Assembly (NCBI GenBank): GCA_032622095.1
Contig: CP136061.1
Span: forward strand, 253,469,582-253,533,581
Length of the DNA: 64,000 bases
Source: Siphonodentalium dalli
Taxonomy: Eukaryota > Mollusca > Scaphopoda > Gadilida > Siphonodentaliidae
Reading direction: 5' to 3'
Position numbers and translations under genes: made by a program. Positions 1-64,000 of the stretch are shown piece by piece (positions within the stretch are counted from its first letter, which is position 1; every line of letters begins with the position of its first letter). The notes under the pieces were generated by a model, which was not told the origin of the DNA, made no database searches, and saw only the letters and a list, made by a program, of their open reading frames with translations.

Positions 1-451
1 ATCTAAATAAGGCTGACAATATGTTCAAACTCCATCATTTGAAAGTCGATATCTTACCACCAAAGCCCGTCGATCGTTATTGCAATTGGGTGTCCGAAGA
101 TTCTGCTTTTATGGTGCCAAGCCGGACAGGGCGTGTGATTGTAAATATAGCGAAACTTAATAATTGGCGACAAGTACGTCACTGAACAAATGGCGGACTA
201 TCCGGTCGAATATGCAATATCACTTATTATTTCACAATTGAATAATTAAGTTGATAGATTGCTTTCTCACCGTTTCACGAATGTAACAACGGCACTTCAT
301 TGCGCACTTAGAATATCTCATTCAGAGAATTTCAATATCGTTTCGTCCGAACGTAATTACCACCACAAGAAAGGTATCTGCTATTCTTTGAACACAACAG
401 AACAGAACGGTTGACAGATAGGAGTGAGTACTGTACGCACAACACTAAGAA
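1..451 (+). promoter_or_regulatory. Class A upstream block of receptor gene 452-1531
   Basis: This block aligns by eye with the DNA upstream of the other class A receptors (23972-24408, 39096-39375, 45780-46323, 58610-59044). Shared landmarks are GGCGACAAGTACGTCACT near 167, CCGGTCGAATATGCAATATC near 200, AACGTAATTACCACCAC near 350 and a purine-rich start context AAATGG. It probably contains the promoter and 5' UTR. No convincing TATA box is visible. The alignment with 23972 onward reaches almost to the window edge, so the duplicated unit probably starts outside the window. Confidence 0.6.
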
Positions 452-1531
452 ATGGAAAACCAACATAATAATTTAACTTCCAATGTTACAGTCGCCGAAA
501 CAACCAGGAATGACACTGTCTCCGAAGCCAGGAATATGACTATTGGAGTGATTCAATTACTACTTCTATGCGTTGGAACTATCGGAAATGTTTTGATATT
601 AATTGCATTTTCTCGTCCGACGATGAGAGTAAAACGGTCCTCGTTGTTGTTTATGGCATTGGCGATAGCAGACCTTGTTGTACTCTACATTAATTTGCTA
701 CGCAATGCGATCAAAAGAATATCCCAATGGGACGTCGCTATCGTGAGTGACGCATCATGTAAAGCATATATATTTCTGAGCTATTCTTCTGCCGATATCT
801 GCGTCTGGATCCTCGTTATACTGACTGTCGATCGAACCATGCACGTGTGTTTCCACATAAAGAGCTCCTTCTTTTCCAGCAAGAAGTCAGTATTCATTGG
901 AATTGTGCTCGTTGTAATTGGAAGTTTGCTGGCGAATTGTCACTTTTTATATGGACTGCAATTAACTACAGGTACTGATAGTCAATATGGGAGTTGCCCC
1001 CCTACCGGGGCGCCAGAGTATGTCTGGTTTATCGACAACGTCTGGTTTTGGTTGGACGTTGTCAAGTATTCGTTGGTTCCAGTCACCGTTATCGCATCCT
1101 GCAACACTCTACTCATTTGTCATATCAGGAAAACAAAAAGAGCCTTAAAATATTTTACTGGGAGCAACGAGCAAGGCAGACAGGGGAAACAAGCGACATC
1201 GTCGACTTCATTGATGCTAATTGCAACAAGTTTCCAACTCCTTTTGACAACAACGCCACTGACCTTAACAATGGCAATCAACAAAGCAGATTTAAATTTC
1301 TACGACACCACTGCGTATGGTGTTCTTGTAACACTGAACAGGGCTAATAACTGCTTGAATTTGTTCACGTATGTTATAAGCGGTAATAAATTCAGAGCCG
1401 AACTATGGCGTGTTCTGAAACAAAGCTGTCGGCACAGGATAGGTACAGAGTCTCTTAGTCTTAGCACACAACATACAGACCAACCCCACATAACGAGTGG
1501 ATCGCAATGGCAATCAACAAAGCAGATTTAA
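452..1531 (+). CDS. Class A (rhodopsin-like) seven-TM receptor, orphan/neuropeptide-like, class A copy 1
   Basis: A 359-residue uninterrupted ORF encodes a likely plasma-membrane G-protein-coupled receptor. The extracellular N-terminus (1-30) has four N-glycosylation sequons (N7, N11, N20, N28). Approximate helices: TM1 31-54 with GN, TM2 64-86 with LAIAD, TM3 102-127, TM4 146-167, TM5 192-222, TM6 251-275, TM7 288-310. C103 and C182 can form the conserved TM3-ECL2 disulphide. DRY is DRT (127-129), TM6 keeps its proline but lacks CWxP, and NPxxY is replaced by NLFTY, followed by helix-8 FRAEL. This pattern resembles invertebrate orphan/neuropeptide receptors; the ligand is unknown. The start matches the paralogues and has a good context (AAATGG). 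The last residues run out of frame into the duplicated tail remnant, so the C-terminus differs from its paralogues. Confidence 0.9.
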   Translation: MENQHNNLTSNVTVAETTRNDTVSEARNMTIGVIQLLLLCVGTIGNVLILIAFSRPTMRVKRSSLLFMALAIADLVVLYINLLRNAIKRISQWDVAIVSDASCKAYIFLSYSSADICVWILVILTVDRTMHVCFHIKSSFFSSKKSVFIGIVLVVIGSLLANCHFLYGLQLTTGTDSQYGSCPPTGAPEYVWFIDNVWFWLDVVKYSLVPVTVIASCNTLLICHIRKTKRALKYFTGSNEQGRQGKQATSSTSLMLIATSFQLLLTTTPLTLTMAINKADLNFYDTTAYGVLVTLNRANNCLNLFTYVISGNKFRAELWRVLKQSCRHRIGTESLSLSTQHTDQPHITSGSQWQSTKQI

Positions 1532-1747
1532 GTTTGTTTCGGGACCACTGTTGCTCCTGTTCTTGTGACACTGAACATGGCTAATAATTTCTTAAATTTG
1601 TTATACGTTGTAAGATATTTAGAGCCGATCTATGGCGTGTTCACAAACAAATTGTCCACACTCGATAACTGTGTGTTTAGTAAACGACAAGCGGACCAAC
1701 CGATGAGTGAATCCCATCTGCATTCTGGAGGCCGACAACAAAACTAA
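1507..1747 (+). pseudogene. Decayed duplicate of the receptor TM6-end/TM7/C-tail segment
   Basis: Starting at ATGGCAATCAACAAAGCAG, this repeats the gene's own segment from about 1272: GGGACCACTGTTGCT, CTGTTCTTGTGACACTGAACA, GGCTAATAA, TTTAGAGCCGA and TATGGCGTGTTC. The TM7 frame is broken by indels. The end still reads like a receptor tail (DQPMSESHLHSGGRQQN, stop at 1745-1747). The same kind of remnant follows the other receptor copies. It is probably a relic of a 3'-end duplication in the founder gene; use as an alternative 3' exon cannot be excluded from sequence. Confidence 0.75.
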
Positions 1748-2544
1748 ATGATGCCAACTGTCTTACATACACAATGATAGAGGATTATATTGAATAACAT
1801 AGAAGAACTGTGACTTTCGGATTATTATCATTTCATGCCTAAGATTATTGTTTCCGCTTGAATGTATGGCTATTGCTGAAGTTATATTCTAATGCTCATC
1901 CATGCCCCATATGTCGTTGTATGTTTAGATATAATGCACATAACAACTTGCGTATTATTTTGTATTCTTTGTGTATCGAATTTCGTTAGCAATTTCCAGT
2001 TGAGCCGTGAACTGACTGTTGAGGCAAATCGTGCCAAATTGAGACAATGTCATGAAACACATACTATACATGAGCACAAACTATTACGGCGCATATGCCT
2101 GACATAACAATTTGGGAATAAGTGTAGGGTGTATTTCATATGGAATTCTTTGCTCAAAGTTCCATTGTTCATGATATATACTGTTCATTGTTCATGATGT
2201 ATACTGTTCAGAGACGTTTGGAGAATAAACTTGACCTGCTCCTAATTTACAGCGTGTGTACGATCAGTGTTACAGTCAGAGTACGTTCACACTATGTTAT
2301 AGTCCTGTAGCTAATATGGCACCCCTGCAACCCAGGACATAACTATATCCCACTCATTTTCTCCCTTAAATTTTACAACCAGGGAGCATACACACTATGT
2401 AATGTTACATGCATTTTGGCCAATTGCAGGTAGTTTTCAGGTAAGTAACGTACAGGTGTGTACTTTTCTTTCACAAATAACCAAAACATTAGCGCCGTAT
2501 GGGACTAGCATGTCGAGCCTTGACTAGATTGGATTGTAAAGATA
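1748..2544. repeat. Shared 3' flank of the receptor unit
   Basis: This matches 40725-41010 and 41798-42215 downstream of the receptor at 39376, for example TCCAGTTGAG, GCCAAATTGAGACAATGTCATG and GACATAACAATTTGGGAATAAG. It carries one copy of the 69-bp motif (TTTACAGCGTGTGTACGATCAGTG near 2250) that is expanded into long arrays elsewhere. AATAAA at 2224-2229 is a possible polyadenylation signal. There is no coding potential beyond short random ORFs. Confidence 0.6.
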
Positions 2545-2980
2545 TGTGACCCGCCATATCAAATCCAATCGTAAGACGGGATTTTTTTTATCCTGTGTCA
2601 ATGCATTCTCTTATATATGCGAGTCGACCATAGGTCGCCTCGCACATATAAGAGAATGCATTGGCCTAACAATTTTTTACAATTTTAATAATTTTTTCTT
2701 GTATTCTTTAACAATTTATAATTTCACCCATACAGAGCCCCAGACAAACATGAGCAGACGACACTCTTCTATATGCTTCTTTATATGTGTGGGGCTCCCT
2801 GCAGGGTAATGGATGTTTTTTATGCTATGTCCTAAAAATTGTAAGAAACATTTATTTAAAAAAAATGATAAAAAATTGTTAGGCCAATGCATTCTCTTAT
2901 ATATGCGAGGCGACCTATGGTCGACTCGCATATATAAGAGAATGCATTGGCACAGGGTAAATTTTATATGGCGGGTCACA
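2545..2980. mobile_element. 436-bp MITE with TIRs and two internal perfect-type hairpins
   Basis: The termini TGTGACCCGCCATAT and ATATGGCGGGTCACA are inverted repeats. Just inside each end is a long hairpin whose arms read CAATGCATTCTCTTATATA and TATATAAGAGAATGCATTG around a GTCGACC/GGTCGCC core. The paralogous unit at 42215-42235 is an empty site (GATATATGCTATG). Comparing the two gives a 2-bp TA target duplication, as for Tc1/mariner-type elements. There is no transposase, so it is non-autonomous. Full or partial copies lie at 15379, 13465, 6942, 16204 and 52597. Confidence 0.8.
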
Positions 2981-3887
2981 TATATGCTATGTCTGATGGG
3001 CTTGTCAGGCCGCAAGAAATAATTATTAGCACTTCAAATCAATGCCAAAATGTTAGCGTATGTTGTGAAACGAATGATTGTTTGGCGCATGCTGTTATCT
3101 GGTATTTTCTGTTATGGTTGTGATAGCTGATGCCACTACCGCTGTGGTCGTTGCTGGTACTGTTAGGGATGTTGATATAGTATGATATCCAATTGGGGAG
3201 GATATCTAGCTCGGGTTTTCTATCCGATCCAACAACGGTTTCATTTGGATTGGATGGAATTTAAATTCCGTCTCCATCTGAATTTTGTCATCTTATTGAA
3301 AGACATCCGATAGTCGTAATCATTATGTTTGTTAATTGGATCTCTAAATTGTCGAATGAAATCAATAAACATCCTAGTATGAACCTGTGTTATGTTGATT
3401 TTATCGCCAGACGTTTTGCATATACAATATTGTAATGAAAGTTAAAAATCAGTTCAGAAGTCGACCATAATGTCCACTACTGTCATAAACTTCCTGCAGC
3501 TGAATTCAACAGGCTAGTGTGTGAACATGCCCGACTATGTTGTGACGCGAACTGTCGTTTGGCTCATGCTGTTATCAGGTATTTTCTGTTATGGATGCTT
3601 ATATTTTATGACTGTACCACTCCGGTACATATAGGGATGTTGCTATGGGATCTCCACTCGGGTAGGGTGTATGGTTAACACAGAGATTCTGACTGCACCA
3701 ATAAAGGCTCCATTTGGATAATTCTTCACAAATCCCTACATACGTAGGCGTGCGTATTTTACCCGCTGCCTCAGTGTTAAGGTACCAGACACACTGTGCC
3801 AATTTGATGTTAACATATTTGATTTGCAACCAATTAAATGAATGGAATTGATGCACAAGTTAGAACATAAGATTTACATACATATAC
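2981..3887. repeat. Receptor-unit spacer DNA
   Basis: This is non-coding spacer with counterparts at 30900-32500, 42235-43000 and 44271-45560. Recurring phrases include GCTCATGCTGTTATC, GGTATTTTCTGTTATGGATGC and GATTCTGACTGCACCAATAAAGG. It belongs to the duplicated unit. No gene is seen. Confidence 0.55.
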
Positions 3888-4363
3888 GATGATGTATGAT
3901 CCACATGTAGTATACAATGGTATGTGGTATTATTGTATGAGAGATGTGAATATAGGGTGATGTATGATTCACATGTAGTATACAATGGTATGTGGTATTA
4001 TTGTATGAGAGATGTGTATATAGGGTGATGTATGATTCACATGTAGTATACAATGGTATGTGGTATTAGTGTATGAGAGATGTGTATATAGGGTGATGTA
4101 TGATTCACATGTAGTATACAATGGTATGTGGTATTATTGTATGAGAGATGTGTATATAGGGTGATGTATGATTCACATGCAGTATACAATGGTATGTGGT
4201 ATTATTGTATGAGAGATGTGTATATAGGGTGATGTATGATTCACATGTAGTATACAATGGTATGTGGTATTATTGTATGAGAGATGTGTATATAGGGTGA
4301 TGTATGATTCACATGTAGTATACAATGGTATGTGGTATTATTGTATGAGAGATGTGTATATAG
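3888..4363. repeat. 68-bp tandem repeat, about 7 copies
   Basis: The phrase TATGATTCACATGTAG recurs at 3963, 4031, 4099, 4167, 4235 and 4303, with a variant copy at 3895, so the period is exactly 68 bp. A single unamplified relative of the monomer is visible at 45555-45645 in another unit copy. No protein is encoded; apparent ORFs across it are repeat artefacts. Confidence 0.92.
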
Positions 4364-4590
4364 GGTGATGTGTATATAGGGTGATGTGTATATAGGGTGA
4401 TGTGTATATAGGGTGATGTGTATATAGGGTGATGTGTATATAGGGTGATGTGTATATAGGGTGATGTGTATATAGGGTGATGTGTATATAGGGTGATGTG
4501 TATATAGGGTGATGTGTATATAGGGTGATGTGTATATAGGGTGATGTGTATATAGGGTGATGTGTATATAGGGTGATGTGTATATAGGGT
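4351..4590. repeat. 16-bp tandem repeat, 15 copies
   Basis: GATGTGTATATAGGGT is repeated 15 times without visible change. The unit is identical to the end of the adjacent 68-bp monomer, so the short array arose by re-amplifying the tail of the longer satellite. The minus strand is open for 122 codons only because the repeat lacks stops in one frame. Confidence 0.95.
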
Positions 4591-4745
4591 GATGTGTCAG
4601 AACAACCACTCTGCGTCTGGGAGGGCTTATCTGATGTCGGTTGTGTTACTTTAAGATAATCAATAGACCAATTGTCAATAGACCAACGGAGCTAATAAGG
4701 ATATCCTAATAGTATTTCACAATTTCAAAATAAACTATCTGAGTC

Positions 4746-5322
4746 CAGGGTTCGCGCTGGCACTTGAAAATAATTAACATTTGGCAAAAAATATCTTCAT
4801 TTGGCAAAGGTTTTGGCAAGTCACTTTTTAATTCCTCAATAAAGATGAAAAATATCGGTCAATCAATACCATTAAATTTAGGAAACTATTACAATATAAT
4901 TATATTAGTGGTTTTTAATGGTTTCGGAAAAGTTAACACCTCCATTACGACGCGGTTAATCTGGAAACATTATTATCGATGGGTGGATGAATTACCTGTA
5001 TTTAGTGTGGTGGTGGTGCTTACATATCTAATCCTCTTGTGATGTTCCCTTATGATGAAGCAACTCTTCTACCGTGTTGTTGTTCGGTGATTTGTTTATT
5101 TTTGTATGATAAACCACAGTAGTTATGCGACTATAATTATTAACTAACTGCTTTCATATCGATATCAAACCGCGAGTGTCGAAATATAAAACTCAATCAA
5201 GATTGCAGAAAATGATACTATCAGGGATAACATTTGGCAAATTCTAATTGAATTTGAAAATCAAATGTTTTCATTTGGCAAATTATTTGGCAAAAGTTAA
5301 TTTCGGTCCAGCGCGGACCCCG
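4746..5322. mobile_element. hAT-like non-autonomous TIR element
   Basis: The left end CAGGGTTCGCGCTGG pairs with the right end CCAGCGCGGACCCCG. The flanks TCTGAGTC (4738-4745) and TCTAAGTC (5323-5330) are an 8-bp target duplication with one mismatch, typical of hAT elements. The interior holds several CATTTGGCAAA motifs and no transposase. The element interrupts receptor-unit spacer between the satellite and the orphan upstream block. Confidence 0.7.
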
Positions 5323-5344
5323 TCTAAGTCAGATACCTGTCTCC

Positions 5345-5590
5345 GATTTGAGACCATATAACAGCATCATATTTCTACCGGAAACGACTTAAGACAGAAC
5401 TGGCAAATATCCACGTAACAACAGAAAGTAACTGATAACGACCAGGCCTCAGATTATGGTGCCGGACATTTACAGAATGAGGTCCCCAGAGGGTGAATTT
5501 AGTGATGCTACCCCATGCAGGGGCTAGCACAACCAAATTTACCGACGTTACACCACACAGCGGGCTAGTAAAACTAGATTCACCCATGAT
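5345..5590 (+). promoter_or_regulatory. Orphan start of a class A upstream block with no gene attached
   Basis: ACAACAGAAAGTAACTGATA, GACCAGGCCTCAG, ATGAGGTCCCCAGAGGGTG and ACACAGCGGGCTA match the DNA at 45840-45990 that leads into the receptor at 46324, and also 58640-58740. Here similarity ends near 5590 and no receptor follows. It marks a unit junction where the next receptor copy was lost or the array was broken. Confidence 0.6.
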
Positions 5591-6941
5591 GGTCTCATCT
5601 TCTCTAGAAAGCATCTTTATGATCAACTGTTTCATTTTTTGAGTTTCTCCACATCCCCAAATAGGCAGACGACACAATGCGTAATCGATGTGTCCAATGG
5701 GTGCACACCACAATATTCACCAGGTGGGAACTTAAATATGAGTCTATGTCTCCCATAACAGATGAGGCCTAATAGCTATAGTACAGGCGGATTAGGGTTG
5801 AACCCGGAACTAATTGCAACACAAATGCCAAAGATGCCATCATATAGAGTAATTCAATGTATCACTGTTGATCATCTGTTCCCCGAACATCATTCCTGTC
5901 CCGTTGTATGTTCCACTTCGAAGACGATTTTTGTTTACTTTCTTATCGATTTCTGGACAAGATGGAGGCACTCGCACAAATAAAGTTGAGCTGGAAAACA
6001 ATTTATCGAAGTGAGAGTTGTCGTCGTTCGCTCCGTGGATAATACCCAACGATTATGTATGGAATTTAGTTGGTTGCATGTTCTTAACCATACCGAAAAT
6101 GACACTGATCACTAAAACATCTCACATTTTCTTCAATGACCGACAAAACAGTGGAAAGGGCTATTTCATAAAATAGTCCCGCAAACCTATGATTGTGAAA
6201 TAACGATAAAATACATATTTACAAACAATTCACGAACTGTGTTGTATCAAGAGTTATATTTATGGCAAATAGAGAGTACATTTTCGCCGGACCACATGGG
6301 TTCCACTTCTTACTTAACAGATGCTCCCCTTCTTAGCTCTATAAATCCACCACATTCGCTTCTTATTGGTTATAAATATTCACTTCCAAGACAGAAATTC
6401 ATTGAGTTTTCACATGGAATCCTTTCGAAATGATGGTTTTAGCGACTGTGCGTAAGTTGTATATTTAACAGTGACAAAATGCTAACACATATTGGGCAAA
6501 TGGCCCATATATAACTAAACTTTCTCCATAATATTTCCACTCATATAGACGTTGAACATCATATGTATCTTGTGAATACACATAATTTAGTATGTATAAT
6601 TTCAACAAATTAATATCGGTAATACTAATTCATAATTCAGAATTACCGATGTTATTACACGTACTGTCGGGTGAAGAACGAGTCGTCAAAGATATGCTAT
6701 TGAAATGCACCCTACATAGGAAATAATCTTACTGATCAAAGAAGATCGTGTAATGTCTACCAATGGAAGGGCGCTCTATCGGACCGTGAGATTCGACGTG
6801 GATGCACCGTCGTTCGCTCACAAAACCAGGTACATATCATTTGAATAAAAACATGTCAGCTATCGAAAGGGCGAACGACGATATTAACCATTTGAGTGTC
6901 AGGGGCCGATCTCATCGGCCCTAAACCTACAAAATAAGTCT
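5591..6941. other. Unannotated AT-rich DNA
   Basis: No gene is seen. A stretch at 5855-5925 (ATCATTCCTGTCCCGTT) resembles one arm of the foldback at 10168-10690. A short inverted repeat (ATCGGTAAT/ATTACCGAT) lies at about 6613-6653. The open frames here are short and look random. Confidence 0.4.
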
Positions 6942-7092
6942 GTTAAAGAATATAAGAATAAATGATTAAAATTGTAAAAAATTGTAAAAACAAAAAAAAT
7001 AAAAAATTGTTAGGCCAATGCATTCTCTTATATATGCGAGGCGACCTATGGTCGACTCGCATATATAAGAGAATGCATTGGCACAGGGTATA
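6942..7092. mobile_element. Right half of the hairpin MITE
   Basis: The AT-rich linker, one complete hairpin (CCAATGCATTCTCTTATATA and its inverse) and the inner TIR part CACAGGGTA are present. The outer TIR and the left hairpin are missing, so this is a truncated copy of the element at 2545-2980. Confidence 0.7.
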
Positions 7093-7202
7093 TGGGTTGA
7101 TACAAAAATCGACCTGGCACTCAAAGGGTTAACAGTCTCAGTGCAAAGGTGGTGTTTGAAAACACACTGATGAAAGATGTACACTGCAAGAAGGCTTTAT
7201 TA

Positions 7203-9188
7203 GAGACCTTTCGCAAAACTCACGTTTACGATTACGGATACGGATAGGGTACTACGTCACCAACATGTGTGTACTTTCTAATCGTTGTCGTGTTTTACTA
7301 TCCGCAATAACGGTTACGATTTCATGGTTTCTAATAAGCTCAAATAACACCTGAAATTTACTTTCTGCAATATATCACTTTACTCCGTTCGAGACTGTAT
7401 ATGTATACCATGTAAACGATCCAGTTGTATTGAGCTACGACCTCGGTGTGCTGTTTAGATTGGCAATCACTCTACTCGTCGTCGTGAATCTCGAGCTTCC
7501 CGCGAAATAAGGTCGCTATTCACAACGGATAGTCATCGCTGGCTGCGACACAAAACTTTGCAGTAATATATAGAAGTGCACTATGAAACCAGTCGCCAAA
7601 AATACACGACTGACATGGATTTGGTGGTACTAAAAGAATATCTGGCACACCCACCGACATCACCGTGTCGACTTTGTTTCGATTTGATAGGACCAAATCA
7701 GAAGTGATGCACATCAGCGAGCACAGCAACCTTATGTCGGATTTCCTAAACCCAAAGAGGTGATAGGCCTGGATAGGATAGGATAGGATATTTTATTTCC
7801 AATACACACACACAGAGACGTGGCGACAGCGGGGGGGGGGGGGGTGTGTCTCTCCCCCCAACTTTGGTCAAAATTTTCAACAGTTGGAAATTTCATACCT
7901 GACACAACATTAGTTGGAAATTTCACACCAACAATAGGTTGAAAATGTTCTTGTAGTTTGATTTTCAAACAATTTATTATGGGGAATTTATTGTTTTTGG
8001 ACCAATATTTGCATATTTTCCTTCTTTTGATACGAATTTTGGACTGAAATGGCCATCAGTTAGAAATTTTCCAACGTTAGGGGTGTCAGGTTGGAAATTT
8101 CCAACACTTGGAAAGCTTGTGTCCTGGTCCCTCCCCGTGGCCAGTCAAAAACTTCTAGTTAATTTAAGAAAATAATATTGTCCTACATTTGGTCAAAATT
8201 GTCACTGGAATTGTCATCAGTTGGAAATGAATGCTTGAGGTTTGTCTATATGCCAGGATTTTGCGATTTTCTTGTTCAGGTTTCAAAACAAATTTCGCAC
8301 ACCTGGCCGAACCATGGTCGGCCCGGTGTGTCCTGGTCCCTCCCCATGGCCAATAAAAAACTGCTAATGAGTTTAAGAAAACAATATTTTACTACATTTG
8401 GTTAAAATCGTTGACTGAAAATTTCCAAAATAAGGGAGAGTATGAGGTTTGAAATTGTCAACACTAGGAAAGCTTGAGGTCAGTCTAGATGCTAGGATTT
8501 TGCGATTTTCTTGTTTGGTTTCAAAATGTTCTCACACCGGGCCGAACAACCATGGTCGGCCCGGTGGGTCCTGGTCTATTGCCCGTAGTCGTGTGCACAC
8601 CACCAACTGAAACCCTCTATAGCCACGTCCCTGCACATACATATTACATAATAATGATGACAATTATGGATAATTCTGTCGTAAATTGTTGGGTATGGCA
8701 TAATCTGGCAAGACTGTCTTCCTGCCGAAATGGCATTGAAATTAAATTGCGGACTGAAAGGGTCTTGAAGTGGTGGCGTCGTGGTTGACGTGAGGTCCAA
8801 ATTTAGGAACCCCTCTTCCCTCATCAGCATAACGTCTATCAGGTCATCCATGATAACAACGAACTGAATTTCCACCACATATGACCTGGCATAATATATC
8901 ACGAGAATCCCGGGTCGTACGTTGTGACTGGTCGAATTATTGACATTATAAACAGGTCATGATTATCGCATTGTTGCAAATGAGACGATAAGTGAAGTAT
9001 TAAGGGACTGTATACCAAACACACGCTTTGAGTTGTAAAAGTGGTTCAAAAATCATGATGGTACGTGTTCGTCAAAACTCTTACGCGTAGCCGTTTTGCG
9101 AAAGGACTTTTTGGCCATACGGATAGACTTACGACTACGAATAGCTATCCGTATTCGTAATCGTAAACGTGAGGATGCGAAAGGTCTC
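7203..9188. mobile_element. About 2-kb TIR element inserted in a 33-bp minisatellite
   Basis: The ends read GAGACCTTTCGCAAAACTC and, inverted, GATGCGAAAGGTCTC. The inverted similarity continues for about 45 bp through TTTACGATTACGGATACGGATAG. TATTA (7198-7202 and 9189-9193) flanks both sides. Removing the element and one TATTA rebuilds the 33-bp minisatellite unit ...GGCTTTATTAATG..., which dates the insertion after the minisatellite. The interior has poly-G at about 7831-7844 and TTGGAAATTTCC-rich repeats shared with 56395-56800. No transposase is recognised. Confidence 0.75.
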
Positions 9189-9432
9189 TATTAATGGAAG
9201 ATGTACACTGCAAGAAGGCTTTATTAATGAAAGATGTACACTGCAAGAAGGCTTTATTAATGAAAGATGTACACTGCAAGAAGGCTTTATTAATGAAAGA
9301 TGTACACTGCAAGAAGGCTTTATTAATGAAAGATGTACACTGCAAGAAGGCTTTATTAATGAAATATGTACACTGCAAGAAGGCTTTATTAATGAAAGAT
9401 GTACACTGCAAGAAGACTTTATTCAAAAATGA
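9189..9432. repeat. 33-bp tandem repeat, about 7 copies
   Basis: The unit is ATGAAAGATG + TACACTGCAAGAAGGCTTTATTA. Because 33 is a multiple of three and the unit has no stop in several frames, both strands are open (for example an 11-residue MKDVHCKKALL repeat). I do not regard this as a gene. One further unit lies on the other side of the 2-kb element, at about 7170-7202. Confidence 0.9.
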
Positions 9433-10167
9433 CACAATCGAGGCTGTATGGACGTCGGTTTCGACATACAAAATTCACCATGGGAGATGCAACACGTGAT
9501 AACAGAGATGCATTATCTTATTCCGCAAGTGGTTGGTGAACTCCATTAAGTCGGGATATTGGATGACTGGTTTATGTTCCTTCGACAATAACTGTTAATC
9601 GTTGGGACGATTTCTCACGGACAACATCGCTTGTCTGACAGAACAATAATAGGCCTGAATAATTATAAGTTATAAGAATTTTGGGTTTGTACCGTCCAAT
9701 ATGCTCTCTCTAACCGGTTGTCGAAGTAGGAGGGAATAGGACCTGAATATGATGCGTTTTAAGCCCTCGTGCATTTGATTAATCACCAAAGAAGTGGAAC
9801 AGCAAAGAATTGATCATGGAAACAAAAATCGTCTAAGAAATGGGACAATTTTGGGTGAAATTGCCTTGCATTTTTCACATGGAAGCGGTTGTATACGAAC
9901 GTGCTGGTTTGATGCTTGTATAACCAATGGTATACAATTATTATAAATCTGAAGATTCCATTACGATATGTCAGCTGGTTCGCACGAAATCAACTCGACA
10001 TTTCTCCAGTGCATTAACACTCGATTTAGATGAAATGACAACTGATAGCAAATAAGAGTTAAATAACAGTTCGACAAGAGCTGTGTTAAATTATCATCCT
10101 AAAAATGACAAAAAAACATATTAACAAACTCGACTGCCAGCCATTTTTTTCTCGTTTTTCCACCTTT
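9433..10167. other. Unannotated AT-rich DNA
   Basis: No coding sequence, RNA gene or repeat structure could be supported here. Confidence 0.4.
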
Positions 10168-10690
10168 TCAACCAAAAACATTTCAAGATCAGAATCGAAG
10201 GGGGACACATTCAAAATCGAAGTCGAATATAAAATAGGACATGCATTATTTTCGGGGAATGTATGCCAGACACACATTTTAGAGAACAATAAAAGGGAAA
10301 ATAACCAAATTTCAGTTTCCATGGCAACGAGGGGCGATTGTAACTGATTGTGGAACTAGGTATTAAATTGTATGTGTGGCGAGAATTATCTAAAATATTA
10401 TGTTGGTTTATATGAACACCCATTGTTGTCAAACTTTTGAAACGAGGTTCACCTCTTGTGAAGGTAAAGGTCATATGTAAAGGTCAAGGTCATTGCAAAA
10501 AATGTGTGCTTTTGCCAATACTAATTTCGACCCACATGATTGAAATTAAGGATGCAGAGAGACGAACATCACTGTTGCTCATCTGTTCACCGAAGATCAT
10601 TCCTGTCCCGTTTTATGTTCCATTTCTAGTTTGATCGTGTCCCCTTCGATTCCGATTTTGAAATGTTCTTGGAAGTTTTTAATTAAAGCT
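10168..10690. repeat. Imperfect foldback (inverted repeat about 110 bp arms)
   Basis: The left arm (AACATTTCAAGATCAGAATC, GAAGGGGGACAC, about 10178-10210) is the approximate reverse complement of the right arm (GTGTCCCCTTCGATTCCGAT, near 10640). A third arm-like copy is at 5855-5925. The short ORFs across it are not convincing. Confidence 0.5.
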
Positions 10691-10862
10691 TTTGAGAAGT
10701 CGTTGAATGCGCTATATAACTGAGCATTATTGCTTTATATGAAGTTTATCAATGCGTATAGAGAGAAAGTGTTGTCCAATATGGAGTACCCCCATCGAAA
10801 ACCTGCCTGAGATTCTGATTGTAAAAAAGTTTTGGTCAAGAAATAATCTAATCTATCACTGT

Positions 10863-11500
10863 TAATGCTCGTGATAACTTTGGAGATACAACTACTATTA
10901 TTTTTCTATAGTTAGCTGAGTCCATTTCATCCCCTTTATTTTGTAAATGGGGCATATAACCCTGATTGTCCATGCGTGAGGTATTATTCCGGTCTTTAGA
11001 GTAAGATTGAAGTATCGTTGATAAATAGTGCCCATAACACTAATATAACTTTTTATAAATAAGTTAGTTATATTATCGAAGCCTGCATATGCATGGTGCT
11101 TTTCCATGTTTCAGTTTTTCACTGATTTCTGTACCTCATTGAGGGTAATATTGGCATTCCGCAAAGTTTGGTCCACGTTGTGTGCATTTTGACAGTAAAC
11201 CATTTACACGAATGTGTGTTTCCAAACCGTCTCCCCTGACTATACGTCTTCGACATCAACGTATGATTTAATATCGTCGGCTTCCGGTGTCGGTTTGTCG
11301 GTTCTATTGTAATATAATTTCTTAATAAAGGACCAAAAGTCCTTACAGGAACTAACGCGGTGTCTGTGTATCTCCTTGGTGATGTTTTTATGGCGAAGTG
11401 TACCTGGAAATGTACCTCTACATTCTATCATATAAAGTCGATTGGTTCCCGATATGTCGATTTTGAAGAGTTTCTCGATTTCCGGTATGTCCTGCGGGAC
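10863..11500 (-). pseudogene. Non-LTR retrotransposon fragment: start of reverse transcriptase
   Basis: Read on the minus strand, pieces in several frames give CKDFWSFIKKLYYNR, then ITLNEVQKSVKN, then AGFDNITNLFIKS, FNLTLKTGIIPHAW and VICPIYKIKG. This is the order expected for the linker plus RT domain start of LINE ORF2 (FW, AGxDxI, FN.xL.TG..P..W, I.PIYK.G). Stops and frameshifts break it and the catalytic core is absent. It is a dead fragment; the clade cannot be fixed from this piece. Confidence 0.7.
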
Positions 11501-11699
11501 GTGCTACAATCACGTGAGAACTAAGTGTTGACTAGTTTCCGCTTGAGTGAAGTAGACTCATTGTGCGATAAAATCGATGGACGATATAACTAGCTATGGC
11601 ATAGTAATTACGACGACCACTTGTAACTAAATTGCATCATCTTGGGACAACGAACCATACTATGCCACCATTACTAAGGCACGTGTGTATCAAGCCCAT

Positions 11700-12119
11700 G
11701 TGGTTTAAGTACGGGATATTCCCCTAGCAGTCTCTGTGTTTATTATAACGTTGATAGCTTTGTCTTATGAACCATAATTATGCAACCTGTAATAACTAGT
11801 CTGAAACAGTAACTGCATATATAGGAGGATTAGCCTTTGTCACATGCTGGTTAAAATGTTGAAACATTGATTTATCAAAGTGCTTTTTTAATAGAAAAGA
11901 TGCCGACTAATGGACGCTAGTTATATGGGCGTCAGGATTCCTGTTCAGATGTAGTGGCTGGTGGATCTTCACAATTAGAGTTGTGGTGCAGTGATTTTCC
12001 ACAGCCGCCTATCTCCGTACAGACACAGTATATTGTAGCGCCACGGTAACGGTTGGTGCCAATTTGATCAAGATTCCTTCAGTTCCCTAAACGGATTATA
12101 ACAGGTTCGCGATGCTAAA
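11700..12119 (+). promoter_or_regulatory. Class B upstream block of receptor gene 12120-13172
   Basis: This aligns with 38346-38667 upstream of the other class B copy: TGGTTTAAGT, TAGCAGTCTCT, CATAATTATG, ACTGCATATATAGGAGGATT, CTGTTCAGATG and AAAATG at the start codon. It is unlike the class A blocks. CATATATAGG at about 11815-11824 is a possible TATA element, but no transcription start can be assigned. Confidence 0.55.
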
Positions 12120-13172
12120 ATGACACATTCAATGAAAAACACATCAATGGAAAGTCAGCTGCCATTTAACGAGAATTCAGCCACCAACGTTACAACCACA
12201 GATACCACGAATTCGACTTTAGGCATTGTTCAACTGATACTGGTTTTCGTTGGGACTATCGGGAATGTTTCGATAATAATTGTATTTACTCGTTCTACGA
12301 TGAGAAGAAAACGGTCTTCGTTGTTGTTTCTTGCATTGGCGATAGCAGACCTTGTTCCACTTTACATTAGTTTGCTGCCCGCTGCGATCAACATAATAGC
12401 CAATTGGAACATAGTTACTGTGAGTGACGCATCTTGTAAAGCATACATATTTCTGAGCTATTCTTCTGTAGATGTCTGCGCCTGGATTCTCGTTATACTG
12501 GCTGTCGATCGGACAATACACGTGTGTTGCCACACAAAGAGCTTTTCATTTTCCAGCAAGAAGTCAGTATTCAGTGGAATTGTGTTCGTTGTAATTGGAA
12601 GTCTACTGGCGAATTGTCACTTGTTTTATGGACTACAATTATCTACGGGTTCTGATAATCAATTGGGTATTTGTATCATTACCGGGACGACAGAGTATGT
12701 CTGGTTTGTCATTAACGTCTGGTTTTGGTTGCATGTTGTTAAGTATTCATTTATTCCAGTCATCATTATTGCATCCTGCAACACTCTACTCATTTTCCAT
12801 ATCAGGAAAACAAAAAGAGCCCTGAAATATTTCACAGGGAGCAACGACCAAGGGAGACAAGGAGAAAAAGCGACATCATCGACTTCGCTGATGCTGATAG
12901 CAACGAGTTTCCAACTCCTGGTGACAGCAACGCCACTGACCATAACAATGGCAATCAACAAAGAAGATTTAAGCTTTTTCGGGACCACTGTTGCTAGTGT
13001 TCTGGTGACACTGAATATGTCTAATAACTGCTTGAACTTTTTCACGTATATTATAAGTAGTAAGAAATTCAAAGCCGAACTATGGCGTGTTCTGAAACAA
13101 AGCTTTCGGCAGACAATAGCTGTGGATTCTCTTGGCCTTAGAGCACAACAAATAGGCCAATCCCAACAATAG
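12120..13172 (+). CDS. Class A (rhodopsin-like) seven-TM receptor, class B copy
   Basis: A 350-residue intact ORF. The N-terminus is unlike class A copies (starts MTHSMKNTS; sequons at N7, N23 and N31). TM1 35-57, TM2 67-89, TM3 105-130, TM4 149-170, TM5 195-225, TM6 254-278 and TM7 291-313 can be laid out by alignment with 452-1531. C106 and C185 are the disulphide pair, DRT is at 130-132, TM7 has NCLNFFTY, and helix 8 is KFKAELW. The tail ends early: a 53-bp tandem duplication in the C-tail shifts the frame into TAG at 13170-13172. Sequence matching the longer tail of the 46324 gene (through CGACAACCGGAC) survives downstream. Alternative starts M5 or M10 are possible; M1 is kept because the pseudogene at 38668 has the equivalent start. 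Confidence 0.88.
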   Translation: MTHSMKNTSMESQLPFNENSATNVTTTDTTNSTLGIVQLILVFVGTIGNVSIIIVFTRSTMRRKRSSLLFLALAIADLVPLYISLLPAAINIIANWNIVTVSDASCKAYIFLSYSSVDVCAWILVILAVDRTIHVCCHTKSFSFSSKKSVFSGIVFVVIGSLLANCHLFYGLQLSTGSDNQLGICIITGTTEYVWFVINVWFWLHVVKYSFIPVIIIASCNTLLIFHIRKTKRALKYFTGSNDQGRQGEKATSSTSLMLIATSFQLLVTATPLTITMAINKEDLSFFGTTVASVLVTLNMSNNCLNFFTYIISSKKFKAELWRVLKQSFRQTIAVDSLGLRAQQIGQSQQ

Positions 13173-13275
13173 CTGTGGAGTCTCTTGGTCTTAGAGCACA
13201 ACAAATAGGCCAACCCCAACAATAGCTGTGGAGTCTCTTGGTCTTAGAGCACAACAAATAGGCCAACCCAACAAA
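13113..13275 (+). repeat. 53-bp minisatellite in the receptor C-tail, 3 copies
   Basis: AGCTGTGGA starts at 13118, 13171 and 13224, a period of 53 bp. The first copy is coding. Since 53 is not a multiple of three, the duplication itself places a stop and truncates the receptor tail. Confidence 0.9.
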
Positions 13276-13357
13276 CGGATGGATCACATCCGCATCCAGG
13301 TCTCCGACAACCGGACTAAAATAATACCAACAATATACAAAACAGAGACATATTAAT

Positions 13358-14215
13358 CACAATAATAACTGCTTGCATTTGTTTACATATGTTATACGTG
13401 ATAGGAAACGTAGAGCCAAATTTTGACGTGTTCTGAAATAAATATGTCCGTACTCGTAAGTCGGGATTTTTTTACCCTGTGCCAATGCATTCTCTTATAT
13501 ATGCGAGTCGACCTTAGGTCGCCTCGCATATATACGAGAATGCATTGGCCTAACAATTTTTTATCATTTTTTAAAAATAAATGTTTCTTACAATTTTTAG
13601 GACATAAAATAAAAAAAAACATCCATTACCCTGCAGGGAGCCCCACACATATATAGAAGCATATATAAGAGTGTCGTCTCCTCATGTTTGTCTGGGGCTC
13701 TGTATGGGTGAAATTATAAAATTGTTAAAGAATACAAGAAAAAATTATTAAAATTGTAAAACATTGTTAGGCCAATGCATTCTTTTATATATGCGAGGCG
13801 ACCATAGGTCGCCTCGCATATATACGAGAATGCATTGACCTAACAAGTTTTTATCATTTTTTTAAAATAAATGTTTCTTACAATTTTTAGGGCATAAAAT
13901 TAAAAAAACATCCATTACCCTGCAGGGAGCCCCACACATATATAGAAGCATATATAAGAGTGTCGTCTCCTCATGTTTGTCTGGGGCTCTGTATGGGTGA
14001 AATTATAAAATTGTTAAAGAATACAAGAACAAATTATTAAAATTGTAAAACATTGTTAGGCCAATGCATTCTCTTATATATGCGAGGCGACCTATGCTCG
14101 ACTCTCATATATAAGAGAATGCATTGGCACAGTTATCAAACATCAAGCGGACCAACCAAGGAGTGAGTAACATTCGCATCCAGGAGGTCGACAACAAAGC
14201 TAACTGATGCCCAGT
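13358..14215 (+). pseudogene. Receptor TM7/C-tail remnant, split by MITEs
   Basis: ATAATAACTGCTTG, GTTTACATATGTTATA and GAGCCAAATTTTGACGTG repeat the TM7/helix-8 segment. The remnant continues after the MITE block with TCAAGCGGACCAACC, AGTGAGTAACATTCGCATCC and GTCGACAACAAAG, matching the end of the remnant at 1690-1745. The two parts are at about 13358-13464 and 14133-14215. Confidence 0.65.
13465..14132. mobile_element. Composite of hairpin-MITE copies
   Basis: Three hairpins with the CCAATGCATTC...GAATGCATTGG arms are present, separated by two near-identical linkers (ATCCATTACCCTGCAGGGAG, GTTTGTCTGGGGCTCTGTAT). The structure is one element whose internal half has been tandemly duplicated. 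The outer TGTGACCCGCC ends are missing or changed. It sits inside a receptor tail remnant. Confidence 0.7.
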
Positions 14216-15378
14216 GTCTTGCATACACACTAACATATCGGGGTATAATGGAATACTATACACACTAACATATCGGGGTATATATAGAATACTATAGTAG
14301 AAATGTGAGTTTTGGATTATCATTTCAAGCGCAATGTTAACTTTGTTCCACTAGTGTATTAATGTTTGATGATGTAATTAGTATATATGTTAATTTTTTT
14401 CCACTAGTGTATTAATGTATGATGATGTAATTATTTGATATGACACTTGCATATGTCGTGGTCTGTCTAGATGCAATGAACATAACAACTTTGGTTATTT
14501 ATTTTTTTCTTTATGTATCGAATTTGGGTATCAATTTCCAGTCAGATGTTAACTGACAGTTGAAGCAAGACGTATCAACTCGAAACAATGTCACGAGGAA
14601 TGTAACATCACGTGTATCATGGCATGTTTGTAAGTTGCTCTCCCGGAGTCTTTCGTTTCGATGTGCATTTGATTAATTTCCCAGTAAAATTAACCTTCTG
14701 TTCGATCTTTCCTCCACCCGTTAACAGTTCCTGACAACGCTGCGATATGGCCTGGCTGCTGAATCAACGATAAACCCCAATCAGCAAAACAAACACGTGT
14801 AGTTATATATGGATCCGTAACTGTCTTATGCCGAATTAATTGTCAGACGGACGTTTTTGTCAAAATCTCCTAGTATTTCAAAATGGATTTTCTCAAAATT
14901 TGTCAGATATTTGGTAGAAGCGATTATAGGGACAAAATATCTAAGAACATTCGAACCATTTGATATTATAACTTCATATATTTCACTGTTATGGCATGAC
15001 AAATATTAAAACTTTCACTGTTTTCAGGTACCAAGACTTCTGTAAAAATAGATTTATTTAAACTGTTCAGTTCATATATCCATGATATCACGATGAGAGG
15101 AGACTTACTTATTCTTGATTCATGACATTTAATTATTCTTTTCGTTTAAAAGACAACTACCGATAACATGGTGTTGTATATTTGGAAAGTTTTATGTGAT
15201 GCCTATTGATCAATGCACAATTGGGCTGAAATGAGCTCTGGGTGGTGAGTTCATTACAAAGTTTAAGCTGTCCACCATATCTCTTAAAACTTTGGCCGAA
15301 TTACAGCTGATTTATTCCCGCTTGAGCGGACCACAATGCAAATTAACATTGTATTTGTTTTCATTGGGCTGGAATATT
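14216..15378. other. 3' flank of the class B unit and AT-rich DNA
   Basis: To about 14640 it resembles the shared 3' flank (GTCTTGCATACACAC, AATTTCCAGTCAGATG). It includes short duplications of CACTAACATATCGGGGTATA (about 14229-14285) and of the CCACTAGTGTATTAATGT region (14348-14425). After 14640 nothing can be supported. Confidence 0.4.
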
Positions 15379-15812
15379 TGTGACCCGCCATATCAAATCC
15401 AGTCGTAAGTGGGGATTTGTTTTACCCTGTGCCAATGCATTCTTTTATATATGCGAGTCGACCATAGGTCGCCTCGCATATATAAGAGAATGCATTGGGC
15501 TAACAATTTTTTTAATAATTATTTTAAAATAAAATAAAAAACATCCATTACCCTGCAGGGAGCCCCACACATATATAGAAGCATATATAAGATTGTCGTC
15601 TGCTCATGTTTGTCTGGGTCTCTGTATGGGTGAAATTATAAAATTGTTAAAGAATACAAGAAAAAATTATTATAATTGTAAAACATTGTTAGGCCAATGC
15701 ATTCTCTTATATATGCGAGGCGACCTATGGTCGACTCGCATATACAAGAGAATGCATTGACACAGGGTAAAAAAATCCCGACTTACGACTGGATTTGATA
15801 TGGCGGGTCACA
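15379..15812. mobile_element. Complete hairpin MITE, 434 bp
   Basis: The TIRs extend about 50 bp: TGTGACCCGCCATATC, then CAGTCGTAAGT, then GGGATTTGTTTTACCCTGTG, with the inverse at the right end (CACAGGGTAAAAAAATCCC, ATGGCGGGTCACA). Two internal hairpins are as in 2545-2980. The flanks do not show a clear TA duplication (TT on both sides), so the target site may have mutated. Confidence 0.8.
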
Positions 15813-18281
15813 TTTGTAACTGCTTTAATCTTCATTATTATACATGGGGGTATGATGCTATATTACGCAATTAAAAATCAACAACATGATACAAATGAAG
15901 CCTCCTCTCATTGAGCCAAGACAATAAGCTATTTTGTGATTGTGTTGTGTGAAATTGTTAATTATTCTAGAAGTTTTTGGTACCAAAAGGGACAGAACAG
16001 AAAATAAAATTTGCAACATCTCAAATGTTTTAAAATCCATTGTTTTTGTCGTCTCATAATGATTAGTCAAATTCTACATATAATGAAGATGGTGATATGA
16101 GAAATTCACGATTGTTCGTAAGCTAGATCCAGATAAATTCTTTGTTGAATAAGTTTCGTCATTTTTGGCTGGATGTATGCAAAGCGTGCGTCTCCCCCTC
16201 AGCGATTGCATATTTGTTGGTCGCCTCGCATATATAAGAGAATGCATTGGCTTTGAAGCTGGATTACACGAAAGATTGCGCACTCGCGATAGCATTTATA
16301 TGATAATCGAAACTGAGTCACACAGAGAACAATTATATAACACCTTACTGGATAGGCTTTAAGCTGAATCAAATGAACACTTGGAAGGGTGACATAAAAT
16401 TTGTCCTCATCTTCCTGTTCAGTAAATTCCGTAATTAAGTATTATGGATAACGTTGGACACATAACGCAACATATTATATTTTCAAGACAATATCAATAG
16501 CTTTATATTATGAGAATCCATTGACTGCTGTAATGTGGTTGTCTCAGAACTGCGCTACACCGATGACGCTACGTACATACAGCGTGCATTGGCAAAAGTA
16601 TTTGCAAATGCATGGTAATGTACATATACGAACCACGGGATTACCGTTAAGTGGTGGGGCATTCTTTATGTGGTTTGTGGTACCATATGAGCACTATATG
16701 TATTTATTAAATAACACTATTTTGTGAGTGAATTTCATTTATTTGAACATTCCAAGTAATATGTTTTCAAGAGAAAAACCGCACACCAACGCCCAAGCTA
16801 TATATATGGTACTGGTGTACTTGTGCTAGATATTTAAGTTTCCATGACAAATTTATTATGAGTTTATTCATCAGCATTGGACAAGACGTCTTTTATTATC
16901 ATATCTATATTAGATAAATCGTAAATGTATTTGAGCCAATACATGTCAAATAAGTATACTATACAATAGCTACCACATTTAATATAACACTATCTCAGTG
17001 GCATCACCTTGACAGAACAACACAAAAGGCACATGTCTACCATATACCTGACTATCGGCATTCTATGTGACATACTCTTGGTTAGTTGGTTGGCTAATTG
17101 AAGTTTAATAAAACTTTCAACGTCTAAGGTCATATTGTGACATCACAGGAGGCCTAAATTCAAGCTAAGCCGTTAATTTATGACTCCCTTGCAATATTTG
17201 CTGCATGGCGGAACATGTCAAAAGTCTTAGACAATAAACACGTGCCACCATGCTCACACGGGAACCACATGGAAACGTGTCCTTGGTATGACAATCTTCA
17301 TAGAGACGGTCGCACCTTGAGTGAAGGGAATATCAATCACAGACATATAGTTTTAAGTAGGCTGTATCTTGCAATGAATTTCTGAAGCAGCGCTGATAGC
17401 TGTCACTGCAAGTTGTTGTGTGTCCACAAAGCATGCCAGGAAAATACTTGTTATTAAAATAATCATTCAAGGACCAGCAACTTTCAAAAACAAAACTCCA
17501 GTTGATATGCACAATGTATAGTCATACCATGGGGTCGTGCAACATACGTCAATAGTGGTTGGGTATATCGTGCCTGTATTGTTCACCACAAATAATTCTA
17601 CTACAACAGATCTTCTTGAGCCATATATTTTATAGAAAGGTATCGGAGCAGATATGGATAAGATGCCAATAGAGAGCCAAGTCTGTTCATGTATAATGGG
17701 GGCATTTGTACTTTGTCACCAATCGGCCTACCTCGGTGATTTTCTGCACAGACTATTTGTGACAAGAACGCTAATCCGAGAAGTTGCGATTGTGTCTGTC
17801 ACGTGTGCCATAACCAACTTTATATTGAGAAGTATTTAGAATGAGAATACAATAAAATTGTACATCGCATGACATTTAAGACTTCACCGTCAGCCTATCA
17901 GCAAATTCATATATAAGTTAATTTGATTACAGGCATGCCTCTTCGCCAGCACCACCACCGGCGAAGAGGAAGAAGAAAAAGGAGAAACGATGAAATTTCA
18001 TCACAAAATATTTTTTTTCTCTCTTTTTTGTCTTTGATTTTTTGTATAAATAAAGGCATAAAATGAGGGGTTAAGAGGAGGACCACTCGGTGCTTCCCAG
18101 AATCCCGGGTTAGCACCCTCAAACACTCCCTAACAGGCATGCATGCACACCTGTCTGACTACGAAAGTATTTCGATTCAATTGAATCACTTCAAAAGTGT
18201 TACCGTCGGTATTGTATAAACCTTGATAAACGAATCTAGGTAATACATCATGCCACAAGCAATGCACGCGAAGGATCGTAA
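15813..18281. other. Long gene-free stretch
   Basis: No gene recognised. A small piece of the MITE hairpin lies at 16217-16250 (GGTCGCCTCGCATATATAAG). A GC-rich hairpin CCTCTTCGCC/GGCGAAGAGG is at 17939-17970, followed by a purine run. The ORFs of 60-77 codons show no family features. Confidence 0.4.
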
Positions 18282-18613
18282 TCTATATATATATACAAAA
18301 GAGGAGGATCTGTATGTCTGCATGTGTGTTCGAATTTTCTCCATGACTCCTGGAGCGATTGCAACCAAATTGTTGTGATGGCTTGTGGGTATCCTGGCGG
18401 ATTTTATAACGGGGTTAGATTTTCATATTTTATTTGAGTAAAAACAATTTGATGAAATGAATGAAAACAATCGTTTTATTTAGCAAGGAGTTCAATATGA
18501 ATATAGCGCAAACGACTAACGCTCAAATGTCCCTTTTTGCGTAGGAGCCGCATACCCCTGCGATGCTGAAAAAAGGCTCACAAGCTGAGCCCTTTGGAGC
18601 CTGTTTCGGCTAG
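18282..18613 (+). mobile_element. Possible short Helitron-like element
   Basis: It begins A|TCTATATATATATACAAAAG and could end at a GGCTCacaagctGAGCC hairpin followed by CTAG|T (18610-18613). TC...CTAG between A and T is the Helitron end pattern. Similar DNA ending AGCTAGT recurs near 18965. The end assignment is tentative. Confidence 0.3.
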
Positions 18614-19446
18614 TAATCAATATAATGCCTATAACAAAATCGCATGCATGCATGGTTGGTGGGAATTATGACAGCTGTAGTACAAACAAAATTAGCAAGG
18701 AGCTCAATCTAAAAAAAAACAACATATAAATGAAAAACAAAATTTAATTTCTAGGGTGTTTATCCAAATATTTAAACGATCAAAATGTGTACGAAGCACA
18801 CAATGTGTCCGCCGCTGTTTGAGTGCTTCGTCTAAGATCAAAATATGATCGAAGCGCACACAGGGGGCGCAGGCACATAAGCATCAACGGACCGCATGTC
18901 CGTTTGTGTTGTGACCGAGGTCCACATGCTGTATAAAGGATCCCTTCGCGAGCCTATTTCAGCTAGTCGTTAATACTAAGCTAGTATCATAATCCACCCA
19001 ATCATGGTTAGTGGGAATTACGAGAGCTGTTGTACAAATTGCTCTAAGTTACTAATTGTTCTCATAGTAGTATGCCCATGCACCTCATGGTTAAACCCCT
19101 GTCACACTCATGCGACCAGGCTGGCGCTTGCATTGCGCTGAAAAATTATCAAAGCGCCAAGATAAACTCATTAAGGCATCCAAGAACCGATTGGTGACGC
19201 AGTTGACACTGGCTAGAACGGGAGAGGGTCCCTATGGGCGTCATTGAGTGGCAGAGCGCCGCGCTTATTTTGTGCATGCACAAAACAAGCGCAGAGGTTC
19301 GGCGTTCTGACCAGGGTGCAGTACAGTCGCCGTGGCAGCGAAAAGCAAGCGACGTGAGCGCCCGTTGACGTAGCAAGGGTGCATACAAGCTACGCGTGGT
19401 CGCAGTAAGAAACCAATCTTGTCCTCTGTGACTGCAGTAAGCTTAA

Positions 19447-20722
19447 AACCCCTGTCACACTCCGCTGCGATCAGGCCGGCGCTTGCATTGCGCTGACAAA
19501 GTACCAACATTTGAGTAACATGCGGGAGGAGCGCGGAAAACTATGCCGCTTATCACGTTTTTATTGCGCTCTTATTACGACCCATTGCGCTTCTACTTTG
19601 ACAAGTCTCACGTTCTCACGCGCTCTCACGCGCTCTCACGCGCTCTCAAGCGCTCTCAGTGTGCTTCCGTTAAGCTATAAACGTCATCAGTGCGTCCAAG
19701 TCGCTGTCATTGTGTTGCTAGTACGTTCTCAATAAGTATGCAAAACGTTCTCTGCGTGGGGACAGAGAGTATAAATAGCGCCTCCTGCGTGCTCCAGTCA
19801 TAGTCAGTTTTTATGTTGTGGGAATATACCCAACAATCCACAATAGACTAGTTGTCCATGTTCCAATTATATATGTTCGGGATATATAGTCATAATTTAA
19901 ATTGAGCATATGTTTCGATTAACTTTTCCACTAGAGTATGATAGTGATAACGCGGAATTTCGTCAGGGAACAGCGTTGCTAAATAGATCGGCATAATATA
20001 TGCCCTTTTTATTTTTGAATAGCATGACCTATGGAGGCCGACATCACCATTCCCATGGTTGTTTATGCCTGTTTACATGTAGCACATGTATACATGTATA
20101 CGGAATACATTGGATTCCATTTAGGTGCCACTTCACGTGCACTATTCTTATTGCGTATTCCATGTTATATATTATGTGCCACATTCGTGACGGAATACAT
20201 GTACATAGGATTCCAGTTTAAAGTTGCATATTATATGCAAACTCCGATGGTGTGGGTGAGCAGATCGCATGTCAAAGTGGGATCGTACTGTAAACCTGCT
20301 GCAAACGTTGGAAGAACGCCATAACGAGAGCCATATTTGCAGTGGCAACATCGTGTGGACGTTATATAATCGGGAACCAGTCCACTATACCACGTGGCAG
20401 CGCAATAAGGTCGGGAGATAGACGAAAGAGATGATTTCTTGCTGCGACCACGAGTAGCTTGTATGCATCCTTGCTACGTCAACGGGACGCTCACGTCTGT
20501 CGCTTTTCGTTGTCACGTCGACAGTTCTGCGCCCAGGTCAGAACGCCGAACATCTGCGCTCTGGCGCTCAGGCACGATCATGGGGACTCTCTCCCGTCCT
20601 AGCCAGTGTCAACTGCGTCACTAATCGTTTCTTGGATACCTTAATGCGTTTAGCTTGGAGCTTTGATAATTTTTCAGCGCAATGCAAGCGCCGGCCTGAT
20701 CGCAGCGGAGTGTGACAGGGGT
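19447..20722. mobile_element. Inner TTAA-type TIR element, inverted relative to the outer one
   Basis: It is flanked by TTAA at 19443-19446 and 20723-20726. Ends are AACCCCTGTCACACTCCGC and GCGGAGTGTGACAGGGGT. Subterminal arms contain CACGCGCTCTCA short repeats (about 19617-19660) and a TATAAATAG motif. The centre (19870-20430) is AT-rich with no recognisable gene. Confidence 0.7.
19770..19806 (+). promoter_or_regulatory. TATA-box plus initiator-like spacing inside the TTAA element
   Basis: TATAAATAG at 19770 is followed about 30 bp later by a CA-type start context (AGTCATAGTCAGTT). The same motif appears inverted in the opposite arm near 20810. It could be a pol II core promoter carried by the element. 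It is a sequence motif only. Confidence 0.3.
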
Positions 20723-21054
20723 TTAATCGGACAACTAGTCTGTTTGATGGGTATATATTCCCACAACCTAAAAACTGACTATGACTGGAGCACGCATGAG
20801 GCGCTATTTATACTCTCTGCGCCCACGCAGAGAACGTTTTGCAAACTTATTGAGAACGTACTAGCAACAAAGTAGGAACGCAATGGATCGTAATAAGAGC
20901 GCAATAAAAACGTGGTAAACGGAATAGGAGAATATCTTGTTTTAAAAATGTTGACAGTTTTCCGTGTTCCTCCTGCGTGTTACTCATATTTTGGTACCTT
21001 TTCAGCGCAATGCAAGCGCCGGCCTGATCGCAGCGGAGTGTGACATGGGCTTTA

Positions 21055-22063
21055 CACGGAATGAAGGCATACCAGGGACTGATCTAGCCTATGTCCTCAT
21101 TCGACTCCAAAATAGTGAATCAGAGAGGTTCTCTCTTAATGCATGGCATTTTAAAAACATTTCAAAATGGAGTACCCCCCCCCCCCAATATCAATGGAAG
21201 GGGAGTATCAAACGTGACAAGAATTTAATGATATTTTTGCAGATTAAAATTAAAGCTTATAACTGTGTATATGTGTCTTTAATATGGTTAAACATGATTT
21301 AATGCATGCATTATTCTGGAAGTAGCGACCATTTATGTGGTACATATATTCCATTTTGTCAAAGTGAGCACCATAACATGAAATTACATATCAGTGAATG
21401 GTGTTTTCAGCATAATGCATGTGAGAGATCAAATGGGCCATTGCTTCATTTCTTATCTTTCACATGGATTAGAACTCACAACAGAGTCTCCACTGTAGGC
21501 TTATTTTTTTCTATTTTTTTCTCAGGGGGAACCCTCGTACTGCCATGAATAGGAGGGGGTACCCCTCCTGAAAACTCTCCCTGATATTGGTATGGCTCTG
21601 AAAAAGGTGAAACATTCAACGTGAAACAAATCTTCTCGTAAACAAAAGAATATTTCAGTGTGTTGTATAATGTATAATAATGAGTAAGCTGGGAGAGTAG
21701 AAACAAATTACATTTGGTCATGACCCTTTGTTATCAGATCACTGGGCATGCTTATAGAAAATCACAAACAATTAGGTAATTGCTATCTAAAATATGACTC
21801 AATTTACCAACTTAGATAGCACAATACAAGGCTTTAGAGGCCCCAGATTCACGCTCAGAGTATTGGACTAACGGCATATCCTGCTATGACTTAAATGGTG
21901 CCCAGTACCTGCATATATTTATATAGACACGTTGCTTACGGTTGCTACATAATTGCACAATTCACATTTTTATTTGGCAAATTTTCCTGAGCGAAAGAAA
22001 AATAGAAATGTTTGTATTAATTCGCGAGGTTTATCCTAACAGTACAAGAGACCGACAATAGTA
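21055..22063. other. Unannotated DNA
   Basis: No gene seen. A C-run (21175-21186) and a C/T-rich patch near 21550 are the only low-complexity features. Confidence 0.4.
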
Positions 22064-22075
22064 TAGATACTATGA

Positions 22076-22384
22076 TTGATTGATTGATTGGGGGTTATTG
22101 TCGCTTTAGCCACTAAGGCCATATCACGACATTGCCAGATTTAGTGGTGGAGGAAATCCGCACACTTGTGACTAATCTAACAGTGATTTCAATGGCTGAT
22201 AAACTCGTCAACCATGTGCGGCAAACCACCGGCCATCGGCGAGTAACTGGCAACTCCACCAGATAACGATTTCGAGTTACAAAGTCCACGATGGAAACAT
22301 GTGGATTTGAACCCTTATCGCCAGCGCTGGGGGGCGAAACGGCTTGGAGTGGTACCCCTAACCGATTGAGCCACCGAGGCCCCT
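22076..22384 (-). mobile_element. tRNA-derived SINE
   Basis: On the minus strand it starts GGGGCCTCGGTGGCTC, has box A-like GGCTCAATCGGTTAG and box B-like GGGTTCAAATCC, and ends in (CAAT)n. A 12-bp target duplication TAGATACTATGA flanks it (22064-22075 and 22385-22396), so the insertion is complete. RNA polymerase III transcription would depend on the A and B boxes. Source tRNA not determined. Confidence 0.85.
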
Positions 22385-22699
22385 TAGATACTATGAACCC
22401 AGAGGTAGTGGCTAGACTTCTTTAATCCCATCATTGATACTTGACAATAAACCACTACCCAACATCTACCATTCAGTCTAATGACAAAGGATTCATTAGA
22501 GTTAAACATCATTACTGTTGTGTTACATTGTTTGATAGTCAACTGCCATGAGTGCATTGTGTTACCCATTAAGCGGTATCGCATAATCAATTAGCAGACG
22601 ATCATACTAAAATTTTATTCTCATGTCGCTTCCGTTACAAAATCAATTTGGATTTTGGAATAAAACAAACTTTGGGATTTTTTTGTATTCCAAAAAAAA

Positions 22700-23240
22700 A
22701 TTGGGGTAAAAACAACTTTGCCCAGTTGGCATATATGACGGCGTGAAACATGTTTTTAAGTGAGTCGGCGAAGATATAACACATCCACCGAGATTCAAGT
22801 GGAAACATTCGAAATTCCAAGTTGGTTAGGAGAATATCTGGAACCTATGATAATCAGTTCAGATTTGGCATCATTCAGTTTTAATTTATTCATACACATC
22901 AAGTTCTGTATGAAACATTTCGCACATTGAGAACAACAAGGGTCTTATCTAGAGAATTCCACATACATTGGCGTATCGTCAGCATATTGGTGGTACTTGA
23001 CGGAATGCTTGTTTAAAATATTCAGTTAGTGGGCGCGTATAACACAAAAAGAGCAGAGTTCCGAGAATAACCTTGTTGAACACCAACATCAAGTCTTGAT
23101 GGCATCGATGATGGATTACCGACAATCATATTCTGGTATCTTTCATTTAAGAACGAAAGAAACCATCTCAAAACAACTCCTCCAATTCCAATAATGTTTT
23201 CCAGGCACGACAAAAGATTTCCATGAGCACAAATGTCAAA
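22700..23240 (-). pseudogene. LINE ORF2 fragment with reverse-transcriptase catalytic core
   Basis: Minus-strand pieces read GGVVLRWFLSFLNERYQ, GVQQGYSRNSALFVLY, then QYADDTPMYVEF and MNKLKLNDAKSELIIIG. These are the RT fingers/palm motifs of CR1/jockey-like LINEs. The YADD catalytic motif is encoded at 22975-22986. Stops and frameshifts separate the pieces, so the element is dead. It is 5'- and 3'-truncated. Confidence 0.82.
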
Positions 23241-23277
23241 TGAGCAGCGCTTAAGTCAAGTAAAATTAAAATCACGT

Positions 23278-23871
23278 GCCAGCGATCAGTGTTATCATGG
23301 TACTTTCATGGAATAGACTTAAATTTGATGTAATTTGCAGCGTGTTAGCAATCAGTGTTACAATAAGGATACGTTCTCCTGAAATAGACTTCAATCGGAT
23401 GTCATTTACAGCGTGCCAGAGATCAGTGTTGCAATCAGGGTACGTTCACGGAATATACTTAAATTGGATGTAATGTACAGCGTGTCCGCGATCAGTGTTA
23501 CAATCAGGGTACGTTCACGGAATAGACTTAAATTGGATGTAATTTACAATGTAACACCGATAAGTGTTACAATCAGGGTACGTTCATGGAATAGACTTAA
23601 ATTGGATGTAATTTACAGTGCGTCTGCGATCAGTGTTACAATCAGGGTACGTTCATGTGAATAGACTTAAATTGGATGTAATTTACAGTGTGTCGGCGAT
23701 CGGTGTTACAATCAGGGTACGTTGAGGTGAATAGACTTAAATTGGATGTAATTTACAGCGTGTCGGCGATCAGTGTTACAGTGAGGGTACGTTCACAGAA
23801 TATATTTAAATCCGATGTAATTTACAGAATTTCCGCGATTAGTGTTACAATCAGGGTGCGTCGAAGCAAAT
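23278..23871. repeat. 69-bp tandem repeat array, about 8-9 copies
   Basis: The consensus contains GCGATCAGTGTTACAATCAG, GGTACGTTCATGGAATAGAC and TTAAATTGGATGTAATTTAC. Successive ATCAGTGTTA phrases at 23491 and 23560 give a 69-bp period. It precedes the upstream block of the pseudogene at 25004. The open frames of a 23-residue repeat are a consequence of the 3n period. Confidence 0.9.
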
Positions 23872-23971
23872 CACAATAGCTCATAATTTAAAGAAAGCTC
23901 TTTATTATATATTTCTTTGGGCGACGTAGGCATAGTAGCGTGTTTTATGAGACGGTCATTGGAATTGTTCT

Positions 23972-24408
23972 AAGGTTGACAACATGTTAAAACTTCCTCT
24001 TTTGAATGTTGATATTTTACCATCAAGCCCTCCCATTTATGGGTTCGATCGTAATTGTGTTTGGTGTCGTAAACGTACAGATGGAGCTTTTGTGGTGCCA
24101 ATTGCGACAGGGTATCTGATTATAAATGAAACATAACAGTGAAATTAAGTGCAAATCTTTAGATAACAATTGGCGACAAGTACGGCGTTGGACAAATGGG
24201 GGAAATATCAGGTCGAATATGCAATATCGCAATTGATTAACATAATTTTAATGATTTATTTCGCACAGATTCTCGAGTGTAACAATAGCACTTCAAACCA
24301 CACCAGGAATCTCTCATTGAGAGAATTTCAATATCGTTTCGCCCGAACGTTATTACCAACGCAGGAACGGTGTATGCCATTCTTCTGACACAACAGAACA
24401 GACCGGTC
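23972..24408 (+). promoter_or_regulatory. Class A upstream block of the pseudogene at 25004
   Basis: This aligns with 10-430 (GTTGACAACATGTTAAAAC, GGTGCCAATTGCGACAGGG, TTGGCGACAAGTACG, CAGGTCGAATATGCAATATC). It is interrupted at 24409 by a TIR element and resumes at 24963. Confidence 0.6.
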
Positions 24409-24415
24409 GTTAGAC

Positions 24416-24962
24416 CAGGGGGTGGGGGTCGGAAAAATATTTCAGGCACGTATGGCATTTTTTCCCTTTCGATAATTTTTTGTACCCACCCACCCCCACC
24501 GCCAATTTTTTTTCCGTTTTCGGCAGTTTTTTCCGACCATTTTTTGACACCCACCCCCCTTTTAACACTAAAACAGAGATTTGCGGGGGGAAATTCACTG
24601 TAAACAGCTGTATATGAAATTCTGTGCATACTATTTATCATGGATGTTAACATGGACATGTAAATAGGAATGAGTCATTTTGAGGTCATTCGGCCAAAAA
24701 AAACATGGCTGCCAGCGGCCATCTTGGATTTCAAAATTTGCAACAAATTTACAACACGATAACTGCCTGCAGTCAGTTTACCAGTTAGAATTACATTATT
24801 TCTCTCATTCAAAGTGGTTTTGAACCCAACTCATTGCCAAAACACTAAAAAAACAAGCAGGAAATTAATTTTTTAGTTGCGGAAAAAATTGCTTGTTGGT
24901 GGCTTTGATCACCCACCCACCCCGGCATACGTGCCGGAAGTAATTTTTTCACCCCCCCCCTG
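24416..24962. mobile_element. 547-bp TIR element (hAT-like ends) in a receptor 5' region
   Basis: Ends CAGGGGGTGGGGG and, inverted, CCCCCCCCCTG, with inverted similarity through GGCACGTATG. GTTAGAC flanks both sides (24409-24415 and 24963-24969). The paralogue at about 46279-46300 (GGTCGTTATACAGGAAGG) shows the empty site. No transposase. Confidence 0.8.
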
Positions 24963-25003
24963 GTTAGACAGGAAGGAACGAGTGCTATGAGAACAAAAGT
25001 TAA

Positions 25004-25940
25004 ATAGAAAGCCAACGATACTCTCATAATATAACTTCCAATGTTACAGTCATCGTTACCAGGAATGTCACAGTCACCGAAACCAGGAATGTCACAGTCA
25101 CCGATACCAGGAATGTCACAGTCACCGATACCAGGAATGTCACAGTCACCGATACCAGGAATGTCACAGTCAAACAATGGAACATAGTTACCATGAGTGA
25201 CGCATCTTGTAAAGCATATACATTTCTGACCCTTTCTTCTTCTGATGTCTGCGTCTGGGTCCTCGCTATACTGGCAGTCGATCGAACCATACACGTGTGT
25301 TTTCACCCGAACTCCTTCTTTTCCAGCAAGAAGTCAATATTCAGTGGCATTGTTCTCGTTGTTATTGGAAGTCTGCTAGGGAATTGTTACGTTTATTATG
25401 GACTAACGTTATCTACGGGTACTGATAATCAATTGGGGACTTGTGTCCCTACCGGGTAGACAGATTATGTCTGGTTTGTAGTCAACGTCTGGTTTTGGTT
25501 GAACCTTGTCAAGTGTTCATTGGTTCCAGTCATCATTGTCGCATTCTGCAACACTTTACTCATTCTCCATATCAGGAAAACTAAAAGAGCCTTGCAATAT
25601 TTCACTGGGAGCAACGACCATGGAAGACAAGGAACAAAAGGCGACATCATCGACTTCATTGATGCTAATAGCAACGAGTTTCCAACTCATTGTCACAACA
25701 ACTCCACTGGTCTTAACAATGGCAATCAGCAGTGAAGACTTAAGCTTTTTTGAGACCACTGTTGCCAAAGCTTTTGGGATACTGTACGTGGCTAATAACT
25801 TTTTCACGTATGTTATAAGTTGTAATAAATTCAGAGCCGAACTCTGGCGTGTTCTGAAACAAAACTGTCCGCATACGATAGCCGCAGATCCTATTAGTCT
25901 TAGCACAAAACAGACTGACCAACCCCAACCAACGAGTTGA
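25004..25940 (+). pseudogene. Class A receptor pseudogene
   Basis: It is homologous to the intact receptors but broken several ways. The expected ATG is ATA (25004-25006). TM1 and TM2 are absent: the N-terminal NVTVT repeat, expanded to about six copies, runs straight into QWNIVTMSDASCK of ECL1/TM3. A TAG replaces TCG at 25457-25459 after ECL2. A one-base insertion lies near 25640 (AAAAGGCGACATC). About three codons are lost at the start of TM7 (ANN-FFTYV). TM3 to TM7 and FRAELWRVLKQ are otherwise recognisable. A TIR element sits in its 5' region. It should not make a functional receptor. Confidence 0.92.
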
Positions 25941-25952
25941 TCACAGTCATGG

Positions 25953-26181
25953 CAATCAACACAGCAAATGTAAGCGTTTTGGGGACTACTGTTATTGTGA
26001 CACTGGGCAGGGCTAATAAGTGCTTAAATTTGTTACAGGTGGTAAGATATTTAGAGCCGAACTGTGGCGTGTTCCGAAGCAGTGATGTCCACACTCGATA
26101 ACAGTGTATTTTAGCAAAGAACACGCGGACCAACCACTGAGTAGACCACGTTCGCATCCTGAAGTTCGACAACCGGACTAA
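25953..26181 (+). pseudogene. Receptor TM6-end/TM7/C-tail remnant
   Basis: ATGGCAATCAACACAGCA, GGGACTACTGTTATTGTGAC, GGGCTAATAAGTGCTT, AGAGCCGAACTGTGGCGTG, CGCGGACCAACC and GACAACCGGACTAAGATG match the tail remnants after the other copies. No continuous frame. Confidence 0.72.
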
Positions 26182-26513
26182 GATGTTACCCATTCAGTGT
26201 CATGCATACACCATTACACAGGTTTAAATGGAATAATATTTAAGAGCTGTGACTTTTGGATTATCATTTGAAACCCGTGACTAATTTGGTTATGTAATTG
26301 TATTGATGTATGATGGCGAAGTTGTGTTCTATGGCTCATGCATGCACCATAGGTCATTGTCGGTAATCATGTTCGTTATAATTTGAATTCGAGAAGAGGG
26401 TTTTTAACTTTTAAATTTATAGTGACTATGTGTAGTATTTTCGGGATCAAATCTATCTAAAACTACCATAATAAATGGACTACATTGCCTACCTTCTGCT
26501 AATACATAAATAA

Positions 26514-27370
26514 CTTTTTTTTTTAAATGTTTATTGAAGAATCAATCACATTGAGGAATGTCATCTACAAAATAGTCAATGGCATTTATATTTGTATACA
26601 GATATGGTATTCCTCGCGTTCACACATATATCGTTCTTACTGCACGCACTATCTTGGCTCACAACTTTCGCTCACCAGTGGTACAAAATTATATAATAAA
26701 TAAACATATGCATGCTTTGTATATAGTAATGTATTATAATACGTCGGATGTTTTGGATAAACTCAACTCTCAATATAGATAGTATTGTGGAGATGGTGGT
26801 AGATAGTATTTGTTTTAACCTACTGAGTGATAATCGATAGCAGTCTAAACAATTAAGGTAATCTTGTCGATTTTTGATTATGTCGCCTGTTTGTTTAAAG
26901 CTTTTTCTATAAGGAACCAGTTTGTCAAGAATTCTGAAAGTTTCGATTGACACCGTGCTGTATATTTTTCGCAATTGTATCTAAATTCCAACTCTTTGAG
27001 GAAAACATTAACAGACAAAACGATGGGTTTAAATTTAGACCGATATATTTATTGTTTACTTAGGAGCAAGAGTAAGTTTGTAGTACAGTTTTTACTAATG
27101 GGTGGTGTGCCAAGAAATCATCGTCATTTTTGTGGGATAGAGATTTATGTCATTATTTTTTCCCCAATTACAGATATCTCTAATAAATGTCTGCACATGA
27201 CAACAATCCCAAAAAATGTGGTTGATATCTTCCTTTTCACTTTTACACCTATCACATTTGTCATCTTGTCTTATATTAGAAATATGTAGAAAGTTATTAG
27301 TTGATAATATTCTAGAATTTATTCAGAATTGTAACCATTGTAGCTTGGTGTCAGGCATCGTGAAAAAGGG
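26514..27370 (-). mobile_element. 5'-truncated LINE insertion with poly(A) and target duplication
   Basis: On the minus strand a LINE ORF2 C-terminus reads CDRCKSEKEDINHIFWDC (27203-27256), the CxxC...HxxxxC zinc knuckle typical of many LINE ORF2 ends, followed by degraded sequence and AATAAA with an A-run at the left edge (26515-26524). TAATACATAAATAA occurs at both edges (26500-26513 and 27371-27384), a 14-bp target duplication. Stops interrupt the ORF. Confidence 0.8.
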
Positions 27371-27384
27371 TAATACATAAATAA

Positions 27385-29484
27385 TTTGACTGTCTTTTGT
27401 TAATACTTGTTAGCGATTTATATGATATAAAATGGCCACTTGGTTTCGTACCACATGTGTATATGGCTAGTGTCATTGCAGGAGTTTAGACTACACCTAT
27501 ATATATATATATATCACCTATATATATATATATCTATATATATATCTGTTCACGCCCACCTTTGTACATAATGATATATGATGACTGGTGCCGAGAAAGA
27601 ACGGTTGGGATTTATCTTGCACACTTTTAGTGTGGGTAACAAAATATACTACTATACATTTGTTTAGCAATGTGGTGTGTATATGTGTTATATCTATAGT
27701 GGCCATGCATATGCCTGTTGTATTGTGTCTATATGTTATATCTATAGTGGCCATGCATATACCTGTGGTATACGAACAATATTATATGGATATTATTACA
27801 GGTCGGGCCCATTTCATCACACTCCCCATGTAAACTATGTCATGTCGGTATTTTAAGGAGGATCACGGATAAAACACTGGCTTTAGGCTGGCTGGTTTAA
27901 TTACAATGTCTTGCAGGTAACTAGCCGAATTCCAACGTGACATACGCTTAGTGTGGCACAGAGTCAGCACTCTGCAACTGGTAATGATCATATCGAAATA
28001 TTTTGCCATCTTTTCTATTCACTGGTAGTCAATTTATAAAATATCTAAATTCTACTTTTGTCATAATATATAATCGGCTTTTTTGGGGGTATGTTCTAAA
28101 ACTTTTATAACAATTCCATTAAATCAATCCATGATCCAGCTTCGTCTGTGGTAAATTGGGACATTGGTCATTTTAGCCTCGTGTTTAATATGCCGATACT
28201 AAGCAGACATCCCCCTTTCTCATTTCATTCATATATTTATGTACATATCAATATGTGGGGAAATTATATGACAGATAGGTATAGTGAAAACAATAATGGC
28301 TTACAACCTAAGTTGACAAACGGAAGGGCTTTATAGTCCGTCAGCTAGTCCTCCATTCTTACTGTTTATTGTCAATCCGGGCCCTATACTATGGACCATA
28401 ACAATTGTAATCACAAGGTTATGTAAGGTACACAGGATGCGTCAAGTGCAATAAACCACTGTATTGTAATAGTGTAGATTATACCTGTGTGGTCGTGGGC
28501 GCATTACCGATGGGTGATTGGGTTTGATTAGAATGGAATTCACACTGCGACAATCAAGCGGTTGTCTCGTGGCAAACAACCTAAAGTGTGTATTGGATTA
28601 TTGACCAATTATGACATTCGTGCAGGGACGTTGTTAGAGGGTCTCCTTTGGGGGTACACAACTTGGAGTTTAAACCTGCACCTGAGACCCTCTAGCTACG
28701 TCTCTTGTACATATTATCAATATAATACTCCAGCGATTCTGAACGACAACCCAACTAGAAATTGAAATACATCGTTGTTGGAACAGACAATAACCATTGA
28801 CGAAATGTAACACAATGCACGAACGGTTGCGGTGTACTCACTGAGCGATTATTTAAAGGATACCGATTACCACTAATCAAATTGAACACGGATCACCCAT
28901 GCCCTAGCGATAACATATCAATGAGTGTCTCCGAGGAATCAGTTTTTTTTCCATTGGTCAATCAAGTCACATGTGGAAAACATATTATTGTATTGGTCAC
29001 CATGCATGTGAACGCCGCATTACAAGAAGTCGCCTATACACTGTTAGAATAAGAGTGGAGGTATATGGTAATCGACACCTTTGTGTGCCTCACAGAAGCT
29101 TGTGATTACAATAATTGTGTTCTATTGTATAGAGCCCTGGGGGTTTGGTGTTATTTTATTGTCATTCCGGAGGGTTCGGTGCGATTTTATTGTCATTCCG
29201 GAGGGCTAGTTGTGATGTTCGCTGACCGTCTCAGATATGCCATCTGGTTCGACGCCCACTTACCCATATGGTGTATTCGACTCCGTCTTCTTTCACGTTC
29301 GTGAACGACATGACACCAAGACCATATATATACATTTACATAAGAGTTGAACCTGACTGTATGTCTGTTCGCGATCTGTTTATTACATATCTATCTATCA
29401 ATACCACACGATCGCATGCTTTCCTATGTGTGTGGTACTTCTCAATACCAGCACATGTGCCGGATTAGGACTATGTCTTTTTGG
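27385..29484. other. Gene-free stretch with microsatellites
   Basis: (TA)n runs at about 27498-27545. A duplicated 48-bp-scale unit with ATATCTATAGTGGCCATGCA is at 27688-27775. A small foldback at about 28626-28705 (GTTAGAGGGTCTC/GAGACCCTCTAGC). GTTCGGTGCGATTTTATTGT-type short duplication near 29140-29210. No gene supported. Confidence 0.45.
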
Positions 29485-30000
29485 GACTGATATAGGCAAT
29501 GGCTGTAGAATCACACTGGTACACTAGAGCTAATTAACTGAAGAAAGCAGGTGGTATGTACACCCATAGACCTAATATGCTGGTATGCCCTTCACTGCAT
29601 TCGGGGCGATCAAGCTTGTTTAATCCTCATCAGGATTTCAGATGATTATCAAATAAACCTTAGTGTTATTTTCATTGTGCTGGGTATTGTATCTAACAGA
29701 ACATGCAAAGTATTCATAATGTTTTTCTGATGTTATTTCATAATTATTATGCGTTAAAAATATATTTATTTCATAAATATTATGCGTCATGTAATAAAAT
29801 GAAAAATTATTTAATGAAATAAATATGCACCAATAGGTTGGTGCATAACTCCATGATAAAACATCACCAATAAATGTAAAATGCTTATGTGTTTATTGCC
29901 TCCTTGTTTTATTTGCTCAGTCGCTCATTGTTTACATGTTATATAGTGATGTTTTATTCAATACAATTTGATGTTATAATTTGTTTTATTTCATAATTAA
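29485..30000. repeat. Duplicated block, left part (copy of 62385-62885)
   Basis: GGCTGTAGAATCACACTGGT, ATCAAATAAACCTTAGTGTT, TTGGGTATTGTATCTAAC and CATGATAAAACATC are shared with 62385-62885 in the same order and orientation. No coding content recognised. Confidence 0.65.
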
Positions 30001-30659
30001 TCCCTATGGAATAAAAATGGTTGGAAACTAAAAATTGTAATCAGATGTAATTGAACAGTAATTTTATTAATGTAAATGAAATCGGTTACATCAGACAAAA
30101 TGTAATCAGTAATCGTAATCATATTAATCGAAGTAATTGTAATAGTAACCGATTACATAAGCATGTAATCGTCCCAAACCTGGTTCATATTGCTCGTAAT
30201 AATCAGTACAAGCACGATACTGTTTACACGAATGTTTCCCAACGTTTATTAAGCAACAGCCTCCACGTCATAAAGCAATGCACACACGTACGTCACTACA
30301 AGTCGATCACAACCTCGCCGCTTGTTGTTATATTGGGCGCACTTTCAACTCCAACTGTATGGATTTCCAAGCTGCTGTTTGATGCCTGTTTTTTATATGT
30401 GTGCGTGAATTTATATTGGGCTCATTTGTGTTGCGGAATCAATTATCTCTTTTATTGTTGGCAACATTTGAAGAGATATAACAGTTTGATCTGCAGTAAA
30501 TCTACTGGTTTATGAATATAATGAATGACTGGAAGATCGATCTGGGTCATTCACCATCATTGTGTTTTGACCGGCGGGATAATTAAAAAGAATTCGTGTG
30601 TTTATTTTCTCTGTCGGTTAAAACCCAATTATCCCAATCGATCTTCCAGTAATTTTTAT
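30001..30659. other. GTAATC-rich DNA and a small hairpin element
   Basis: 30045-30175 is rich in GTAATC/GATTAC motifs on both strands. An inverted repeat ACTGGAAGATCGAT/ATCGATCTTCCAGT spans 30526-30652, with an inner inverted GGGATAATT/AATTATCCC. A 154-codon ORF at 30051-30515 has no features of a known protein and begins in the low-complexity part, so it is not called as a gene. Confidence 0.45.
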
Positions 30660-32510
30660 GTGATTTACAGCATGTCTGCCATCAGTGACGCAGGGTGAGT
30701 TCACATTATCTTATGTTTCATGCATTTGTATAATTACTGGAAGTTTTCAGGTAACTTACAGGTACTTTTTTGCCAATAACAACCCAATAATAAGCGACCG
30801 TGTTGGACGAGCACGCCAAACCTTGACTAGATAGGAATGTAAACAGATATATTATGACTAATTGACTTGCGAGGCTGCTGGATATAGTTATTATTTGCAA
30901 TTAAAATCAACAAACAAATATCAAAGTATGTGGTGAAGCGAATGGTCGTTTGAGTCGTGCTGTTATCAGATATGTTGTTTTGGATGCTAATAGTTGATGC
31001 CATACCAGTCGTTGCTGGTACCGATGGTGATGTTGATATGTTATGATATCCAATCGGGCAGTGCTATCTAACTCAGAGTTTCTAACTTAACAAATAAAGG
31101 TTCCATTTGGATTGGATGAAATATAATACCATTTCCAACTCAATTCCGTTTTCTTATTAGAGGAAATCCGACAGTCGCAATAATAATCTTATTGGAGGAA
31201 ATCCGACAGTCGTAATTAATGTTCTAGTGGAAGAAATCCGATAGTCGTAATATGTATCTTATTGGAAGAATATGGTAGTCGTAATAAAATATCTTATTGG
31301 AAGAAATCAGACAGTCGTAATAATTATATTATTGGAAGTAATCCGACAGTCGTAATAATTATCTTATTGGAGGAAACTGAACAGTCGTAATAATTATCTT
31401 ATTGGAGGAAACCCGATAGTCGTAATAATTAACTTATTGGAGGAAACCCGATAGTCGTAATAATTATCTTATTGGAGGAAACCCGATAGTCGTAATAATT
31501 AACTTACTGGAAGAAATCAGACAGTCGTAATAATTATTTTATTGGAAGAAATCCGACAGTCGAAATAATAATCTCATTGGAGGAAACCGATAGTCGTAAT
31601 AATTATCTTATTGGAGGAAACCCGATATTCACAATAATTATCTTATTGAAAGAATCCGGTAGTCGTAAGAAATATCTTATTGGGGGAAATCCGAAAGTCA
31701 TAAGAATTGTCTTATTTGAAGAAATCCGATAGTCGTTATGATTATCTTGTTGGAGGAAATTTCTGTTACGGATGCTAATAGTCGATGCCAGTCCCACTCT
31801 GGTTGTGGTTGGTACTGATAGTGATGTTGATATATGTATCCAATCTGGGCGGGGTATTAAATTATGAGGTTCTAACGTGACCAATAAAGGCTCCATTTGG
31901 ATTGGATGAAATTTAAATTCCATTTCCAACTGAATCCCTTTATCTTATTGGAAGAAATCATATATTCGTAATAATTATCAGTGTTAATTGAAGCTCTAAA
32001 TTGTCGAATTCAGTAATCAACACTCTAATATGAACCTTTGTTATGTTGATATTATCGCTAGAAATTTCCATCAGTGTTGTCATAAAATACTCTCGGCTGG
32101 ATTCCGTCAACTTGAGTATGAAAATGTCTGAGTATGCTGTGAAGCGAATGGTCGTTTAGCTCATGTTGTTATCGGGTATTGTCTGTTATTTTATGCTAAT
32201 ACCACTCTGGTCGTTGCTTTTTCAAATAGTGATGATGCTATATGATCTGTCTCCATTCGGGGAGGGTGTCTGTTTAACTAAGCGATTGTGACTGCGAAAA
32301 TAAAGCCTCCATTTGGATAATTCTCCACAATACCCTACATACATAGGGGTGTTTCCTTTACCCGGTGCCTCAGTGGACAAGGTACCAGATACATTAGGCC
32401 AATTTTATGTAAACATATTTTATTTTCATCCTGTTAAATGCATGGGATTGAGGCACAAGTTAGAACATAATATTTACATAAATATACGATATTACCAATA
32501 TAGTTGATAT
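30660..32510. repeat. Receptor-unit spacer copy without a receptor
   Basis: It matches 2235-3880 and 41920-43010 in order: TTTACAGCATGTCTGCCATC, GGAAGTTTTCAGGTAAC, GATGCTAATAGTTGATGCC, TCCATTTGGATTGGATGAAA, the 35-bp array, and CTCCACAATACCCTACATAC. The spacer portion of a unit is therefore present with no receptor on its 5' side. Confidence 0.65.
31140..31770. repeat. 35-bp tandem repeat, about 17 degenerate copies
   Basis: The unit is ATTGGAGGAAACCCGATAGT + CGTAATAATTATCTT. ATTGGAGG at 31401, 31436 and 31471 gives a 35-bp period. A second array is at 42535-42930, and a single relative is near 3295 in the first unit. Confidence 0.88.
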
Positions 32511-32689
32511 GCCTTCATTAACTGAATACGCCTTCAGAAAACGTAAATCCATAATGACACACCTCTCTGGTGCAATGTTATGTGTTACTGTGTTTAGAGG
32601 ATGGCATGGACACCACAATTAAAGTATTTGATCAAACGGTCCAATAATGGATCAACTTTCAAGTTCTTTGCTTATATATGAATCCATAT

Positions 32690-34330
32690 ACGAGATATAA
32701 TCTCTGGCACTTTTATGGTTTTTAATCACTTGGTTTATTAATTGTTTTGGCTCAACAAATCCTATAGGAAAACCAAATTTCAAAAGGTGACAAAGTTCCC
32801 TATCCTCATAAAAAACAACAATTCTTTATTTTTTTCAATATTTAAATCCGTGTTTACTGGTATTTGACATTCTTGAAATGTATTCTTCCCACAGTTGTGA
32901 ATTAAGTCTTGGTCAGCAATAATACGTTGAGTTAGCGACATCGTTAACATGAACCTCAGAATTACGGGGTGGTTTCTGTGAGTGATAATTTCAGCTCACC
33001 TGACTCGCTATATTCACTGCAATACCACAAGTCCCCAGCACTATTTAACAGCTCACACATTATTTATGAATTTAGCACTTCAAATGAGACTTCTCAGTTA
33101 CTAGTACTGTATCTAAGTTAAATTCTGAATTTCTGTTTGCATTGCAAAATGACTTCAGGCGTAGGGGTCGGCGAATGATCATCCTGTGAATTTGAATGCA
33201 GAATTTCTGATTATTTATTTTCTCTTTCTTGTTGCCAGCACGTGGCACAAAATGTTCTACTATACCATTATGTCTCTACCTTTAGCAACCAATTTATGCG
33301 AGCTAGAAACACTTACTTTGGTATGAACCACAAAACCACGACAGTGCATGAGAATCAAATGAACGGTTCCTCCTTGCTGCCCTGGAACATTGGATGGCTC
33401 GATGTCACCTTAGATACAAACCTTTGTTTTGCCCTGACAAACCTTGCTGATAGATGATTCAAACTGAGTGGAGTCATCAGCCCAAGTGTTCTCCCGGTTT
33501 CAACACGTTTATCCAGTCTGAATATAAAGTTAAGAGTGATCACCACTCATAAACAGAAACATAATAGCTGATCCATTTCAAAAGAGCTACCCTCCCCTTC
33601 TCCACTGAATTTATGCCCTGTCTGCTGATAATTTCGAGCTCTCCTGCTAGAAATTGTTGACAATTGAGATTGGAGAAGGATATATTTGAATTTGCAAAGT
33701 GTAACTTCAGAGCAGTTTGGGCACAAACATTTGTTGGTTAATAACAGTGTTACAATTTTTGGCTTTATCTTTCGAATTTGTTTTATTTTCATTTGCTTTT
33801 AATCTACGTTTGGGAAGCTTTTTTTATCCAAATTGTGTTCTTTTTCACTCTTCTGATTGGTTGAGGATGCGTCACATGGTGGGCCTCATATGGCCCCATG
33901 TCACTCTCCGAACTACTTTCATTGTCCGAATTACTGTCACTGACTAACCGCTTGAGATTGGAGTCTGCCTTCTTGTTAAGTGAGGTGAAACACTCCGGTT
34001 GGGTGATAAAATAGAAATGGAGAATCATCTTGCTCAAAGTAATTATTTTTACGATTATTAATCCAAATTTACAGCACACACAGCGTTATTCTTATATATT
34101 AATTCAATGCAATGACTCTCGATGGCGAAATTATTTGTGTTAGTTTATCGCCGGTTGTTGCGTCCAGCCTGAGAATCGAGAAGTAAATATTTACAATTAA
34201 GCGTAGTTCAGACGGTGATATAAATGGAGTGGTATGGTCGATTTCTTTGAGCTTTTCGTCGATGTTGGTAGAATGATACATTCCCACAGATGGCATAGCG
34301 CATGAGTACTAACTTATCAGTTTCATGCAC
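32690..34330. repeat. Duplicated block, right part; contains protein-like minus-strand fragments
   Basis: 32690-33700 matches 62890-64000 and 33975-34330 matches 60795-61198. On the minus strand, both copies keep a phrase of the type HLIxMHCRGxVVxTK (about 33290-33370 and 63660-63710). 33804-33960 encodes an acidic serine-rich stretch (SDSNSDNESSSESDMGP). It may be an old transposon or gene relic. I do not recognise the family. Confidence 0.45.
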
Positions 34331-36451
34331 CAGAAAAAGTCCATAATATGTCTTTAAGTGTTTCAAGTTTCCGCAACTCGTCCAAAGCACGTTATCGAAA
34401 TCTACCTAATATTTAGTTTTCATACCTTTCGTAGCTTTATTGCCTGTCTGAAGTTTCTTCCCCAGGATTTCCTTCTCAGCTGTCAGTTCCTGTGGCGATT
34501 TTATTTCTGCATTACATCCACCAATTGTTTAAGATTTGGGATATCCTCTAAGAGGGGTGTTTTGTCACCCAGATTGTCTAATTCACCACATTCCTCAAAT
34601 TTCTCATCGACTTCGTTCTAAAGTATATCTTCGTAGTGGACATCTGAATCTTCTCCGTTATTCAACTTATTATAATCAATTGGTAATGATCTCTTCGGTG
34701 CATAATTCTGACGTCTGGTAATCGATAACTCGATGCAAACAATAATTTGAGAGTGTCAAATTTCAATGCGATTCTTCGAAGTATGTTTGAGCGATCGGAG
34801 TTCAAATATAGTCGATGAGTAGAAATAGTTTGAAGTCCACATTTGTCAAAGTTAACGGAAAAGTAATTTGAAAGGAATGTCTAAAAGCGCCAAAATCTAA
34901 GGATATAGGTCAGCAAATGAGAGGCCAGAAAAGTTATTCACTTACGCACAATCTACAACAAGTAAACACGGAGGTAATCAACGAGCAAATGTAAACACAG
35001 AAGCATGCAGCGACAACTAATGAATGTGAGAATGCCACAATGGGCTAGCTATAGAAGGACGTGGTAGTATGTATAGACGATTTAGACCATAAGTTCTTTT
35101 GTCTATGTGTGACTCTTAATGGCTAAGACACTACGCTTGGGTTGTCTTACCAAGAAATCAATTAACCAGCAGTCGAGCATTGAACAGCGGACAATTAGGT
35201 GCGAGTTGTTCAAACGCTCGAATTATTGTAGCTTAATAATAACAAACACAAGCGCGATTGCCTTAGCAACTACAAACAATTGTTGCAATTGATGTTCTTC
35301 GGGGGGAAATGGGTGGGTTGGGGTGGGTGAAACAAAACATCTAACAACTTTCAATGAAAATGCAGTGTATATAAATTATTATTACAATGTCAGGAACATC
35401 TATAATCACACGTCAATCTCAATTTCATTGTCGCCTTTTATTATGAGAACAGAGTTGTAGTGTTCGGGCACTCTGATACTGAGTAAATCCGATCGTTTAG
35501 GCGTGCTTCGAGTAGTTGGAACTGAAGTAGCACCACACGTGTGTAACGGTTCGACTGATAAAGTGACTAGTTTCTAGAGGCCTAGAACCGCACATTAATT
35601 TCCTTTTCTCTTCGGATTTATTCAGACTGAACTATTGAACAAATTATATATTATTTATTTATAAAGTAACTAAACATTCCATAAACTCAACATAAATCCA
35701 AAATATATAAATGTTCAACGAAATATAAATATTAACTAAATATAAGAAACCAAGTAAATTACTGAAACTAATCCATCCATTTCAATCTCTATACGCAATA
35801 TCTATACACTAGATCACTACCGTATGTTCCAGAAGTTTACATAGGTTCAACTCCTTGCAGTGGAAAAGGCGAGCCCTTAACACTGCAAGACTTGCCACGA
35901 AGGTGAACGATTGGAAATATTTGATGCTTGACAAATAGTGTTGTTGCATTAAATGAAGCCATGCTACCTTAATAAATATTCAGTTTCAATAAAGAGGCAG
36001 TGTAGACACAACCATGCTGCTTTAATAAATATTCAGATGTAATAAAGAGCCATTTAAAGTGTTCCCCAACAAGGTCTAGGCCGGGAAACCAAAAGTTCAT
36101 ACTGGGAACGATACCACCAGAAGTTAGTCCTTTCTGGCAACCATCTTGTGTGAAGAGATAAGATCAAACATGATCTAATCGCTACGTATAATCAAGCATT
36201 AAATCAAGCGTACCTAAATGCAATAAATTAGACAGAGTAACCTTCTAGTAAAAAGCACCAAGTGAGGTGTTCTATACGAGAAGTTTTGATGAAGTATAGA
36301 AATATAAAACATATACTTTGTATATAAAGTTAACTGTATAGAAAAATATATATCTAATATACATGTAAATGAACGTTTTCTGGGAGGAAGAATGTGAACC
36401 TATCTCAAATCATTTTGCCGTAAATAAATCATTTATAAAGACTTCACACAA
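34331..36451. other. Gene-free stretch
   Basis: No gene, RNA or repeat structure could be supported. Short similar phrases CTACCTTAATAAATATTCAG and TGCTTTAATAAATATTCAG (35965 and 36015) suggest a small local duplication. Confidence 0.4.
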
Positions 36452-37910
36452 TCAATGCGATATTTTAGAAAACACTTCAGTTAGAGAGTAGATGCGACCA
36501 AGAGTTATCTTCCCATTGCAAATGGCGGCTTCCATGAAAAATAAGGAAGTCATGACTTGAATTCCGTCACACGTGCAACGTGTGTCCACTCTCGAGATTT
36601 TTGCCTTGATGGGTTCACTATCCGGAACCGGTGGATTTACGCTCTGACTTATCGCTTGTTTAAGAGGTTCCAACTGTCGTTTATACGTTTGTACAGCATC
36701 ACTGTGGTGACCACTGCGACTAGTAACAGCTTGATCCCCAAATCCCGCGTTATATAACCAGATAACGTAGTACAACATGTAGCCTTTCTACAATTATTTC
36801 GAATCACTCGATCGGTGGTGTCAATGTTGGCTCTCTCTCTCCCTACATCATGCTATCCCTAACACTATCATCTTCCGTTTTCTATCCCTAACTCAAATTT
36901 AGTTATATATCTCCACTTCTCCTAAACCATTATTTCAATCCCTTCCCGTCTGATCAATACCCCTCAGTCACTTATTGGGGAAGGGACTTGCGGCCAAAGA
37001 AGGAGAAGACCTCGGGCTTGTTGTCTGATCCTCATTTCCAAAATTAACTCTTATTATTTGTATATTTATGTCATCTGTATATTATGTTATTTGTTTTGAT
37101 TTGGAAACAAAATATGTTTACATCAAAGTGTATTCACTCCAATTGTTTGTTCCCCGTATCTGGGAAAATTGGTTCCCGGTCTGGATTCCAAAGTTCGCCG
37201 GTAGAATTGACCCTCGTTTGGAATAAGCGACAAATACTTCTAAACAATCTTCACCAAACACCGCGGATTGTCTGGCTGGGCAACGTGTTCAATCAATTTC
37301 GGTTCACCTTTACTCTGCGTAAGTCCGCCTTGCACATTTTTACTTGCTCTTCCATCAAAAATAAGCGCATTTAAATGAAGTTCATGTTTGAAAACAATTT
37401 TTAATTGTTCAGCCTGTAGCTTGTTGTGCTCGTCCATAGCCCGAAATACGAACGCAATGTTTGTCAGTCAGGGCTGTCTCGTCCTCTATAAGAACAGGAT
37501 CAGCTCGTCTCTGTTTAACGCATGCAGCGGCTTTCAGCTCTCTCACCCGTGCATCAAGGGCTCTCCTGGAATGTAACGTTGAATTCCGTCAAACAATTGC
37601 CCCAATATGTAGATAGGGCTGTCCGTCACTGCGTCTAACCTCATATGGGAATTTCGACAGCCAGTAATCCAATGTGTGCAATGGTGTCTCGATGGTAATG
37701 TCCACATGCAGGCACAGGGTAGTTTGGATTCGATTTCGATATATCCTGTTTATTTCGGTTGGTAGCCCAATCCATCCATGTGTTCATACACCAGGAGTTT
37801 TGTCGCCGTGTTTTCACTGGCACACAATTGTTGATATTCTGTCTCAACTCAGTATCTGTAACAGGATCGGCATGCCTCGACTGCTGATTACTCGTAGTTT
37901 CCTGTGACAT
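36452..37910 (-). pseudogene. Crypton/KIAA1958-like tyrosine-recombinase relic
   Basis: Minus-strand pieces in changing frames follow the order of the ZMYM/QRICH1/KIAA1958 (DUF3504) family, which derives from Crypton tyrosine recombinases. At 37910-37750 VPVKTRRQNSWCMNTWMDW. At about 37680-37490 LDYWLSKFPYEVRRSDGQPY, LDARVRELKAA and RRADPVLIEDE. At about 37370-37240 FDGRASKNVQGGLTQ and AQPDNPRCLVKIV. At 36740-36670 AVTSRSGHHSDAVQTYKR, equivalent to the R-x-x-GHRS recombinase box. Stops and frameshifts separate the pieces, and the arginine-box histidine context is altered. It is not functional as it stands. Whether it is a captured host gene or a mobile Crypton copy is undecided. Confidence 0.75.
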
Positions 37911-38035
37911 TTCATACTCGGAAAATAAACAATTCCGATGTTATTTTGCAAATTGACTTGGCGACTGGTTGCAGCCAGGACAAATGTATGGCATATATAA
38001 TCGTGAGTCATAATCATGAATAGTCTCAATTGGAT

Positions 38036-38204
38036 TGATCATCTCACTCGTGTCTTCATAATTAAGACGATCGGTGTGCGTCTTGTTTTGGGAGTGACAA
38101 ACTCTACTCGATCTCGCTCCGCACCCGCGAGTAGAGTTTATCACTCCCAAACAAGACGCACGCCGACCGTCTTAATTATGAAAACACTCGTTGAGATGAT
38201 CTTT
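38036..38204. repeat. Long hairpin, about 75-bp arms, 17-bp loop
   Basis: The left arm (ATCATCTCACTCGTGT, CTTCATAATTAAGACG, CTTGTTTTGGGAGTGA, AACTCTACTCG) is matched in reverse by the right arm (CGAGTAGAGTTTATCACTCC, CGTCTTAATTATGAAAACAC). The loop is about 38111-38127. It lies just upstream (minus sense) of the recombinase relic. Confidence 0.85.
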
Positions 38205-38345
38205 CCAATACATAGAGCTCTCTGCGCTAATTAAGTAATTTGTAAAATAATTTTCCAATGCATAGTTATTGTTCTCTTAAAATCGACTACTCGCTATCGC
38301 TTGTCGGTTCTAAAATATAACGCACACAATGATACAAAGGGATGT

Positions 38346-38667
38346 GGTTTAAGTTTAAATATTTAGCAGTCTCTAGGTTTAGAATATCGCTGATAGCGTT
38401 GTCTTCTGACTCATAATTATGAGCCAGTAATCACTACACTGGAACAGTTACTGCATACATAGGAGGATTTATCAAATTGATTTTTGAATATAACAGCTGC
38501 AGAATGATGAGCGTGAGGAATTTTGTTCAGATGGAGTTTGTGGGATCAACACAATTAGTGTCAATCGGTTTTAGTGCAGTCACTTACCGTACCCGCCTCT
38601 CTCAGTACAAGCACATTCCATTGTATATGGTCCTGAAAGGGAAGAAATACTAGGTACGCGGGGTAAA
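38346..38667 (+). promoter_or_regulatory. Class B upstream block of the pseudogene at 38668
   Basis: It aligns with 11700-12119 (TGGTTTAAGT, TAGCAGTCTCT, ACTGCATACATAGGAGGATT, TTGTTCAGATGGAG, AAAATGGC at the start). Confidence 0.55.
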
Positions 38668-39088
38668 ATGGCACGTTCGATGAGAAACACATCAACTGAA
38701 AGTCAGCTGTCATTTGCCGATAATTCAACTAACAACGTTACAACCACAGAAACCACGAACTTGATGTTAGGTATTGTTCAAGTGCTATTGGTTTTCGTTG
38801 GAATTATCGGAAATGTTTTGATATTAATTGTAATTGCGTGTTATACGATGAGAATAAAACGCTCATCGTTGTTTCTTGTTTCTTTCATTGGCGATACCAG
38901 ACCTGTTTGTACTATACATTAATTTGCTACGCAACGCGATCAAGATAATACACCGGTGGGGCATCATGACCGCGAGTGACGTATCTTGTAAAGCATACAC
39001 ATTTCTGACATACTGTTCTGTAGATGTCTGCGTCTTTATCCTCGTTATACTGACTTCGATCGAACCATACACGTGTGTGGTCACATAA
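38668..39088 (+). pseudogene. Truncated class B receptor pseudogene (N-terminus to TM3)
   Basis: It starts MARSMRNTSTESQL with sequons, TM1 GIIGNVLILIV and KRSSL of ICL1. A frameshift in TM2 (near 38878) moves to the frame MFLSLAIPDLFVLYINLLRNA. A second, 2-base deletion at ACTTCGATCGAACC (near 39055) destroys DRT. Homology stops about 39088, at CACATAACAA, where the upstream block of the next receptor begins. TM4 to the C-tail are missing. Confidence 0.93.
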
Positions 39089-39095
39089 CAATATG

Positions 39096-39375
39096 CGACA
39101 AGTACGTCACCGAACAAATGACGGACTATCCGGTCGAATATGCAATATCATTATTATTCACAATTGAATAACATAAGTTGAAAGATTGATTTCTGACAGT
39201 TTCTCGAATGTAACACTTGTGGCACTTCATTACACAATTGGAATATCTCAGTCAGATAAATTCAATATCATTTCGCCCGAACGTAATTGCCACCACAGGA
39301 AAGGTGAATGCCAGTCTGTGTCCACAACAGAACAGAACGGTTGTTGGATAAGAATGTTATACGCAAAACAGTGAA
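39096..39375 (+). promoter_or_regulatory. Class A upstream block of receptor gene 39376-40452
   Basis: GCGACAAGTACGTCAC, GGACTATCCGGTCGAATATG, TTTCTCGAATGTAAC and CCGAACGTAATTGCCACCAC match the other class A blocks. It is shorter on its 5' side than the block of 452 because it is fused directly to the class B pseudogene. Confidence 0.6.
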
Positions 39376-40452
39376 ATGGAAATATACCCTGATAATTTAA
39401 CTTGCAATGGTTCAGTAACTGACACCAGGAATGTCACAGTCACCGAAACCAAGAATGACACAGTCACGGAAACCAGGAATGTGACTATTGGAGTTATTCA
39501 ATTACTACTTATATGCGTTGGAACTATCGGGAATGTTTTGATATTAATTGTATTTACTCGTCCGACGATGAGAGTAAAACGGTCCTCGTTGTTGTTTATG
39601 GCATTGGCGATAGCTGACCTTGTTGTACTGTACATTGCATTGCTACGCAGTGCGATCAACAGAATAGCCCATTGGGACATCGCTACCGTGAGTGACGCAT
39701 CTTGTAAGGCACACCCATTTCTGAGGTATTCGTCTGCAGATATCTGCGTCTGGATCCTCGTTATAGTAACTTTCGATCGAACCATACACGTGTGTTGTAA
39801 CACAAAGGGCTCCTTCTTTTCCAGCAAGAGGTCAGTTTTGAGTGGAATTGTGTTCGTTGTAATTGGAAGTCTGCTGGCGAATTGTCACTTGTTATATGGA
39901 CTACAATTATCTACGGGTTCTGATAATCAATCGGTCATATGCATCCCTACCGGGTCGACAGAGTATGTCTGGTTTATGGACAACGTCTGGTTTTGGATAG
40001 ATGTTGTCAAGTATTCATTGGTTCCAGTCATCATTATGGCATCCTGCAACACTCTACTCATTTTCCACATCAGGAAAACGAAAAGAGCATTGAAATATTT
40101 CACTGGGAGCAACGAGCAAAGAAGACAAGGGAAAAAAGCGACATCATCGACATCATTGATGCTAATAGCAACGAGTTTCCAACTCATGGTGACAACAACA
40201 CCACTCGTCTTAACACTGGCAATCATCAAAGCAGATTCAGGCTTTTATGAGACCACTGTTGCTGGTGTTCTTGTGACTCTGACCGGGGCTAATAATTGCT
40301 TGAACTTTTTCACGTATGTTATAAGTGGTAAGAAATTCAGAGCCGAACTCTGGCTTGTTCTGACAAAAAGCTATCGGCAGACGATAGCAGTAGACTCTCT
40401 GAGTCTTAGCACACAACAAACAGACCAATCCCAACCAGCGAGTGAATCATAA
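39376..40452 (+). CDS. Class A (rhodopsin-like) seven-TM receptor, class A copy 3
   Basis: An intact 358-residue ORF. The N-terminus (1-38) carries five sequons (N7, N11, N19, N27, N35), most within a repeated VT-E/D-TRN motif. TM1 39-61 with GN, TM2 71-93 (LAIAD), TM3 109-134, DRT 134-136, TM4 153-174, TM5 199-229, TM6 258-282 (TTTP, no CWxP), TM7 295-317 (NCLNFFTY), helix 8 KKFRAELW. C110 and C189 can pair. ICL2 and ICL3 are basic (HIRKTKRALK). The C-tail ends DQSQPASES. The start is set by paralogue alignment and AAATGG context. Ligand unknown; presumably a surface peptide or chemosensory receptor. Confidence 0.9.
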   Translation: MEIYPDNLTCNGSVTDTRNVTVTETKNDTVTETRNVTIGVIQLLLICVGTIGNVLILIVFTRPTMRVKRSSLLFMALAIADLVVLYIALLRSAINRIAHWDIATVSDASCKAHPFLRYSSADICVWILVIVTFDRTIHVCCNTKGSFFSSKRSVLSGIVFVVIGSLLANCHLLYGLQLSTGSDNQSVICIPTGSTEYVWFMDNVWFWIDVVKYSLVPVIIMASCNTLLIFHIRKTKRALKYFTGSNEQRRQGKKATSSTSLMLIATSFQLMVTTTPLVLTLAIIKADSGFYETTVAGVLVTLTGANNCLNFFTYVISGKKFRAELWLVLTKSYRQTIAVDSLSLSTQQTDQSQPASES

Positions 40453-40454
40453 TA

Positions 40455-40706
40455 ATGGCAATCATCACAGCAACCATCAAAGCATATTTAAGATTTTTCG
40501 GGACCACTGTTGCTGGTGTTCTTGTGACAATGAATAGGGAAAATAGCGGCTTACATGTTTATAGTCGGTAAGAAATTTAGAGCCGAACTATAGCCTGTTC
40601 TGAAACAGAGATAACCACACTCATTAAATGTGTGTTTTTGCAAACAACAAGCGGACCAACCAATTGGTGAATCACATCTGAATCATGGAGTCCGACAGCA
40701 AATCTA
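40455..40706 (+). pseudogene. Receptor TM6-end/TM7/C-tail remnant
   Basis: It starts 2 bp after the stop codon: ATGGCAATCATCACAGCA, GGGACCACTGTTGCTGGTG, TTCTTGTGACAATGAATAGG, GTCGGTAAGAAATTTAGAGC, AAGCGGACCAACCAA and GAGTCCGACAGCAAATC. TM7 is internally deleted. Confidence 0.75.
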
Positions 40707-41037
40707 AATTATCCCCAGTGTCTTACATACGCCAGAGGATTATATGGAATAACATAGAAGACATGTGACTTTCGGATTATCATTCAAGTCTCAGATTATT
40801 GTTTCCGCTAGTGCATTGATGTATGATGATTGATGAAGTTGTTTTTCTAATGCTCGCCCGTGCACCAGATATCCTGAACTGTCTAGATATAATGCTCATA
40901 ACAGCTATGTTTATTTTGTTTTCATGTATCAAATGTCGGTATCAATTTCCAGTTGAGACGAGAACTGACTGTTGAAGCAAAACGTGCCAAATAGAGACAA
41001 TGTCATGGAGCGTTTATCTATTATATATTTTGAAAGA

Positions 41038-41070
<33 letters not shown>

Positions 41071-41753
41071 CTATCTGTCTGTCAGTAATCGATGGACTCA
41101 AATACGGCTGAGCCAATTTCGATGAAACTTGGTATGTGGGGGTATTTTCGGGTCAGGACTAACATGGGCCTATTAATTTGTCCGTGCGAGGTCAACTTTT
41201 CACGTGCCGAGGTCAAATCTGTTTTTACGCCGTTTTGCGCTAATATATTTCAGTTCGGTGCTTACAAATCGATTCGAAACAGCGCGAATAATAACATGCC
41301 AGTCATAATAATGACACTATGAGAATCTTTCGTGTTTCCTCTTTCCAACGATATATAATATGTATGTATCCGTTTTAGTTATCTGCCTCAATTATTAAGA
41401 AGAAGTGGTACGATCTTCTATCAGGGTAAAAACAATGCGTAACTTCTATGACGTCGTTAGAGGTCATACAGTTAGATCACGTTAACTCTTACCCGGCCGA
41501 TGCATTTGACTGTTTCAGACGTCTTGGCGATATCTCGGGCACCGATGGTAATTTATCTTTACGTTGAAACTTGAGGCGCGTTTATATACTTCAGTGGAAA
41601 TCAAATCGGGATGGATTTCGACGGGTACTTTTGTCGGGTACTTTTGTTCGGGCACTGTGTTTTGGACGGGTCAAATCGTGACCCCACTTGACCTTGGCCT
41701 TCAAAATAGACAATTCAAGGTCAAAGCCCGGACGAAGTCGGGTCACCTTCTAG
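41038..41753 (+). mobile_element. Candidate non-autonomous Helitron
   Basis: It begins A|TCTGTGTGTGTG, runs through a (GT)n tract, and ends with a CCCG...CGGG hairpin (about 41727-41742) then CACCTTCTAG|T. Insertion between A and T without target duplication, 5' TC and 3' hairpin + CTAG are Helitron hallmarks. The corresponding place in the first unit (about 2047-2100) lacks this DNA. Interior ORFs (76 and 72 codons) are unrecognised. Confidence 0.55.
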
Positions 41754-41797
41754 TTATATATATTAAGCATATTACAAAATAATACGACACAATATTC

Positions 41798-43008
41798 ATG
41801 ACATAACAATTTGGGAATAAGTGGAATGTGTATTTCATTCGGAATTCTCTGCTTAAATTTCCATTGTTCATGCTGTATAATGTTCAGCTACGCTCACAGA
41901 CTATACTGAAACTGCATGTACTTTACAGCGTATGTGCGATCAGTGCTACAATCAGGGTACGTTCACATGTTGTTATAGTCCGGAAGCTGATATGGTAACC
42001 ATGCACTCCAGGACATAACTTCACCCAACTCATTTTCTTCCTTAGTTTGCCCCTTAACGGTTACAATCAGGGAGCGTCCACACTCTGTAATGTTACATTT
42101 ATTTGGCTAATTTCAGGTAGTTTTCAGAACTTTAACGTAAATATGTGTACTTTTATTCCACTAACAACCCAAATATAAGCGCCGCATTGGGCTAGCGTGT
42201 CACCCATTGGCTCGATTGGATTGTAACGATATATGCTATGTTTGATTGGACTTGCTAGGCCGATATAACTAATGATTTGCACCTCAAATCAATGTCACTA
42301 TGTCAGTGTATGTTGTGAAATGGTCGATTGGCTCATGCTGTTATCTGGTATGTTCTGTTGTGGATGCTAATAGTTGATGTCAGTACTACTCTGATCGTTG
42401 TTGGTACTTGTAATGATGTTGATATATCATGATGTCCAATCTGGGAGGGATATCAGACTCGGAGTTTCTATCTGAACCAATAAAGACTCCGTTTGGATTG
42501 GATGAAATTTATATTCCATATCCACCTGAATCCCGTTAACTTATTGGAAGAAATCCGATAGTCTAACAATTATCTTATTGGAAATCCGATAGTCGTAATA
42601 ATGAATGATCTTATTGGGGGAAATCCGATAGGTGAGTAATTTTCTTATTGGAAGAAATCCGAAAATTGTAATAATTATCTCATTGGGGGAAATCCGATAG
42701 GTGAGTAATTGTCTTATTGGAAGAAATCCAATAGTCGTAATAATTATCTTATTGGAGGAAATCAGATAGTCGTAATAATTATCTTATTGGATGAAATCTG
42801 ATAGTAGTAATCATTATATTATTGGAGGAAATCCGACTGTCATATTAATTATCTTATTAGAATAATCCGATAGTCGTAATAATTACCTTATTGGAGGAAA
42901 TCCGACTGTCGTATTAATTATCTTTGTGAATTGGATCTCCAAATTGTCAACTGAATCAAACAACATCCTAGTATGAACCTTTGGAATGTTGATATTGTCG
43001 CCAGACGG
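41798..43008. repeat. Receptor-unit 3' flank and spacer
   Basis: It matches 2098-3420 with the MITE absent. It contains one 69-bp motif (41930-41980). A 35-bp repeat array (TTATTGG...AAATCCGATAGTCGTAA) occupies 42535-42930. No gene. Confidence 0.65.
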
Positions 43009-43428
43009 TTTCTTATATAATGTTGCATTCTGTTATATAATGTTGCATTCTGTTATATAATGTTGCATTCTGTTATATAATGTTGCATTCTGTTATATAA
43101 TGTTGCATTCTGTTATATAATGTTGCATTCTGTTATATAATGTTGCATTCTGTTATATAATGTTGCATTCTGTTATATAATGTGGCATTCTGTTATATAA
43201 TGTTGCATTCTGTTATATAATGTTGCATTCTGTTATATAATGTTGCATTCTGTTATATAATGTCGCATTATGTTATATAATGTTGCATTCTGTTATATAA
43301 TGTTGCATTCTGTTATATAATGTTGCATTCTGTTATATAATGTTGCATTCTGTTATATAATGTCGCATTCTGTTATATAATGTTGCATTCTGTTATATAA
43401 TGTTGCATTCTGTTATATAATGTTGCAA
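43009..43428. repeat. 20-bp tandem repeat, about 21 copies
   Basis: The unit TTATATAATGTTGCATTCTG has an exact 20-bp period and only a few single-base variants (for example TGTGGCATTC, TGTCGCATTA). Each unit contains the palindrome TTATATAA. The near-identity suggests recent expansion. Confidence 0.96.
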
Positions 43429-43513
43429 TGAAACTTAAAGATGGCTTATCTCTTTAAATAACAAAGTTGAAATAGTTGCGTGGTTATAAAATAATAGATA
43501 TGAACTGAAGACC

Positions 43514-43884
43514 CCTGTCCGGAAAGGCTTCTATCAATTAATATTGATTTTATTTCGAATATTTTATTGGGACCGTTTATTTGTCTATTTTTAGAACATA
43601 TCATTCGGGTGATACCATATAGTGATATAGAGCATTAGGCGTCTCCTGTGGCTACGTGCCGAACGTCAAATGTGCCAGATTGATTGCTTGTATTGTTTTA
43701 TTACATAGTTATAAGCGATAGTGAGTATAATTAATGTTTATTTGTGACAAAATTACACAATACAATTTCTGGTCTCTGTTAACAGTAACCACTACTGTTC
43801 GTTAGCTAAACAATTACACCTTCTTAGACCATAAAATATTCGAAATAAAATTAATATTAATCGATAGAAGCATTTCATGACAGG
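43514..43884. mobile_element. Small TIR element, about 53-bp inverted ends
   Basis: The left end CCTGTCCGGAAAGGCTTC, TATCAATTAATATTGATTTT, ATTTCGAATATTTTA is inverted at the right end (AAAATATTCGAAATAAAATT, GATAGAAGCATTTCATGACA, GG). There is no coding sequence. The target duplication is not clear. Confidence 0.65.
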
Positions 43885-43910
43885 ATGCTTCGATTGAGAT
43901 CTAATATTTT

Positions 43911-44160
43911 ATACCCCGGTAACTATATAATACATGTTTACAAAGAGATAATCCACCTTTATACCCCGGTAACTATATAATACATGTTTACAAAGAGATA
44001 ATCCACCTTTATACCCCGGTAACTATATAATACATGTTTACAAAGAGATAATCCACCTTTATACCCCGGTAACTATATAATACATGTTTACAAAGAGATA
44101 ATCCACCTTTATACCCCGGTAACTATATAATACATGTTTACAAAGAGATAATCCACCTTT
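43911..44160. repeat. 50-bp tandem repeat, 5 identical copies
   Basis: ATACCCCGGTAACTATATAA + TACATGTTTACAAAGAGATA + ATCCACCTTT occurs five times with no visible difference. A diverged related phrase follows at about 44237-44258. Confidence 0.97.
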
Positions 44161-44377
44161 AATAAAGCTCGCTCACTGACTTCATTCGCCCTGTGTTATA
44201 GGTAGGATATTATATATAATATATGCATAGTGTTTATGAATAACAAATCCACCTTTAAAGTAGTTCAGAGGTCGACCATAATTTTCACGATTGTAGTAAT
44301 TAATTGCCTACAGCTGGATTTCGTCAGCTGGTGTAAAAAAATATCAGAGTATGTTGTGAAGTGAATGGTCGTTTGTC

Positions 44378-45258
44378 TCATTACTTACTTATGGTTGCTT
44401 ACGATATTAGTGGAGCTGCCTCCCATGATTGCACTGTGTCCACCTCAATTATACATTACACGTCATCTAGAGAAAACTCAGCAAGAGAATTTTGTTTGTT
44501 TGAGAGATCATACGGGTGCGAATTATAAAATTAATTGTTCTATGAACCAAACGTACATATGACATGTATGCTTATTTGTTATTTCCTTTCTTTATTGCAA
44601 CGTGCACATTTTTGTTTGTTTTTTTTACTCTTTATTTATTTATTGTCGTGTTTTTTTTTGGCTTCACATATATTTTTGTTTTCTTCTCACTTCTATTTAT
44701 TTATATTTTTCTCGAGTATAATATTTTCACAAATTATATTTATAGACATATTATATGTATATCGAGAGAGAAAGGGGGAAATAGTGTGTGTACGTGTCCT
44801 TATGCTTGTAATGTTCATCTCTTGCTCTTCATTGTTCACAAAACTTGTAAATAATGGTGTAATATTTTATAAATGTTTTCTCCCAAGAAGGAGGTAAGAA
44901 AGAATAATATATTATGCTTGTCCCACTGGTTATCCATGTTGTTCTTAAATTAGCTCCTTTTTCTGGTAGGTTGTTCAACATTTCCACTACTCTCTGACTG
45001 AATGAATATTGTCTTGTAGCTTTATTGCAATTGTGTCCTCTAGTTATTTTGTCAGTATTTCTTGTGAGTACGTATGCGACTTCTTGGTCACACATGTATG
45101 TGTTAACAATTTTGAAACACTATCATTTCACCTAGATGTTTTCTATATTGAAGTGTTGGAATTGTCAGTGGCTCCAATCTTTTGTCATACTCCAGGTCTT
45201 TTAGTCCTGGTGCTAATTTAGTTGCCCTTCACTGATCTCCTTCTGATCGTTCGATAAG
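44378..45258 (-). mobile_element. 5'-truncated LINE insertion (ORF2 C-terminus and 3' UTR)
   Basis: Minus-strand reading gives QRATKLAPGLKDLEYDKRL, IPTLQYRKHLGEMI and TRGHNCNKATRQYSFSQRVV, EMLNNLPEKG. This is the RRATK...LP.L..YR...GDMI...RGH...FSQRVV..WN.LP signature of CR1/jockey-like ORF2 ends. Flanking unit DNA (GGTCGTTTGTCTCAT | AAGGTATTTTCTGTTATG) matches the uninterrupted sequence near 3555-3590. Stops and frameshifts are present, and the 3' UTR is AT-rich. Confidence 0.78.
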
Positions 45259-45779
45259 GTATTTTCTGTTATGTATGCAAATATTTAATGCCAGTGCCAC
45301 TCTGGTCGTTGTTGATACATATAATGATGTTGCTTTAGGACTTCCATTCGGTGAGGGATATATGATTAACAGAGATTCTGACTGCACCAATAAAGGCACC
45401 ATCTGGATAATCCTCCATAATACCCTACACAAATAGGGATGTTTCCTTTACCTGATGTTGATAATGTACCAGGTACATTGGGCCAACTTCGTGTAAACAT
45501 ATTTAAGTTGCATCCCGACAATAACATTAAAGAATACAGTATTTACATGAATATGCCATAATGTATTATTCACATGGATAGTGAGTCTGATACAATGGCA
45601 TGTGGTATTATGGAATAATACATGTGTATATAGGAGTTGTGTCGCGTCCATCACTGTGCGTCTGTAGGGCTTACCTGATGTCGGTTGTTTTACTTTAAGA
45701 TAATAAATAAACCAACTCAATGTTGGGCAATTTCACAGTTCCAAAATAATAGAGGATAATTTATGCAGTTATAGACTAT
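45259..45779. repeat. Receptor-unit spacer with single-copy satellite relative
   Basis: It matches 3580-4680. At 45555-45645 it contains one unamplified relative of the 68-bp monomer (TTATTCACATGGATAGTG, ATACAATGGCATGTGGTATT, GTGTATATAGGAG). It then continues with CTTACCTGATGTCGGTTGT as after the array in the first unit. Confidence 0.65.
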
Positions 45780-46323
45780 CGTGAGTTATATACCCCTCCC
45801 CGAATGGAGATCATATAGCAACATCACTATCTCTACCACAAACGACTAAGGCAGAACTGGCATATTTTTATGTAACAACAGAAAGTAACTGATAACGACC
45901 AGGCCTCAGGGCATGGTGTCGGACATTTACAGTATGAGGTCCCCAGAGGGTGAATTTAGTGACGCTACCCCACACAGCGGGCTAACATCACTATTCCGCA
46001 GAAATCGGACAGGGCATCTGATTACAAACGAACATAGCAACTGGCGACAAGTACGTCACTAAACACATGGACTATGCGGTCGAATATGCACTGTCACTTA
46101 TTATTTCACAATAAGTGGAATAACATAAGTAGAAAGATTGATTTCTCAGTTTCTCGAATGTAACGTCAGGACTTCACTGCACACTTGGAATATCTCATTC
46201 TGAGAATTTCAATATTGTTTCGCCCGAACGTAATTACCAAACGCATGAAGGTATGTGAAATTCTGTGGACGGAACAGAACGGTCGTTATACAGGAAGGAG
46301 TACTATGCGCACACCATAGTGAA
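45780..46323 (+). promoter_or_regulatory. Class A upstream block of receptor gene 46324-47463
   Basis: This is the longest class A block with a gene attached: ACAACAGAAAGTAACTGATA, GAGGTCCCCAGAGGGTGAAT, TCGGACAGGGCATCTGATTA, GGCGACAAGTACGTCACT, TTTCTCGAATGTAAC and CCCGAACGTAATTACC. It contains the empty site (46279-46300) of the element inserted in the 25004 pseudogene. Confidence 0.6.
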
Positions 46324-47463
46324 ATGGAAAGCCAACAATACCCCGATAATTTAACATCTAATGTTACAGTCACCGAAACCAGGAATATCACAGTCACCGA
46401 AACCAGGAATGTGACTATTGGAATGATTCAATTACTATTTCTCTGTGTTGGGACTATCGGCAATGTTTTGATATTAATTGTATTTACTCGTCCGACGATG
46501 AGAATAAAACGGTCATCGTTGTTGTTTCTGTCATTGGCGATAGCCGACCTTGTTGTACTCTACATTAGTTTGCTACGCAATGCGATCAACAACATGACCC
46601 ATTGGAACATCATGGCCTTGAATGACGTATCTTGTAACGTTTATGCATTTCTTATTTATTATTCTGCAGATGTCTCCGTCTGGATCCTCGTCGTGTTAAC
46701 TGTTGATCGAACTGTTCACGTATGTTGTCATCTGAAACGCTCATTCTTTACTGGTAAGAAGTCTGTTTTCTGTGAAATTGTGTTCGTTGTAATTGGGTGT
46801 TTGCTGGCGAATGTTCACCTTATATATGGACTACAGTTATCAACGGATACTGACAATCAATTGGGGACTTGTGTCCCTACCGGAGCGACAGAATATGTCT
46901 GGCTTGTAGTCAACGTTTGGTTTTGGTTGGATGTTGTCAAGTATTCATTTGTACCAGTCATCATTATCGCATCCTGCAACACTCTACTCATTTTCCACAT
47001 CAGGAAAACAAAAAGATCCTTGAAATATTTCACTGGGAGCCACGCCCAAGCAAGACAGGGGAAAAAAGCGACATCACCGACTTCATTGATGCTAATAGCA
47101 ACGAGTTTCCAACTCCTTGTGACAACAACGCCACTGGTCTTAACACAGGCAATCAACAAAACAGATTTCAGTTTTCACGAGACAACTGTTGTTGGTGTTC
47201 TTGTGACCCTGAACAGGGCTAATAACTGCTTGAATTTGTTCACGTATGTTATAAGCGGTAATAAATTCAGAGCAGAACTCTGGGGTGTTCTGAAACAAAG
47301 CTGTCGGCAGACGATAAATGTAGAGTCTCTTGGTCTTAGCATACAACAAACAGACCAACCACAACCGACGATTGCATCACGCTCGCATCCAGGAGTCCGA
47401 CAACCGGACGTACATGTAAATGATGACATTCGTCCAGAACACACAACCAGAGAGATATATTAA
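46324..47463 (+). CDS. Class A (rhodopsin-like) seven-TM receptor, class A copy 4
   Basis: A 379-residue receptor. The ORF is open from an ATG at 46255, but the paralogues start at MESxQYPDNLTSN, so the start is placed at 46324 (GAAATGG). Sequons at N9, N13, N21 and N29 sit in a repeated NVTVTETR motif. Landmarks: TM1 GTIGNVLILIV, TM2 LSLAIADLVVLY, TM3 from NDVSCNVYAF to LTVDRT, ECL2 with GTCVPTG, TM5 WLDVVKYSFVPV, TM6 TTTPLVL, TM7 NCLNLFTYVISG, helix 8 NKFRAELW. The C-tail (to VRQPDVHVNDDIRPEHTTREIY region) is the longest in the array. It is nearly identical to the copy at 59045, which points to recent duplication or gene conversion. Confidence 0.92.
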   Translation: MESQQYPDNLTSNVTVTETRNITVTETRNVTIGMIQLLFLCVGTIGNVLILIVFTRPTMRIKRSSLLFLSLAIADLVVLYISLLRNAINNMTHWNIMALNDVSCNVYAFLIYYSADVSVWILVVLTVDRTVHVCCHLKRSFFTGKKSVFCEIVFVVIGCLLANVHLIYGLQLSTDTDNQLGTCVPTGATEYVWLVVNVWFWLDVVKYSFVPVIIIASCNTLLIFHIRKTKRSLKYFTGSHAQARQGKKATSPTSLMLIATSFQLLVTTTPLVLTQAINKTDFSFHETTVVGVLVTLNRANNCLNLFTYVISGNKFRAELWGVLKQSCRQTINVESLGLSIQQTDQPQPTIASRSHPGVRQPDVHVNDDIRPEHTTREIY

Positions 47464-47479
47464 CTACCCTAAACATTGT

Positions 47480-47645
47480 ATGAAGATTTTCACGTATGAT
47501 AAAAGTGGTAAGAAAATTCAAAGCCGCAATCCGGCGTGTTCTCAAACAATGATTTCCACGCCACCCAATAACTGAGTGTTTTATCACATGCAACAGACAT
47601 ACAAACCAATGTGCGGATCCTGGAGTTCGAGAACCAGACTAAAAT
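47480..47645 (+). pseudogene. Receptor TM7/C-tail remnant
   Basis: TTTTCACGTATGATAAAAGT, GGTAAGAAAATTCAAAGCCG, CCGGCGTGTTCTCAAACAAT and CGGATCCTGGAGTTCGAGAA repeat the TM7-end and tail. It is shorter than the remnants after 452, 25004 and 39376 and near identical to that after 59045. Confidence 0.7.
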
Positions 47646-47989
47646 GATCAGTGGTATGCATATACTATAACTTAGGTCTATATGGAACACCATAGAAGAG
47701 TTGTGACTCTCGGATTATCATTTCAGACTCAAGGTTAATTTTGTTCCGCTGATGTATTGATGTACACGTAACTGTGACAACGAAGTTGTTTTCTAATGCT
47801 CGTACACACCATGTCATTGCTACGCTGAAATGAACAAAACAACTTTGTTAATTTATCTGTTCTTTATGTATCCAAGTTTGGTATCAATTTCCAGTTAAGA
47901 CCTCGACTCAAATTTGAGATTAAGTGGAGGATGTATTTCATACTGAATTCTCTGCGTAAGTTCCATTGATCATGCTGTATAATATTCGG

Positions 47990-48690
47990 GTACATTCACA
48001 TAATATACTTACATGGGATGTAATTTGCAGCGGTCTACTGTCAGTTTTGAGTCAGGGTACGTTCATGGAATAGATTCACATTTGACTTAATTTACAGCGT
48101 ACCAACGATCAGTGTTACAATCAGGGTACGTTCATGGAATATAAATAAATTTGACGTAATTTACAGCGTGTTAGCGATCATTGTTACAATCGGGTTAGGT
48201 TCATGGAATAGACATACATTTGATGTAATTTACGGCGTGTCCGCGATCAGTGTTACGATCGGGGTACATTCACGGAATAGACTTAAATTGGATATAATTT
48301 ACAGCGTGTCCGCGATCAGTGTTACAATCGGGGTACGTTCATGGAATAGACTTAAATTGATAGTAATTTACAGCGTATCAGTGATCAGTGTTACAATCAG
48401 GATATGCTCGTGGAAAATATTTAAATTCGATGTAATTTACAGCGTTTCCGTGATCAGTGTTACAATCGGGTTACCGTCATGGAATATACTTAAATTGGAT
48501 ATAACATACACCATGTCAGTGATAACTGTTCAAATCAGGGTACGTTCACGGAATACAATTAAATTTGATGTTATTTACAGCGTGTTAGCGATTAGTGTTA
48601 CAATCGGGGTACCTTCATGGAATATACTTAAATGTGATGTAATTTACAGCGTGTCAGCGAGAAGTGTTACAACCGGGGTGCGTTCACACT
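47990..48690. repeat. 69-bp tandem repeat array, about 10 copies
   Basis: Same family as 23278-23871 (GCGATCAGTGTTACAATCGG, GGAATAGACTTAAATTGGAT, GTAATTTACAGCGTG). A 181-codon ORF at 48168-48713 is only the 3n-period repeat read through. The array begins downstream of the receptor's 3' flank. Confidence 0.9.
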
Positions 48691-48894
48691 CTCTTATATT
48701 ACATGTATTATGATAATCTCCACATTATATACTTATTCGAGAACTCGCTCAAATAATTGGACTACCCTTCCTCTGAGTGTTGATCCAGTTAGTTGTTCCG
48801 GCTTGGTAATAGGGTATAACTCACACTAAGTCATCACCTGGCAATCACGATCTGAATGGGATGTCGAACGGTTTACATATGGGAAGAACTCATA

Positions 48895-49235
48895 ATGTAA
48901 GTTCAATTGATCATGCTGTATAATATTCGGGTACGTTCACATAATAGACTTAAATGGGATGTAATGTACAGCGGCCAGCTGTCAGGTTTGAGTCAGGGAA
49001 CGTTCCTTGAATAGACTTACATTTTATGTAATCTGCAGCGTGTCAGTAATCACTGTTACAATAATAGCGCGTTCATGGAATAGACATATCTAAATTTGAC
49101 GTAATTTACAGCGTGTTAGCGATCAGTGTTACAGTCAGGATACGCTCATGGAATGAACTTAAATTGGATGTAATTTACAGCGTGTTAGCGTTCACTGTTA
49201 CAGTCAGGGTACGGTCATAGAATAGACTTAAAGGA
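48895..49235. repeat. 69-bp repeat, second block, about 5 copies
   Basis: TCATGCTGTATAATATTCGG restarts the phrase that opens the previous block at 47970, followed by diverged 69-bp units. The array plus its lead-in was therefore itself duplicated (47960 and 48905). Confidence 0.8.
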
Positions 49236-49849
49236 TTGCTATCCTCATGAAACAACAAAACTGTATCGGAAAGCCACCCCTATTGTGATCACAATGATCC
49301 AAATTCCATACAAATCGCGTAATAAATAAGCCGAGAAATAAATAAATAATACACCACCGGTTGTCTGCTATCTCCGTCGCAAAACCTCACATGACGTCAA
49401 ATGAGGTAAACTAATTAAAAACACGGAATCGGAATTAATTATGTCCACCCATATGGCGATGAAAAATCCGGAATCGACATCACTGCGTGGGTGTAATGGA
49501 AATACTGCGGGGAATGTCAATAGCATTGTGTACACGTGGTGAATTGTCATCGTGCGGTGAGTTATCTTCACTTGTGATTTGTCTTAAGTGCTGTTTGGAA
49601 AGTTATGGATTTGACAAAAACTATAGAAGGCCGATTGAGCGAGGTAGATCACACTTTCGTGTCAAAAATAAAGCTTATAAAAACACGAGCCCACATGTGA
49701 ACTCTATTCGGGTGCGTGTTCACGATGTTGTTTTAATATTCCATATATATGCCCCGAGTTTCCCGTATTTACAATCATTTATTCGTGACAATGTCAAATA
49801 AATGCAGTGTTTTCGGCTGTGGCCGGTCTACACTGCATGAAAAGTGGAA

Positions 49850-50612
49850 TTTATGCTTTGCATAAATTAGGAATAAATGAGAATAAATTTCACATTTATT
49901 CTAATTTATGCATTGCATAAATTTGGATAAATTCCGAAATTTATTGGAATTTATTCTTGAATTTATGCTTGAATAAACTTCCAAATTTACAGAAAATTTA
50001 CACAGCATAAATTTCAATAAATTTATGCAGATTTATGCCATGAATAAATTTCGAAAATGCAGATAAATTTCGAAATTTATCTACATTTATGCCATTAATA
50101 AATGTGGATGGGCAGTATAAATGTAGATAAATTTCTCCACATTTTCAAATTTCTGCGCAGATGAGATTTATTAACATTTAAATGGTCAAGAGATTCGGAT
50201 GGTCGGTATAAATGTACATAAATTTCGAAATTTATCCACTTAAATTTCGAAATTTAACCAATTTATCGACATAAATTTCGAAATTTATCCAAATAAATTT
50301 CGAAATTTATCCACTTAAATTTCGAAATTTATCCACATAAATTTATCCACTTAAATTTCGAAATTTAACCAGATAAATTTCGAAATTTATCCACATAAAT
50401 TTCGAAATTTATCCACTTAAATTTCAAAATTTAACCAGATAAATTTCAAAATTTATCCACATAAATTTCGAAATTTATCCACATAAATTTCTAAATTTAT
50501 AGACATAAATTTCATAATTTATCCACATAAATTTCGAAATCAATTTCTAAATTTATCCAGATAAATTTCTTTATTTATCTAGATAAATTTCTAAATTTAT
50601 CCAGATAAATAG
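49850..50612. repeat. Left subterminal repeat region of the CACTA-like element
   Basis: There are many copies of ATAAATTTCGAAATTTATCC, mostly spaced about 20-22 bp, each palindromic around TTCGAA. Earlier, more irregular AATTTATGC/GCATAAATT motifs lie nearer the tip. Confidence 0.9.
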
Positions 50613-50962
50613 CCCACACACCACTCACCCATTGTTGGGATCAGCAATCATTTATCGCATGGTATGTGCAGCTGCTGACAAAGGATAACAATCTCAGCTG
50701 GTATCCTATCTGTATGTTTATTAGGCACTGATAAAAGTTGTTTCTGTGACCCTGTTCCGGTATTATAATTTAGAGCATCCGCATATGCCAAATACCACTA
50801 AAGACATATAATATAATGCACAAGGGAGGGTAAATTAAATGTGCAATTCATATATGACAGTACAGTTCCCAATATGGTATTTAGTGAAAGGATCAACAGA
50901 AGAAAAACTGGTAATTTTAGCAACTACTATAAGTACTATCAATCTTCAGGTCTCCAATTAAA

Positions 50963-51438
50963 GGTACTCAACCCGTAAAGAGGGTCCCCATCTCAACAGA
51001 TTCCAACAACAACAATCCGATCAGAGGGTCCTATATTACTATTTCTTTGGCTTTGGGGGTAAAAAATATTTGATTCGAGTCGAGGAACCGATCAAACAAA
51101 GCTCAGAGTTATTAGATATTGATTTTTCAAATTTGTTATGTTCTCGAGATGAGTACTAATAACTGCCGTAATCTGCTCTGGATGTGTACTCCAAATCTAT
51201 TCAAACAGACAAGGATGAATAACTCTAAAATCAAGTGGTAATTTTAACGCAATTTTGACTGAGTTCTGGGCCAGATAGTATTCCCGATAATGAAAAATAA
51301 TAGATTTCTAAAATCGATATCTAACAAATCTGAGCTTTGATGGGTGACTTCCTCGACTCGAATCAAATATTTTTGACCCCCGAAGCCATTGAAATAGTAA
51401 TTGAGAGGAGTTTTATCGGGTTGAGTACCTTTAAACAT
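50963..51438. repeat. Large imperfect inverted repeat inside the element
   Basis: The left arm (AAAGGTACTCAACCCG, TATTTGATTCGAGTCGAGGA, AAAGCTCAGA) is inverted in the right arm (CGGGTTGAGTACCTTT at its outer end, TCCTCGACTCGAATCAAATA). The left arm has an extra GAGGGTCC-bounded insertion. A 71-codon minus-strand frame in the right arm resembles no family I know. Confidence 0.75.
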
Positions 51439-52596
51439 ATACAAGTTGGTGAATTTCAATGTAATTACATTGCATTAAATTTTGACGTAAATTCATTAAC
51501 ATCTGGCGTACTCATTCTAAAAGACTAAATTTAACATTGTGATGGGAATTCAAAATATACTTTCAACTTTCACTGCCGACTTGCAATTGGTTATGTTAAG
51601 TTCTAAATCTTTGGTTGGGGCTATCCTGTGCTACATGAAGAAGACAAGAACATATATATATTAATATCTCTTTAATGTAGTAAATAATATACTTAATGTA
51701 GTAAATAATAGACAAGAGACCCCTTTCGCATAGTGAATGACAACAGATCATTAAATACACATATATGTACAGAACGGCATGAGTGTTAGCGCGGCCAGAT
51801 ATAATAAGAGGCACAGCCTCAAGTTCTATCCTTCCGCAATGGCACAATTGCCATATTAACCAAAATGATAAATTTTCTCAATAATCCAATACATTTAGTA
51901 TATATTCCACACCATTGTACCACAGAGTTGTACATTTATGTAATTTAAAGGTAACATTGAAATTTAATCTATTTTTCCTAGCCCATGATGTGTCCATGTC
52001 CAATCTAGCTACCAAACTTGGTATGTGTCTTTATCAGCCAAATATACAGTTCAAGTACGGTTCAGTCCAATAATGTTATTGCCCTTGTTCGACTTGTACA
52101 ATTTCATAACATTTTGGTTTATGACCGACAACCCCAATTTGGATTAAAAATAAAGCAACACATATTTGTCTCAACCAAAAGGCTGGACTAGAAAAGGTAT
52201 AAACTTTATCACTGCAACTAATTATAACCCCACTTGGTGAAGACTAAATCACACTGGAAGTGAATACATGTTCCTCAATGTATTTCACAGTAGATGAAGG
52301 TGGGTCTCATATCAAGATAGCATGATTTATATGACTTTCAATTGTAATGATTCATAGTGAATTGGCTCACTAAATCATGTAATCTTGAGCTGGACATTCC
52401 TGTTATGTGAAATACATTAACATGGTTAGCGAACACAGCAGGTGAAGGCCAGCCTCCAATCAAATTGGCATGATTTATGTGGCTTTCGATAGCCCATTTC
52501 GTGAACAAATTTAATTACATGACTGCAATTTTGCGAGAACCCTTTCCAAAGTATTCTCTTAATGTTATGTGTCGCCCATAGGACCCTAACTTATAT

Positions 52597-52690
52597 GAGA
52601 GAATGCATTGACCGAACAATATTCACCATGACCTTGTAAGTCAGTACATTCTCTTATATATGCGAGGATCCCTGAGAGACCGCATATATG
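52597..52690. mobile_element. Decayed hairpin-MITE fragment
   Basis: GAGAGAATGCATTGACC and TACATTCTCTTATATATGCG are diverged arms of the MITE hairpin. Beyond it lie repeats of CGCCGTATTCCA/GGTATTCGGTATTCC (52720-52790). Confidence 0.5.
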
Positions 52691-52935
52691 AGGCCCCACC
52701 CCCTTTTCGTACGCCGTATTCCATGCCCTGTTATGAGGTACGCCGTATTCCAGCCCTTTGTTAGGAGGTATTCGGTATTCCAAAAATACTGGTATTCGTA
52801 CGCAGGCCTTCCAAAAAATGAAGTTTTCATATATTTTTATGTATTCCGTATTCCACCCTCTGTGTTAAGTTGTATTCCGTATTCCATGGGAGGTGGTGCA
52901 GGGGCCTCATTTATGAGAGCACTCACTGGCGTAGG

Positions 52936-54275
52936 GGGAAGATGTCTATTCCGAAGGTTCGCTATTCTGAAGGTTCACTATTCCGAAGGTTCACTATTCC
53001 GAAGGTTCTCTATTCCGAAGATTTTTTTTATTATAAAGGTTAATTCTATATTCTAAAGTATTGAGAGGGTTCATTATCACGAAGACTCTTTTTATGAAGG
53101 AAATAACTTAAAACATTGAAACAATAAATGTGACTCTTTTTTCGCGGGTTTCCCACTGGGTTTCCTTGACATTAAGTATGCCGTTATTTCACAAAACATA
53201 TTCACGTCAGGCAGCCCACACAATTGCTATGTTTCCATACAATTTAATGTCTTCACGTATGACGTTATATCTCAATAATCTTAGAGGCAAGAATACGCCA
53301 GCTAAATGCGGATTAAAACAGTGGGGCTATAACTCTTAATGAATACTGCGTAGCAGAATGTCGTTGAATAGACGGGTATGAGATTAACCTAACTGCAATT
53401 GTGAATTTTTATTGAATTTTAAGGCCCACTTAATTTTCGAGTCACCGACTATTTTTTTATAACAATCTGTGCCATAAAATATGATTGAAACACTATAGTT
53501 CATCACCAGTTGAAACGTCTGTATCCGAAGATGCCCATAGACAAATAGAAAACAGCTTAAATCATAAAATGATTCCCCCCGTTATGGCTCCCAGAATGCA
53601 ACAGAATTCAACCTAATGTATTTTCAATTGAAGGGGAATAACACTATCTTTAATATAGAGTTATTCCCCTCCAATGAAAATAATACACTTTGCGCAACAA
53701 AACCAGATGAACGTTAAGCACAAAAATACGTCGTTAACTCAACAAAAACAACATGTTCACAGTTTATTACACCCGATAAGCTGATAATACAGTGTTATAG
53801 AGCTTCCTGTTTCCAATGGTATATATACTGGCATATATTTTATATATGTGATCTGGGGGTTCGATAATTAAGTGGGCCTTTAATGTTGATGTTTCTTTCA
53901 AATACAGATTGCCAGTTCGGAAAAAACTATATCTCTTACCTGTAGTTTATTTCAGTCATCGTGTTTTCAACTTTCCATAATAAACGATAAACTGATACTG
54001 TCTTTTTGCTATTAATAACCAACGTCTGAGACAATTTGGGAATTAGACGTGGGTGTATACATGTACAATAAGTGAATACTAGCGTAATAGTAGTTTTCAT
54101 TCCTCGTGTGGTTTTTGTGTTGGGGTGCAAATTCTGATTCATTTCTGGTTAAATACGCCCAGAACAGAAAACCTTCAGAATAGCGAACCTTCGGAATAGC
54201 GAACCTTCGGAATAATGAACCTTCGGAATAGCGAACCTTCGGAACAATGAACCTTCGGAATAGAGAACCCTACCC
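52936..54275. mobile_element. hAT-like element nested in the CACTA-like element
   Basis: Flanked by an exact 8-bp duplication GGCGTAGG (52928-52935 and 54276-54283). Ends begin GGG...TCTATTCCGAAGG and carry tandem TTCNCTATTCCGAAGG repeats that are inverted at the right end (CCTTCGGAATAGCGAA). No transposase. It hosts a further TTAA element. Confidence 0.8.
53423..53878. mobile_element. 456-bp TIR element nested in the hAT-like element
   Basis: Ends GGCCCACTTAATTTTCGA and, inverted, TCGATAATTAAGTGGGCC, flanked by TTTAA on both sides (piggyBac-like TTAA). A central hairpin with arms TTCAATTGAAGGGGAATAAC and GTTATTCCCCTCCAATGAAA lies at about 53618-53687. Confidence 0.72.
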
Positions 54276-54433
54276 GGCGTAGGATATGTAATGCATCACC
54301 AGCGCATCTCCCGTCATTAAAGGGTTAAACCCGCTGGATATTGTAATGATAACAGGTGAAACAGGCCCAATAAATCATGTAATCTTGAGGTAGACATTCA
54401 TATGATGTGAAATTCATGGTTACCGAACAGGTA

Positions 54434-54526
54434 CAAGTCTGCTTGTACCCACACCAGCTAGGATATTTGAATAACGAGCATGTCCACATCCAAATATCCT
54501 AGCTGGTTTATGTACAGGTAGACTTG
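54434..54526. repeat. 93-bp hairpin
   Basis: The inner arms ACCAGCTAGGATATTTG / CAAATATCCTAGCTGGT are perfect. The outer arms CAAGTCTGCTTGTACC / GTACAGGTAGACTTG are imperfect. It lies inside the CACTA-like element. Confidence 0.85.
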
Positions 54527-54879
54527 GACTAGTACTGGCTAAGAAATTTGTAACATGTATTTTGTTATCTTCAAATCTTTTATCTTCAAACAGTTCCTAG
54601 GTTTTGAGCTAATGGTATTCTCTTTTGGTACAAAGTAAGCAGTGGTCATATGGCTTCCACCTCAAAATTCTTCTGATTTTTAGCACTGAAAAATGGTTCT
54701 TATTTATCCATCTATACATGGAACTTTGAAACAAAATTAAGAGTGTTCCAAAAAGAATGACACTACATATGTGCTGAAATTTGGCGCCTTATGTTTCAAT
54801 GTTAATTTGCACAGTGCATAATCATGCATGTTGCCACATCTGAGTTCTAAAATTAGGATAATTTTAAAACCATTATAAA

Positions 54880-55600
54880 TTAGGTGAATGGAATTTAGAC
54901 ACAATTTATTCTAAATTTATGCCATGACTAAATTTAGAAAAATGAGGATAAATTTCGAAATTTATTAAGATAAATATCGAAATTTATCCATATTTAAAAA
55001 AACATTTCATGATATAAATGTAGTTGAAATTTACTAACATTGATGTCAGATCAATTTGGATGGTCAGTTAAATGTAGATAAATGGAAGTTTATCCACATA
55101 AATTTTGAAATTTATCCACATAAATTTAGAAATTTATCCACATAAATTTTGAAATTTATCCACATAAATTTTGAAATTTATCCACATAAATTTTGAAATT
55201 TATTCAAATAAACTTTGAAATTTATCCCCATTTGCTTAATTTATGTCATAAAGAGCGTTTATATCTCGAATTCGCAGAATTCTGAAACATATGTAAGACG
55301 ATCCCAAAGTTATGACACTATGAAAGTGTTGAAATGTTGTCCCTTGGATTTCAACATTCATGTAAAATTTATGCAGTGCATAAATTTTGTTAAACTCCAG
55401 AATCATGCCAGATCTATTTTGTTCGAAATCTGGAATTTCAAATTTAGGGAGAATTTATTCGCATTTATTCACTTTGTGAGGAAGAATAAATGTGAAATTT
55501 ATGCATATGCCTAAATTTCAAATTTAGGATAAATTTATGCCGTTGTAAATTGTGTACATGGAATTTAGGCATAATTTATTTTTTTGTAAATTCCTCTTTT
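54880..55600. repeat. Right subterminal repeat region of the CACTA-like element
   Basis: ATAAATTTTGAAATTTATCCAC repeats cluster at 55080-55230, with looser AATTTATGC motifs to the tip. Mirrors the left subterminal region. Confidence 0.85.
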
Positions 55601-55761
55601 CATGCAGTGCTAGTGACTCTCAGTTAGGTATAATTCTGCATTTAATTCCAGAGGATGTTCTTTTACGTGACATTTGGCGGGATTTCTGTGGGGAAACCCG
55701 TTGCGCAAAATCAGAAACTACATACAACATACATATATCAAATAAAGAGCGTTTAGTTTGA

Positions 55762-56394
55762 CGAGTCAGTCATGGTTACGAATACATACAATTGCAGTTA
55801 AAGTGGGGAGTATGTTGAAGAATAATTTTGTAAAGTATTCACGATGACAACTATTCTAAGTCGAGTCCCCAATTTCCTTCACCACCACTCAATAAAGGGC
55901 GTTTCATGTTAAGATTATTCCTAATCAAGTCCGTAGACAGCCACTAGCAAAGACAGTTCGTCATTTATAATTAGAGCATTGGGCACGAGCTGCGAAGCGA
56001 CGAGAGGGGGTGTCGCCTTACTATCGCATTGAGGGTGGGTTCGCGCCCCCCTTTCGGGGAGAATTTTGATAAAATACGAAGCAAACGACGTACCGGTAAT
56101 TTAGATCCGCCGTGACACAAAAGTCTAGCTTCGATTTTTCCAAGTTTTCTCTCACACGCCTGGAATTGAATTGTATCAAAATAGCCTAGCTGTTCTAAAT
56201 GAACCAATTGTCTAGTGGGGGACTAAGTTCCGACTAACATAATCCACTGCATGGGCCGTCGAGACTTCGAACCAGTATCTGACAAGTTTGTGACCTAAAC
56301 CTGGAAATTGCTAAATCTATAGTTGTCTATCTGCAGTGGCATCCCCCCGATTTGTTTTTCGGACGTTAATTATAAGTTTAACTGACCTTATGGG
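55762..56394. other. DNA downstream of the THAP exon, no exon recognised
   Basis: No further THAP exon is visible. A 78-codon minus-strand frame (55971-56207) has no family signature. A GC-rich patch (GCGCCCCCCTTTCGGGG) lies near 56044-56061. Confidence 0.4.
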
Positions 56395-56800
56395 AGGACC
56401 AGAACACACTGGGCCGACCATGGTTGGTGTGAGAAAAATTTGAAATCTGAACAAACAATTTGCTAAATCCTAGCACCTATTGAGTAGCCTCAATGTTGCC
56501 AAGTGAACAAACTTGGCACACCCTATAAGGTTGGAAATTTTCCAACTGATGGTCATTTCGGTCCAAAATTTCGACCGAAAGTAGGCAAATATGCAAAATA
56601 TTGTCTAAAACAAAATATTCCCCATTAATATAGATTGTTGGAAAATCGATCTACGAAAACGATTTCAACCTATGGTTTCGTGTGAAATTTCCAACTATTG
56701 TTGTGTCGGCCAAGATATTTCGAACAGTTGAAACTTTTGACCAAGCTTGAGGGACATAGCTGTAGTATTTGTGTGTATGGGTCTCTGCCCCGGCTATATG
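56395..56800. repeat. Inverted copy of the interior of the 7203-9188 element
   Basis: GGTTGGAAATTTTCCAACTG, ATGGTCATTTCGGTCCAAAA, GCAAATATGCAAAATATTG and GGGCCGACCATGG are the inverse of phrases at about 7850-8350 and 8530-8570. Confidence 0.6.
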
Positions 56801-56889
56801 GTGATATATAATAATCGCGGGACGTTCAAAGGGATGTGTTTACACGACCGACACCCTTTCGATGTATGCATGGGTCTTTATATCCAGTG

Positions 56890-57240
56890 ATTCCGCCAGG
56901 CTACTTTTAGTTGGGATATACAGGGAGTGATTGTATGGCCATTAGTGAGGCGGAAATGTATAGAAGAAGTGGCTGCATGGTCACGAATGTGGTGAATATG
57001 TATATAGGAAGTGACTACATGGTCATGGATCAAGTGTAGGAGTATACCTGGTATACCTTCGTGGTGACTCATGGATGTATGGTCATGCGTGGGGTGTATG
57101 GGTAAACACAAGTGTGGTTGTATAGCCATGGGCGAGGTGTATGTGTATAAAGTGAGTGGCTACATGGTCAATTGTGTGGGATTTATGTATATATAGAATG
57201 ATTTATGGTCATGTGTGAGTTGTAAAGGTGTACCTTTGGG
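56890..57240. repeat. Degenerate tandem repeat
   Basis: Phrases like GTGGCTACATGGTCATG, GAGGTGTATGTGTATA recur at irregular 45-60 bp intervals. It looks like an old minisatellite. Confidence 0.6.
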
Positions 57241-58609
57241 TGGCTATCACTTTCCACCATAACTGAAGTATATTTTAATAAATTGGGAGGTAAAGTGAGT
57301 TCTCCATCTTGGTGGCTTTGCACACACGGATGAAACGGGTGTGGATGCCAATGGCCCAGAATATTTGATGTTTGATATGAAGCAGCTTTTCACTAATCTC
57401 CTTGTTTGACTTTCTGAATGGTCTTCTGGTCTACCTGCCAGTGCATTGCTCTGGCCTTTTCTGTCATTCTGTTCTGCTGGGTGATGGTTAGACTACCCCG
57501 ATAGACGTGTTATCTGTTCCGACACCCAATTACATATAATGGTTACACATGTTATTGGGCCGGTGTAGGGACACAATAATGGCCGTTTCAGTTCAGTTCC
57601 AGAAATTTCGGCAAAATTGCATACTGCATCATTTTAAATGAAATTGTCATGCCGCATAAGTTACTGGGACAACCATAATAGAACATTTAGTTGTCAGTTG
57701 ATTACGTAACAAGTTTAATAACCAAGTGAATCGCAACCTTCATAGAAGTGCAGAGAATAATGTTCGGGATATAAATGAAAATATCAACTTTTCTACAAAA
57801 TTTTGAGGACATTTTGCAAGCCATCTTGAGTAGTGTTTTTCTAAACAAACACAACTGATTGTGATGCATTTAAGATAGTACAAAACAATGAACACCAAAG
57901 ATGGTTCCATTTTATTGAAAAACCTGACATTTGTGCCGATTTTGAGAGAAAATTGCAATAACTAAATGTTTGAATTCAATGTATGCACGACAGAATAGAC
58001 AATTTCATAAATCAACCACAACTTTTGAGCGATTGCATTTACCATTTTCCATATTTTGGCCAGCCGTTTTGACAACCATTTTTAACCAAATTGACAATTT
58101 TGCCTCCATTGAGCTGAAATGCTCATGAGTAACGGTGTGCCTCACTTACTTTGCACAGTTCTACTCATTTCGAAATATAACTAGAATTCCAATGTTGATT
58201 TTTTGTAAAATGGCATATTTCATTCCTCCAATTATCAGATAACATGAACAATACATACTAAAATCACATTTCCGAACCAGTCCCATTCAGCCCAAACTGA
58301 TTTAGAATATACTAGAGAAAAACATCGAATTTTCCACTTACGCCTACTATTTGGACGGCCATCTTGGCCGTGGAGTTATCTCACAGAGCCATACTAACTA
58401 TATCTACCTAATTTTAGATCACATATCCCACATATGGTAAGGTTATTTGCGACATTCAATAGTTCATATATATTATCACGAAATGCTCTTTAAATTCGCA
58501 AAACCCCTTAAAAGAATTTCAGTATAGCTCCAACCCCCGTATCTAATATCATATGTGCAAAACTTCAGGCTTTAATCACAAATTGAACAATTTTGTTACT
58601 AATCGACTC
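57241..58609. other. Gene-free stretch
   Basis: Nothing beyond ordinary AT-rich sequence can be supported; the short ORFs have no recognisable motifs. Confidence 0.4.
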
Positions 58610-59044
58610 CACTCTATCTCTACCAGAAACGACTAACTGGCATATATTCATTTAACAACAGAAAGTAAATGGCAGCGAAAGAATGAGAATGCGATGCCCA
58701 GAGTGTGAATTCAGTGATGCTACCCCGCACAAATCGGACAGGACATCTAATTACACACGAAAAATAACAATTGGCGACAAGTACGTCACTAAAGAAATAG
58801 AGGAAATATCCGGTCGAACATACAATATCACTTATTATTTCAAGTGAACGACATAAGTTGAAAGATTGATTTCTAACAGTTTCTCGAATGTATCAACAGC
58901 ACTCCATTGCACACTTGCAAACTCTCATTCAGAGAAATTCAATATTGTTTCGCCTGAAGGTAATTACCACCACAAGAAAGGCATATGTGGACGGAATAGG
59001 ACTGCCTTTAGACAGAAACGAGTACTATCGCACACCGCATTGAA
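58610..59044 (+). promoter_or_regulatory. Class A upstream block of the receptor copy at 59045
   Basis: TCTCTACCAGAAACGACTAA, TTTAACAACAGAAAGTAA, GGCGACAAGTACGTCACT, CCGGTCGAACATACAATATC and GGTAATTACCACCACAAGAA match the other blocks. Small deletions distinguish it from 45780-46323. Confidence 0.6.
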
Positions 59045-60184
59045 ATGGAAAGCCTACAATACCCCGATAATTTAACTTCCAATGTTACAGTCACCGAAAC
59101 CAGGAATGTCACAGTCTCCGAAACCAGGAATGTGACTATTGGAATTATTCAATTACTATTTCTCTGTGTTGGAACTATCGGGAATGTTTTGATATTAATT
59201 GTATTTACTCGTCCGCCGATGAGAATAAAACGGTCATCGTTGTTGTTTCTGTCATTGGCGATTGCCGACCTTGTTGTACTCTACATTAGTTTACTCAGTA
59301 ATGCGATCAACACCATGACCCATTGGAACATCAAGGCCTTGAATGACGTATCTTGTAAATTTTATCCATTTCTTATCTATTATTCTGCAGATGTCTCCGT
59401 CTGGATCCTCGTCGTGTTAACTGTTGATCGAACTGTACACGTATGTTGTCATCTGAAAGGCTCATTCTTGTCGGATAATAAGTCTGTTTTCTGTGAAATT
59501 GTGTTCGTTGTAATTGGGTGTATGCTGGCGAATGTTCACCTGGTATATGGACTACAGTTATCAACGGATACTGACAATCAATTGGGGACTTGTGTCCCTA
59601 CCGGATCGAGAGAGTATGTCTGGCTTGTAGTCAAAGTTTGGTTTTGGTTGGATGTTGTCAAGTATTCATTGGTTCCAGCCATCACAATCGCATGATGCAA
59701 CGCTCTACTCATTTTCCATATCAGGAAAACAAAACAAGCCTTGAAACATTTCACTGAGAGCAACGACCAAGGAAGACAAGGAAAAAAAGCGACATCATCG
59801 ACTTCATTGATGCTGATAGCAACGAGTTTCCAACTCCTTGTGACAACAACTCCACTGGTCTTAACAAGGGCAATCAACAAAACAGATTTCAGTTTTTACG
59901 AGACCACAGTGTATGGTATTCTTGTGACACTTAACAGGGCTAATAACTGCTTGAATGTTTTCACGTATGTTATAAGCGGTAATAAATTCAGAGCAGAACT
60001 CTGGCGTGTTCTGAAACAAAGCTGTCGGCAGACGATAACTGAAGAGTCTCTTAGTCTTAGCACACAACAAACAGACAAACACCAACCGACGAGTGCATCA
60101 CGCTCGAACCCAGGAGTCCGTCAACCGGATGTACATGTAAATGATGACAATCGTCCAGAACACACAACCAGAGAGATATATTAA
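59045..60184 (+). pseudogene. Class A receptor copy, full length except one in-frame TGA in TM5
   Basis: The reading frame is collinear with the 379-residue receptor at 46324 from MESLQYPDNLTSN to the final REIY, with no frameshift. At 59693-59695 TGA replaces the TCC serine codon of TM5 (IASCN in paralogues). This requires two adjacent base changes. The N-terminal sequons, C-C pair, DRT, TM6 TTTP, TM7 NCLNVFTY and helix 8 are all kept. It is probably a very young pseudogene. An assembly error, a polymorphism or readthrough are alternatives. The upstream portion alone would give a 216-residue protein ending in TM5. Confidence 0.85.
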
Positions 60185-60199
60185 CTACCCTTAAAATTG

Positions 60200-60360
60200 T
60201 ATGAAGTTTTTCACGTATGTTAAAAGAGGTAAGAAAACTTCAGAGCCGCAATCCGGCGTGTTCTGATACAAATATTTCCACACCCACCCAACAACTGTTT
60301 TATCACACACAATAAACATACAAACCAATGTGCGGATCCTGGAGTCCAACAACCGGAAAA
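60200..60360 (+). pseudogene. Receptor TM7/C-tail remnant
   Basis: AAGTTTTTCACGTATGTTAA, AAGAGGTAAGAAAACTTCAG, AATCCGGCGTGTTCTGA and CGGATCCTGGAGTCCAACAA. It is closest to the remnant at 47480-47645. Confidence 0.7.
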
Positions 60361-60689
60361 ATTTCCCAGTGGCATGCATATACTATAACTGAGGTATATA
60401 TGGAACACCATGGAAGAGTTGTGACTCTCGGATTATTATTTCAAGCTCATTGTTAATTTTTTTTCGGTGATGTATTGATGTACATGTAACTATGACAACG
60501 AAGTTGTTTTCAAAGGCTCATGCACACCATGTCATTTCTCGCTGAAATGAACGGAACAACGTTTTAGAATTATTTGTTCTTTATGTATCCAAGTTTGGAA
60601 TCAATATACAGTTGAGACGTCGACTCAAATTTGTGATTAAGTGAAGGATGTATTTCATACTGAATTCTCTGTGTAAGTTCCACTAATAA

Positions 60690-62280
60690 TGCTGTATAAT
60701 ATTCGGGTACGTTCGCATAATGTACTTAAATGGGGTGTACTTTACAGCGGTCAGTTGTCAGTTTTGAGTCAGTGTACGTTCATGGAATAGACTTAAAGTG
60801 ATATGAAACACTCCGGTAGGGTGATCGATGTTAAAGTGATATGAAACACTCCGGTCAGATATACATGTAAAGGGAGATTAATCTTGTTCAAAGTAGAAAT
60901 GATTACAAATATTATATCAAAATTGACAACACACATCGTCATTCATATATATTAATTAAATGCAGTGACTCTCGATGGCGAAATCGTTTTCGTTAGTTTA
61001 TCGCACATAGATGCGTCTCGCATCGAGATGTAAATATTTACATGTGACCGTACTTCAGACGATGTTTCTATGGAGTGTTACTTTTGATTTACTTCAGATT
61101 TCCGGCGATATAAGTAGAATGATACATTCCTCCAGTTGAAATAGCGCCTGGATACTAACGTATCAGTTTCACGCACACGACAAGTACATAATATATCTTT
61201 AAATTGGATGTAATTTACAGCGTGTTAGCGATTAGTGTTACAATCGGGGTACCTTCGTGGAATAGACTTAAATTGGATGTAATTTACAGCGTGTCAGCGA
61301 TCAGTGATACAATCGGTGTACGTTCGTGGAATAGACTTAAATTGGATAAAATTTACAGCGTGTTAGCGATTAGTGTTACAATCGGGGTACGTTCGTGGAA
61401 TAGACTTAAATTGGATATAATTTACAGCGTGTTAGCGATTAGTGTTACAATCGGTGTACGTACGTGAAATAGACTTAAATTGGATGTAATTTACAGCGTG
61501 TTAGCGATCAGTTTTACAATCATGGTACGTTCATGTGACACACATACATCGGATGTAATTAACATGGTGTCCGCGATCAGTTTTACAAGCAGGGTACGTT
61601 CATGGGATATACTTAAACTGGATGTAATTTACCGGGTATCCGCGATCAGTTTTACAAGCAGGGTATGTTCATGGGATAGATTTAAATTTGTTGTAATTTT
61701 ACAGCATGTCAGCTATCAGTGTTATGATCAGGGCAAGGTTGTGGAACAGACTTAAATTGGATGTAATAATCTGCTTCTCAGCGGTAATTGCTACAGCCAT
61801 ATTACGTTCATGGAATATATTTCAATTGGGTGCAATTTGCAGCGTATCTAGAATCAGTGTTACAATCAGGGAACGTTCATGGAATATATTTAAATTGGAT
61901 GTTATTTACAACGTGTCCGCGCGATCAGTCTGACAATCAGGGCACGTTTATCGATTATACCCAAATTGGACCTAATTTACAGCGTGTCCGCGATCAGTGT
62001 TACAATCAGGATATGTTCATGGAGTATACTTAAATAGGATGTCATCTACAGCGTGGCAGCGGTCAGTGTTACAATCAGGGTGCGTTCATGTGATAAATTA
62101 AATCAGATGTAATTTACAGCGAGAGCGCAACCAGTGCTACTATCAGCGTACGTTCACGGAATTGACTTAAATTGGGTGCAATTTACAGCGTGTCCGCGAG
62201 CAGTGCTACAATCAGGGTGCGTTCATGGAATAGACTTAACTCGGATACACTTTACAGCGCGTCCGTGATCATTGACATCC
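60690..62280. repeat. 69-bp tandem repeat array, about 17 copies, with one insertion
   Basis: About 1.5 copies at 60700-60795, then a 400-bp insert (60795-61198) that matches 33975-34330, then about 15.5 copies to 62280. Units near 61204-61470 are the most uniform and those after 61750 more diverged. Short ORFs of a 23-residue repeat are artefacts of the 3n period. Confidence 0.9.
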
Positions 62281-62384
62281 AGACAATATATACAAAGAGT
62301 TCGACCTGACACATGCATTCGATTGCCAATGAATGGTTCTAATACAAATAAAAAGGCTAGCCAACTTCAATTACGATCTTACTC

Positions 62385-64000
62385 TTTTTGGGACTGATAT
62401 AGACAATGGCTGTAGAATCACACTGGTACAATAGAGGTAATTAACTGAACAAAGCAGGTGATATGTTCACTCATAGACCTAATTCGCTGGAATGCACTTA
62501 ACTGCATTTAGGGAGATTAAGCTTTTTAAATCCTCGACAGGATTTCAGTAGATGGTTATCAAATAAACCTTAGTGTTATTTCCATTGTGTTGGGTATTGT
62601 ATCTAACATTACGTGCAAAATATTTATAATTTTTACTGTTTTGTTTTCCATAAATATTATGCGTTAGTTGCAATGCATGTAAGAAAATGAAAAATATATT
62701 TAATGATATAAATGCACGTTAAATATGGTCTGTTCCCAATATGTTGGTGCACAACTCCATGATAAAACATCATCGATAAATGTAGAAAGCGTATATGTTA
62801 ATTGCTTACTTGTTTTATTTGTTCAGTTGCTCATTGTTTACATGTTATATAGTGATGTTTTATTCAATACAATTTGATATGTTTATTTATTTTTAACCAC
62901 TTGGTCTACTAATTCTTGTGGCTCAACAAATCATATAGGAAAACCAACAAATCATATAGGAAAACCAACAAATCATATAGGATAACCAACAAATCATATA
63001 GGAAAACCAACAAATCATATAGGAAAACCAACAAATCATATAGGAAAACCAATTTCCAGAAGCTGACAAAGTTCCCTATCCTCATAAAAAAACAATTTTT
63101 TTTTTCAATATTTAAATCCGTGTGTACTGGCATTTGACATTCTTGAAAATTATGCTTTTCTGAGTTGAGAATTGAGTCATGATCAGCAATAATATTTTGA
63201 CATCATCATTAACATGAACCTCAGAATAACTGGTGTTAACATGAACTTCAGAATAACTGGTGTTAACATGAACCTCAGAATAACTGGCAGCTCACCTGAC
63301 TGGTGTTAACATGAACCTCAGAATAACTGGCAGCTCACCTGACTCGCTAAATTTACTGCAATACCCCAAGGCCTCAACGCCATTATACAGTTCACAGATG
63401 ACTTCTGAATTGAGTAATTCCAATGAGACTTCTCTGTTACATGCACTGTATGTATCTATGCTAAATTATAAATTGCTGTTTTATTGCATAATGACTTCAG
63501 GCTTAGGGGTCGGAGCATGATCATTCTGTGAATTTGAATGCAGCATTTCTGATTATTTATTTTCTCTTTCCTGTTGCCAGCATGTGGCATAAAATGCTCC
63601 ACCATTCTGTCTTTACCTTTAGCAACCACTTTATGCGAGGTAGTGAAATTAAATGTATTTCTTTGGTATAAACTACACAACCACGACAGTGCATGCGAAT
63701 CAAATGAACGGTTTCACACTTGCTGCTCTGAAATGTTGGATGGCTCAATCTTACCTTAGCTCAAACCTTGTTTTGCCCTGACAAACTTTACTAAGATAGC
63801 TGATTTTAACTGAGTGGAGTCATCAGCCCAAGTATTCTCTCGGTTTCAACATGTTTGATCCAGTATGAATATAACATTAGGCGTGATCACCAATAATAAA
63901 TAGAATAATGATAGCAGATATCGCTTTCAAAAGAGCTACCCTCCCCTCCTTCTCCACTGAATTGATGCCCAGTATGTTGATAATTTCGAGTTCTCCTGCT
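62385..64000. repeat. Second copy of the 29.5-34.3 kb block
   Basis: 62385-62885 matches 29485-30000 and 62890-64000 matches 32690-33700, both in the same orientation, without the spacer copy (30001-32690) that separates them in the first block. A 21-bp repeat (AAATCATATAGGAAAACCAAC, about 6 copies, 62930-63056) is expanded here and single in the first block. A 27-bp repeat around TTAACATGAACCTCAG lies at 63209-63330. The block runs off the window. Confidence 0.7.

Follow-up and report, generated by a model that had tools for sequence, protein, structure and literature searches.

EnSpm/CACTA transposons have terminal inverted repeats (TIRs) that start with CACTA or CACTG and make target duplications of 2 to 3 bp, and the termini of hAT transposons follow the consensus YARNG. 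Kolobok transposons and T2-MITEs, in the available parts of two accounts, duplicate TTAA and have AG... termini (5'-RR) (PMC6004289, PMC9587614). The nesting of transposons has served as a relative clock for families under the name transpositions-in-transpositions (TinT), as the accessible portion of its description sets out (PMC3014933). The stack that we describe here, in a window of 64,000 nucleotides (the whole stretch of DNA that was analyzed) from the genome of Siphonodentalium dalli (2.23 Gb, 9 contigs), belongs to kinds already known: a deletion derivative of an EnSpm/CACTA element, with passengers that it inherited, sits in a Kolobok-type relic, and the whole is ordinary, well-documented transposon stratigraphy. 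We read it mainly from the inside out, with a probability of roughly 0.9: a TTAA-type element entered an element that duplicates 8 bp, the pair entered an EnSpm element, the loaded EnSpm element was amplified, and one of its copies landed at this locus.

Table 1. Features of the stack and its surroundings (positions within the window)
Feature	Position	Strand	Basis or remark
Receptor-like frames	449-1531, 12102-13172, 25004-25940, 39352-40452, 46249-47463, 59012-60184		By eye
69-bp minisatellite array, deepest host of the stack	47988-49232	.	TRF
Non-autonomous Kolobok-type transposon, left part, TTAA then AGGATTGC...	49228-49830	+	Homology to full element C3_134
THAP relic, first 13 codons	49791-49830	+
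Target duplication CTA, left	49828-49830	+	Uninterrupted in paralogues
Outer element (EnSpm/CACTA, shortened by an internal deletion), 5,779 bp	49831-55609	+
Left subterminal 22-bp repeat array of outer element	50216-50610	.
Second TTAA insert, AGGTACTCAACCCG ends	50963-51430	+	TTAA at 50959-50962 and 51431-51434
Internal-deletion junction of the window copy	51857-51864	+	Comparison with C6_229
8-bp target duplication GGCGTAGG, left	52928-52935	+
8-bp-duplication element, 16-bp subterminal repeats	52936-54275	+
Innermost element, TTTAA duplication	53423-53878	+	TTTAA at 53418-53422 and 53879-53883
8-bp target duplication GGCGTAGG, right	54276-54283	+
Right subterminal 22-bp repeat array of outer element	55085-55231	.
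Target duplication CTA, right	55610-55612	+
Kolobok-type element resumes	55613-55925	+	THAP relic remainder to 55761

The outer element was called CACTA-like in the earlier note, and this description is borne out. Its TIR is perfect over 14 bp (CACTGCATGAAAAG at 49831, CTTTTCATGCAGTG at 55609), and its family resembles EnSpm/CACTA (CMC) elements in its CACTG termini, 3-bp target duplications, subterminal repeats, Transposase_21 in long members, and internal-deletion derivatives. Seven copies besides that of the window were read to both ends, and all eight complete copies have 3-bp duplications (CTA, TCT, TCT with the same flank, TCC, GTA, TAA, ATA, and TAC), which represent seven distinct sites because copies C6_229 and C3_145 share flanks. 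The left end begins with CACTGCATG in six of the seven other complete copies and with CACTGCACG in C8_130. Matches of 97 to 100% to this end occur at 26 other places in the genome among the matches listed, and since 24 of them start at window positions 49829 to 49831 (two start further in), the outer end is the boundary of a family and not a product of chance. The right end is matched at 96 to 100% over nearly its whole length by 32 others among the matches listed. Transposase_21 (PF02992) was recognized in a 1,016-aa frame at C6:199682009 (55.2 bits), inside a 36-kb outer copy (C6:199657281-199693540), and in a frame with one internal stop at C3:245963166 (49.6 bits), inside a 33-kb copy (C3:245941135-245974004). 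No Transposase_21 match is listed within the window copy, which lacks about 2.6 kb relative to C6_229 at a break marked by TAAC microhomology; because the missing segment is present in C6_229 and others, the window copy is a deletion derivative. The family departs from EnSpm/CACTA elements in the lengths of its copies, 2.6 to 36 kb when the ends are paired by coordinate, and in its passenger, an inherited 8-bp-duplication element with a TTAA insert, the two together being referred to here as the nest; both Transposase_21 copies also bear it.

Three frames of outer-family copies gave no match above cut-off in Pfam. The first of these, a reverse-strand frame, MDFMSSEEDCSDNETV... (L010-L011), recurs at 88 to 100% in 19 places and partially in a twentieth. 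It is also found elsewhere at 38 to 41%, in several cases with Transposase_21 no more than about 20 kb away, and is possibly a second EnSpm gene. At two related loci (L049 and L050), no transposase exon was recognized by eye on the forward strand of 10 kb each. One outer copy (L046-L048, C1:150025400-150047940) holds a retroelement with frames that by eye resemble a reverse transcriptase and a tyrosine recombinase. Copies C6_229 and C3_145 (L005 and L006), on different contigs, are 99% identical with their short flanks included, a likeness that reflects either the duplication of a segment or two insertions into one kind of repeat.

The middle element duplicates 8 bp, a length as in hAT, in the window and again in L014, a copy outside the outer family that has its own duplication, GGTATGAT, and holds the innermost element at the same place. 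We did not adopt the hAT-like label previously given to it: its ends, GGGAA... and GGGTA..., start with GGG, unlike YARNG. Other loci of this element beyond the outer family have no listed outer right end nearby, as judged by coordinates alone. The ends of the innermost element fit equally well with a TTTAA duplication (5 bp) and GGCCC termini or with a TTA duplication (3 bp) and AGGCCC termini. When the innermost insert was removed from the query, 10 of 40 among the matches listed ran through the junction; a single, unoccupied TTTAA is present in all four fetched copies of the 8-bp element (L042-L045), and the insert is missing from more distant relatives. At all nine fetched places outside the outer family, among the matches listed, the innermost element is flanked by the 8-bp element, which continues from it on at least the right side. 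A separate copy, L017 (C4:229764900-229766900), has a further insertion, flanked by an 8-bp overlap at the equivalent of window positions 53876 to 53883, where the innermost element ends on its right. The ends and target duplications that the earlier note had assigned to three levels keep their coordinates, and paralogues show the empty sites; its count of four levels overlooked the second TTAA insert and, underneath the Kolobok copy, the minisatellite.

The nest is not peculiar to this locus. Among 33 close right ends (96 to 100%, window included, among the matches listed), 18 have it 1.7 to 2.1 kb inward, as placed by coordinates in the match lists, C6:13731823 through the query that lacked the innermost insert, with eight of the 18, window included, also read as sequence; what C4_55 and C8_130 retain of the 8-bp element is its right half, with the TTAA element. 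The remaining 15 right ends were fetched and read, and nine have an empty site for the 8-bp element, while in six other sequence displaces the nest site, which was scored neither empty nor filled. At eight junctions the empty site is a single GGCATAGG or a close variant of it, and two empty copies at C7:185 are nearly contiguous across the site. A tenth empty copy beyond the 33, C4_4 (L009), matches part of the outer right end at 98% and joins both flanks of the 8-bp element through a single GGCATAGG; it was read and, being left-truncated, left out of the target-duplication count. The second TTAA insert is carried by the window copy, C6_229, C3_145, C5_44, and C1_150 and is missing, with a single TTAA in its place, from C4_55, C6_82, and C4_4, and C8_130 is without the whole region. 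Because the inner insertions are common to many outer copies, they are older than the landing here.

In a midpoint-rooted tree of outer right ends, the eight nest-bearing copies read split from ten empty copies with moderate support (0.88), and the five copies with the second TTAA insert group together (support 0.97). All six site-displaced copies, among them C5_111 and C1_272, are placed with the empty ones, a placement that comes from one short segment with nearby supports of 0.1 to 0.8. C5_111 has a nest match 5.8 kb inward and C1_272 has one 20.8 kb inward, and if these matches belong to these copies they would break a single origin of the nest; a nest match 17.7 kb from C6_16353 is that of the neighboring copy, C6:16337464. 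These two discordant copies, together with the common flanks of C6_229 and C3_145 and a pair of copies at C3:32.67 and C3:32.92 Mb that resemble a duplicated segment by coordinates, speak for a history in which the loaded element did not transpose and the nest was passed among outer copies through gene conversion or segmental duplication, but the 3-bp duplications of all eight complete copies, at seven distinct sites, make such a history improbable.

Divergences bear on the order of the layers. Over two segments of the 8-bp element, copies borne by outer elements lie 0.3 to 1.5% from the window copy, copies elsewhere 4 to 12%, and unoccupied copies 11 to 14%, and the branch to the outer-borne group measures 0.039 with a support of 1.0. 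The terminal branch of the outer copy in the window is 0.0024 versus 0.049 for the Kolobok copy; this shorter outer branch and the shared inner insertions make the landing here the last dated event. The timing of the Kolobok insertion relative to the inner insertions assumes a neutral clock. The innermost insertion is the first of the dated events inside the outer element. The order had been thought readable directly from the nesting, with the outer element going into a THAP exon first, the hAT-like element next, and the TTAA element last, all at this locus. The nesting geometry and the intact duplications at each level are in keeping with that order, but 17 further close outer copies have this nest equally far in, the 8-bp element carries the same insert outside the outer element (L014), and the divergences point the opposite way. 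That local order could be rescued only by conversion of the 17 other loci from the window locus, and we regard it as very unlikely.

The sequence into which the outer element inserted belongs to a Kolobok-type family, complete copies of which are 2.27 to 2.29 kb long (n = 4 read). A query of 1,963 bp from this family is matched nearly end to end in 15 places, the query copy included, among the matches listed. The ends TTAA-AGGATTGC...GCATTCCT-TTAA were found in four of four left ends and four of five right ends (the fifth has TTCAA), and in a further set of left ends 10 of 12 begin TTAAAGG (L030 and L035 differ). So far as the available parts of the published accounts describe them, Kolobok elements and T2-MITEs share with this family the TTAA duplication, the AG... 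termini, and the THAP domain of a longer relative, L051; of the T2-MITE motif AGGRR as given there, the left end of the window family (AGGAT) departs from it and the right end (AGGAA) fits. The window family differs from Kolobok elements in being non-autonomous and in having half a THAP domain. The first exon of L051 encodes a whole THAP domain (PF05485, 54.4 bits), for which the closest solved chain is that of THAP2 (2d8r, E 2.4e-6); its putative DDD/E catalytic core is seen in Pfam only below threshold, as downstream frames that match the Mutator-like PF20700 at 18.3 and 15.2 bits, below the cut-off of 26.5. L051 aligns with the short family over 728 and 575 positions at 87 to 89%, and the approximately 260 bp between these stretches that the short family is missing are the place of the second THAP half.

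All 15 of the paralogues that cross the CTA site do so without the outer insertion, and the expected continuation from 49830 to 55613 is thereby seen in paralogues; the letters at the site are mostly ATA, with CTA in L035 and L036 and CTG in L001. Rejoined with one CTA, the exon has an open frame of 62 aa that matches the Pfam THAP profile over positions 1 to 47 of 87 (E 5e-4) at 21.2 bits, a weak pass, under the curated cut-off of 23.9; the two unjoined pieces gave no match to that profile. The THAP homology that the earlier note had proposed is thus upheld below the cut-off, and its host exon proves to be a half-THAP relic in a Kolobok-type transposon: of a complete C2CH domain, the C-x2-H half is absent from the rejoined relic. 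When 13 short copies were aligned with two longer relatives and the window, all 13 proved, like the window, to be without the second half of the domain; 10 of the 13 and the window also have an additional G that disrupts the frame (L035 and L036 lack it, and L033 is unscorable). No working THAP gene was interrupted: throughout the short family the domain was already only half present, and in most copies its frame was gone as well. A host THAP gene still in function, or a THAP protein that had been domesticated, which the insertion either knocked out or caused to be spliced alternatively, would account for the restored frame with its C-x4-C, P, and W and for its profile match, but it is highly improbable given that the frame lies within a TTAA-ended repeat with 15 near-full-length matches listed, that the short copies share the loss of the second half and most of them the extra G, and that the whole domain resides in L051. 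THAP-bearing repeats are abundant in this genome, with dozens of near-identical matches that have identical in-frame stops (one TGA and two TAG), and another family occurs in dozens of places, which all match the rejoined relic with one and the same score (66% identity).

The window Kolobok copy starts at a TTAA that adjoins a 69-bp minisatellite, the sequence of which extends to the left end of the copy (TRF arrays at 47988 to 48686 and 48943 to 49232). The remaining ~1.3 kb of the copy and its right end have no match elsewhere in the window; because the right end is lost (the match stops at 55925), insertion into the minisatellite is seen from the left only. Related arrays lie at 23275 to 23861 and 61186 to 62274, and the minisatellite lies in a spacer between receptor-like frames that form a tandem array. 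There are six such related frames, named as seven-transmembrane-receptor-like by eye and not by profile; those at 25004 to 25940 and 59012 to 60184 are in pieces, and the 69-bp minisatellites occur in some of the spacers.

Taken in sequence, the mainly inside-out history that we favor began when a small TTAA-type element inserted into an ancestor of the 8-bp-duplication family, as the unoccupied relatives show, and this family then spread with its TTAA insert, as copies elsewhere show. One 8-bp copy entered an EnSpm/CACTA element, as outer copies with and without it show, and the loaded lineage, transposase-coding copies among them, then multiplied. A sub-lineage gained the second TTAA element, and an internal deletion produced the short copy of the window. 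Paralogues and divergence show that this short copy jumped, duplicating CTA, into a Kolobok-type copy that was non-autonomous and by then old, and that lies, as seen from its left side, in the minisatellite between receptor-like genes. The protein that moved it was probably the Transposase_21 protein of the long copies.

Did the passengers contribute to this success? If the 8-bp element and the TTAA inserts supplied a promoter, spacing, or a second route of mobilization by other transposases, they would have made the loaded EnSpm lineage the commonest of the close lineages and turned the stack into a multi-transposase vehicle. We consider this unlikely; "commonest" refers here to 18 loaded versus 9 empty of 33 copies, found with a window-derived query that favors near kin.

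As in TinT, to the extent that the accessible part of its description covers the approach, nesting is used here as a relative clock; unlike in TinT, one insertion is present in many copies. Because the host kept moving, the nested copies are not separate events, and local nesting comes without a local order; the order that nesting does suggest for this locus is wrong, since what carries the nest can move as well. A nesting clock for local history needs an outer copy that has stopped moving, and the outer copy here had not. To read a local history from nesting, or to count one insertion for each nested copy, is misleading in this family, and a rejoined frame may mimic a disrupted host exon while being the relic of a transposon.
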